Assembly: GCA_025054615.1 (NCBI GenBank)
Contig: JANWZO010000018.1
Coordinates: forward strand, 1-44,195
Direction of reading: 5' to 3'
Length of the DNA stretch: 44,195 nt
Origin: Kiritimatiellia bacterium
GTDB lineage: Bacteria > Verrucomicrobiota > Kiritimatiellia > CAIVKH01
Below are positions 1 through 44,195 of the stretch, piece by piece. The translations under genes were made by a program, and so were the position numbers. The notes beneath the pieces were generated by a model. The model had not been told where the DNA came from, ran no database searches, and was given only the letters and a program-made list of their open reading frames with translations. The first letter of the stretch is position 1, and each line of letters starts with the position of its first letter.

Positions 1-1
1 A

Positions 2-727
2 CAAGGTACCGGAGATGGAGCCTCCTACGAATGGCTTGATTCCAGCGCAGGCGATGGGGAGTTGTTCTACTGGCTTGAGGATGTCAGTTGGAGCTTCCGA
101 AGCGAATACCACGGTCCGTTTGCTGTGGAAGAGGTGAAAGAAGAGGAAGATTCGGAGACTGTACTCGCTCGATTCGAAGTCGATGCCGTGTCAGCCGGCC
201 TTTACAGGATTAGTGCGAATTCGCTGGCGAAGTCCGGGCTTGGACAAATTGATGCAAACCGCCTTGCCATTAAAGTGGGAACGAATGAAGCCGCGCTACT
301 GCTTATCCCATCAGAAGAAACACTGCAACCCGGGGATTCCATCCTGTTCTTCCTTCCTGAAACATCGGAGGAGCGAACGACCGCTGAAATCGTGTTGAAA
401 GAAAATCCGAAACGGATGGGATGGGCCTACGCGGCGCCTCAACCGGACGGCGCCCTTTGGACTGGTGTGGTTAGAACTGACGGCACTCTTCCTTTTGAGG
501 TGACCGCCGATTGGCAGCGATATTTGCTGATGGGCTTCAACAAGTCCGGGACCATTGTGCTGGATATTTCAGATCCTTGGGCGCCACTGGTCCTGTTCGA
601 CTACGCATCTCTTGAAATCCCCGGGCAATTGGGCATTTACCTGTCGTACTTCGTGGAGCATTCAGCCGATTGCCTGGCGATTCAAGTTGATGCAATACGC
701 GAAATTTCAGAGATCCGTGCGCCGTAG
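2..727 (+). CDS. C-terminal part of a secreted C25-associated module protein (5' end outside window)
   Basis: The reading frame is open from base 2, so the start lies upstream and this is only the C-terminal ~241 residues. The visible part begins with a short beta domain of the YWLEDV...HGP type that often closes exported proteins. Two modules follow that resemble the N-terminal half of the C25 peptidase downstream. 'LYRISANSLAKSGL' here matches 'LFRISYSALAAAGI' there, and 'VLDISDPWAPLVLFDY' matches 'LLDVSNPAEPVILTNY'. No C25 catalytic domain follows; the protein stops after the second module. It lies first in a same-strand cluster and overlaps the next gene by 38 bp. I infer an extracellular or surface protein; the function is unknown. 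Confidence 0.75.
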   Translation, partial: QGTGDGASYEWLDSSAGDGELFYWLEDVSWSFRSEYHGPFAVEEVKEEEDSETVLARFEVDAVSAGLYRISANSLAKSGLGQIDANRLAIKVGTNEAALLLIPSEETLQPGDSILFFLPETSEERTTAEIVLKENPKRMGWAYAAPQPDGALWTGVVRTDGTLPFEVTADWQRYLLMGFNKSGTIVLDISDPWAPLVLFDYASLEIPGQLGIYLSYFVEHSADCLAIQVDAIREISEIRAP

Positions 728-1292
728 CGCATTTCTCGCGTGTATCGGATTCTGGGTTTCGTCGGCAGCTTTGGGGTTTTGTCAAATTCTCATTGCGGAG
801 GGGCCCGCGAAATGTGGCGACATAACGAAAATTATCGCTCAAGCGCCCACGCACCGATCGGGCCTCTCCGCGGACAGTCCTGATGGGCTCTCCGATCAGA
901 TATTCTATCCGGCCGAACCTGGTCGGCCCCGATTACCGTTTTTTGCCCGGCTGATTCCTCTTCCGGGCTTGTGCCGACCCAAATTGCAATTGATTAGAGG
1001 ACTAATTAGCGAAACCAATGCTCCTCCAGTGCAACCCGTCCCGCCTCGGATTCCTCGCAGCGCGGAAGAAGAACCATCGGCGCTAGCTGAAAACGAAATT
1101 TCGCTCGTCGGATCCGTTTATCGTACAGATTCCTTCTGGCCCGTCTCGCCGCTGTCTATTCGTCTGCTGGCCCAAGGGACCCAGTGGTGGGCTCGAATTG
1201 AATTTTATCCCCATCAGTACAATCCCGTCAGGGGTATCATAATCGTGAATCGTCTTCTCGAATACGAAGTGTTGTGGGAATCGCCGAATTGA
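690..1292 (+). CDS. Hypothetical exported protein, 200 aa
   Basis: I chose the ATG at 690 because it gives a basic N-terminus (QYAKFQRSVRRS) followed by a hydrophobic stretch (AFLACIGFWVSSAALGF), which looks like a signal peptide or anchor. The same frame is open further upstream but there it only shadows the preceding gene. The mature part has a proline-rich middle and a C-terminal stretch with alternating hydrophobics (WWARIEFYPHQYNPVRGIIIVNRLLEYEVLW). I do not recognise a family. It sits between the module protein and the C25 peptidase and ends 2 bp before the likely peptidase start. It may be an accessory of that exported system, by position only. It overlaps the upstream gene by 38 bp, so the start is moderately certain. 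Confidence 0.55.
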   Translation: MQYAKFQRSVRRSAFLACIGFWVSSAALGFCQILIAEGPAKCGDITKIIAQAPTHRSGLSADSPDGLSDQIFYPAEPGRPRLPFFARLIPLPGLCRPKLQLIRGLISETNAPPVQPVPPRIPRSAEEEPSALAENEISLVGSVYRTDSFWPVSPLSIRLLAQGTQWWARIEFYPHQYNPVRGIIIVNRLLEYEVLWESPN

Positions 1293-1294
1293 GA

Positions 1295-3562
1295 ATGGCT
1301 GTTGCACGAAGAATACAGTTGAGTGGGTTCTCGAACCTTTGCCATGACCCATGGGCTCGTCGTCTCCTTGCAGGATTCGCCACGCTCCTGTTCCTTGGAA
1401 TGATGTCGGTCGCGCGGGGCGATAACCTTTTGCCTCCCATGACAAATGGATCGCCCCAGGAATTCGCGGTCCGGCGGGCGGGAGCCGATTGGTCGGCAGA
1501 CCGGCGAATTGAAGTTTCGCGGGAAGGTTTGTTTCGTATTTCCTACTCCGCGCTCGCTGCCGCCGGAATCACGAACCCGATTGGTTCACAGCTGCGCCTG
1601 TTCTGCCGCACCCAGGAAATTGCTCTGGCTGTATCAAGTTCGGGTCCATGGACCACGAATGATCATGCTGTCTTTTTCGGGCGCCCCCACATCAACGAAT
1701 GGACTTCGACCAATGTTTATTGGCTGGCGGTCGGCGGTTCGGGTCTGCGGATGTTGAGCCGAAATGTCGCCCCCCAACATGGCTGGCCCGAACGAACCTC
1801 GCATTGGCGCACCGTGATTACAGACGAGAACCGGTTGTTTGTCCCGTCCTATCGTCCCCAAGATCCCTCCTTCGACCATTGGATGGCCTATCTGCTTACC
1901 AATACGCCCTACACGACCGTCACTGCGTCAACACCCGCCCGGATCCTCGCGTCAACCGCGCTCGTTACTTTTGCGTTCTGGGGCCGCACGGCCACCTCTA
2001 ATGACACCCGGATTTCGATCAATGACGTTTGGGTCCATACAGCCCGGCATTCGGGGGCCAATCTATATCTCACCAATCTATACGTTCCCGCACATGTACT
2101 GAATGACGGCGTCAATACGCTTCGTTTCGAGCAGATTTATGCCGGCCCACACCAAGCCTGGCTTGACTGGTTTTCGTTCACATATGAGGCGAGCAATCGA
2201 CCCTTCGACGGCGCTCTGGGCCTTTTTGGTGTCGCCGGTTCCAATACGTATCGAATCATCGGTTGGAACACCAATCATATGCCTTGGCTGCTGGATGTCT
2301 CTAATCCCGCGGAACCCGTCATCCTTACCAATTACCTGCTGACGGGAGTGGGCGTTACGGGGTCTGTTGTGTGGTCGGACGCCGCGTCCGGCAGCAACCG
2401 CTACTGGGTGGCCGCTCCTCATGCTATAGAGGATGTGGCCATCTCCCAACCGGTGTATTTTCAAAATCTTGGCGACACCCATCGAACCGCCAACTACCTG
2501 ATCATCGCGCACCCCTCGCTCGCCACCGGAGCTTACGCCCTTGCGAGGCATCGGTCCCGCGACGGGCTGCGGACCTTGCTTGTGCCGATAGATGGCGTGT
2601 ACAACGAGTTCAGCTACGGCATCAAAGACGCCCGTGCGATCAAACAATTTCTGGGGTATGCCTTTCATCATTGGGCCGCTCCCCCGAAATACGCGCTCCT
2701 GGTTGGCGATGGGTCTTTTGACCCTAAGAATTACCTTGGCCTTCCGAACCCCATCGATCTGGTGCCGGTCTGGATGTTGCCCGCCCCGTTTGACCGCTGC
2801 GCCCAGGACGGTGCGTTCGCCTGCGTGAATGGAGCGGACCTGCTACGCGATATTCAAATCGGGCGCCTTCCGGCGACCAATCATGCGAACGTAACTGCCG
2901 CCGTGGCCCGTATCATCGGTTTCGAGAATTCTCCGACAGGTAGTTCCTGGCGATTCCAGGCGCTCGCCGTTGCTGACCTCAACAAGCCCTTTCCGGAAGA
3001 TTTCCAAACCGCAAGCGACACTTTCGTCGTCACCAATCTCCTCCATGCGGGCGTTCCAACCGTTTGGCGCGCGTATGAGGGAAGCAACTCGGCGGTCACA
3101 CGAGCGATGATCACCAACACTATCAACGCGGTTCCCGGGACAGGTCCCGTTTTCTCGGTCAGCTATTTCGGCCACGGCTCTCCGACGCTCTGGAACGCCG
3201 GCGCGTTCAGCACCACGCACGTTCAGCAACTCAACAACTCGGTGTGGCCAGTCGTTAGCGTGTTCACCTGCGACAACGGCGACTTCGCCAACCCGCGCCT
3301 GGATTCCATGGCTGAGATCTTTTTGCGACGTCCACAACGCGGCGCCTCCGCCTTTTTCGGCCCCTCTGCTCTCAGCGTCCAGGAGGCCGCCAAGCGGCTT
3401 GCTGATGGCTTCTTCAAACATCTTACAAACGCAGCGCCCCGCAAGAGGCTGGGCGACATGGTCGACCGCGGGATGCTTGAACTCACCCTTTTCTCGCCGG
3501 ATTCGGAAGAACACCTTTTTTACCATATCTTGGGCGATCCCGCCCAGGTGGTGAAACCGTGA
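1295..3562 (+). CDS. Peptidase C25 (gingipain-like) secreted cysteine protease
   Basis: The 755-residue protein has a signal-like segment (RRLLAGFATLLFLGMMSVARG). An N-terminal beta-rich region (about residues 50-360) contains the 'FRISYSALAAAGI' and 'LLDVSNPAEPVILTNY' modules shared with the truncated gene upstream. A C25 peptidase domain occupies about residues 395-750. The catalytic dyad can be placed: His627 in YFGHGSP and Cys659 in VFTCDNGDF, matching the gingipain His/Cys arrangement. 'YALLVGDGSFDP' is also typical of the family. I start at ATG 1295; an in-frame GTG at 1274 would overlap the previous gene. There is no C-terminal sorting domain: the chain ends just after the peptidase fold. 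The stop overlaps the start of the PPC/TSP3 gene (GTGA). Specificity (Arg, Lys or other) cannot be read from the sequence. Confidence 0.88.
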   Translation: MAVARRIQLSGFSNLCHDPWARRLLAGFATLLFLGMMSVARGDNLLPPMTNGSPQEFAVRRAGADWSADRRIEVSREGLFRISYSALAAAGITNPIGSQLRLFCRTQEIALAVSSSGPWTTNDHAVFFGRPHINEWTSTNVYWLAVGGSGLRMLSRNVAPQHGWPERTSHWRTVITDENRLFVPSYRPQDPSFDHWMAYLLTNTPYTTVTASTPARILASTALVTFAFWGRTATSNDTRISINDVWVHTARHSGANLYLTNLYVPAHVLNDGVNTLRFEQIYAGPHQAWLDWFSFTYEASNRPFDGALGLFGVAGSNTYRIIGWNTNHMPWLLDVSNPAEPVILTNYLLTGVGVTGSVVWSDAASGSNRYWVAAPHAIEDVAISQPVYFQNLGDTHRTANYLIIAHPSLATGAYALARHRSRDGLRTLLVPIDGVYNEFSYGIKDARAIKQFLGYAFHHWAAPPKYALLVGDGSFDPKNYLGLPNPIDLVPVWMLPAPFDRCAQDGAFACVNGADLLRDIQIGRLPATNHANVTAAVARIIGFENSPTGSSWRFQALAVADLNKPFPEDFQTASDTFVVTNLLHAGVPTVWRAYEGSNSAVTRAMITNTINAVPGTGPVFSVSYFGHGSPTLWNAGAFSTTHVQQLNNSVWPVVSVFTCDNGDFANPRLDSMAEIFLRRPQRGASAFFGPSALSVQEAAKRLADGFFKHLTNAAPRKRLGDMVDRGMLELTLFSPDSEEHLFYHILGDPAQVVKP

Positions 3563-4359
3563 TCAGCGCTCGGGGACAGAACGGCTCTGGCCGGCGGGTA
3601 CTCTGCGGTGCGTTTGCTGTCTTTTCGGCCTTGGCGCGATTGGCAATTGCGGATGATGTTGGAGACACGGCCGGTGCGGCGGAAGCGCTCCATACCGGCA
3701 CGGTGGTCCGGGCGATTAATCCGCGCCACGACCGAGATGTGTTTCGCTGGACCGCCCTCCCGTACACGACAAATTCAATCACCGTGTCGACAGGCAGCAT
3801 CTGGGATGTCGAGGTCGACCTCCTGGCGCCGTCAGGGGTCGCCATTCTCAGTTATACCAACACCGCCGCCGGGCTTCCGGTTACAGTCACCGTCATCAGC
3901 ACAACCGTGGCGCGTCGATGCTATCTCCGCATCGGCAGCCTTGCGGAGTTCACCACCGGAAGCTACTCCATCGCGTACTCGCGTTCTTTTACTGATGCGG
4001 ATGCCGACGGCCTTCCCGACGGCTGGGAGCTTGCCCATTTCGCATCCCTTACGAATGCATCCGCGTCCGGCGATGCGGATGGGGATGGTATGCCGGATTC
4101 GGCCGAGTGGCTCGCTGGCACGCATCCCGGCGATTCGACCTCTCAATTGCGCATCACGCAGATTCAGGTGGTTACCAACTGGCTCCATATTAGCTGGACC
4201 ACTCAGCCGGAGGGCTTGTATCGAATCACTCGCGCCACCTCGCCGCCGTCAAGCTGGTTGGCGGTGGCGCCTGAAATCGTGGCGGCTTCCAATTCGGCCG
4301 TGCATCCGGCAGGCCCGGCGGAAACATCGGCGGTCGTTCGCGTCGAATTGGTCTATTAA
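3559..4359 (+). CDS. Exported PPC-like domain protein with TSP3 calcium-binding repeats
   Basis: The GTG start at 3559 overlaps the stop of the C25 peptidase (GTGA), which suggests translational coupling. The 266-residue product has a signal-like N-terminus (RRVLCGAFAVFSALARLAIA). A beta domain at about residues 32-145 resembles the bacterial pre-peptidase C-terminal domain (DVGDTAGAAEAL ... DRDVFRW ... YSIAYS). Residues 146-195 hold two Asp-rich thrombospondin type 3-like loops (DADADGLPDGWE and DADGDGMPDSAEW) expected to bind calcium. A short beta segment ends the protein. In other organisms PPC and TSP3 domains are usually fused to a secreted peptidase. Here they form a separate coupled gene, so the two products may act as one complex; that last point is inference. 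Confidence 0.8.
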   Translation: MISARGQNGSGRRVLCGAFAVFSALARLAIADDVGDTAGAAEALHTGTVVRAINPRHDRDVFRWTALPYTTNSITVSTGSIWDVEVDLLAPSGVAILSYTNTAAGLPVTVTVISTTVARRCYLRIGSLAEFTTGSYSIAYSRSFTDADADGLPDGWELAHFASLTNASASGDADGDGMPDSAEWLAGTHPGDSTSQLRITQIQVVTNWLHISWTTQPEGLYRITRATSPPSSWLAVAPEIVAASNSAVHPAGPAETSAVVRVELVY

Positions 4360-4403
4360 CGCGCGAGGATCGTGGGCGTCGCGGCGACCGCGCTTGCTTT
4401 CGC

Positions 4404-5456
4404 TCAAAGCCCCGTAATGCGCCGTGCCATCCTCCAGGGATGTGCAAGCCGGTCCGCCATGGAGACCTCGTCCTTTCCAAGGAAACGCGCCAGCTCGTCC
4501 TTTGATGGAAAGAAAAGAGCGGGCAAATCCACCAAACGTGCCGGACGCCATACCGAGGATGTGGGTTGCAGCCAACGAGGTGTTCGGATCGCCATTTTTC
4601 GAAGCCAACGGTTAGACCCGCCGGACGGGACAAGTTCCAGCCGGAGGGCATCTGATGCAGCGCCAGCCCGGCTCTCCGGCAAGAAACGTTCGACCAGTCG
4701 CAGGGCGACTATGACGGGCCTTGCAAGATTCCAAGCAGCGATCTGCTCCCGACAACGAATCCAATCAATCGCCTCTTCGTCCTGTTCTAGCAGCAGGGCA
4801 ATATCCAGCCACCAGACGAGCCGGTTCCCGCTTTCCGGCGATAGGAACCATTCGTCCGGCAACCGCATTTCGAGGGCGGTTTCATTCAGAAATCCATGCT
4901 TCTGCGCGTGCACGCAGAGATAAAGCAGCAGGTCGGTTGCCGACAAGCGGGGAAGCCCTGCTTCACCATCCACAAGTCGCTCAATTCCTGCATCGTCCGG
5001 AAGCCGGTAAAAATTCGCCTGATCCACCCACCGCACGTGCAGTTCGAGGGGCAGAGGCGCACCGACTGGCCGACATACGGCATGAAAGTGATGGATTGGC
5101 ATTCGCGGGGGCGGCTCCCATCCGCATTCCCGGGCAACATTCAGAGCATCCGGCAAACGAGTCCGCTCGACCCAAACATCGAGGTCTGAATACGGCCGAG
5201 TGGCGCGATCTTTGTACAGGAGCTCCTGAAGAATCGGTCCCTTCAGGAAAAAATGCCGAATCCCGCAGCTAGAGAGGGCTTTCGAGAATCGCCGTGCGGC
5301 GTCGAGTGCGGCTCCATGCCGCGCTGCTCGGAGGGCCGCCGTTGCCGGGTCAAACGGGAAAATTTTGGAAAGCTCTTGAAGAGTCAGACGCGCAAGATTC
5401 TGCCGCAGCAAAGGGAGGATGAGCCGCTCGTGCTCTGGCGGAATCCAGAGATCCAT
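4404..5456 (-). CDS. Uncharacterised nucleotidyltransferase-fold protein (NTP_transf_5 type)
   Basis: The 350-residue protein carries the signature of the NTP_transf_5 group: FLKGP at about 70-74, LLYKD near 79-83, then RPYSDLDVWV, with Asp91 and Asp93 as the presumed metal-binding pair of a polymerase-beta-like nucleotidyltransferase fold. The rest (VHAQKHGF, WWLDIALLL) fits the helical part of that family. Such proteins often sit near surface polysaccharide or peptide-modification genes, but the substrate is unknown. I chose ATG 5456 rather than 5477, because the upstream ATG lies inside a conserved 31-bp-phased intergenic palindrome. It is convergent with the PPC/TSP3 gene and divergent from icd. 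No neighbour points to a pathway. Confidence 0.75.
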   Translation of the reverse strand: MDLWIPPEHERLILPLLRQNLARLTLQELSKIFPFDPATAALRAARHGAALDAARRFSKALSSCGIRHFFLKGPILQELLYKDRATRPYSDLDVWVERTRLPDALNVARECGWEPPPRMPIHHFHAVCRPVGAPLPLELHVRWVDQANFYRLPDDAGIERLVDGEAGLPRLSATDLLLYLCVHAQKHGFLNETALEMRLPDEWFLSPESGNRLVWWLDIALLLEQDEEAIDWIRCREQIAAWNLARPVIVALRLVERFLPESRAGAASDALRLELVPSGGSNRWLRKMAIRTPRWLQPTSSVWRPARLVDLPALFFPSKDELARFLGKDEVSMADRLAHPWRMARRITGL

Positions 5457-5465
5457 GCTGGTGTT

Positions 5466-5544
5466 TTTACAGAGCATGGAAAACTAAAAAAGAATTTTTC
5501 CAGAGCATGGAACTTTTCGGAAAAGTTTTTACAGACGATGGAAA
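5466..5544. repeat. 31-bp-phased palindrome array, three units, upstream of icd
   Basis: Three hyphenated palindromes lie at 5466-5482, 5497-5513 and 5528-5544, each starting exactly 31 bp after the last. Each unit is TTT(A/C)CAG, a 3-nt spacer (AGC, AGC, ACG), then ATGGAA(A/C). The linkers are AT-rich with TTTTCGGAAAA-like character. The array lies between the divergent nucleotidyltransferase gene and icd and ends 42 bp before the icd ATG. The same element recurs at 25626-25673 and 31395-31442. It could be an operator array, a promoter-associated element or an RNA hairpin series. Confidence 0.9.
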
Positions 5545-5586
5545 TTTCGCAAAAAAGGGGGGCGTTCGTCATCTTTGGAGGTCCTG

Positions 5587-6834
5587 ATGGCATACACGCA
5601 CATTCAAATTCCGGCGGGTGGCAGCAAAATCACGATGGGTCCGAATGGAAAGTTGATCGTTCCCGACCGCCCGATCATTCCCTACATCGAGGGAGATGGC
5701 ACCGGCCCCGATATCTGGCGCGCGGCGGTCCGGGTCCTCGATGCCGCTGTCGAAAAGGCGTATGGGGGATCTCGGAAAATCGTCTGGATGGAGGTTTTCG
5801 CCGGTGAAAAGTGCTTCCAGCGCTTCAACACGTGGCTGCTCGACGAGACCGTCGACGCGTTCAAGGAATTTCTTGTCGGCATCAAAGGACCGTTGACGAC
5901 GCCTGTGGGCGGGGGGATCCGTTCGCTCAATGTCGCCTTGCGAAAACTCTTGGACCTCTACGTCTGCTTGCGGCCGGTGCGCTGGTTCAACGGGGTCCCT
6001 TCGCCGGTCAAGCGGCCGCAGGATGTCGACATGGTGATCTTTCGGGAAAACACTGAGGACATCTACACGGGCATCGAGTTCGAGGCGGGATCGGAGGAAA
6101 ACCGGAAATTCAGGGAGCTTTTGAGGCAGTCCTTTCCGAAGGAGTATGAGAAAATTCGTTTCCCTGAGTCTTCCGGATTCAGCATCAAGCCCGTTTCGCG
6201 GGAAGGCTCGGAACGACTGATCCGCGCCGCAATACGCTACGCGATCGAGAATGGCCGCAAGAGCGTGACTCTCGTGCACAAGGGTAACATCATGAAGCAC
6301 ACCGAGGGTGCGTTCATGAAATGGGGATATGAGCTCGCGAAACGCGAATTCGGCGCGGTCGAGATTGACGGCGGGCCTTGGTGCAAGTTGCCCAACGGCA
6401 TCGTAGTCAAGGATGTTATCGCGGACATCTGTTTCCAGCAGACGCTCACGCGAGCGACGGATTTCGATGTGATTGCGACCATGAACCTCAACGGCGACTA
6501 CCTTTCCGACGCGCTTGCCGCGCAGGTGGGCGGCATCGGCATCGCGCCAGGCGGGAACATCAATTACGAAAGCGGTCATGCGATCTTCGAGGCCACGCAT
6601 GGCACGGCGCCAAAGTATGCCAACCAGGACCGGGTCAATCCGGGCTCCGTGATCCTTTCCGGCGAGATGATGTTGCGCTACATGGGGTGGAAGGAGGCCG
6701 CCGACCGGATCCTCAAGGGGATGGACGGGGCGATCGGCGCTCGGCGCGTCACATATGATTTTGCGCGGCTGATGGAGGGGGCCGTGGAAATCAAGTGCTC
6801 GGAGTTCGGTGACGCTGTCATCTCGCATATGTAA
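5587..6834 (+). CDS. icd: NADP-dependent isocitrate dehydrogenase
   Basis: It oxidises isocitrate to 2-oxoglutarate and CO2 with NADP+ in the TCA cycle (cytoplasm). The 415-residue length is that of the E. coli-type homodimeric enzyme. Visible hallmarks are the GDGTGPDIW start of the fold, the substrate loop [13 protein letters not shown] with Ser at residue 113, the same number as the E. coli regulatory phosphorylation site, [33 protein letters not shown], and [17 protein letters not shown] with [11 protein letters not shown] for metal and coenzyme binding. The start is ATG 5587 with GGAGG 5 nt upstream; an in-frame TTG at 5575 is unlikely. It is preceded by the three-unit palindrome array, which may regulate it. 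rfaE2 follows 12 bp downstream. Confidence 0.97.
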
Positions 6835-6846
6835 CAGGGAGAACGC

Positions 6847-7344
6847 GTGGCCGAATCAATCGATACCCGTCGCAAAATCCTCACGCGCGCCCAAATGAGG
6901 CGGGAGCGCGCCCGGCTCCGCGCGGAGGGCAAAACCCTCGTCTTCACGAACGGCACCTTTGACATCCTTCATGCCGGCCACGTCACCTACCTCGAATTCG
7001 CGCGGTCCCAGGGCGATGCACTGTGTGTGGGATTGAATTCGGATGCCTCGGTCAGGCGATACAAGGGCGAGCTCCGGCCAATCAACCCTCAGCGCGATCG
7101 CGCCCGCGTGCTGGCCGCTCTACAGTGTGTCGACTATGTGGTGATTTTTGGCGAAGATGAGCCGAAGCGCCTGATCGGCGAGCTGGTTCCCGACGTACTG
7201 GTGAAGGGCGCGGACTGGGCGCACTACGTCAGCGGGCGCGAGATCGTCGAGCAGGCGGGCGGCCGGGTCGTGCTCGCTCGCATGCTGAAGGGCCGCTCGA
7301 CGTCCAACGTCATCAAACGCATACTCGGGGCCTATCGGATATGA
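6847..7344 (+). CDS. rfaE2: D-glycero-beta-D-manno-heptose 1-phosphate adenylyltransferase
   Basis: It transfers AMP from ATP to heptose 1-phosphate, giving ADP-heptose for LPS inner core. The 165-residue protein corresponds to the C-terminal domain of the bifunctional HldE, here stand-alone as in many non-enterobacteria. It shows the nucleotidyltransferase motifs FTNGTFDILHAGHVTYL (HxGH), GLNSDASVRRYKG, and LVKGADW, and ends with GRSTSNVIKRIL. Start GTG 6847 follows CAGGGAG. It overlaps hldD by 4 bp (ATGA), so the last two steps of ADP-heptose synthesis are translationally coupled. The kinase domain (HldE domain I) is not in this window. Confidence 0.93.
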   Translation: MAESIDTRRKILTRAQMRRERARLRAEGKTLVFTNGTFDILHAGHVTYLEFARSQGDALCVGLNSDASVRRYKGELRPINPQRDRARVLAALQCVDYVVIFGEDEPKRLIGELVPDVLVKGADWAHYVSGREIVEQAGGRVVLARMLKGRSTSNVIKRILGAYRI

Positions 7345-8306
7345 GCGCAAGCGTTATTGTCACCGGCGGCGCCGGCTTCATCGGCAGCAATATAGTGGCC
7401 GCGCTGAACGCGCGCGGGGAGGACAAGATCCTTGTGGTTGATCTTCTGGGGCGCGATGAGAAATGGAAGAATCTCGTCGGCCTTTTCTTCGAGGATTATC
7501 TCGAGGCGCCCGAGTTCCGCCGCGCGCTTCTGGCCGGCGCCCTGCCGCCGGTGCGGACGGTCTTTCACATGGGCGCCTGCAGCTCGACCACGGAAAAGGA
7601 CGCCTCATACCTCATCGACAACAACTACCGGTTCACCCGCGAACTGTGCGACTGGTGCCTGAAGACCGGCGCCCGTTTCATCTATGCCTCCAGCGGCGCA
7701 ACCTACGGAGACGGATCCCTCGGCTACTCCGATGACGACGCGGTGACGCCAACGCTTCGTCCATTGAACATGTATGGCTACTCCAAGCATCTGTTTGATC
7801 TGTGGGCCTTGCGGAGTGGCGCGCTCCGCCGGATCGTAGGGCTGAAGTTTTTCAACGTCTATGGTCCGCGCGAGGAGCACAAAGGGGATATGAGATCCGT
7901 CGTCAGCAAAGCCTACAGCCAGATCATGCACGACGGCGTTGTTCGCCTCTTTAGGTCCTACCATCCGGCCTACAGGGATGGGGAGCAGGTTCGCGATTTT
8001 ATTTATGTGCGCGATGCCGTGGCTGTCAGCCTGTGGTTTGCAGAAAACCCCGGGGTCAACGGCCTTTTCAACGTCGGCACCGGCGTGGCGCGCACGTGGC
8101 TCGACCTCGCGAGGGCCGTCTTTGCCGCGATGGACCGGGAACCGGCGATTGAATTTATTGACATGCCGGAATCGCTGCGCGGTAAATATCAATATCGGAC
8201 TGAGGCGGACATTTCGAAATTGCGCCGCGCCGGTTATTCCGCGCCCATAACATCCCTCGAAGAGGGTGTCAGGGACTACGTTCGGAACTGGCTGATGAAG
8301 CGCTGA
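7341..8306 (+). CDS. hldD: ADP-L-glycero-D-manno-heptose 6-epimerase
   Basis: It converts ADP-D-glycero- to ADP-L-glycero-D-manno-heptose, the last step of LPS heptose precursor synthesis. The 321-residue extended short-chain dehydrogenase has an N-terminal Rossmann motif TGGAGFIGS (residues 8-16) and the catalytic Tyr145-x-x-x-Lys149 in MYGYSKH. It also has the family-typical stretches [41 protein letters not shown] and [11 protein letters not shown]. Its start overlaps rfaE2 (ATGA). Its 3' end overlaps the convergent purE gene by 38 bp, so the two transcripts are antisense there. Confidence 0.96.
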
Positions 8307-8790
8307 GCCGCAGGTTCTTCGCGCGAGACTCGGCTGCCATCCTGCGCTTGAAAGCCGCAAGCTTCTTCGAAAGGGGCTCATCAAACGCGGCGAGGATCGA
8401 CACCGCTAGGAGACCCGCATTCCGACCGTTCCCGATGGCCACTGTTGCGACGGGCACACCGGCGGGCATCTGCGCGATTGATAGTAGCGAATCGAGTCCC
8501 TTGAGGGCTTTCGATTCAATCGGCACGCCGATCACCGGAAGGGTGGTGTGGCTGGCTGTCATCCCGGGCAGATGCGCCGCCCCGCCGGCTCCGGCGATGA
8601 TGACCTTCAGGCCGCGTCGAGCCGCCGATTTGGCATATCTCGACATGTCATCCGGAGTTCGGTGCGCTGAGACGATCTTCATTTCGTAGGGAACGCCGAA
8701 TTCGTCTAGGACCTCTGCAGCCTTTTGCATGGTGGGCAGGTCCGAATCGCTACCCATGATGATTCCGACAACCGGTTTAATGTGATCCAT
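8269..8790 (-). CDS. purE: N5-carboxyaminoimidazole ribonucleotide mutase
   Basis: It moves the carboxyl group of N5-CAIR to C4, forming CAIR in purine synthesis. The 173-residue protein shows [23 protein letters not shown] and [12 protein letters not shown], the phosphate- and base-binding loops of class I PurE, which work with PurK. Start ATG 8790 has GGAGG seven bases upstream. An alternative ATG at 8826 would overlap the purK stop (ATGA) and add 12 non-conserved residues. It lies just downstream of purK on the same strand. The basic, Ser/Ala-rich tail beyond the usual family end overlaps hldD. Confidence 0.94.
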
Positions 8791-8822
8791 TCGAGTTCCT
8801 CCGCGACGCTGCTCCGCACCCG

Positions 8823-9959
8823 TCATCCGAACCGAATCTGAGAGGCCGCACGAAGGGCCGTGGCCAGCGCCGCGTGAGGATCAGCGCCGAGCGCAGTCAC
8901 ATGTCCCATTTTCCGGCCTTTTGCGCTGCGGTCTTTGCCATAGATGTGGACATAGACTCCCGGCACGGCTAAGGCCTCCACCAGGCCAGAAGGCCAGCCG
9001 GGACCATCGCCTGCGCCGAGCAAATTAACCATCGCCGCAGCGGGCACACTCATGCTTGTGGAGCCGAGCGGCCAGCCCAAAATGGCGCGGATATGATTCT
9101 CGAACTGCGAACAGTAGCAGGCCTCGATCGTATAGTGGCCCGAGTTGTGAACCCGCGGCGCGAGTTCATTGATGAGAATACGGCCATCGGGCATGTAAAA
9201 CATTTCGACTCCGACGCTTCCGATACCGCCAATAGCTTCCACGGCGGCAGTAGCGAGCCGCGCCGCCTCTGCCGCCTTCGACGGAGATAGGTCCGCCGGG
9301 GCGGTCACCGTGTGGCAGATATGGTCCCGCTGTACGGTATCAACGACTGGATAGGTCGCGAGCGTTCCATCGGGGGAGCGCGTGACCATCACGGCGATTT
9401 CTTTTTGGAATTGGCAAAATTGTTCCACAAAGAGGGGGCTGGAGTCGCCGCCCAATCGGGCCCATGCCATGGGGAGATCCGCCGGGGTGTTCAGGGTGGC
9501 ATTCCCCTTGCCATCGTAACCGAGAGTGCGCCGCTTCAGGACTATTGGCCAGCCAAGGTGGGAGGCTGCGTCCAGCACGTCCTCGGGCGATTGGACCGGT
9601 AAGAAGGTCGGAATCGGGAGTCCCACTTGTTGAAGAGTCTGTTTTTGAGTCAGTTTGTCCTGGACGCGCGCGAGGCAGTCCGACGGAGGATAGAGGCGAT
9701 GACCCTCGGCTTCCAGTTCTGCGAGTGCATCGGCATTTATAAATTCATTTTCCACGGTGATCACGTCGACGCGTGCGGCAAAGCGGATCAACGTGTCCGG
9801 GTCATTCCAGTCTCCGGATTCGGACTCCCAGCCAAGAAGAGGGGGATGTGTCGGTTTGCGCTCCAGCACGCGGACGATGCAACCCAGCCGATAGGCAGCC
9901 TGGGCCATCATTTTTGCCAGTTGCCCGCCGCCGAGAATCCCGATGATAGGTCGATCCAT
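8823..9959 (-). CDS. purK: N5-carboxyaminoimidazole ribonucleotide synthase
   Basis: An ATP-grasp enzyme that carboxylates aminoimidazole ribonucleotide with bicarbonate and ATP, handing N5-CAIR to PurE. The 378-residue product starts [18 protein letters not shown], the standard PurK beginning, so I start at ATG 9959 rather than at the longer upstream frame. Visible ATP-grasp features are [28 protein letters not shown] and [20 protein letters not shown]. The C-terminal domain contains [17 protein letters not shown] and [11 protein letters not shown]. It is first of a purK-purE operon and divergent from metH, with 115 bp between the start codons. Confidence 0.95.
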
Positions 9960-10051
9960 ACCGCGATTTATGGCAGGCGTGTGGGCGGATGCAACGGCGA
10001 ATCCGAAAGAAGGGCCCATCGACCTCCTGCAAGGATTGCTTGATCTATTCA

Positions 10052-10065
10052 TTTATCCGGATAAA
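10052..10065. promoter_or_regulatory. Perfect 14-bp palindrome just upstream of metH
   Basis: TTTATCCGGATAAA at 10052-10065 is a perfect inverted repeat with no spacer, 9 bp before the metH start and in the purK/metH divergent region. Its position would let a bound repressor block metH transcription or translation initiation. I see no cobalamin or SAM riboswitch in this 115-bp gap, so a protein operator is possible. The assignment is inference. Confidence 0.35.
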
Positions 10066-10074
10066 GTAATAAAT

Positions 10075-13000
10075 ATGGATCGCCGATCTCAGCGGATTGC
10101 GGAACTTCCGAAGCTGTTGAACGAGCGGATTTTGCTCATCGACGGCGCGATGGGCACCATGATTCAGCAGTTCAAGCTTCGGGAGGAAGAGTATCGAGGC
10201 GATCGATTCAAAGATCACCCTCATGACCTCAAGGGGAATAACGACCTCCTGGTCCTAACCCAGCCTTCCGTGATCGGCGAAATCCATCGTCGCTATCTCG
10301 AAGCGGGAGCCGACATCATCGAGACCAATACCTTCAACGCGCAGGCAATTTCGCAGGCCGACTACAAACTGGAGCACCTCGCGTATGAGCTTAATTTTGA
10401 AGCGGCCCGGCTGGCGCGTCGGATCGCAGACGAGTTCGAGCTGAGTGATTCCGGCCACGCGCGTTATGTCGCCGGCGCCATTGGTCCTACAAACCGAACC
10501 GCATCCATTTCCCCGGACGTCAACAATCCCGGATACCGGAACATCACCTTTGACCAGTTGGTGGCTGCTTATTCGGAATCCGTCCGAGGGTTGGTGGACG
10601 GCGGCGCGGATATTCTTCTGGTGGAAACCATTTTTGACACGCTCAATGCCAAGGCGGCGATATACGCGATTTTGCGGCATTTCGAAGAGACGGGAATCCG
10701 GCTTCCGATCATGATATCCGGCACGATCACCGATGCGAGCGGCCGGACGCTCACGGGCCAGACAGCGGAGGCGTTCTGGTATTCGGTCATGCACGCGGAG
10801 CCGTTGAGCATCGGATTGAATTGCGCTCTCGGCGCGAAGGAGATGCGGCCATATCTCGCGGAACTGGCGAGGATCGCCCCATGCTATGTGAGCGCGTATC
10901 CGAATGCCGGGCTGCCGAATGCGTTTGGCGGTTATGACGAGACGCCGGAGATGATGGCCAAGCACATTCGCGATTTCGCCGAAAACGGACTGGTCAACAT
11001 CGTCGGCGGCTGTTGCGGGACCACGCCGGACCACATTCGCGCCTTTGCAGAAGCCGTGCGCGGCCTTCCCCCTCGCAAGCCGCCGATCGTCGAGCGGACG
11101 TTGCGCCTGAGCGGTCTGGAGCCGTTTGTCGCACGCCCAGAAATTCCGTTCATCAACGTCGGCGAACGGACCAATGTGACCGGGTCGCGCCAGTTTCTCC
11201 GACTGATCAAGGAGGAGAAATACGACGAGGCCCTCGCGATCGCGCTGCAGCAGGTCGAGAACGGCGCCCAGCTTATCGACGTCAACATGGATGAGGGCAT
11301 GCTCGACGCCGTTTCCGCCATGCAGCGCTTTCTAAACCTGGCGATGGCAGAGCCGGCCATAGCGCGTGTGCCTGTCATGATCGATTCCTCGAAATTCGCG
11401 GTGATCGAGGCCGGTTTGAAATGCGTACAGGGCAAATGCGTGGTGAATTCCATTTCGCTCAAGGAGGGCGAAGCGGTTTTTCTCGAGCAGGCCCGAAAAA
11501 TCCGGAAATACGGTGCGGCCGTCATCGTCATGGCCTTCGACGAGAAGGGCCAGGCGGACACTCTTCCGCGGCGGGTTGAGATCTGTGTCCGCGCGTACAG
11601 ATTGTTGACCGAAAAGGCCGGATTCCCGCCGGAAGACATTATTTTTGATCCGAACGTGTTTCCCGTCGGCACCGGCCTTCCGGAGCATGCCACCTACGCG
11701 GTCGACTTCATAGAGGCGGTTCGGCAAATCAAGGCGCAATGTCCATACGCCCGCTGCAGTGGTGGCATCAGCAACCTTTCGTTTTCGTTCCGCGGCAAGG
11801 ACAAGATCCGTGAGGCGATGCACTCGGTCTTTCTCTACCACGCGATACGCGCTGGGCTCGACATGGGCATTGTCAATGCGGGGCAACTTGCCGTTTATGA
11901 CGAATTGGATCCTGAGCTGCGCGAACTGGTCGAGGACCTGATTCTGAATCGGCGGCCGGACGCGACGGAGCGGCTGCTCGACTATGCGGGACGCATGAGC
12001 GTTTCGGGTGGGGGGAGGGAGACCGAGGCAGCTCGTCAGGAGTGGAGGTCATGGCCGGTCGAGAAGCGGCTTGAATATGCGCTGGTCAAGGGCATCACGG
12101 ATTTTATCGAACAGGATACCGAGGAGGCCCGACAAAAATATAAATCGCCGCTTGCGGTCATTGAGGGGCCCTTGATGGCCGGAATGACTGTGGTGGGGGA
12201 TCTGTTTGGCACGGGCCGAATGTTTCTGCCCCAGGTGGTCAAAAGCGCGCGTGTGATGAAGAAGGCTGTCGCCTATCTTGAACCGTATTTCGAGGAAATG
12301 AAACGGGCCGGCAGCGGCGCCCCCAAGGGCCGAATACTTCTCGCGACCGTCAAAGGAGACGTACATGACATCGGAAAAAACATCGTGGGCGTCGTTTTGC
12401 AGTGCAACAACTACGAGGTCATCGATCTGGGCGTGATGCAGCCCTGCGAGCGCATTCTATCGGTCGCGCGGGAACAGCGGTGCGACATTATCGGGTTGAG
12501 CGGGCTGATCACCCCTTCGCTGGACGAAATGGTGCATGTGGCCGAAGAAATGCAGAGGGAGGCTTTTGATGTGCCGCTGTTGATCGGCGGCGCGACTACC
12601 TCGAAGGTTCATACGGCCGTCAAAATCGCGCCGCGCTATGACCATCCCGTTGTCTACGTGCCGGATGCATCGCGGGTCGTCAATGTCGTGAGTGCGCTGC
12701 TGAGCCGAGAACGGCGGTCAAGCTACGTGTCCGAAGTGAGGCGCGAATATGAGCAGATCCGGGAACAACAACTATTGCGGTCGGGATCGGACACGCTTCT
12801 GTCCCTCTCAGCGGCCCGAGAAAACGCATTTCGAATCGACTGGACGGAATACCTCCCGCCGCGTCCGTCGTTTCTAGGCGTCCGCGAGCTCCCCGATTAT
12901 CCGCTGGAACGTCTTGTGGACCGGATCGACTGGACCCCCTTTTTTGCGACCTGGCAGCTCAACGGGCTGTATCCGGACATCCTGGATGACCCCAAAATCG

Positions 13001-13788
13001 GGCCGGAAGCCCAAAAGCTCTTTTCCGACGCGCAGAAAATGCTGGAGCGGATCATCGATGAACGATGGCTGCGGGCGGACGCGGTTTGTGGATTCTGGCC
13101 TGCGGCGCGTGTGGGTGATGATGTGGAGATTTACGCGGATGAAACGCGCTCCCAGGTCATCCACACATTTCGCTTCCTCCGCCAGCAGATGAAAAAATCC
13201 ACCGACCGTCCGAATCTCTGCCTCGCGGATTTCATCGCGCCGAAAGAAACAGGGATTGCGGATTATCTCGGTCTTTTCGCGGTCACTGCGGGTCATGGAA
13301 TCGAGGAGCCTCTGAGGCGTTTTGAAAGCGCTCATGATGATTATTCGGCGATTCTGTTGAAGGCGCTCGCCGACCGGCTTGCGGAGGCGTTTGCTGAGCA
13401 TCTGCATGAACGAGTTCGCCGAGAATTCTGGGGCTATGCGCCCGAGGAGAACCTTTCCAACGAGGATCTGATCCGCGAGAAATACCGCGGGATTCGGCCC
13501 GCACCCGGTTACCCGGCCTGCCCAGACCACACGGAAAAGGGACCTTTGTTCGACCTGCTGCAGGCGCCGCAGAAGGCGGGGATCCGGCTGACCGAGTCGT
13601 ATGCCATGGTTCCCGGTGCATCGGTCAGCGGATATTACTTTTCTCATCCGTCATCGACCTATTTCGGGATTGGGCGAATCGGCCGCGACCAGGTAGAAGA
13701 TTATGCCCGCCGCAGCGGGCGGACGATTGCAGATGTCGAGCGATGGCTGGCGCCCATTCTGGGGTACGATCCGGCAGCGTATCGATGA
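10075..13788 (+). CDS. metH: Cobalamin-dependent methionine synthase
   Basis: It transfers a methyl group from methyltetrahydrofolate to homocysteine via methylcobalamin. The 1237-residue protein has the full four-module layout. The homocysteine domain has [11 protein letters not shown] and zinc ligands Cys250 (GLNCALG), Cys313 and Cys314 ([10 protein letters not shown]). The folate domain (from about residue 360) has [16 protein letters not shown]. The B12 cap and Rossmann domains have [11 protein letters not shown] with the lower-ligand His764 and [12 protein letters not shown]. The reactivation domain (about 920-1237) has [23 protein letters not shown] start at ATG 10075; the longer frame extends through the divergent promoter region. 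B12 is therefore needed or imported; the TonB-dependent receptor downstream could be an importer, but nothing shows its substrate. Confidence 0.97.
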
Positions 13789-13804
13789 TCGCGCAGGCGT
13801 ACAG

Positions 13805-15055
13805 CTAACGACCGTACAAGGCCAAAATGGCCATGGCGGTGCTGTAGACTCGACCGCCGGCCACAGACCAGCGGTCCAACGGGGGCCAGCTTCCGGCCTC
13901 TTGACCTTCCGCCACCTGAGCGGCCCGGATCCGCGAAGTTAGGTTGAGGAGTTCAGAGTCATTCGGTGATTCCGCGCGGAGGAGGGCGGTCTGGAAGAAG
14001 GCCCGATACAGGTCCATCGGCTTCGCCGAATCAAGGGCGTCGCGACGGACGTGGTCCAGCATGCGGGCGAGACGTTCATCAACATGGGGATCCCGCTCGA
14101 AGAAGCAAAGGGCTGCGGCTGCGGTCAGCGTTTCAGGCCCATTCGGATGATCCCCATCGCGGCGGTATCCCACACGGCCGTCAGGACCGATGGTGGATTC
14201 AAGCCACGCAAACCCTTGTTCGATAGATCTGCGAAAGTCGCCGAGATGGGCGGCTTCCGCTTCCATGAGAACCTGAAGAGCCCAAACGGTTACGCTGCTG
14301 TTCGGCGACGCTCCCGAACGTAAATAAGACCAGCCACCGTCGGCGTGCTGGTTACGCACAAGCAGATCCACGCCGCGGCGCAATGCTCGATCGACGTCGC
14401 TGCCAACTGCGAGTTCGCCTCGGGCCCTAAGCAGGGCAAGACAGGCAAGGGCGTGATTATAGATCGATCCGGTAATCTGAGGCCCGAACAACCCATCTGG
14501 CGACTGAGAGGAAGCGAGAAAAGCTAGACCTTTCAAGATTGCGCCCCGGATTTCGTCGGTCTGGTGCCCTGTCATCAGGGCCATTAGCGCCAGTGCGCTG
14601 GTTCCCACGGCATAGTTGGCCGACGCGCCGGTGCGACCCAATGACCAGCCCCCGTTCGGGTCCTGATGTCGCAGCAGCCAGGATCGGGCCCTGTCCAACT
14701 GAGCATCTAGTGGTACGGCCGTGTTGGACGTCGTCGGCGAACGGTCGGAATCACGCTGACTCTTGACCGGCGCGAAGGCGTCGGAAGCCGACGCGATCTC
14801 AACGGTTTGAGAGTACCGAATATCCCAAATCACCAGCAGTGCGGAAAGCACGGCCAGAGGAAGGCAAACGGCGATTGACCGCTGGAATATCCGTCGGGCG
14901 CGAATTCGGGCAAGAATTCGCGGCGCGAGATCGGGCGTGGGCGCGGCAGGGTGGCGGCGAAGCGACGCCAGAACATCGCCGAACTCGCACTCCAGTTCGG
15001 AGACTGTATCCGAAGCGTTTCGGGCTTCAGACTTCGATGAGGCGTCACGAGCCAT
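13805..15055 (-). CDS. Putative anti-sigma factor fused to a prenyltransferase/squalene-oxidase-repeat domain
   Basis: The 416-residue protein begins with about 55 polar residues that could form a cytoplasmic anti-sigma region (ELECEFGDVLASLRRHP, then LAPRILARIRARR). One membrane segment follows at about 57-78 (SIAVCLPLAVLSALLVIW). The large C-terminal part (about 115-416) has at least four alpha-alpha repeats of the terpene-cyclase/prenyltransferase type: RHQDPNGGWS, SSQSPDGLFG, RNQHADGGWS and ESTIGPDGRVG, each followed by an Ala/Leu-rich helix. There is no DXDD cyclase motif visible, so enzyme activity is doubtful; a periplasmic sensing toroid fits better. It overlaps the ECF sigma gene by 11 bp and has a GGGGGAGAAG Shine-Dalgarno inside it. 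The anti-sigma role is inferred from gene order and topology. Confidence 0.72.
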   Translation of the reverse strand: MARDASSKSEARNASDTVSELECEFGDVLASLRRHPAAPTPDLAPRILARIRARRIFQRSIAVCLPLAVLSALLVIWDIRYSQTVEIASASDAFAPVKSQRDSDRSPTTSNTAVPLDAQLDRARSWLLRHQDPNGGWSLGRTGASANYAVGTSALALMALMTGHQTDEIRGAILKGLAFLASSQSPDGLFGPQITGSIYNHALACLALLRARGELAVGSDVDRALRRGVDLLVRNQHADGGWSYLRSGASPNSSVTVWALQVLMEAEAAHLGDFRRSIEQGFAWLESTIGPDGRVGYRRDGDHPNGPETLTAAAALCFFERDPHVDERLARMLDHVRRDALDSAKPMDLYRAFFQTALLRAESPNDSELLNLTSRIRAAQVAEGQEAGSWPPLDRWSVAGGRVYSTAMAILALYGR

Positions 15056-15623
15056 GGAGCTTCTCCCCCCGATGTGTCGCGCGCAGTGCCGCTCGGATTC
15101 GGCTTAGAGCGATGGATACGCGCGACTTAACGGTCCCCACTGGCACACCCAGGATTTCAGCCGCCTCGTGATACGCCATGCCCTGATAAACGACGAGCAC
15201 GACGGCTTCCCGATGGTCGGGTGAAAGCAGTCCAAGAAGCGAATCGGCATCCATGGAAACCGGAGGCCGATTCGCCGAGGCACAGTCGATTTCATTGAAT
15301 TCAGGTGCGGCGCGCATCAATAGGCGCGCGAAGCGAGACTGCCGGCGAACGTGATCCAACCAGACGTGGTGGCCGAGCGTGTGAAGATAGGTAGTGAAAC
15401 GGGCGAGAGGCTTTGCCCGTTTGCGATGGCGGTACAGTCTCAAAAACGTCTCTTGCACGAGATCCTCCGCATGATGTTTAGCGCCGGAGCGGAGGAAAAA
15501 GTTCAGCAACTTTTGCTGGTGACGCTCCACGAGCCGAGCGAAGGCGTCGTCATTTCCGCGAGCCGATTCAAAGAGTAGCGCCCAATCCTCCTGGGAATCC
15601 GGGCTCGCGCGCTCATCAGACAT
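15045..15623 (-). CDS. ECF-family RNA polymerase sigma factor
   Basis: The 192-residue size and layout are those of a group 4 sigma factor. Region 2 lies at about residues 18-92 (DDAFARLVERHQQKLLNFF, EDLVQETFLRLYRH, LGHHVWLDHVRRQ). Region 4 lies at about 130-182 (LSPDHREAVVLVVYQGMAYHEA, then AEILGVPVGTVKSRVSIALSRIR), a helix-turn-helix that reads the -35 element. It directs RNA polymerase to specific promoters. It overlaps the putative anti-sigma gene downstream and is divergent from the TonB-like gene, 94 bp away. This resembles FecI/FecR-type iron or nutrient signalling, but the receptor here has no N-terminal signalling domain, so direct transmembrane coupling is not supported. Confidence 0.92.
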   Translation of the reverse strand: MSDERASPDSQEDWALLFESARGNDDAFARLVERHQQKLLNFFLRSGAKHHAEDLVQETFLRLYRHRKRAKPLARFTTYLHTLGHHVWLDHVRRQSRFARLLMRAAPEFNEIDCASANRPPVSMDADSLLGLLSPDHREAVVLVVYQGMAYHEAAEILGVPVGTVKSRVSIALSRIRAALRATHRGEKLHGS

Positions 15624-15717
15624 GGTCCAAGGGATACCTGCGATGTGTTCTCGTCATCAATCGGAAAAATTGCTTGAGGATGAACTCCGCATTGCGATGC
15701 GCCGTTTAAGGCTGTAG

Positions 15718-16350
15718 ATGACTCGCCTGGACCAGTCCATTCTGCCAACTGTGCGATCGGTGGCCATCTCCACCGGCCTTCACTCATTGATCCTGGTCCT
15801 TGTATTGCATGCGCCAAGGACCGCGCCGACGGCGGATTACCCACAACGAGAAGTCGAAGTTTTCTTGCGAGACGTTGAAGCCTTGGAACTGCAGGAGATC
15901 GCAGAATTTCAGATGCAGCCCTGGGAACCTCCTGACATGGCGATGGAACCTTTTGAAGAGTTCATCATGGAGCCGGCTCCATCCGAGCTGGCGTACGATC
16001 TGAATCCTCTGCAGTCGGATCCCTTTGCGGATTCGCAGCCGCTAGTTGATTCCTTGCCCTCGGAAACGGAGAGGCATATCGATTCCGTCGCGCAGACGTT
16101 TTGGATGAAGATTCGGGCGAGACTGGAGCGCGAGCTGCTGAGGTTGCGCCCAATCGATGGATCCACGAGCATCACGGTCCGAATCCTAGCGCTGGAGGAC
16201 AAACTTATCCCCTTGGCGCCGCCTACCGAATCTGAAGATCCGCGTGTCCGTTGGGTGCGCGAGGCTGTCGAACGGGTCGTACTTGCGGCCGCTTCACCGC
16301 CCGTTCAGGCGGCGGGCACCAAAATTCGAATCGATGTGAGAGTTGAATAA
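15718..16350 (+). CDS. TonB-like energy transducer
   Basis: The 210-residue protein has an N-terminal membrane anchor (TVRSVAISTGLHSLILVLVLHAP, about 11-33), an unusually acidic Glu/Pro/Met-rich linker (about 42-115), and a C-terminal domain (about 120-210) resembling a TonB C-terminal domain: a helix (FWMKIRARLERELLRLRP), beta strand (SITVRILALEDKLIPL), helix and final strand (TKIRIDVRVE). The usual Pro-Lys spacer is absent; the linker is acidic. It lies 30 bp upstream of the TonB-dependent receptor and is probably cotranscribed with it. It would couple the proton motive force to the receptor. ExbB/ExbD are not in the window. The call depends on topology and context. Confidence 0.65.
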   Translation: MTRLDQSILPTVRSVAISTGLHSLILVLVLHAPRTAPTADYPQREVEVFLRDVEALELQEIAEFQMQPWEPPDMAMEPFEEFIMEPAPSELAYDLNPLQSDPFADSQPLVDSLPSETERHIDSVAQTFWMKIRARLERELLRLRPIDGSTSITVRILALEDKLIPLAPPTESEDPRVRWVREAVERVVLAAASPPVQAAGTKIRIDVRVE

Positions 16351-16380
16351 ACCACTAGAGAAAGCAGATCGGAGTAGCAA

Positions 16381-18471
16381 ATGAAACAACTGATCCAACG
16401 TAGAATGATTCTGGCTGCGATCGTTTCCCTGCCGCTCGGCGCGAGCGCCGAAACTGTGGAGCTTCCGGAGATTGTTGTGACGCCACTCCGAACTCCGGTT
16501 CCGGCCGCGGAGGCTCCCGCTAGCGTATACACAATAACCTCCGACGATCTGTCCGACCTTGCGCCTCGTACAACGCCGGAGGCGCTCCGTCGCGTCCCAT
16601 CGGTCATGGTCCAAAAGACGGCATACGGCCAAGGTTCGCCGTATCTGAGGGGCTTCACCGGCTTCCGGACCCTCGGATTAATCGACGGCATTCGCCTCAA
16701 CAACAGCGTATTTCGTGAAGGGCCCAACCAATATTGGGCGACCATCGACCCTTTTTCCGTGGATCGCTATGAGGTCGTTCTGGGCCCCGCCTCCGTGCTG
16801 TACGGAAGTGATGCGATCGGCGGAGCCATGAACGCAATTCCCCCGGATGTTCCGGATTGGGATGGGAGGGCCGATTGGGAACACACCGTAAAATATCGCG
16901 GCGCCACAGCAGATCAGTCCCACCAGGCCCGTTTCCAGACAGGCGCGCGCCTTACAGAGTCGTTCGGTCTTCGTGCTGGATACTCATGGAAAACGTTTGA
17001 TGATCTCCGCGGGGGGCGAGAAGTCGGCAAACAGCCGGAAACCGGGTACAACGAAATGGCATGGGATGCTCGAGCCAGCTACTTCTGGCAAAACGGCGCC
17101 TCGCTGACGCTCGGCCATCAACATCTGACTCAGGACGATGCCTGGCGAACCCATCGCACCATCTATGGAATCGAGTGGGAGGGCACGGTCAAAGGCGATG
17201 ATCTCCGGCATGTCTTTGATCAGGATCGCACGCTGACCTATTTGCGCCTGGCTCACTCGGAAAGAGACGGCGCGGTTGACGCCTACACATTGACCCTTTC
17301 GCGCCACAAACAGGGTGAAGACCTCGATCGTCTGAGAGGGAATGGGCGGAGAGAATTTCAGGGCTTCGACGTGGAAACCTGGGGTGCAGCCCTGACGCTT
17401 GAGAGCGAAAGCGCCATCGGCCGTTGGGTGTATGGAGCCGATGTTTATCGCGATCTTGTGAATTCCTATTCGATCCGCATCGATCCGGGCGCCGCGCCGG
17501 TGAGGGGGAAACAGGGCCCTGTTGCGGATAACGCGACCTATGACCTGCTGGGAGCTTTCGTCCAAAACACGCTGAACGGTACCGCAGGAATCGAAATCAC
17601 TCCCGGGGTGCGCTACACCCATGCGCATCTCGATGCGGAGAAGGTAGACAAGCGGCCCGATGGAATTTCCGGCAACTGGGATGCGGTCGTCGGCTCCTTG
17701 CGGGCGCTGATCCCATTCAGTGAGGATCGCTCCCACAATGTTTATGCCGGCATCTCCCAGGGATTCCGCGCACCCAATCTCTCCGACCTGACGCGGCTCG
17801 ATTCCGCTCGAAGCAAGGAAATCGAAACACCCGTGGACGACTTGAAGCCGGAGCGCTTTATCACCGCTGACGCAGGGTGGAGGCGGGCGACTGACCGGTG
17901 GAAAGCAGGAATCGCTTATTTCCACACATGGATCGAAGACCTGATTGTGCGCACGCCGACCGGCGAGATCGTGGACGGCTTGATGGAGGTTACAAAGAAA
18001 AATTCGAGCGAGGGGTACGTCCACGGCATCGAACTGCTCGGCGAGACGCTCCTGGGCGAAGACTGGCGAATTCGCGGCATGGCGACATGGATGGAAGGGG
18101 AGGCGGATGGGTATCCGACATCAGAACCTGTGATTGTGCGCGAACCGCTGAGCCGCGTCATGCCTCTGACAGGGCGCCTCGCCCTTCGTTGGCAGCCGGT
18201 CGGTCAGTCATTCTGGGCGGAAGCGGAAGTTGAAGCGGCGGAGAAAGCCGATCGATTGTCATCGGGCGATAAACGCGACACGCAGCGCATTCCGCCGGAT
18301 GGGACGCCCGGCTACGTGGTCGGCCACTTGCGAGGCGGCTATTCGTTCGCAAGTGGATTGTCCGTGACGCTCGCGCTCGAAAACGTTTCGGACGAGGACT
18401 ACCGCATCCATGGATCAGGCTTGAACGAACCGGGGCGCCAACTAGTGCTCGCCGCGCAGTACACCTTCTAG
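16381..18471 (+). CDS. TonB-dependent outer-membrane receptor
   Basis: The 696-residue protein has a signal peptide (MILAAIVSLPLGASA) and a TonB-box-like EIVVTPLR at about residues 31-38. A plug domain (about 45-155) contains LRRVPSVMVQKT, LRGFTGFRTLGLIDGIRLN, VDRYEVVLGPASVLYGSDAIGG. A long beta-barrel region follows, ending in Phe (LVLAAQYTF), as needed for outer-membrane insertion. It imports a ligand that the sequence does not identify (siderophore, B12, metal or carbohydrate). There is no N-terminal secretin/STN signalling domain. It follows the TonB-like gene by 30 bp and lies opposite the ECF sigma/anti-sigma pair, which may control it. Confidence 0.93.
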   Translation: MKQLIQRRMILAAIVSLPLGASAETVELPEIVVTPLRTPVPAAEAPASVYTITSDDLSDLAPRTTPEALRRVPSVMVQKTAYGQGSPYLRGFTGFRTLGLIDGIRLNNSVFREGPNQYWATIDPFSVDRYEVVLGPASVLYGSDAIGGAMNAIPPDVPDWDGRADWEHTVKYRGATADQSHQARFQTGARLTESFGLRAGYSWKTFDDLRGGREVGKQPETGYNEMAWDARASYFWQNGASLTLGHQHLTQDDAWRTHRTIYGIEWEGTVKGDDLRHVFDQDRTLTYLRLAHSERDGAVDAYTLTLSRHKQGEDLDRLRGNGRREFQGFDVETWGAALTLESESAIGRWVYGADVYRDLVNSYSIRIDPGAAPVRGKQGPVADNATYDLLGAFVQNTLNGTAGIEITPGVRYTHAHLDAEKVDKRPDGISGNWDAVVGSLRALIPFSEDRSHNVYAGISQGFRAPNLSDLTRLDSARSKEIETPVDDLKPERFITADAGWRRATDRWKAGIAYFHTWIEDLIVRTPTGEIVDGLMEVTKKNSSEGYVHGIELLGETLLGEDWRIRGMATWMEGEADGYPTSEPVIVREPLSRVMPLTGRLALRWQPVGQSFWAEAEVEAAEKADRLSSGDKRDTQRIPPDGTPGYVVGHLRGGYSFASGLSVTLALENVSDEDYRIHGSGLNEPGRQLVLAAQYTF

Positions 18472-18644
18472 TCCGCTTTTCCAAGCCTCGGCTGCGAGGG
18501 TCCGGACGGATTCGCCATAGTTCCAGTTCGGAAGGGCCGAGTCCTGGACCCTTCGTTCTGGCTGTTACGGTCCTGACTCATTTCGCCCGACGCCGCGCCG
18601 GATAATCGTTGCGCGACAGCCTGACCCGCACCATAGTGCAGGCC

Positions 18645-19430
18645 ATGTGGCTTCGTACATTCGGCGAGTCCATCGTAGGCCGCTTCAACCGGTGGGCCCA
18701 CGTGGTCTCTATTGCGGTCGCCGCGATCGCCGCGGCTTTAAGGCCCCGATATTGGCCACAGCCGGTCCGCGATGTGCTGGCGAGGCAGATTCTTTTTACA
18801 GGGTTTGAAGCGATACGCTTTGTGTCGATGATCGCGATTTTGGTCGGGTTGGCCGTGGTTCTGCAAGCGCAGCTTGCGCTGTCAAAACTCGGGCAGTCGG
18901 GCCTGCTCGGTCCCATCTTGGTGATGGTCCTTATCCGGGAGGCGGGACCGCTCCTCACCAATTTTGTGGTCATCGGGCGAAGTGGAACCGCTATGACGAC
19001 CGAGTTGGCGAATATGAAGGTGAATGGCGAGGTGCAACTGCTGGACGCACAGGGGCTGGACCCGTTCATCTACCTTGTCATGCCGCGCGTGCTGGGGGCG
19101 GCCATTTCCATTTTTTGTCTGACTATCATTTTCATCGCGGTCTCGTTCGCCAGCGGGTTTCTCGCGGGACTTCTACTCGGCGCGAACACCGGCTATCCCA
19201 ACCTGTTCATTCGGAGTGTATTCAGCGCCATCACTCCTGCGGATGTGGTGAACCTGATTCTAAAATCAGTGGTTCCTGGCCTCTTGACCGGCGCAATCTG
19301 CTGCTCGGAGGGATTAAGCGTTGGGCAGGCATTTACGGAGGTTCCGCAAGCGGCCACGCGCGCGGTGGTCCGTTCCACAGCGACCTTGTTCCTCACGTCG
19401 GCGGTCGTATCGCTCGCGACCTACCTATGA
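18645..19430 (+). CDS. mlaE: MlaE/YrbE-family ABC transporter permease
   Basis: It is the inner-membrane permease of an MCE lipid-transport system. The conserved core is visible: VLIREAGPLLTNFVVIGRSGTAMTTELANMKVNGE, then LDAQGLDPFIYLVMPRVLGA, and several hydrophobic helices (MIAILVGLAVVLQ, SIFCLTIIFIAVSFASGFLAGLLLG, FLTSAVVSLATYL). From ATG 18645 it is 261 residues; GTG 18636 and TTG 18609 are in-frame alternatives, and I see no decisive ribosome-binding site. Its stop overlaps the next gene's start (ATGA). It begins an apparently continuous cluster through 25555. The 137-bp gap upstream holds no recognised feature. The symbol reflects family membership, not proven identity with E. coli MlaE. 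Confidence 0.9.
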   Translation: MWLRTFGESIVGRFNRWAHVVSIAVAAIAAALRPRYWPQPVRDVLARQILFTGFEAIRFVSMIAILVGLAVVLQAQLALSKLGQSGLLGPILVMVLIREAGPLLTNFVVIGRSGTAMTTELANMKVNGEVQLLDAQGLDPFIYLVMPRVLGAAISIFCLTIIFIAVSFASGFLAGLLLGANTGYPNLFIRSVFSAITPADVVNLILKSVVPGLLTGAICCSEGLSVGQAFTEVPQAATRAVVRSTATLFLTSAVVSLATYL

Positions 19431-20116
19431 GCGCGATTCTCGAGATCCAAGAGGTGACCTTTCCGAAAGAGCCACCTTACGATTGCGGGCTCAGCGGGGT
19501 GTCGATCGAAATTCGGGAGGGAGAGATCGCTCTCGTGGAACTGCCCGTGGGCGTCGCGCTCACACCGCTCGCGGACGCGGCAGAAGGGCTGATCGAGCCG
19601 GCAGAAGGGCGGGTCCTCTTCGAGGAGAAGGACTGGCGCGAGCGATCTCCGGACCTGGCCGCCACGGCGCGCGGTCGCATTGGGCGTGTGTTCGAGAGGG
19701 CGGGCTGGCTCAGCAACCTCGACCTTGACGAGAACATCACACTGGCAGGCCGCTACCATTCTCGCGAGACGTTCAGCGCCCTGATGGAGAAAGCCGAGGC
19801 GCTGGCCGCCGAATTGAAGGTCGGTATGATCCCGCAGGGAAGGCCGGCGCGGATGAACCGCGAAACTCTCCTCAAAGCGCAGTGGATACGTGCCCTTTTG
19901 GGAAGTCCGAGGCTACTTCTGTTGGAGCGGCCCGTGCGAGATCTTCCCGCAGAGGAGGCGGCGCCCTTTGTGGACGCCGTGCGGCGGCGCTGCGAACAGC
20001 ACGGCCTTGCCGTGCTGTGGATCACGGATTCACATGAACGTCTGGATGCTTGCGCGTTGCGGGCTGACCGAAAATATGCGATTCAACAGGAGAAATTAGT
20101 CATAGCGCCCGTTTGA
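19427..20116 (+). CDS. Degenerate MlaF-like ABC ATPase lacking catalytic motifs
   Basis: The gene occupies the MlaF position between permease and MCE genes, with an ATGA overlap before it and a 1-bp overlap after it. The 229-residue product aligns along the whole ABC fold: beta-strand start ILEIQEVTF, SIEIREGEIALVE, GLIEPAEGRVLFEEKDW, VFERAGWLSNLDLDENITLAGRY, RALLGSPRLLLLERPV, LAVLWITDSHERL. The catalytic motifs are gone. The Walker A region reads LPVGVALTP (no GKS/T), the Q-loop Gln is Glu, the LSGGQ region reads MNRETLLKAQ, and Walker B reads LLLLERP instead of LLLLDEP. The frame is intact, so it is probably expressed. A pseudo-ATPase that supports the complex structurally is my inference. 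Confidence 0.8.
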   Translation: MSAILEIQEVTFPKEPPYDCGLSGVSIEIREGEIALVELPVGVALTPLADAAEGLIEPAEGRVLFEEKDWRERSPDLAATARGRIGRVFERAGWLSNLDLDENITLAGRYHSRETFSALMEKAEALAAELKVGMIPQGRPARMNRETLLKAQWIRALLGSPRLLLLERPVRDLPAEEAAPFVDAVRRRCEQHGLAVLWITDSHERLDACALRADRKYAIQQEKLVIAPV

Positions 20117-21003
20117 TGAGTAAGCCGTTCAAATTTCGATATGTAAACGAAATCGTTGGCGGGTTTGTCATCGCCATCGCGCTCGCGCTGGTGGTGGGCA
20201 TCATCCTTGCCGGCCGCGCCCAAGACTGGTTTGAGCCTATTTATGAAATTCGTTTGGAGTTCCCAGAGGAGGGTTCGTTGGGCCTTCAACAAGGGGCGGA
20301 TGTGCAAATTTTAGGCGCCTCCGCCGGCCGGGTCGGGAAAATCCGCGTGCAGGATGACGGATCAATGTACACGACGTTAGAGATCAAAAGCGAATTCATC
20401 CGGTTTATCCGCACCGACTCCAAAGCGATTGTGAAGAAGAAATTCGGCATCGCCGGCGATGCTTTTGTCGAAATCACGCAGGGACGCGGGGCTCCCTTGG
20501 GGGAAGAGGCGGTTCTTCAGGCGATTCGCGACACGGAGATCACGGAGCTTGCCCGTGAGATTCTCAAGGAAGTCCAGAATGCCGTGCTGCCTCTGCTGGA
20601 GGAATACAGACGCCTCGCCGCGGACCTGCGCGACGCGGAGAAGCCGCTGATGCAAGCGCTGGCCAACATTGAACGCATCACCCGCGGCCTGGCCGAGGGC
20701 GAGGGAACGGCCGGCCAGCTATTGCGCGATCCAAAAACCGCTCAGGAAATCGAGGCAATGCTCGCCGACATTCGATCCATCCTCGAAGACATCAAGGAAA
20801 CCACTGCGCGCCTGCCGCCAATGGCGGCGACCGTAAAACAGGAGGTTGACGCGCTCCCCGGCACGGTGGTTCAGGCGCAGGAGACTCTACGGGAGTCTGA
20901 AAGACTCATTGAGGGCATTCAGCGGCACTGGTTGATCCGCAAGTATGTGCCTCCAACGGTCGTTCCGGACATGATCCCTCCAGATCGGGCGGGAGGGCCC
21001 TGA
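20116..21003 (+). CDS. mlaD: MCE-domain (MlaD-like) lipid-transport protein
   Basis: The 295-residue protein has a short cytoplasmic N-terminus, one membrane helix (EIVGGFVIAIALALVVGIILAG, about 12-33) and an MCE domain at about 40-120 (YEIRLEFPEEGSLGLQQGADVQILGASAGRVGKIRV and onward to AFVEITQGRG). A long helical region (about 140-270) then contains heptad-like LLEEYRRLAADLRDAEKPL and IRSILEDIKETTARL. It is expected to form a periplasmic ring or tube that moves lipids between membranes with the MlaE permease. ATG 20116 overlaps the stop of the ATPase-like gene by one base (TGATG). A TTG one codon upstream is less likely. Its stop overlaps the next ATG. Confidence 0.9.
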   Translation: MSKPFKFRYVNEIVGGFVIAIALALVVGIILAGRAQDWFEPIYEIRLEFPEEGSLGLQQGADVQILGASAGRVGKIRVQDDGSMYTTLEIKSEFIRFIRTDSKAIVKKKFGIAGDAFVEITQGRGAPLGEEAVLQAIRDTEITELAREILKEVQNAVLPLLEEYRRLAADLRDAEKPLMQALANIERITRGLAEGEGTAGQLLRDPKTAQEIEAMLADIRSILEDIKETTARLPPMAATVKQEVDALPGTVVQAQETLRESERLIEGIQRHWLIRKYVPPTVVPDMIPPDRAGGP

Positions 21004-21929
21004 TGCGGTCCGGATTCATTTGCGCTCTGATGGCCTTGCTGGCTTTCGCTGCGGCGGGATGCGGCTCGCCACCGAAGCGACCTGCGCCTGCGGATCCCTT
21101 GTTGGTTCAATTGGCGACCTCGGGCGGGTCCGCCTATGCACTGAACAGCTTCGACCGCGCCGCCCGATTCTATCGGCTCGCTCTTCAGCGCGCGCGTGCG
21201 CTGGACGACGCCACCGAAATCGGAAAACAGGCGTATAATTTGGCCGCGGCGCTCTTTATGTCCGGCAAACCGGCGGAGGCGCTGCCTTATTTGGAGGAAG
21301 CGGAAACCGCCTTCGCCGCCATCCGCGAGGACACGGGCCCCATTCTGCTTCTAAAGGCCAGGGCGCTCCGCTCCGCCGGTGGGACGAACGAAGCTCTTTC
21401 GGTCCTACAGCGCGTCGTCGAGCTCGATACGCCTCGTGATGTCCAGGCGCAAGGTTGGCTCCTCTTCGGACATATCATGTTGGATGCGGGTCAGGGCGAC
21501 GAGGCGGAGAAGGCACTGCGGCGCGCACGTTCCGTCGCATCCGATGATCCTGTGCTTCGTGCGGGCATCGCTGGCCTGGAGGCGCGTCTAGCCGTCCTCG
21601 GAGGCAACCCCGGCTTGGCCGCTGAAAAATTCGATACGGAAGCGGCCGCTTTTCAAGAAGCCGGGCGCTACAGGGACATGGCGGATTCCTTACTGCGGGC
21701 GGGTTCTGCGTATGCGGAAGCAAAATTGTTCGAACGGGCTGGCGATCGATTTTATCGCGCGGCTCGGAGTTTCTATGGGCAGGGCGATACCGCCCGTGCC
21801 CTGGAGGCGATCGAGCGTGCGCTGGCCGCGGCCGATCGAGCGCCCGAGGCGGGATGGTCGAAAGCGTTGGCTGCGCTCTTCAATGAAATTCGCGCCAACC
21901 CGGCGGCCGAACCTTCATCGACTGAATAG
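21003..21929 (+). CDS. TPR-repeat lipoprotein
   Basis: The 308-residue protein begins with a lipoprotein signal (MALLAFAAAGC, lipobox Cys20). It continues as tandem helical hairpins of the tetratricopeptide type: SFDRAARFYRLALQRARAL, QAYNLAAALFMSGKPAEALPYLEEA, GGTNEALSVLQRVVEL, GWLLFGHIMLDAGQGDEAEKALRRA, GSAYAEAKLFERAGDRFYRAARSF, DTARALEAIERALAAA. It is likely anchored in a membrane facing the periplasm and acts as a scaffold. It overlaps mlaD by one base. In many organisms the MCE operon ends with a lipoprotein (MlaB/MlaC/PqiC positions), so this may be the outer-membrane partner; that is inference. Confidence 0.82.
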   Translation: MRSGFICALMALLAFAAAGCGSPPKRPAPADPLLVQLATSGGSAYALNSFDRAARFYRLALQRARALDDATEIGKQAYNLAAALFMSGKPAEALPYLEEAETAFAAIREDTGPILLLKARALRSAGGTNEALSVLQRVVELDTPRDVQAQGWLLFGHIMLDAGQGDEAEKALRRARSVASDDPVLRAGIAGLEARLAVLGGNPGLAAEKFDTEAAAFQEAGRYRDMADSLLRAGSAYAEAKLFERAGDRFYRAARSFYGQGDTARALEAIERALAAADRAPEAGWSKALAALFNEIRANPAAEPSSTE

Positions 21930-21988
21930 GATTGGACAGCACGTCGTCTAATCGGCAAATATTTATTGCAATCAGGAGGACAGGCCAG

Positions 21989-22456
21989 ATGAAAAAAACG
22001 ATCGTCATGGCTCTTTTATCTGCGCTTGGGGCCGCGACCGCCCTGGCCCAGGAGACCCTGTACATCGGCGTGCAATCCGCGCCGCTGCGCGCGAATCCGG
22101 CCCCCTTTGCTCCCATCGTCGGCAAGCTGTCATATGGAGAAGCCGTGATCGTGTTGGCGCGTCAGCCCGGATGGCTGCAGGTCCGTTCCGCCGGAGGCAT
22201 TTCGGGGTGGGCGAATCAGTCCCTATTCCAACGCGAACGCGTCACGCTTACCGCCGGAACGACCGACGCGCGAACCGGAGCCACAGCCCGCGAACAGGCG
22301 GCTGCTGCAAAGGGGTTCTCGCCACAGGTTGAGTCGCAGTATCGCAACCAGAATCCGGATCTCTCAGCCGCCTACGAAATCATTGATCGGATGGAGGCAT
22401 CGCGTTTGCCGGATTCCGAAGTGGAGGCCTTTCTGAAGAAGGGAGGTTTGCTGTGA
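21989..22456 (+). CDS. Exported SH3-domain protein
   Basis: ATG 21989 follows a good Shine-Dalgarno (AGGAGGA). The 155-residue product has a signal peptide (MKKTIVMALLSALGAATALAQ). A bacterial SH3 domain spans about residues 24-85 (LYIGVQSAPLRANPAPFAPIVGKLSYGEAVIVLARQPGWLQVRSAGGISGWANQSLF pattern). A helical tail closes the protein. Such domains often bind peptidoglycan or peptides in the periplasm. The stop overlaps the GTG of the M48 lipoprotein, so the two are likely coupled in translation; an assembly or quality-control role in the envelope is inferred from that pairing. Confidence 0.82.
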   Translation: MKKTIVMALLSALGAATALAQETLYIGVQSAPLRANPAPFAPIVGKLSYGEAVIVLARQPGWLQVRSAGGISGWANQSLFQRERVTLTAGTTDARTGATAREQAAAAKGFSPQVESQYRNQNPDLSAAYEIIDRMEASRLPDSEVEAFLKKGGLL

Positions 22457-23355
22457 ATCAAATCCGTTCGCTTCGGTTTATGATTCCGGCCCTCCTGATG
22501 CTCGGGCTCGTCCTTTCCTCAGGTTGCGCGACCGTCGCGGAAGTGGGAGTAGCCACCGGCGTCATCACGCCCGAACAGGGGGAAACACTGTCGAGGACGT
22601 TTCAGGATTTCACGCCGGAGAATGAGTACTATCTGGGACGGGCGGTTGGCGCCACAATCCTGCAGCGCTACCCAGCATATGAAAACGAGGCCGCCTCGCG
22701 TTATGTGCGGTTGGTTGGACAGGCTTGTGCGGCTGCCTCGGATATGCCCACGACCTTCCGCGGCTATTCGTTCCTCATCCTCGATTCTGATGAAATCAAT
22801 GCGTTTGCCGCGCCGGGAGGCTTCATTTTCGTCACGCGAGGCATGCTTCGTTTGTGCCGCAGTGAAGACGAGCTAGCGGCCGTGTTGGCGCATGAGGTCG
22901 CCCATGTCCAGTTGCGGCATGGCGTTAATGCCATCAGCGGCGCCCGAAAATTGGAAGCGTTGAGTTTGCTTGCCGAAGTCGGGATTCGACGATTCGGCAG
23001 CGACGAGGCGGTACAAACTCTGGATCAGCTCAACAAGCTTACCGAAATCTTCGGCGGGAGTGTCGCCGACGTGGTCAACACACTGGTTCTCAAGGGCTAT
23101 TCGCGCGAACAGGAATACGAGGCAGATCGCGTTGCCGCGACGATACTCGATCGGCTCGGATACGATCCCTCGGCGTTGACGCGAGTGCTGCAGAGGATGG
23201 ATCAGCAGGTGGTCCGCGGAGGCCCGGGCTTTGGCAGCACGCATCCTCCAGCCTCTGAGCGCGCGCAGGAGGTTTCAAAGCGGATCGTTCCGCGCCGACT
23301 GCCAGCGGAAGCCGCCCGTACGAAGCGCTTCGAAGAGGCCATGCGCGGGATCTAG
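22453..23355 (+). CDS. M48-family zinc metalloprotease lipoprotein (BepA/LoiP-like)
   Basis: The 300-residue protein starts at GTG 22453 with GGGAGG upstream and carries a lipobox (LVLSSGC, Cys25). The peptidase domain (about 60-270) has the zinc motif HEVAH (His147, Glu148, His151) and the third-ligand motif YEADRVA (EQEYEADRVAA), plus INAFAAPGGFIFVTRGML, typical of the M48B/C group. It ends with STHPPASERAQEV, as in periplasmic M48 proteins. These enzymes degrade or mature misassembled outer-membrane proteins. It is coupled to the SH3-domain gene upstream and 55 bp before the cyclase gene. Confidence 0.93.
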   Translation: MNQIRSLRFMIPALLMLGLVLSSGCATVAEVGVATGVITPEQGETLSRTFQDFTPENEYYLGRAVGATILQRYPAYENEAASRYVRLVGQACAAASDMPTTFRGYSFLILDSDEINAFAAPGGFIFVTRGMLRLCRSEDELAAVLAHEVAHVQLRHGVNAISGARKLEALSLLAEVGIRRFGSDEAVQTLDQLNKLTEIFGGSVADVVNTLVLKGYSREQEYEADRVAATILDRLGYDPSALTRVLQRMDQQVVRGGPGFGSTHPPASERAQEVSKRIVPRRLPAEAARTKRFEEAMRGI

Positions 23356-23410
23356 AGTCGCCGGGCCCGCCGCGCTTCGTTCCTTTTGTTCGCCAAGGCC
23401 CTCCCCAGTC

Positions 23411-25555
23411 GTGAATTTTCAGCCTGCCTCTAAGCAAGCTCGCATCTCGATTGGCGCTGCAATCGGTTTGCTCGCGGGCCTCGCATTCTCGATTGCCGGC
23501 AGGCAAGGTCTCCTTGATGACTGGGAACATTCATCGTGGGGAATTCGCGTCCGCGCATTGGCACGTCCCTCGCCGGCGAGCGAACAAATTAAGCTGATCC
23601 TCATCGATCAGGCCAGCCTCGACTGGGCTTCGTCCGAAAACCAGCTTTCGTGGCCGTGGATGCGCCAGGCGTACATTCCGATCCTAGAATTCTGCCGCCG
23701 CGCCGGCGCGCGCGTCGTGGTCCTCGATATGTTGTACACCGAACCTTCCATGTACGGCGTGGAAGACGATGAGCTGTTCGGTCAGACCCTTGCAACGGTG
23801 CCCGGTTCGATTGTCGCCGTCTTTTCGGGCGAGCAGGCCGTGCAAACGCGCGTTTGGCCGGAAGACACGCCTGAACCCCCGTGGAAAATCGCGGGTCTGG
23901 ACGCCTGGCTGACGCCCGATCGCCGATCGGCGCTGCAAGACCCGGGCGCGGCATTTCCTGTCGGCCCCGTCCGGACCAACGCTGCCGCTCTCGGGGCCGT
24001 CCGTCTTGATCCAGATTCGGACGGCGTGTTTCGTCGAATCGCTCCGTTTCGACTGTTCGATGGGCGGATAGTTCCGACACTGGGGTTAGCCGCCTATCTG
24101 ATTGGCCGTGCCGGCGCCGATGTTCAGCCGCTCGCAATCGAAGATCGGGCGCTTTATGCCGGAAAAACAAGGATGCCGATCGATCGGAAGGGACGGGTCA
24201 TCCTGCGATACCGAGGGCCAAGCGGAACCCACCGGGCATACTCCGCAGCGGCCGTGATCCAGTCCGAACTGCGCTTGCAAGCGGGGGAGTCGCCGACGAT
24301 TGATCCGGAGGTTTTTCGCGATTCCTACGTGTTCGTCGGCGCGAGCGCGCCAGGGCTCAAAGACCTCAAGCCGACGCCGGTGGGCGGTGACTATCCGGGA
24401 GTGGAAATTCACGCGACGCTTCTGGACAACCTGCTTGAGGCCGACCTGATGCGCGATGTGCCGGTTATCGCCGTGGTCTTCTTTTCGATGTTTCTCGCCT
24501 CGGCCGCCGGTGCCTCCATCGCTGCCGCGAGCGGCTGGCTGAAGAGCGCCGTGATTTTTGCGGCCTTTTTGCCGATTCCCTCCGTGTTGGGCGCGCTCGC
24601 GTATGCCGAGGGGTGGTGGCTGCCGGTCGCGGTTCCGACAGCCGCGGCGGCGACGGCCCTCGTCGGTGGCGTGATTCTCAACTACGCCACCGAGGGGCGC
24701 CAGAAACGGTTCATTAAATCTGCATTCAAGCAGTACCTTGGCGAAGCTGTGATCGACCAGATTATTGCTGACCCCTCGAAGCTGCGGCTCGGCGGGGAAC
24801 GCCGCGAATTGACGATGTTTTTCTCGGACCTGGAGAAATTTTCTAGCTTTTCCGAAAAACTCGAGCCGCCGCAGCTCATCGATCTCCTGAATGCCTACCT
24901 GACCGACATGGGACGGGTGCTCATGGAAGAGGGGGGATACATCGACAAATACATCGGCGACGCCATCGTCGCCTTCTGGAATGCGCCGCTGTCGCAGCCC
25001 GATCACGCTGCGCGCGCCCTGCGCGCCGCGATCCGTTGCCAGGCCCTGCTTCGCGAAAAACAGGCCCTCTTTTCCGCGATGGCAGCGGGAATGCCCGTTC
25101 GCATGCGCATCGGGCTGAACACTGGCGAAGTGGTGGTCGGCAACATGGGATCCCAAGACCGATTCAACTACACGATGCTGGGCGACGCTGCGAACCTCGC
25201 GTCGCGCCTTGAAGGGGCAAACAAGGCCTTCGGCACGTTCATCTTGGCGGCCGAATCCACATGGACCGCCGCAAATAACTCGGTGTTTGGCCGTGAGGTG
25301 GGCCTCATTCGAGTGGTCGGCCGGGCGAGGCCGGTGCGCGTGTTTGAGCCCATGGCGCTTGACCGCAACGGATTGCCGCCATGGCTTCCCGATTATGAGG
25401 CGGGACTGCGGGCGGTCGTCGAGAAACGCTGGCAGGACGCGCTGACCCTCATGGAGGCCATCCCTCAAGACCCCGTCGCGCGCGCCTACTCAATGAAGCT
25501 GCGCGAGCTGCGCGGAGCCGACTGGGACGGCATATGGAATCTGACCGAGAAATGA
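23411..25555 (+). CDS. CHASE2-domain adenylate/guanylate cyclase
   Basis: From GTG 23411 the protein has 714 residues; the frame is open further upstream but there overlaps the M48 gene. An N-terminal helix (IGAAIGLLAGLAFSIAG) is followed by a periplasmic CHASE2 sensor (about 35-345; IKLILIDQASLDWA, GARVVVLDMLYTEP, VPTLGLAAYLIGR, DSYVFVGASAPGLKDL). Three membrane helices occupy about 355-445. A class III cyclase domain follows (about 465-645) with metal-binding Asp473 (FFSDLEKFSSFSE) and Asp517 (KYIGDAIVAFW), then LNTGEVVVGNMGS and FNYTMLGDAANLASRLE. It probably makes cAMP in response to a periplasmic signal. The MBL-fold gene downstream could hydrolyse the product. Whether the substrate is ATP or GTP is not certain. 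Confidence 0.93.
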   Translation: MNFQPASKQARISIGAAIGLLAGLAFSIAGRQGLLDDWEHSSWGIRVRALARPSPASEQIKLILIDQASLDWASSENQLSWPWMRQAYIPILEFCRRAGARVVVLDMLYTEPSMYGVEDDELFGQTLATVPGSIVAVFSGEQAVQTRVWPEDTPEPPWKIAGLDAWLTPDRRSALQDPGAAFPVGPVRTNAAALGAVRLDPDSDGVFRRIAPFRLFDGRIVPTLGLAAYLIGRAGADVQPLAIEDRALYAGKTRMPIDRKGRVILRYRGPSGTHRAYSAAAVIQSELRLQAGESPTIDPEVFRDSYVFVGASAPGLKDLKPTPVGGDYPGVEIHATLLDNLLEADLMRDVPVIAVVFFSMFLASAAGASIAAASGWLKSAVIFAAFLPIPSVLGALAYAEGWWLPVAVPTAAAATALVGGVILNYATEGRQKRFIKSAFKQYLGEAVIDQIIADPSKLRLGGERRELTMFFSDLEKFSSFSEKLEPPQLIDLLNAYLTDMGRVLMEEGGYIDKYIGDAIVAFWNAPLSQPDHAARALRAAIRCQALLREKQALFSAMAAGMPVRMRIGLNTGEVVVGNMGSQDRFNYTMLGDAANLASRLEGANKAFGTFILAAESTWTAANNSVFGREVGLIRVVGRARPVRVFEPMALDRNGLPPWLPDYEAGLRAVVEKRWQDALTLMEAIPQDPVARAYSMKLRELRGADWDGIWNLTEK

Positions 25556-25625
25556 ATTTCGATCCGCTGCCCATGAATCTGTTTTTCCACGTCAAGCCCG
25601 CGCGACATCCGACCGCACTTGTGAA

Positions 25626-25673
25626 TTTCCATGCGATGGAAATTTTTCGAAAAAAATTTCCATGTGATGTAAA
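25626..25673. repeat. 31-bp-phased palindrome array, two units, upstream of the MBL-fold gene
   Basis: Units at 25626-25642 and 25657-25673 start exactly 31 bp apart. The first is a perfect hyphenated palindrome, TTTCCAT-GCG-ATGGAAA; the second is TTTCCAT-GTG-ATGTAAA, with one change. The linker is TTTTTCGAAAAAAA. The array sits in the 153-bp gap between the cyclase and MBL-fold genes and ends 35 bp before the latter's ATG. It is the same element as at 5466-5544 and 31395-31442. Confidence 0.9.
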
Positions 25674-25708
25674 TTTTTCGGGTTGAAATCAAACTCGCTA
25701 GGTTTCGT

Positions 25709-26572
25709 ATGCGCCTGATTGTTGGCGGAGTGCGTGGGTCATATCCCGTTGCTCAGCCCGCGTTCATGAAATATGGCGGGGAGACGACGTCAATCCTGAT
25801 CGAGGGCGTTCGCGGAGATCACATTTTTATCGATGCGGGCACCGGCATTCGGGTTCTGGGGCGGCGTTTGGCTTCAGCCGGCGGGCCGCGGCGCGTGTTG
25901 CTGTTGATGACGCATTATCATCTCGACCACATCATGGGTCTGCCGTCGCTCGGACTTTTGTATGATTCCACGTGGACAATCGAAATCGCGGCGCCCGCGC
26001 TCGACGCTTATCAGGTCGAGGAGACGATGTCGCGGATCATGGACAAGCCCTTTTGGCCACTCCAAATTTCGGATGTGCGCTCGCGCGTGCGATTCCACAC
26101 GCTCGAAGGCCGCGCCTCGAGCGAGCCGCTCCAGTGGGGAACGTTTGAGATCCGATGGTGCCCGGTCTCGCATCCCGGCGGATGCACGGCGTACCGAATT
26201 GACGAGCCGCCATGCGGCGCTTCGGTGGTTATTGCAACGGATATCGAATGGGCTGCTGCGACGGAGGAAGAGCAGTCGCTCCTGGTCGGATTGTGCAGCA
26301 AGCCGGAGCCCGTGGAGCTCCTGATGATGGATGCCCAATATGAACCGGAGGAGATCGACCGGTACCGGGGTTGGGGCCATTCGTCATGGCTGGATGCGCT
26401 GGCCGTTGCCCGGATGTCCGGGGCCCGTGCCGTGAAGCTCATCCATCATGATCCCCGGAAAGATGACTCAGCGCTCGACGAGCTGGCCGGTCGCGTGGCG
26501 TCGGCCGATTCGTGTGCCGACCTTGCTCGGGCGGGCGAGGAGATCGAGCTGGGCCGTTCGTCCGCGGCCTGA
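25709..26572 (+). CDS. Metallo-beta-lactamase-fold hydrolase, possible cyclic-nucleotide phosphodiesterase
   Basis: The 287-residue protein has the MBL metal motif at residues 69-74 (THYHLDHIMGLPS: His69, His71, Asp73, His74). Further likely ligands lie in VSHPGGCTAYRI, VIATDIEW and LIHHDPRKDD. The N-terminus (GVRGSYPVAQPAFMKYGGETTSILIE) is typical of PhnP-like/COG1235 proteins. The HxHLDH form resembles that of class II cNMP phosphodiesterases. Because it follows a cyclase gene, cyclic-nucleotide turnover is a reasonable hypothesis, but general MBL hydrolases share these motifs. It may have its own promoter, since a two-unit palindrome array precedes it. Confidence 0.85.
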   Translation: MRLIVGGVRGSYPVAQPAFMKYGGETTSILIEGVRGDHIFIDAGTGIRVLGRRLASAGGPRRVLLLMTHYHLDHIMGLPSLGLLYDSTWTIEIAAPALDAYQVEETMSRIMDKPFWPLQISDVRSRVRFHTLEGRASSEPLQWGTFEIRWCPVSHPGGCTAYRIDEPPCGASVVIATDIEWAAATEEEQSLLVGLCSKPEPVELLMMDAQYEPEEIDRYRGWGHSSWLDALAVARMSGARAVKLIHHDPRKDDSALDELAGRVASADSCADLARAGEEIELGRSSAA

Positions 26573-26619
26573 TGGTCTCAACAACGCGAGAGGGGGAGGC
26601 GCAAGAACGCAGGTTGTCC

Positions 26620-27213
26620 TCAGGCTCTTTTGGACGATCCGGCTGCGGCCGCTACGGTCTCCACGCTGGGAGTGGCGGGGTATCGTTCGTTGACCTCCGC
26701 GCGAAAACTTTCATACGCGCGCCGATATCGTTCCATTTCCTCCGGCGAAAGCGCTGCGGTGTTGGCCTTTTGCAATTCACGGTACGGTCGATGCACCAGC
26801 CGCATCAAATGCCAGACGCCCTGAAGAATGTCGTCCGCGCGGCGCCGGTAGTGATGAGCGGGCAGTGCGCACTCCTCCGGCGATGCAGACAAGAACTGAC
26901 ACAGGAAGCCCTCCTCGCCCTCCAGCATCCGTTGGTGCTGCATCATCGAATGCGCCGACTGCACGTTGCCGGCGATCAGGTTCAAAAATCGCAGAAAGTC
27001 CTGTTCCGCCCTCGTCGTTGCGATCGATTTGGCCGCCAGCGAAGCATGATATTGTGCGGATTTGAGAAGGGAGTGGATATTTTCGACATGCTGGATCCGG
27101 CCCGCGGTATCCAATTCGTGGATCGGCATATAAATCAATTCGGCCGCGCGTTCGAAGTGGACATCGCGCCGCGCGAGATGAATGGGCCGATTGAGATGAA
27201 AATCGATGCTCAT
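26620..27213 (-). CDS. Hypothetical helical protein, 197 aa
   Basis: I start at ATG 27213 (MSIDFHLNRPIHL); a TTG at 27240 is an alternative, and neither has a clear ribosome-binding site. The protein lacks a signal peptide or membrane segment. After a short beta-like N-terminus (residues 1-45) it is mostly amphipathic helix (HVENIHSLLKSAQYHASLAAKS, QDFLRFLNLIAGNVQSAHSMMQ, LQGVWHLMRLVHRPYRELQ, SPEEMERYRRAYESFRAEV). It has a low-complexity Ala/Ser tail. I do not recognise the family. It stands alone on the minus strand between the MBL-fold gene and lysS. Residue composition supports this strand over the overlapping plus-strand frame. Confidence 0.6.
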   Translation of the reverse strand: MSIDFHLNRPIHLARRDVHFERAAELIYMPIHELDTAGRIQHVENIHSLLKSAQYHASLAAKSIATTRAEQDFLRFLNLIAGNVQSAHSMMQHQRMLEGEEGFLCQFLSASPEECALPAHHYRRRADDILQGVWHLMRLVHRPYRELQKANTAALSPEEMERYRRAYESFRAEVNERYPATPSVETVAAAAGSSKRA

Positions 27214-27329
27214 CTGGTGGATACGATGATTTGATACCAAATGCAGGTTCGAGCATCAATCGCTCGATTCAGATTTGCGGCGACCGCTATGGTGTTGTAC
27301 AAGCGGGCGTTTTCCTAGGGTGAAAAAGA

Positions 27330-28778
27330 ATGGAACTGGGCCATACTGAGGCGGAATATCGGGCGCAACGTCTGGAACATTTGAAGCGGCTAGCAGCGGC
27401 TGGACATGCCCCCTTTGGAGGGGCATTCGCGCGGGACGGCAACCTCGCGGACATCCGCGCGTCCTTCCAAGAGGGTCGAAGGGTGCGGATCGCCGGGCGC
27501 ATGCTGGCGCGGCGCGAAATGGGGAAGGCGGTTTTCGCTGATCTCCGCGACGGTACGGGCCGGCTCCAGATCTACCTGAAGCGCGACGAGTTGGGCGATG
27601 CCGCGTTCGATGCCTTCGGCTGGGTGGATTTCGGCGATTTTATCGGTGCGGAGGGCGAGTTGTTCACGACCCGCACGGGGGAGCCGAGCCTCAAGGTCAG
27701 ATCGTGGACGCTGCTGGCGAAAGCGCTACGAGCGCCTCCGGAGAAGTGGCACGGCCTGCACGACGTGGAGATCCGGTACCGGAAACGCTACCTGGATCTG
27801 ATCGCGAACCCCGAGGTCCGAGATCTGTTCAACAAACGAATCGCAATCGTCAGGGCCATACGCGATTTTCTCCATGGCCGCGGTTTCCAGGAGGTGGAAA
27901 CCCCCATGATGCAGCCGATGGCGGGCGGTGCCGCGGCGACGCCATTCAAAACCCACTATGATGCGCTGGATTGCGACATGTATCTGCGCATCGCGCCCGA
28001 GTTGTACCTCAAGCGTTTGTTGGTCGGCGGATTCGACAAGATCTTCGAGCTGAACCGAAACTTCCGAAACGAGGGATTGAGCCGGTTCCACAATCCCGAG
28101 TTCACAATGCTCGAAATTTACGAGGCCTATGGCGACCGCACGACCATGCAGCAGCTTGTACAGGACCTGATTTGCCACGCTGCGCAGAGCGTGCTGGGAA
28201 CCCTTAGTGTTGGAACAAAGGATCAACCCGTTGACCTCACGCCGCCGTGGCGGGTGGTGACGTACCGGGATTTGATCACCGAACGGATGGGGTCGGATTG
28301 GTATTCGCTGTCCGTCGACCAGATGCGGGCCCGCGCGATCACCGCGGGGGTCCATGTCGACCCCGCGTGGGGGGCTTTCGAAATCACGCATGAAATATTC
28401 GAAAAGGTGATTGAAAAGACCCTCGTCAATCCCACGTTTGTCATCGAGCTACCCGCCCCTCTTGTTCCCCTCGCGAAATTGTGCCCCAAGGATCCGTCCT
28501 GCGTGGATGTGTTCGAATTGGTCATTGGCGGTCGGGAAATCGCGCCGGGCTATTCCGAGTTGAACGACCCGCTCGAGCAGCGGCGCCGGTTCGAGGAACA
28601 GGCGAACGGCGACCCGTCCAAGATCGACGAAGACTTCCTGACGGCCCTAGAGTATGGCATGCCGCCCGCGGGCGGGATGGGCATCGGCATCGACCGCCTG
28701 GTGATGTTGCTTTGCGGCGCCGAGGCTATTCGCGATGTCATCCTGTTTCCGCAGATGCGGCCTTTGGCCAAAGGATAG
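27330..28778 (+). CDS. lysS: Lysyl-tRNA synthetase (class II)
   Basis: It charges tRNA-Lys with lysine using ATP. The 482-residue protein has an N-terminal OB-fold anticodon-binding domain (about 45-150; VRIAGRMLARREMGKAVFADLRDG, LQIYLKRDEL). The class II catalytic core follows, with motif 1 (RAIRDFLHGRGFQEVETPMM), motif 2 (FRNEGLSRFHNPEFTMLE) and motif 3 (GMGIGIDRLVML). GGAAATPF, LRIAPELYLKRLLVGG and REIAPGYSELNDP are LysS-specific. Start ATG 27330 follows AGGGTGA. The GH18 gene begins 8 bp after its stop. Confidence 0.97.
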   Translation: MELGHTEAEYRAQRLEHLKRLAAAGHAPFGGAFARDGNLADIRASFQEGRRVRIAGRMLARREMGKAVFADLRDGTGRLQIYLKRDELGDAAFDAFGWVDFGDFIGAEGELFTTRTGEPSLKVRSWTLLAKALRAPPEKWHGLHDVEIRYRKRYLDLIANPEVRDLFNKRIAIVRAIRDFLHGRGFQEVETPMMQPMAGGAAATPFKTHYDALDCDMYLRIAPELYLKRLLVGGFDKIFELNRNFRNEGLSRFHNPEFTMLEIYEAYGDRTTMQQLVQDLICHAAQSVLGTLSVGTKDQPVDLTPPWRVVTYRDLITERMGSDWYSLSVDQMRARAITAGVHVDPAWGAFEITHEIFEKVIEKTLVNPTFVIELPAPLVPLAKLCPKDPSCVDVFELVIGGREIAPGYSELNDPLEQRRRFEEQANGDPSKIDEDFLTALEYGMPPAGGMGIGIDRLVMLLCGAEAIRDVILFPQMRPLAKG

Positions 28779-28786
28779 GCGTTGCC

Positions 28787-29896
28787 ATGCGCGGATGGCG
28801 CTCGATTTTCCTCGCTTGGGCCGCTCTCATCTTGGCCGCTTCGCCCGATGCGCGGGGCACCGCCAAGGCGCCTCAACACGCGTCCCGTGGCCAATTCATC
28901 GTGGCCGGTTATTGGCACAACTGGGTCGGGAAGTCGACCGAATACATCCCGTTACGAGATGTTTCGCCTTTGTACACCCACATCTTTATCGCCTTCGCGG
29001 TGCCGTCCTCTCCGGGGTCCCCCGAAATGGCCTTCAAGCCCACCAAACAGCCCGTGGAGGTGTTCAAGGCGGATGTTCGCCTCAAACAGTCGCGAGGCGT
29101 TAAGGTGATCCTGTCAGTTGGCGGTGGCAACCATCCCGTGGTCTTGTCGACTCCGGAAGACGCCAAGGCATTCGCCCGGAGCCTCGCGAACCTGGTGCGA
29201 GAGTATGGGTTCGATGGGGTTGACATCAATCTCGAGGGCGAGTCGCTCCACCTCGATCCAGGGGATACGGATTTTCGGCATCCGACAACTCGGCGTGTCC
29301 GCATGCTCATAGAAGCGATCCGCGATCTCGATCGCCAAATCGGGCGCGAAAAAATCGTGACGGTGACCCCTGAGGCCCAATATGTCGTCGCTGGGTACAA
29401 AACATACGGGGAAAAATCTGGAGGCTACCTTCCCATCCTTCATGCGCTCCGAGAGCAAATCGACTGGGTGCAGATGCAGTTTTACAACGCGGGCACGAAG
29501 CTTGCCTTCAGCGGGCGCGGCGAACAACACGACGTGATCGTGAAGGCCGGAACCCCTGATTTCGTGGTGGCTCTTGCGGAGATGTTAATCCTGGGCTTCC
29601 CGGTGAACCGGGACCCAAATCTCTATTTTCATGGGCTCGGCGCGGAGAAGGTCGTCATTGGGCTTCCGGCTACGCCGCTCGCCGGAAACGGTTATCTTGC
29701 GCCGGCCGATGTTCGCCGCGCTCTCCGTCGCCTGATGACCGGAGAACGGACCTACCGTTCCGCGTATGCCATGCGAAGCCGCCGTGGACATCCTGCGCTC
29801 GCCGGCGTGATGACATGGTCCGTCAATTGGGACGCCTCGACGCACGGCGGAACCTCGCGGTATGAGTTTGCGCGGACGGCCTCTCAGTTTCGCTGA
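28787..29896 (+). CDS. Secreted GH18-family glycoside hydrolase (chitinase-like)
   Basis: From ATG 28787 the 369-residue protein has a signal peptide (SIFLAWAALILAASPDARG) and a GH18 TIM barrel: FIVAGYWHNW (strand 1), YTHIFIAFAV (strand 2), VKVILSVGGG (strand 3), and FDGVDINLEGE (strand 4). QMQFYNAG and GVMTWSVNWDA complete it. The catalytic acid Glu150 is present in the DGxDxDxE motif, but the third Asp is Asn148 (D143-G-V-D146-I-N148-L-E150). In well-studied chitinases that Asp helps the substrate-assisted mechanism, so activity may be altered. Possible substrates are chitin or other N-acetylglucosamine polymers. It follows lysS closely. Confidence 0.88.
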   Translation: MRGWRSIFLAWAALILAASPDARGTAKAPQHASRGQFIVAGYWHNWVGKSTEYIPLRDVSPLYTHIFIAFAVPSSPGSPEMAFKPTKQPVEVFKADVRLKQSRGVKVILSVGGGNHPVVLSTPEDAKAFARSLANLVREYGFDGVDINLEGESLHLDPGDTDFRHPTTRRVRMLIEAIRDLDRQIGREKIVTVTPEAQYVVAGYKTYGEKSGGYLPILHALREQIDWVQMQFYNAGTKLAFSGRGEQHDVIVKAGTPDFVVALAEMLILGFPVNRDPNLYFHGLGAEKVVIGLPATPLAGNGYLAPADVRRALRRLMTGERTYRSAYAMRSRRGHPALAGVMTWSVNWDASTHGGTSRYEFARTASQFR

Positions 29897-30021
29897 GCGC
29901 CGAAGGCCGCGCCGCGAGCCGCGCAGAATCTGGGCTTGACCTTCCATTGTGAATCCGAAAAAAGAACGACAACCGCGCGTTTCAACGTCCGCGCGGACAG
30001 TTGGAGATTGAGGCAGCTTCA

Positions 30022-30411
30022 ATGGATACACCTCGCGAACTTCGCTACACGAAAACGCATGAATGGGTCCGCTGGAACGGCAAGGTGGCAACCGTTGGCA
30101 TCACCGACTTTGCCCAGGACCAGCTCTCCGATTTGACCTACGTCGAACTGCCTACGGAAGGCGATTCGTTCAGCGCCGGCGAGCAGGTTGCGACCCTCGA
30201 ATCCGTAAAGGCCGCATCCGACGTGTATGCCCCTATCAGTGGAACCATCCATGCCGTCAACAAAGCGCTCCTCGACCGCCCTGAGCTCATCAACACGGAT
30301 CCATATGGGGAGGGATGGATCTTCAAAATGATTCCGGATGACGTCTCTGAGCTGGAAACCCTGTTGGACGCCGACCAATACGAGGCCTTGAATCCCGACG
30401 AGGAAACCTGA
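30022..30411 (+). CDS. gcvH: Glycine cleavage system H protein
   Basis: This lipoyl carrier shuttles the aminomethyl group from P-protein to T-protein in glycine cleavage; it can also be an intermediate in lipoate transfer. The 129-residue protein has RYTKTHEWVRWNG, the lipoyl-domain core VGITDFAQDQLSDLTYVELP and the lipoylation site Lys63 in TLESVKAASDVYAPISG, then GEGWIFKM near the C-terminus. ATG 30022 has GAGG upstream. gcvT and gcvP are not adjacent. lipB, which attaches octanoate to this kind of lysine, begins 30 bp after the stop. Confidence 0.96.
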   Translation: MDTPRELRYTKTHEWVRWNGKVATVGITDFAQDQLSDLTYVELPTEGDSFSAGEQVATLESVKAASDVYAPISGTIHAVNKALLDRPELINTDPYGEGWIFKMIPDDVSELETLLDADQYEALNPDEET

Positions 30412-30441
30412 GCCGACCCACGCGGATCGGAAGGTCCCGTC

Positions 30442-31206
30442 ATGGCCGGCGAGGCGATTGGACTTTATTTCGAGCGCCCCCTGCGGTTCACGGCCGCCGC
30501 ACGGCTCCAAGAGGCGCTGGTCGACGCTCGGCATCGGGGCGAGATCCCCGACACGATCCTTTTCCTCGAGCACACCCCCGTGGTCACACTGGGCCGCCGG
30601 GGCCGCACCCGGTTTCTGTTGCGCCCCGCCGAGCACCTTCGAGCGATTGGGATCGACGTTGAATGCGCCTCCCGCGGGGGGGACGTGACCTATCACGCGC
30701 CGGGGCAGCTCGTCATTTACCCGATCCTCCGCCTCGCTCCGAGAACCGGGGCGTCCCATACGTTTCTTTGGAATCTGGAAGAGCTCGCCATTCGAACGGC
30801 CGCATCATACGGGATTTCGGCCTACCGCAGAGAAGGGAAGAATGGTGCATGGACCGATGCGGGAAAACTGGCAGCGATCGGTTTTCACCTGAAACGCTGG
30901 GTGGTTATGCACGGAATGAGCTTCAATGTGAATCTGGACCTGACGGGATTTTCCTACATTGTGGGCTGCGGCCTGGTCGGTGAAAAAGTGACCTCGCTTG
31001 CGGAGCTTCTTGGGCCGCGCTGTCCAAGAGTTTCCGATGTCCGCGACCAGATGGCGCGGCATTTTTCAGACATTTTTGAAACCCGCCTCTCCTGCTTCCA
31101 GGCATTCGAAGCCCCGGATCCCGTTGTGTCGGGCCTTTTGCGGTCGGCTCTGAACTGTTCAACCGGACTACAAACCGCAAACGGTGCCGCAGCGGGTCCC
31201 GAATGA
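30442..31206 (+). CDS. lipB: Octanoyl-[acyl-carrier-protein]:protein N-octanoyltransferase
   Basis: It transfers octanoate from acyl carrier protein to the lipoyl lysine of acceptor domains, the first step of lipoate synthesis on protein. The 254-residue protein shows LFLEHTPVVTLGRRG, SRGGDVTYHAPGQLVIYP, the catalytic-site Lys142 (AGKLAAIGFHLKRWVVMHG) and catalytic Cys176 (FSYIVGCGLVGEKVTSLAELLG). The C-terminal ~40 residues are not conserved. It is directly downstream of gcvH, encoding one of its acceptors. lipA is not in the window. Confidence 0.95.
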   Translation: MAGEAIGLYFERPLRFTAAARLQEALVDARHRGEIPDTILFLEHTPVVTLGRRGRTRFLLRPAEHLRAIGIDVECASRGGDVTYHAPGQLVIYPILRLAPRTGASHTFLWNLEELAIRTAASYGISAYRREGKNGAWTDAGKLAAIGFHLKRWVVMHGMSFNVNLDLTGFSYIVGCGLVGEKVTSLAELLGPRCPRVSDVRDQMARHFSDIFETRLSCFQAFEAPDPVVSGLLRSALNCSTGLQTANGAAAGPE

Positions 31207-31219
31207 ATTCAGAAGGAGG

Positions 31220-31249
31220 TTGCGCCCACCCGGAGTTGTGGTAAGTATA
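31220..31249 (+). promoter_or_regulatory. Candidate promoter for tRNA-Glu
   Basis: TTGCGC at 31220-31225 and TAAGTATA at 31242-31249 are spaced about 16-18 bp apart and lie 12 bp before the tRNA. The match to the consensus is only partial, so confidence is low. Confidence 0.3.
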
Positions 31250-31261
31250 GGAATCTTTCGG

Positions 31262-31337
31262 GTCCCCATCGTCTAGAGGCCTAGGACACCAGGTTTTCAT
31301 CCTGGTAACACCGGTTCGAATCCGGTTGGGGACGCCA
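31262..31337 (+). tRNA. tRNA-Glu (anticodon TTC)
   Basis: A 76-nt cloverleaf with encoded CCA. Acceptor GTCCCCA (31262-31268) pairs with TGGGGAC (31327-31333), and G is the discriminator base. The anticodon stem is CCAGG/CCTGG with loop TTTTCAT, and the anticodon TTC lies at 31296-31298. The T-arm ACCGG-TTCGAAT-CCGGT is perfect. It lies alone between lipB and leuB. Confidence 0.97.
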
Positions 31338-31394
31338 CCTTTGGCCCGGCGCGCTCCGGGTCGCATGCCGCACGGACGCGCCCATCGCGCGGAA

Positions 31395-31442
31395 TTTACA
31401 TGGCATGGAAACCGAAAAAAGAATTTTTACATAGCATGGAAA
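31395..31442. repeat. 31-bp-phased palindrome array, two units, upstream of leuB
   Basis: Units at 31395-31411 (TTTACAT-GGC-ATGGAAA) and 31426-31442 (TTTACAT-AGC-ATGGAAA) start exactly 31 bp apart. The linker is CCGAAAAAAGAATT. The second unit runs directly into the leuB Shine-Dalgarno (CGGAGG) and ends 16 bp before the start codon. The left arm varies (A or C at position 4) while ATGGAAA is constant. Confidence 0.9.
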
Positions 31443-31458
31443 TTTTCGGAGGCCGCGA

Positions 31459-32523
31459 ATGGCAAGGCACTATAACATCGGCGTCATCCCCGGCGATGGG
31501 ACAGGTCCAGAGGTTACCCGTGAGGCGTTGAAGGTCCTAGACGCTGCGCGGAGCAAGTTCGGATTCAAGCTGTCTTATACACATTACGATTTCGGCGGTG
31601 AGCGATACCTACGAACCGGGGAGACCCTGCCGGATTCCGCGCTGGACGAATTCCGCAGACAGCACGCACTATTTCTTGGCGCGATCGGCCACCCGGATGT
31701 GAAGCCGGGAATACTCGAGGTTGGCATCCTCCTGAAGACCCGGTTCGCCCTGGACCAGTACATCAACCTCCGACCGGTCAAGCTTTACCGAGCGGAAGAT
31801 TGCCCGATCAAAGACAAGGGGCCTAAAGACGTCGATTTCGTGGTGGTTCGGGAAAACACGGGCGGGATCTACACAGGAGTAGGCGGCACCGTTCAGAAGG
31901 GCACGCCGTTCGAAATCGCGACGCAAGTGATGATTTATAGCCGGCCCGTCGTCGAGCGGTGCATGCGGTTTGCTTATGAATACGCTCGGCGCCGTAACAA
32001 AAAGAAGATGCTGACGCTCGTCCACAAATGCAATGTCCTCACCCACGCGGGTGACCTGTGGGTGCGCGTGCACAAGGAAATGGGCGATTCCGAATTTCCG
32101 GACATCCGGCAGGATTACAACCATGTGGACGCTGCCACGATGTGGTTCGTGAAGCAGCCCGAATGGTATGACGTGGTGGTGACGGAGAATTTGTTTGGAG
32201 ACATTATCACGGATTTAGCGGCGATCATTCAGGGCGGACTCGGCATCGCGGCGGGCGGGAACATCAACCCGCAAGGTGTGTCCATGTTTGAGCCGATGGG
32301 CGGCAGTGCGCCCAAGTACACGGGCCAGAATGTGATCAATCCGCTCGCCGCGATCGCGGCTGCGGCGATGATGCTGGACCAACTGGGTGAACGGGAGGCC
32401 GCTGCGGCGGTGGAACGCGCTATTGAACAGGCGCTGACGAGCGGCAAAATCAAGGGGCTGGCCGCCGGGAAAATGGGCTTGAGCACGACTGAGGTTGGAG
32501 ACCTGGTTGCAAGCCTGGTGTGA
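31459..32523 (+). CDS. leuB: 3-isopropylmalate dehydrogenase
   Basis: It oxidatively decarboxylates 3-isopropylmalate to 2-oxoisocaproate with NAD+ in leucine synthesis. The 354-residue beta-decarboxylating dehydrogenase shows [85 protein letters not shown] and [18 protein letters not shown]. The GIL...LLKTRF loop fits LeuB better than isocitrate dehydrogenase, but tartrate/D-malate dehydrogenases are close relatives, so substrate is inferred. CGGAGG lies 7 nt before ATG 31459, immediately after the palindrome array. asd follows at 62 bp. leuC and leuD are not adjacent. Confidence 0.88.
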
Positions 32524-32585
32524 GGAGATAGCCGGGGCGGTATGTCCGGAGGGCGGCCCGGTCGGCCACCAGTGAGGAATCAACG

Positions 32586-33593
32586 ATGAAATCCTATCAT
32601 GTCTGCGTAGTGGGCATTGGCGCGGTCGGCACCGAAATGGTGCGGCTGCTGAAAAAGCGCAATTTCCCCATGAAATCTCTGACCATTTTGGCGAGAAGCG
32701 ACCGCGTCGAGACCATCGATGGGGAGTCAGTTCAGGTCCGCACCGCCACGCCTGACGCATTTGCCGGGATGGATTTTGCCTTTTTTGCGGGGACGGAGGG
32801 CGCGAAAGGCGCATCGCAAACGTTCGGTTGGGAGGCGGTGAAACGCGGTTGCATCGTGATCGACAACGGCGATGATTTTCGGATGGATCCGCGCGTGCCG
32901 CTCGTGGTGCCCGAAATCAACCCGCATGCGCTGAAATCCCACCAGGGTTTCATCGCCAACCCGAATTGCAGCACCATCATCGCACTGATGCCGCTGGCGC
33001 CGCTGCACCGCGCGGCCAGGATCAAACGGATCGTAGCCAGCACCTATCAGGCCGTATCGGGCACGGGCGCCCCTGCCATCCGAGAGCTTGAAGCTCAGGT
33101 CCGAGCATGGGCTGCCGGGGATCCTCTTCCGCGTGAGGTGTATCCGCACCAGATTGCCTTCAACGTGATCCCCTCAGTCGGCTCCTTCAAGGACGACACC
33201 GGCGAGAGCACGGAAGAGATCAAAATGCGGCGCGAAACGCACAAGATTCTCGAAGATCCCTCCATTCGCGTGGGGAACACCTGTGTGCGTGTGCCGGTGT
33301 TCAACGGACACAGCATGGCGATCAACGTCGAATTCGAAAAGCCGATGACGCCGGAGCTGGCCCGGGAAATCCTCCAAACAGCCCCCGGCGTCAAGGTTGT
33401 GGATGATCCGGGGAACGCGTTGTACCCGATGCCGATCCATGCCAGCGGCCGGTATGAGGTTCTTGTCGGCCGGATCCGGCGGGACCAGAGCTGCGACAAC
33501 GGGCTTGTGATGTGGTGCTCGGGCGACAACATTTGGAAGGGCGCGGCCCAGAACGCCATCCAGATTGCGGAAGAACTCCTGCGAAATCCGTAG
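32586..33593 (+). CDS. asd: Aspartate-semialdehyde dehydrogenase
   Basis: It reduces aspartyl phosphate to aspartate semialdehyde, the branch point to lysine/diaminopimelate, threonine and methionine. The 335-residue protein has the NADP-binding VVGIGAVGTEMVRLL, a phosphate-binding DNGDDFRMDP..PLVVPEINPH, catalytic Cys128 in IANPNCSTI and the general base His242 in FNGHSMAINVEF. STYQAVSGTGAPAI is also family-typical. Start ATG 32586 follows GAGG. It is probably cotranscribed with leuB and convergent with the mevalonate operon. Confidence 0.96.
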   Translation: MKSYHVCVVGIGAVGTEMVRLLKKRNFPMKSLTILARSDRVETIDGESVQVRTATPDAFAGMDFAFFAGTEGAKGASQTFGWEAVKRGCIVIDNGDDFRMDPRVPLVVPEINPHALKSHQGFIANPNCSTIIALMPLAPLHRAARIKRIVASTYQAVSGTGAPAIRELEAQVRAWAAGDPLPREVYPHQIAFNVIPSVGSFKDDTGESTEEIKMRRETHKILEDPSIRVGNTCVRVPVFNGHSMAINVEFEKPMTPELAREILQTAPGVKVVDDPGNALYPMPIHASGRYEVLVGRIRRDQSCDNGLVMWCSGDNIWKGAAQNAIQIAEELLRNP

Positions 33594-33648
33594 GCGTACG
33601 AACGATATTCGGTCGGCGGGATCCGTTCGACCGAGTCTGTCGGACGCG

Positions 33649-34566
33649 TTATTCGATGCGAACGCCGGAACGATCCGTTTCCACGGGAAAAACTGCGTAA
33701 TCTCGCCACGGCAGCGTCGGGGCACCGATGCCGATGGCGCAATCGCCCAGGCCCGATCCTGAAATTTTGGCTCCAAGGATTCCGGGGTCCGACCGAAGCC
33801 TCTCGACAATCGCCTGGAGTTCTGGCGTGTTGACGCCGAGTTGATCCATCAAAAGCTGGCCTTGGTCCAGCGCACGGCCAAAGGCGGCCAGATCCCCGCG
33901 CTCCAGAGCCGCGATTCCCTCGTCGGCGTTAGCCCCGATCCGATCGTAGAGGAGATCGAGCTCCCTCCGTCTGTCTTTCCAATGGTTTTCCACGAACTGG
34001 ATGACCTGCGGCGTCGGCGTCTTGTATCCGCAGTAGACCGCGAGGCCGCGCAATGTCGCGTGCAGCTTTCGAACCTCTAACGGTTCGGCGCGATAGGCAA
34101 CCACGCCGCCAAACACCGCGGCGGCTGCGTCTGCCCCGGACGCGCGGCCCTGCACGGCACGAATGATTTCGACGGCATCGGCGAGAATCTCGTTCGGTTT
34201 TGCAGACAAACCTGAGAGGCTTCGCAAAGCGGCGACAGCGGCAACGGTGGTAGCCGCCGATGAGGCGAATCCGACCGTATGCGAGAAGTCCGATTCCACC
34301 TTTATGTCCACGCCTCGCGGCAGCCAGGCTTTGAAACAGCAGACCGCCGCCAGAAGAAATCGGAAAGAAGGGTGGGGGGCCACATCGTCCAGCGTGGTTT
34401 GGTGGAATCCGAGGGAGGAGTCTATGCGGACGTCACGGTCGGGTCGGAGCGCAAGGCGAACGCGAATCCTTCGCTGGATGGCCATGACGGCCGAAATTCG
34501 GCCATGCAGGACGGCATGCTCACCAAGGAGCATCAGGCTGCCGGGTGCGCTGGCCGCAACGATCAC
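33649..34566 (-). CDS. GHMP kinase, mevalonate-pathway (second kinase-family enzyme)
   Basis: The 305-residue protein has the three GHMP motifs: ASAPGSLMLLGEHAVLHG near the N-terminus, SHTVGFASSAATTVAAVAAL in the middle (ATP loop) and AKISGSGLGDCAIGIG near the C-terminus. QGRASGADAAAAVFGG resembles the mevalonate-kinase substrate loop. It is the last gene of the mevalonate operon, directly after a clear mevalonate kinase, so it may be phosphomevalonate kinase, diphosphomevalonate decarboxylase or a divergent mevalonate kinase; I cannot decide. I chose GTG 34566 because homology begins there. GTG 34605 would overlap the upstream gene by 29 bp. Confidence 0.82.
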   Translation of the reverse strand: MIVAASAPGSLMLLGEHAVLHGRISAVMAIQRRIRVRLALRPDRDVRIDSSLGFHQTTLDDVAPHPSFRFLLAAVCCFKAWLPRGVDIKVESDFSHTVGFASSAATTVAAVAALRSLSGLSAKPNEILADAVEIIRAVQGRASGADAAAAVFGGVVAYRAEPLEVRKLHATLRGLAVYCGYKTPTPQVIQFVENHWKDRRRELDLLYDRIGANADEGIAALERGDLAAFGRALDQGQLLMDQLGVNTPELQAIVERLRSDPGILGAKISGSGLGDCAIGIGAPTLPWRDYAVFPVETDRSGVRIE

Positions 34567-34576
34567 GAGCGATCCG

Positions 34577-35581
34577 CTAAACAATCCGGGCGCCCAGCGG
34601 ATCACCTCGGACCGTCAGCAGTTCGTAGCCGTATCGTTTACAGAGGTCCACCGGTGGTGTTTCGCTGACGACAAGAACCATCCCCGCATTATTGCCTGTC
34701 ACAGCGCCGGCTCCGCAAATCTTCGCGGCACCATCGCGTGCCTCAATTTCGGCGATGAATTGGCGCACTTTTTCAGGTACGACACCGATTCGGCACAACA
34801 GGCGGTGGTTTTCGGCGATCATTTGGCGAAAGGCGTCTCGGTCGTTGGCCCGAATGGCCTTTTCGACCTCTCGTGTGACGGCTTCGAAGTCGTTCCAGAT
34901 AGGATCTTTCGCAAACTGTTTTCTCACCGCCACCACGCATTCGCCGGTTGTGGAAGCCGGCGTACCGGTATTGACAAGGTAAATTTGGAGGCGCGGCAGC
35001 GGCACGGGCTCGGCTTTTCCGTCCTGGAAGAGGGCGCAGCCCCCGTGGAGCGAGATGTAGGAATCGACGCCGCTGGGATAGCCGTGCTGAAGTTTTTCGG
35101 CCTCCATGCTGTATTTGAAAAACCAGTCGGGCCGAAACTCCACACGGAAATAGTGGCCGATGGCCCTCAGCATGCTCAAGATGGTCGCGGCAGAGGAACC
35201 CATGCCGCAGCCGATCGGGATATTGGAGCGCGTTCGAATTTCCAAGCCGCCGCCAAATTTCAGGTGAAGGCCGTCGAGGACCGTGATGAACGCGAATTCA
35301 AACAGCTCGATCGGCTTGTGAAGGACTTCCCGTATGCTCAGTTCGCCATTGAGGAAAAGCTGATAGTTTCGGAGAACGCGATTTTTCAGCTCGTTGAGTG
35401 CGCGGACGGTAAAAGAATCGCTTTGCTTTAGATCCAGCAGATTGAAGGAGATCCGATCGCCGGCCAATGGGGCGATGACGGACTGGGCGCAGCGGTCGAT
35501 GGCCATCGCGAGAGCGGGGCGGCCGTAAACGACGGCATGTTCGCCGCTTAGGATCAATTTGCCAGGGGCAATGGCGATCAT
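34577..35581 (-). CDS. Mevalonate kinase-like GHMP kinase
   Basis: The 334-residue protein has IAPGKLILSGEHAVVYGRPALAMAI at the N-terminus, IPIGCGMGSSAAT (residues 122-133) as the ATP-binding loop, HGYPSGVDSYISLHGG as the substrate region and AKICGAGAVTGNNAG as motif 3. These fit mevalonate kinase, which phosphorylates mevalonate at O5. It overlaps the mvaS stop (ATGA), so translation is likely coupled. The neighbour downstream is a second GHMP enzyme, so either could be the mevalonate kinase and the roles may be swapped. Confidence 0.85.
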   Translation of the reverse strand: MIAIAPGKLILSGEHAVVYGRPALAMAIDRCAQSVIAPLAGDRISFNLLDLKQSDSFTVRALNELKNRVLRNYQLFLNGELSIREVLHKPIELFEFAFITVLDGLHLKFGGGLEIRTRSNIPIGCGMGSSAATILSMLRAIGHYFRVEFRPDWFFKYSMEAEKLQHGYPSGVDSYISLHGGCALFQDGKAEPVPLPRLQIYLVNTGTPASTTGECVVAVRKQFAKDPIWNDFEAVTREVEKAIRANDRDAFRQMIAENHRLLCRIGVVPEKVRQFIAEIEARDGAAKICGAGAVTGNNAGMVLVVSETPPVDLCKRYGYELLTVRGDPLGARIV

Positions 35582-36747
35582 GTCACTTTCTCGTAAATCC
35601 GTTTGTGTTCCTGAACCCCCGCCAATCGGAACGGGCCGGTGCGATAACGCGAAAACGTGTGGACACCGCCATCCGTGGGGAAGGGCAGATTGTAAATATC
35701 TTCGTATTGACGATACGACAATTCCGTACGGTTTTCCAGCATCTCACGGTGATCGGCAGTGAAAAGGCTTTCCCGATACCCGGGCTGGACGATTCCGCTG
35801 AAATACTCTCCTACACAACCGGACCCATAACTGAACAAACCGATGCGTTTGCCGGCGAGGTCGGAGGGTTCGTTGTCAAAAAGGCTGGCGAGTCCGACAT
35901 ATAGGGATGCGGCATAACTATTTCCCGTGATCCGGTTGTAGATCAGCGACGGACCGATTTGGGTTTGCAATAACTCGTCCGTCATGGGGACGCCATTGTC
36001 CTTCGCCAACCGTTCATGAGCTTTTTCGGCCATCCGGGTGAACGGGAGGTGGTAGCAAAACCGATGAATGTCCCCAAAGGCGCGGCGGGACTGCTCCGCA
36101 TATTGCGCCCAGCACATTTGAAGCGCCTGCAGGTAAACACGGGTCGAATATTTTCCATCGACGATCGCCTGGTCGCGATAGTTGGGACGCCAGAAGTCCA
36201 TGACGTTCTCCGTGTAGGCCCCGAATTCCGGCTCTACGACGAGCAGTCGAGGATTGGCAGAAACAGTCATGGCGACGGCGCCGCATCCCTGCGTCGGCTC
36301 GCCGGGACTTCCGAGTTCATATCTTGCCACATCGGCGGCGAGAATCAGGGCTCGGGCATCCGGCCTTCGCGAGATATAGGCACAGGCGAGCTGCAGGGCA
36401 GCCGTGCCGCTGTAACAGGCTTGTTTCAATTCGAGGGTGCGGCAACGGGCGGGCAGCCCAAGCAAGCCGTGGACAAAAATGCCGGCCGCTTTGGATTGGT
36501 CGATTCCCGATTCGGTCGAAAACAGGAGAAGCTCGATGTTCTCCATGCCGTCGCGTTCGATAATGGGCAGGGCAGCCGAAGCAGCCATGGTGACAATGTC
36601 CTCGTCAGGGGGAGGGATCGCCATCTTTTCTTGCCCGATGCCCATTAGATACTTGTCTGGGTCCACGCCACGGACCGCGGCCAGCGTGCGGAGATCGACA
36701 AAGTAGTGCGACGTGTAGAATCGAATGGAATCGATGCCAACGTTCAT
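35578..36747 (-). CDS. mvaS: Hydroxymethylglutaryl-CoA synthase
   Basis: It condenses acetyl-CoA with acetoacetyl-CoA to HMG-CoA, the first committed step of the mevalonate route to isoprenoids. The 389-residue protein has the catalytic triad at the same numbers as the Staphylococcus enzyme: Glu79 (FSTESGIDQSKA), Cys111 (LELKQACYSGTAAL) and His233 (FCYHLPFTRMAEKAH). LFSYGSGCVGEYFSG is also conserved. It lies mid-operon, downstream of fni and a rhodanese and upstream of two GHMP kinases. HMG-CoA reductase is not in this window. Confidence 0.96.
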   Translation of the reverse strand: MNVGIDSIRFYTSHYFVDLRTLAAVRGVDPDKYLMGIGQEKMAIPPPDEDIVTMAASAALPIIERDGMENIELLLFSTESGIDQSKAAGIFVHGLLGLPARCRTLELKQACYSGTAALQLACAYISRRPDARALILAADVARYELGSPGEPTQGCGAVAMTVSANPRLLVVEPEFGAYTENVMDFWRPNYRDQAIVDGKYSTRVYLQALQMCWAQYAEQSRRAFGDIHRFCYHLPFTRMAEKAHERLAKDNGVPMTDELLQTQIGPSLIYNRITGNSYAASLYVGLASLFDNEPSDLAGKRIGLFSYGSGCVGEYFSGIVQPGYRESLFTADHREMLENRTELSYRQYEDIYNLPFPTDGGVHTFSRYRTGPFRLAGVQEHKRIYEKVT

Positions 36748-36791
36748 GTGCCTTTGCCCAATTTCGCGAAAAGCGAGGTGAATGGCGAGAT

Positions 36792-37160
36792 TTATCGGCT
36801 GGGTTCAAGCATGGAGCGGGCTCGGGCGAATGAACCCACGTTGAGCACGTGCTGATAACCCATTTTGCGCAGAATCTGCACCGCGGCCTCGCTCCTCGCG
36901 CCGCTTTCGCAGTGAAGCAAAATGGGCCGGTTTGGATCGGGCTCTATTTCCCTAATCCTGCTCTTTAACTGGTCCAGCGGGATGTTGATGGCGCTGTTCA
37001 GGTGTCCGGCTTCATATTCGGCGGCGGTACGCACGTCAATGACCAGAGCGCCGCGCCTCATGAATTCATGGATTTTGTCGGATGACGCGCGCGTCAGTGA
37101 TTTGGACACGACCCAAATGGCCGTCACGGCGATGATGATCAATAAGACTCCATGGTTCAT
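36792..37160 (-). CDS. Membrane-anchored rhodanese-domain protein
   Basis: The 122-residue protein has one N-terminal membrane helix (VLLIIIAVTAIWVVS) followed by a single rhodanese domain (about 28-120): LVIDVRTAAEYEAGHLNSAINIPL and active loop LLHCESGARSE with Cys84. It could transfer sulfane sulfur or act in redox sensing; which is unknown. Its ATG overlaps the fni stop (ATGA) and it precedes mvaS by 44 bp, so it is embedded in the mevalonate operon, an unusual location. Confidence 0.88.
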   Translation of the reverse strand: MNHGVLLIIIAVTAIWVVSKSLTRASSDKIHEFMRRGALVIDVRTAAEYEAGHLNSAINIPLDQLKSRIREIEPDPNRPILLHCESGARSEAAVQILRKMGYQHVLNVGSFARARSMLEPSR

Positions 37161-38224
37161 GGGATCCCCCACGAGGGTGGCGCTTCAAATATATATTCCA
37201 GATGGCCGATTAATTCAGCCGGAGATCGGACGCCGAGCAAAAACAATGCTATCCGGAACTCTCTTCGCAGCCGTTCGATTTCTTCTTCGACCGCTTCCGC
37301 CGATTTCAAAGCCGGTTGCAAAAACGGTGCCGCCAACCCGCAAAGAGATGCACCCAGAACCATCGCCTTGGCCATGTCAAGGCCCGACCGCAGGCCGCCG
37401 GAAGCGATTAGCGTCACCTCGGGGCGGAGGTCTCGGAGGTCCCACAGGGCGCGTGGCGTCGGTAGGCCCCAGTCCTGAAACAAGAGACCGTGTGCGTGCC
37501 CGGCGTCGCGAACGCGGTGATGTTCGATTCGGCTCCAGGATGTTCCGCCGGCCCCCGCCACATCGATGAACCGAATCCCCTCGGCAACGAGAAGATGCGC
37601 ATCTTCTCGGGAAATGCCAGCGCCCACTTCCTTAACAATTACCGGCTTAGGAAGGGCCTCCGCTACCTCGCCGATTTTTTCAGCCAGACCACGAAATTGC
37701 GTGTCGCCCTCTGGCTGAACCGCTTCCTGAAGAGGGTTGAGGTGCAGATAAAGGCCGTCTGCCTCGAGAACCTCCATGGCCTCGCGGCACTGTTGAATTG
37801 TGAATCCCTTGTTGAGCTGCACCGCTCCCAGGTTCGCAAACAGGAGGGCAGTTGGCGCGTAGCGCCGGAGTTCGAAACTTGCCCGCGCGCCGGGCTGCAG
37901 AAACATCACACGCTGAGAGCCGACGCCCATCGCGACTCCACGCCGCTCGGCCGCAACAGCAAGATTTCGGTTGATCTTTCGGAGGACGGTATGGTCGCCG
38001 CCCGTCATGCAGGAAATGATCAAAGGAAGCGAAAGGCGTTTTCCGAGAAAGACGATGGAGGTGTCGACCTCGTCCAGATTGATTTCCGGTAAAGCGCGGT
38101 GTCGAAGTCGAATCTCATCGAAATAATGTTTCTGGCGATCGGTCGCCGCGTCCTCTTTGATGATTGAAATATGTTCGACTTTGCGGCGATTGGTCGGATC
38201 GCCACTATGGCGCGCTGTTTTCAT
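37157..38224 (-). CDS. fni: Type 2 isopentenyl-diphosphate delta-isomerase
   Basis: An FMN- and NADPH-dependent enzyme that interconverts isopentenyl and dimethylallyl diphosphate. From ATG 38224 the protein has 355 residues, the usual family length, and starts with the conserved RRKVEHI stretch; upstream in-frame starts (38239, 38362) add non-conserved sequence. Visible are LSLPLIISCMTGGDH, VAMGVGSQRVMFL, LHLNPLQEAVQPEGDTQF, PVIVKEVGAGIS, IDVAGAGGTSW and IASGGLRSGLDMAKAMVLGA (FMN/phosphate binding). It is the first gene of the mevalonate operon, whose genes overlap or lie close together. Confidence 0.95.
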   Translation of the reverse strand: MKTARHSGDPTNRRKVEHISIIKEDAATDRQKHYFDEIRLRHRALPEINLDEVDTSIVFLGKRLSLPLIISCMTGGDHTVLRKINRNLAVAAERRGVAMGVGSQRVMFLQPGARASFELRRYAPTALLFANLGAVQLNKGFTIQQCREAMEVLEADGLYLHLNPLQEAVQPEGDTQFRGLAEKIGEVAEALPKPVIVKEVGAGISREDAHLLVAEGIRFIDVAGAGGTSWSRIEHHRVRDAGHAHGLLFQDWGLPTPRALWDLRDLRPEVTLIASGGLRSGLDMAKAMVLGASLCGLAAPFLQPALKSAEAVEEEIERLRREFRIALFLLGVRSPAELIGHLEYIFEAPPSWGIP

Positions 38225-38398
38225 GAGTGACGAACTCATCCAATACGGGGGCGAAAAAGTCAATCTTGGCGCGATGTTCCGGGCAAAACCTTCGAAAATC
38301 TTCAAAAAAACTCTTGTTTTGCCGCTCCGCGACCGCAAGATGATGCCCTGATCGGAACGCAAAACCGCATTCCGACCGAATCAGGAGGCTCAAATCAT

Positions 38399-38680
38399 AT
38401 GGCACTGACCAAGTCGCAGACCGCGGCCAAACTGGCCGAGACCGTCGGGATCACCAAGAAGCAAGCCCTCGCCTTTTTCGAGGCGCTCGCGCACTTGGCC
38501 TACAAGGAGGCGAAAAACAGCTTCGTCATCCCGGGGATTGGCAAGTTGGTCCTGGTCCATCGCAAGGCGCGCATGGGCCGTAATCCGGCGACCGGTGAGG
38601 CGATCAAAATTCCTGCGAAGAAGGTCGTCAAATTCCGAGTCGCGAAGGCGGCTAAGGACGCGATTCTCGGCAGCAAGTAA
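38399..38680 (+). CDS. HU-family DNA-binding protein
   Basis: The 93-residue protein is a basic HU/IHF-type nucleoid protein: MALTKSQTAAKLAETVGITKKQALAFFEAL (N-terminal helices), FVIPGIGKLVLVHRKARMGRNPATGEAIKIPAKKVVKFRVAKAAKDAIL (beta arm with RxGRNPxTGE/xxIPA). A strong Shine-Dalgarno AGGAGG lies 10 nt before the ATG. It is monocistronic: fni diverges upstream (174-bp gap) and a terminator follows. It should bend or compact DNA. Confidence 0.95.
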   Translation: MALTKSQTAAKLAETVGITKKQALAFFEALAHLAYKEAKNSFVIPGIGKLVLVHRKARMGRNPATGEAIKIPAKKVVKFRVAKAAKDAILGSK

Positions 38681-38702
38681 AGCCACGCCAATCGCGAGCG
38701 CC

Positions 38703-38740
38703 AAAAAGGGATGATGTAATACGTCATCCCTTTTTGTTTT
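38703..38740 (+). terminator. Rho-independent terminator after the HU gene
   Basis: AAAAAGGGATGA at 38703-38714 pairs perfectly with TCATCCCTTTTT at 38724-38735 (12 bp, 9-nt loop). A T-rich run (TTTTTGTTTT) ends at 38740. It begins 22 bp after the HU stop codon. The A-run on the other side would also let it act on the opposite strand. Confidence 0.9.
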
Positions 38741-38939
38741 GCCACTCGGTTAGCTGCCATCGGGCGTGGAATGAAACCCCCTCCCGTTTTGTTTCCCAAG
38801 TGAGCCAACAGATGTGGAATCAGGCGTCAAGAAGACAAAGCGACAGAGCCTCAGAGAGGCTATCTGGGTAGTTCGAATCAGGATTGAGAATCCATCAGAC
38901 GATCGCGACGTAGGAGACGGATGCAACCCGTGTCGGATT

Positions 38940-39016
<77 letters not shown>

Positions 39017-39084
39017 GTCCAAATAAAAACGAATATCAAAAGACTTATACATCAATCAGACTCGAGTGCAAGGAATTTTGGCGG

Positions 39085-40749
39085 TCAGTATTCAAAACCG
39101 CTTTTCCCGATGAATTCCCGCAAAATGGAGGTGGGGGGTACCGCATCCGCAGGAACGGGCAGGAAACTGGACAGAAACTCCTGCAACCGGCGCACTTCAA
39201 TATAGTGGGGACAATCGGGTTTGATTTCCGCCAGCAGGGGTTCAACAAACGGCTTGAGCACGGCCAGCTCATAGTCCAAAGCGGAGTTGAAGGCAATGTC
39301 CGCCTCGCCCTGGAACGGGAAAATCCATGTCTTTTCGCCCCGCCTTACACTGGGCCACATTTTCATCGTCACCATTGCGGAGTGGCCTCGAAACTGGTAA
39401 TCGCGAACCATCCGGCGAATGAGCCGGTTGTCCGTAGTTGAAATGCGATTGCTGCAGTCCAGATTCAGTTGTGTCAGGGCACTGATGTAGATCTTGAATT
39501 TCCGGTGTGCTGGTAATTCGGCTGTCAGCCGGGGATTCAGGCAGTGAATCCCTTCGAGAAGTACCATCTGATTTGGCTCAAGCTGCAAGGTGTCGCCGCG
39601 GAACTCCCGACAGCCCTTCACAAAATTAAACGTCGGCAACTCCACACGCTCCCCCTGATCGAGCCGACGAAGATGATCATTGAAAAGCGCGAGGTCGATG
39701 GCCTCGATATGCTCGTAATCGTATTCACCCTTTTCATCTCGCGGCGTGCGCTCCCGATTGACGAAATAATTGTCGACGGAAATGGTCACGGGTTGTAGCC
39801 CGTTGACCCGCAATTGCACAGCTAGACGTTTGGCAAAAGTTGTCTTGCCGGATGAGGACGGGCCTGCGATGAGCAGCCAACGGATCCTGTCGCGGTGGTG
39901 GGCCACGTGATCCGCAATCTGGGCAATTTTTTTCTCGTGGAGCGCCTCGGCGATTCGAATGAAATCGGCGATTTCCTTGTTTGCGATAATTTCGTTGAGC
40001 CGTCCCACATTGCTGACGTTAAGGATGCGGCCCCACCGCTTGTGCTCCTGAAAGATCTGGAAAAGCTGGGGCTCGGGACGGAGTGGCGGAACCCTCGGAG
40101 GTACGCTTCGGTCGGGAAACTGGATCACAAAACCGGGCTGGTGTCGGATCAGCTCAAAATGCGTGATTGCTCCCGTGCTTGCAGCCAGCGGTCCATGGGA
40201 CAAGTCGGCAAAGTCGCCGCATTGGTAGATCACGACTTTCGGCGGGTTTCGAAAGCGGAGTAGGTTCAGTTTGTCCGGTTGAGATTGTTTCTCAAAAATT
40301 TGTACGGCCTCGGCATAATTGACTTTCCTGCGTTCAATCGGCAGATCCCGCGCGACCAACTGACGCATGCGCCGGTCGAGAAGACGCAGGTCTTCGTCGG
40401 AGATTCCCTCCCGACTGTCGAGTCCGAACGAACAATAGAAGCCCGTGCCCAGGGAATGTTCGATCGAGAACCGAGCCTCAGGAAAAAGTTCCCTGACAGC
40501 TTTAGCCAGCAGAAAAGAGGCAGTCGCTCGGTAGATTCGCCAGCCCTGCGGATCCGCAAACGTGACGAAACGTACGTGGCTGTCCACCTCCAGTTTGAAC
40601 ACAAGGGTTACAAGCTGATTGTTCACAATGGCGCCCAGGTAGTGGCGGCCATGCTCATCGGTGCGGTTCGTCAGCAATGTGGAGACGGGAGAATCGATCG
40701 GGCACACCATTTTCCGCCCGTCATCCATCGTGACCTCGATCGACTTCAT
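39085..40749 (-). CDS. Uridine-kinase-like nucleoside kinase with ThrRS-like N-terminal domains
   Basis: The 554-residue protein starts with a TGS-like region (1-60) and a domain resembling the second additional domain of threonyl-tRNA synthetase (about 70-210; FLLAKAVRELFPEARFSIEHSLGTGFYCSF, GDFADLSHGPLAASTGAITHF). A uridine-kinase/phosphoribulokinase P-loop domain follows (about 290-490) with Walker A GPSSSGKT at 296-303, ISVDNYFVNRE, and VLLEGIHCLNP. This fusion is known in bacteria and is annotated as nucleoside kinase; the substrate is not settled. It is downstream of the yidC block on the same strand with a 110-bp gap containing no recognised feature. Confidence 0.88.
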   Translation of the reverse strand: MKSIEVTMDDGRKMVCPIDSPVSTLLTNRTDEHGRHYLGAIVNNQLVTLVFKLEVDSHVRFVTFADPQGWRIYRATASFLLAKAVRELFPEARFSIEHSLGTGFYCSFGLDSREGISDEDLRLLDRRMRQLVARDLPIERRKVNYAEAVQIFEKQSQPDKLNLLRFRNPPKVVIYQCGDFADLSHGPLAASTGAITHFELIRHQPGFVIQFPDRSVPPRVPPLRPEPQLFQIFQEHKRWGRILNVSNVGRLNEIIANKEIADFIRIAEALHEKKIAQIADHVAHHRDRIRWLLIAGPSSSGKTTFAKRLAVQLRVNGLQPVTISVDNYFVNRERTPRDEKGEYDYEHIEAIDLALFNDHLRRLDQGERVELPTFNFVKGCREFRGDTLQLEPNQMVLLEGIHCLNPRLTAELPAHRKFKIYISALTQLNLDCSNRISTTDNRLIRRMVRDYQFRGHSAMVTMKMWPSVRRGEKTWIFPFQGEADIAFNSALDYELAVLKPFVEPLLAEIKPDCPHYIEVRRLQEFLSSFLPVPADAVPPTSILREFIGKSGFEY

Positions 40750-40859
40750 GGAACTGACTGAAATTGCCTAGCTGGGATTATTCATTCGCGAACCGGAGGA
40801 CGTTGAGATTGAGGGCAGGTCCCCGACCCACGACATTGCCATGACCAGGTTTCGCAGCG

Positions 40860-42674
40860 TCATTTTCTCCCTTTGGAGGCAGGTGCCAGAGGGGTGATGC
40901 TCCTTTTCATCATGAGCTGCTGGATAATCATGAGCACATTCTGGGTCGTCCAGTAAAGGGCCAGGCCCGAGGCAAAATTATAGAGGAATATGAGCATCAT
41001 GGCCGGCATCATGATGGACATGATTTTCTGCTGAACCGGATCACCGGCGCTAGGGGAGAGCTTCATCTGTAGATACATCGTAGCGGCCATCAGCAGCGGC
41101 AGAATATTCAGCGGAAGGCCGAAGGGAAGAATGCCGGGGAGCAGGTTCTCTGGCTCGCTGAGGTCGCGAATCCAGAGGAAACTCGCAAAACGAAGTTCAA
41201 TCGCGCTGCGCAAAACGACAAATAGCGCGATGAACACCGGGATTTGGATGAGCATGGGCAGACAACCGCCAAGCGGGTTGATCTTGTGCTCCTTGTAGAG
41301 CGCCATGATCTCCTGCTGCATTTTTTGGGGATTGTCCTTGTACTTCTCCCGAATTTCATTCACGAGCGGAGCGACGGCCGCCATGCGCTTCATGCTCTCT
41401 GTGCTCTTATGGGTGATCGGCCAGAAGACCACCCGGACAATCAGCGTCAGCAGGATAATCGCGACTCCATAATTGTGGGGCGGGATGTGGTCATGCAAAA
41501 AATTGAGGACTCGAAGCAAAAGCTTGCCAATGGGTGCCCACATGCCGAATTCCATGACGTCAACCTGGTGAAGGCGCATGGCGTGGAGCTCGCTATATTT
41601 CATGGGGCCCACATACAGCGTTGAGACGCGTTCGTGGACCTGACCCGGGGGCAATTCCACGCTAGCGAATTCGACTCCGGCGCCAACTTCGAGGATGGAG
41701 GTCATTTTCCGTGAAAGGAACGAGGGATCCTCCTTTTCTCGTTGCGCCGGCGCCCGCCGCGCATAGAGCCAAGCTCGCTCGCCCGTACCCTCCGGCGGAG
41801 TCAGAATTTGAACGAAATATTTGTTCTTTGCGGCGACCCAATCAACTGGATGGTCCCGCGGCGGCTCGTCGATCACCATGGGTAGGCCCGACAACTCGCG
41901 GCGTTCCATCGACGCCTCGAATAAATCCCCGATCTCCCCGCCCCAGTGTTTGACGCTCTCACCGCCGGGTGAAAGGGTGTCGACCCCCAATGAGATCACG
42001 CCAGGGCTGTCCGTGCGGCCAGCCTCACGGGACATCGGGCCGGTCCGCAGGATGGAATTGGGAATCTTCAGCGGGCTTTTCGAAACATTCAAGAAGCGGT
42101 CAATCACTCGCAGTACATATCGATCCGTAACTTCGATGGTCCGTTCCAGCCGGAGACCGTTGCTAGTATCACGGGTGAAGGTCACTGACCGTCCATCACT
42201 CGAGACGGCTGCCGTGAAAAGGGCAGTTGTTCCAAGGGAGGGAAGCTTGTCATATGAGAGAGAGGGCCGCGTTGAAAAATCGAGGACCATCGGACCGCTG
42301 TCCTTCTCAATGGATGCGCGATACTCGTGAAGGGTTACCTTGAGCAGCGAGGCCCCTCGACTCGATAACACAAATTCCGCTTTAGCGTTTGTGAGCGTGA
42401 CTGTGGGCGGCGGTTCATGGTCCGCTCCCGTATCGTCGGACGCCTCGAGATTTCCTCGCGATTCCGTGTCCGGCCGAGACTCCCATGCCGGCGTTTCATC
42501 GGCTGCTTCCGCATGCTTCACTTCGTCTGCGGAGACGGCGGGCTTCGTGGTCTTTTCCTTGGCGGGATGATCCGAAAAAAATGTGCGCGCGATCATCCGG
42601 TCGATAACTGGCCAGGCGAATAGCAGCGCCAAAAGGACTATAAACCAGGCGAAGTCACGCTTATCCATCGACAT
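40860..42674 (-). CDS. yidC: Membrane protein insertase YidC
   Basis: It inserts and folds inner-membrane proteins, alone or with SecYEG. From ATG 42674 (AGGA 6 nt upstream) it has 604 residues; ATG 42668 is equally possible. The Gram-negative layout is visible: an N-terminal helix (FAWFIVLLALLFAWPVID), a charged linker, a large periplasmic domain (about 80-370) and the conserved Oxa1 core (about 395-590). The core includes NYGVAIILLTLIVRVVFWPITHKSTESMKRMAA, NPLGGCLPMLIQIPVFIALFVVLR, and SGLALYWTTQNVLMIIQQ, with the positively charged groove Arg in LIVRVVFWP. It belongs to the rpmH-rnpA-yidD-yidC block. Confidence 0.97.
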   Translation of the reverse strand: MSMDKRDFAWFIVLLALLFAWPVIDRMIARTFFSDHPAKEKTTKPAVSADEVKHAEAADETPAWESRPDTESRGNLEASDDTGADHEPPPTVTLTNAKAEFVLSSRGASLLKVTLHEYRASIEKDSGPMVLDFSTRPSLSYDKLPSLGTTALFTAAVSSDGRSVTFTRDTSNGLRLERTIEVTDRYVLRVIDRFLNVSKSPLKIPNSILRTGPMSREAGRTDSPGVISLGVDTLSPGGESVKHWGGEIGDLFEASMERRELSGLPMVIDEPPRDHPVDWVAAKNKYFVQILTPPEGTGERAWLYARRAPAQREKEDPSFLSRKMTSILEVGAGVEFASVELPPGQVHERVSTLYVGPMKYSELHAMRLHQVDVMEFGMWAPIGKLLLRVLNFLHDHIPPHNYGVAIILLTLIVRVVFWPITHKSTESMKRMAAVAPLVNEIREKYKDNPQKMQQEIMALYKEHKINPLGGCLPMLIQIPVFIALFVVLRSAIELRFASFLWIRDLSEPENLLPGILPFGLPLNILPLLMAATMYLQMKLSPSAGDPVQQKIMSIMMPAMMLIFLYNFASGLALYWTTQNVLMIIQQLMMKRSITPLAPASKGRK

Positions 42675-42685
42675 GGCAATTCCTA

Positions 42686-42985
42686 CTAGGGCTGGGGTGG
42701 GGAAGGAACAGGATCGATCCCGCCGGGATGAAACGGATGGCAACGGGCTAAACGTTTGATCGTCAGCCAGGAGCCTCGCAAGACTCCGTGCAAATGGATG
42801 GCGTCGATGGCGTAATTCGAGCAGCTTGGATGGAATCGACAAGCTCCGCCGAGCAGAGGACTCAGCGTCCATTGATAGAGACGGATCAGTCCGACCGCGA
42901 GGACGGTTGTCCGCGAGCAAAATCCGCGGTGGGTCCGAAGTAGGCGCCACGTGGAATGGGGGCTATGGCCAGAGGGATGACGCAT
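42686..42985 (-). CDS. yidD: Membrane protein insertion efficiency factor YidD
   Basis: A small (99 aa) membrane-associated protein that helps YidC-dependent insertion. The hallmark pattern is complete: [62 protein letters not shown], with three conserved Cys. It overlaps the rnpA stop by one base (TGATG) and ends 11 bp before yidC, in the standard order. Confidence 0.96.
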
Positions 42986-43389
42986 CAGCCGGCTCCTTCC
43001 GTTTCGGCCTCGGAGCTCTGTCGTTTTTCGGGAGCCCGATAAATGCCCGCGCGGTGCGCGATGTCAAAGAGGTCCTTTTCAATGTCCTGCCACTTTGCGT
43101 CCAGCAATTCGCGCCGGGCGATCAAGACCACATCATATGTGCCTGAAAATTCGGAACGATGTCGCCGAAATACCTCGCGGAGAAGCCGTCGTGCCCGGGA
43201 ACGCTCAACAGCATTCCCAAGCTTGCGACTGCTCACAACTCCGAGTCTGAGCGAGCCATCCGGACGCGGCAGTAAATACATCACCATCAGACGTCCAACC
43301 GTCTTCTGCCTTGCATCGAATGCGGCGCGAAAATCCGCAGACCGGGTAAGGCGCTGATGCCGCGCCAATCCCTGGTCCGTTCGTTTCAT
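42985..43389 (-). CDS. rnpA: Ribonuclease P protein component
   Basis: Protein subunit of RNase P, which trims the 5' leader from pre-tRNAs together with RnpB RNA. The 134-residue protein has [58 protein letters not shown] and [16 protein letters not shown]. The usual RNR signature (RNRxKR) reads RSRARR here, with Ser for Asn. A ~15-residue acidic tail is extra. It starts 5 bp after rpmH ends. Confidence 0.95.
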
Positions 43390-43394
43390 GACGA

Positions 43395-43532
43395 TCAGAC
43401 GCGTGTGAGCTCTTTCCGCCCCTTTCGTCGGCGCCGCTGAAGAACCTGGCGACCGTCCCGGGTTTTCATCCGTTTGCGGAATCCGTGCGTGCGTTTCCGC
43501 TTGATCTTGGAGGGTTGATATGTGCGTTTCAT
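43395..43532 (-). CDS. rpmH: Ribosomal protein L34
   Basis: This 45-residue, very basic protein is the L34 subunit of the 50S ribosome. The translation begins [20 protein letters not shown], continues [22 protein letters not shown] and ends TRV; this matches L34 throughout (MKRT(Y/F)QPS...RxHGFRxRMxTxxGRxVLxxRRxKGRxxL). It was found by reading the minus strand directly. It starts the rpmH-rnpA-yidD-yidC block. In many bacteria dnaA lies upstream, divergent, beyond the window edge. Confidence 0.97.
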
Positions 43533-44195
43533 GGTCCGTGCTAACAATCCAAAGCTCGCGACCCTATTTCATGTAAGCATACGTTTCAAGGGAATATGTA
43601 ATGTTTGATCGATCTCTTCACCGTCAGACGACCATCAGTACTGTCGCTATTTTGGGGTCGGACCGACGGGTGAGGAGATTGGGATGGAGCGGACCGTCGT
43701 ATTCGTCCAACCGACAACGGGCTTTGGCGTTTGAGGAGAGCGGTGTTGTCATAGCTTTTCGTAATATAAGAGGTCAAACGGGAATTTTTTCTGTAATCTC
43801 GGGTCCGCCTTAAGATTGCCGATCTGTTGTCGGGCAGATGATTGGAGCAGTTCACCGGCCATGCTTGGAACGTACTCTCGAAAGAACCTGCCGACGTATG
43901 TAATGCGGTTAGGGCGTTGAATTCTACGGGTGTGTGTCCGCGGTAGAAGTTTTTTTGCAACCGCAGCTCAAACGATTGCTAGGCGGCGTTTACCGCTGGC
44001 AGGAGACATCTCGGTCTCGCGATTCGGAAGGAAGGGGCATCTTCGAGAGGGTCTTGGACACTCGTGAATTTTTTGTTGTCAAAATTTGGGTCGAGGGGTA
44101 CTTATCAACTTATGGGTGTGGTTGTGTCATAAGTGCTGTTAGCATTATATTTGGCACAAGTTTAAGTCATTTTGCGCATCGATTAAGATGCTGGG
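43533..44195. other. Long non-coding region upstream of rpmH (possible origin-proximal DNA)
   Basis: I see no convincing gene in these 663 bp. A minus-strand frame at 43586-43960 has no recognisable protein features. The last ~150 bp are clearly more AT-rich than the rest of the window. ACTTATC (44100) and ACTTATG (44108) form a near direct repeat, with an inverted partner CATAAGT at 44128-44134 (13-bp spacer to 44108-44114). No DnaA box with zero or one mismatch to TTATCCACA was found. Location next to rpmH is compatible with oriC/dnaA beyond the edge. Confidence 0.5.
43561..43589 (-). promoter_or_regulatory. Candidate promoter of rpmH
   Basis: On the minus strand TTGAAA (43589-43584) and TAGGGT (43566-43561) are separated by 17 bp, about 28 bp before the rpmH start codon. 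The -35 is a good match; the -10 only matches T-A-x-x-x-T, so this is tentative. Confidence 0.35.

Follow-up and report, generated by a model that had tools for sequence, protein, structure and literature searches.

An operon for an MCE-type system in a Kiritimatiellia bacterium contains, between the genes for an MlaE-type permease and an MCE protein, an open reading frame (19427-20116, + strand) whose product is almost certainly a conserved pseudo-ATPase. The window, i.e. the whole stretch of DNA that was analysed, comprises 44,195 nt (GCA_025054615.1, contig JANWZO010000018.1, positions 1 to 44,195, forward strand). In our preferred reading, to which we assign a probability of about 0.55, the pseudo-ATPase replaces MlaF in a second, separate MCE system consisting of MlaE, pseudo-MlaF, MCE protein and a TPR lipoprotein, which serves as a passive conduit. 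Our findings suggest a complex that moves lipids between two membranes, or tethers them, without an ATP motor of its own. The operon, the genes following it and the vestigial motifs are arranged as follows:

18645-19430, +, MlaE-type permease of the pseudo-ATPase clade, 261 aa (PF02405, E 1e-51)
19427-20116, +, pseudo-ATPase, degenerate MlaF-like ABC nucleotide-binding subunit, 229 aa, all catalytic positions altered (AF2 model, Foldseek best match E. coli MlaF 6xgz)
19541-19564, +, vestigial Walker A, LPVGVALT replacing GPSGMGKS (aligned to E. coli MlaF and to the genome's own intact MlaF)
19682-19744, +, most conserved stretch, Q-loop position Glu90 and the following groove, GRVFERAGWLSNLDLDENITL (mean entropy 1.13 bits)
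19853-19867, +, vestigial signature motif, MNRET replacing LSGGM (alignment, entropy)
19913-19933, +, vestigial Walker B, LLLLERP, with Asp changed to Glu and the catalytic Glu to Arg (alignment, n = 66)
20027-20029, +, Asp201 in place of the lost H-loop histidine (alignment)
20116-21003, +, MCE (MlaD-like) protein with TM helix, one MCE domain, long helical tail and C-terminal QxHWLxR (PF02470, alignment, model)
21003-21929, +, TPR lipoprotein, lipobox AAGC (Pfam TPR; beside the MCE gene in nearly all loci)
21989-22456, +, SH3-domain periplasmic protein (PF08239; about half of loci)
22453-23355, +, M48 metallopeptidase (PF01435, 6e-36; about half of loci)
23231-25555, +, CHASE2-adenylate/guanylate cyclase (PF05226, PF00211; about half of loci); the listed TTG start is probably too early
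25709-26572, +, metallo-beta-lactamase-fold protein (PF12706; about half of those class loci that extend this far)

The pseudo-ATPase family

The reading frame is open throughout and its ATG at 19427 overlaps the MlaE stop codon (19428-19430), while its own stop codon (20114-20116) overlaps the ATG of the MCE gene at 20116. The preliminary description, made from the letters of the window, had pointed out this intact frame with its tight start and stop overlaps, both of which are seen in the translation, and had described Walker A, Q-loop, LSGGQ and Walker B as altered. All four read as it stated, with ELPVGVALTPL at Walker A, FE for FQ, MNRETLLKAQ for LSGGQxxR and LLLLERP for LLLLDEP, and the H-loop histidine is lost in addition. 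Alignment against E. coli MlaF and the intact MlaF that the genome also encodes puts LLERP in place of LYDEP and MNRET in place of LSGGM. The protein reaches 21 bits with Pfam ABC_tran, under the cut-off of 25, and 25.6 bits with the NCBIfam MlaF model, for which the cut-off is 441; the lowest E-value for any member of the family among the NCBIfam matches listed is 5e-21, obtained with PRK11831 (MlaF). As had been proposed from its pattern, the ABC nucleotide-binding domain fold is predicted to be kept: the single-chain AlphaFold2 model based on 53 sequences has a pLDDT of 95.7 and a pTM of 0.92, and E. coli MlaF (6xgz) is its best PDB match (Foldseek, TM 0.83, E 1e-16).

Sixty-six distinct homologues, the basis of all alignment counts for the pseudo-ATPase, are found in Kiritimatiellia, a few Planctomycetes and Verrucomicrobiales, and the losses are common to every one of them. 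GxxGxGK[ST] and the signature are both absent from all of the 54 named loci from GTDB contigs to which locus and synteny counts refer, and even the looser Walker A pattern GxxxxGK[ST] occurs in none of the 66 homologues. Single residues survive sporadically: lysine at the Walker A Lys position in 2/66, the Q-loop glutamine in 1/66, SGG in the signature in 1/66, the Walker B aspartate in 3/66 and the catalytic glutamate in 7/66 (together as DEP in 0/66), and the H-loop histidine in at most one, which reads Thr-His-Asp. Since the losses recur in every homologue, they do not stem from a sequencing error, and an intact Walker motif in close orthologues, named earlier as a finding that would speak against a pseudo-ATPase, is not encountered among the 66.

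A canonical MlaE is likewise present in all 33 class genomes that contain a permease of the pseudo-ATPase type. In 20 relatives the ATPase adjoining this second MlaE was inspected with the same script and keeps GxxGxGK[ST], Q and DEP without exception (20/20). The preliminary description had advised looking for a second, intact MlaF elsewhere, and the window's own genome indeed encodes one in a separate MlaE-MlaF-MCE operon. As the canonical ATPases are intact in all 20 relatives and in the genome itself, the losses are no artefact of lineage or gene calling.

The pseudo-ATPase gene is under purifying selection. Between pairs sharing 65-88% of their amino acids, NG86 dN/dS ratios range from 0.14 to 0.37, about the same as or a little higher than those of the adjoining genes in the same comparison (MlaE 0.05-0.41, MCE 0.05-0.28). 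Orthologues in related genomes thus share the losses under purifying selection, as had been suggested for checking, and the ratios are not those of a decaying pseudogene. The pattern of conservation is inverted relative to MlaF. In canonical MlaF (n = 21), entropy is lowest in the P-loop, signature, Walker B, D-loop and H-loop (0.14-0.54 bits), whereas the P-loop (3.09 bits) and the D-loop (2.83 bits) are the most variable regions measured in the pseudo-ATPase family. Here, conservation peaks at residues 86-106, just past the Q-loop (1.13 bits as compared to a family mean of 2.05), where W94, N97, L98, E102 and N103 are invariant or nearly so. By analogy with ABC transporters of other kinds, these residues would be expected in the groove that takes the coupling helix of the permease. 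W70, W94, N97, R139, W153 and W198 make up new invariants specific to the family.

Among 58 genomes (that of the window and relatives from its class), 33 contain an orthologue of the permease, and the pseudo-ATPase occurs alongside in 33/33, albeit on a separate contig in G003 and G049. A search with a pseudo-ATPase profile, tallied from the match table, gave hits in 50 of the 131 genomes of the class and in none of the 257 other genomes sampled from the phylum; the E-values left a clear gap from 5e-40 to 1e-29. The scan of GTDB contigs adds the 54 named loci, mainly labelled Kiritimatiellae, Lentisphaerae or Verrucomicrobia and in a minority of cases Rhodopirellula, Rubripirellula, Planctomycetaceae (one record) or Auribacterota (two records); MAG labels can be erroneous. 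The pseudo-ATPase is rare in the phylum to which the Rubripirellula genome belongs (4/294 genomes, query counted). In all 54 loci MlaE is situated directly 5' and MCE directly 3' of the pseudo-ATPase gene wherever the contig is long enough. No member of the permease clade with an intact ATPase, which would represent an intermediate, was seen in the 58 class relatives, in 388 genomes of the phylum or in the 54 named loci.

Permease, MCE protein and neighbouring genes

The PF02405 match of the window's permease lies above the cut-off, and its TIGR00056 score of 116 bits lies below the cut-off of 212. All 33 sampled permeases from pseudo-ATPase operons reside in one clade (support 100/100), apart from the canonical MlaE proteins of the same genomes and separated from them by a stem of length 2.17, in a tree that places E. 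coli and a few rows on long branches. The topology points at a single origin of the clade. The positions of R97, E98, Q73, D198 and K205 in E. coli MlaE are retained in 22-23 of 23 operon permeases, and both the lipid-contact Arg97, shown to contact the lipid phosphate in E. coli (PMC7790496), and the coupling-helix Glu119 (E. coli numbering) are retained in 23/23; conservation is lost at the position of D250 (n = 23). Genome G035 was considered as a case of MlaE (L066) without pseudo-ATPase and rejected, because the genes for pseudo-ATPase and MCE protein (L158) were found some 35 kb away on the same contig, C3, so that the operon is split. In L066 the permease gene is followed by one for a 369-aa protein that appears SPFH/virion-core-like by eye.

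The MCE protein matches PF02470 above the cut-off (E 5e-10), and its model is reliable over the TM helix and the MCE domain (pLDDT about 90) and of low confidence in the tail. QxHWLxR at the end of the tail is invariant in the family alignment; in the window, HWLxR corresponds to residues 271-275 (20926-20940), is preceded by Q269 and lies near the C-terminus. Possibly, this motif is a contact point of the tail with the outer membrane or with the TPR lipoprotein, the gene for which overlaps that for the MCE protein by one base. In G032 the block of TPR, SH3, M48, CHASE2-cyclase and metallo-beta-lactamase-fold genes sits upstream instead. Neither in the window nor in the loci of relatives was a second ATPase gene found in the operon.

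Directly 5' of the operon, a possible TonB-like open reading frame (15718-16350, no Pfam match) is followed by a gene for a TonB-dependent receptor (16381-18471). Both were considered as an energy source and rejected as parts of the system, because searches with the window's proteins showed no counterpart of either next to the operon in relatives. Still further upstream, an ECF sigma factor gene overlaps one for a protein that begins with a membrane segment and has a C-terminal repeat domain resembling squalene-hopene cyclase (13805-15055 and 15045-15623, - strand), which would make up an unusual sigma/anti-sigma-like pairing.

Mode of action

How could such a complex operate? We give even odds to a passive-conduit mechanism modelled on the E. 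coli system. By clamping the coupling helices of dimeric MlaE, a homodimer of the pseudo-ATPase would hold the complex in a nucleotide-free, outward-open state. Lipid, assumed as the substrate on the basis of the MlaE and MCE families, would flow passively down its own gradient through MlaE and MCE, in a probably outward direction, and ATP-driven transport would be the task of the cell's intact MlaFED. In the apo state, E. coli MlaE opens outward, and a hydrophobic path runs without interruption from its pocket through MlaD (PMC7790496), and transfer of lipid from MlaD to MlaC has been reported to be spontaneous and to be prevented by ATP hydrolysis (PMC10212509). We infer complex assembly, passive flow and flow direction; for the latter, the proposed outward course leans on biochemical work in E. 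coli, which is in dispute. Somewhat short of even odds, and thus put forward tentatively, is the wider notion that the MlaE/MCE clade in Planctomycetes, Verrucomicrobia and Kiritimatiellia works without ATP altogether, its permease being locked open by a pseudo-ATPase dimer as a passive outward conduit in parallel to an ATP-driven inward MlaFED.

It is conceivable, albeit rather unlikely, that the complex does not transport at all and that it is a tether or scaffold anchoring a trans-envelope MCE bridge together with the TPR lipoprotein and the M48 peptidase, with no lipid passing the permease. Catalysis is lost, yet conservation extends to the MCE protein's long helical tail, to the adjoining TPR lipoprotein and in many cases to an M48 peptidase, as would suit an anchor. 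A pure anchor, however, would have no use for a buried cluster of charges and an arginine for the lipid phosphate (R97, E98, Q73, D198, K205), which 22-23 of 23 permeases retain, an argument weakened by the observation that E. coli MlaE with R97, E98 or K205 replaced by alanine is without SDS/EDTA phenotype (PMC7790496).

Energy might also be borrowed, with the intact MlaF from the other operon joining this permease either alone or as a heterodimer with the pseudo-ATPase. The intact MlaF in the same genome and the co-occurrence of the canonical MlaE system (33/33) would make this feasible. In an ABC dimer, each ATP site is formed by Walker A and B of one subunit and the signature of the other. 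The pseudo-ATPase lacks Walker A and B as well as the signature, so that both sites of a heterodimer would be incomplete even with an intact partner and hydrolysis would not be restored. Moreover, the family is kept as a distinct gene adjoining its own permease, and the two permease clades are far apart (stem length 2.17). We consider borrowing improbable. Even less credence is due to the idea of a re-tasked sensor, in which the permease is gated by the vestigial site upon binding of a different protein or of some ligand that is not ATP. The vestigial positions are partly non-random, with Glu at the Walker B Asp position in 55/66, Arg at the catalytic Glu position in 31/66 and Glu or Asp at the Q position in 41/66, and a CHASE2-cyclase gene adjoins in about half of the loci; the P-loop, however, is the most variable region of the protein and therefore no conserved phosphate-binding loop is left. 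Sequencing error, pseudogene formation or misassembly, for which nothing speaks beyond the lost motifs themselves, is ruled out by 66 homologues from independent genomes with the same losses, by dN/dS values of 0.14-0.37, by the intact frame and by the tight overlaps.

Relation to known systems

For the system that we prefer to read as a passive conduit with pseudo-MlaF, the open-access literature searched yielded no published description as an MlaE system with a conserved pseudo-ATPase. The family apparently constitutes a non-enzymatic ABC subunit family, and the Pfam cut-off misses its member in the window. The role of ATP in Mla transport and the direction of lipid flow are still argued. 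Here, evolution has provided a natural MlaE-MCE complex with the ATP site removed entirely but with the MCE channel, the permease and the residues by which it contacts lipid kept. With it, the question could be put directly of whether lipid moves through an MlaE-MCE conduit in the absence of ATP, and which way.

MlaFEDB from E. coli and other Gram-negatives resembles the system in combining MlaE permease, ABC-fold subunit and MCE protein in one operon, in that MlaF is the best structural match and in the MlaE residues for lipid contact and coupling helix, which are retained. In contrast to MlaFEDB, every ATP-site motif is lost, the C-terminal extension of MlaF is absent, neither MlaB (STAS) nor MlaC adjoins, the MCE protein is longer with a helical tail, a TPR lipoprotein is added and the permease falls into a separate clade. 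The three-gene core without MlaA and MlaC and the long MlaD-type MCE protein are shared with the minimal MlaEFD of Veillonella and most diderms (PMC10665443). The mlaF of the minimal system has been described as much like that of model diderms, whereas a pseudo-ATPase is present here; annotation of MlaF was noted as uncertain in that large Mla survey, which identified it by synteny and an MlaF profile (PMC10665443). An intact operon of the minimal type is present separately in the host studied here. PqiABC and LetAB are periplasm-spanning MCE systems without ATPase, Pqi with an outer-membrane lipoprotein (PMC12436622, PMC10897342), and thus provide a precedent for MCE systems that function in transport with no ABC motor. 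Their membrane subunit is PqiA or LetA and no ABC-fold subunit is kept, whereas the permease described here is a PF02405 MlaE. In CFTR and other ABC transporters with a single degenerate ATP site, the other site works and ATP is still used. Altered catalytic motifs in a nucleotide-binding domain are common to these transporters and the pseudo-ATPase, but in the latter one gene serves a presumed homodimer, such that both sites would be lost.
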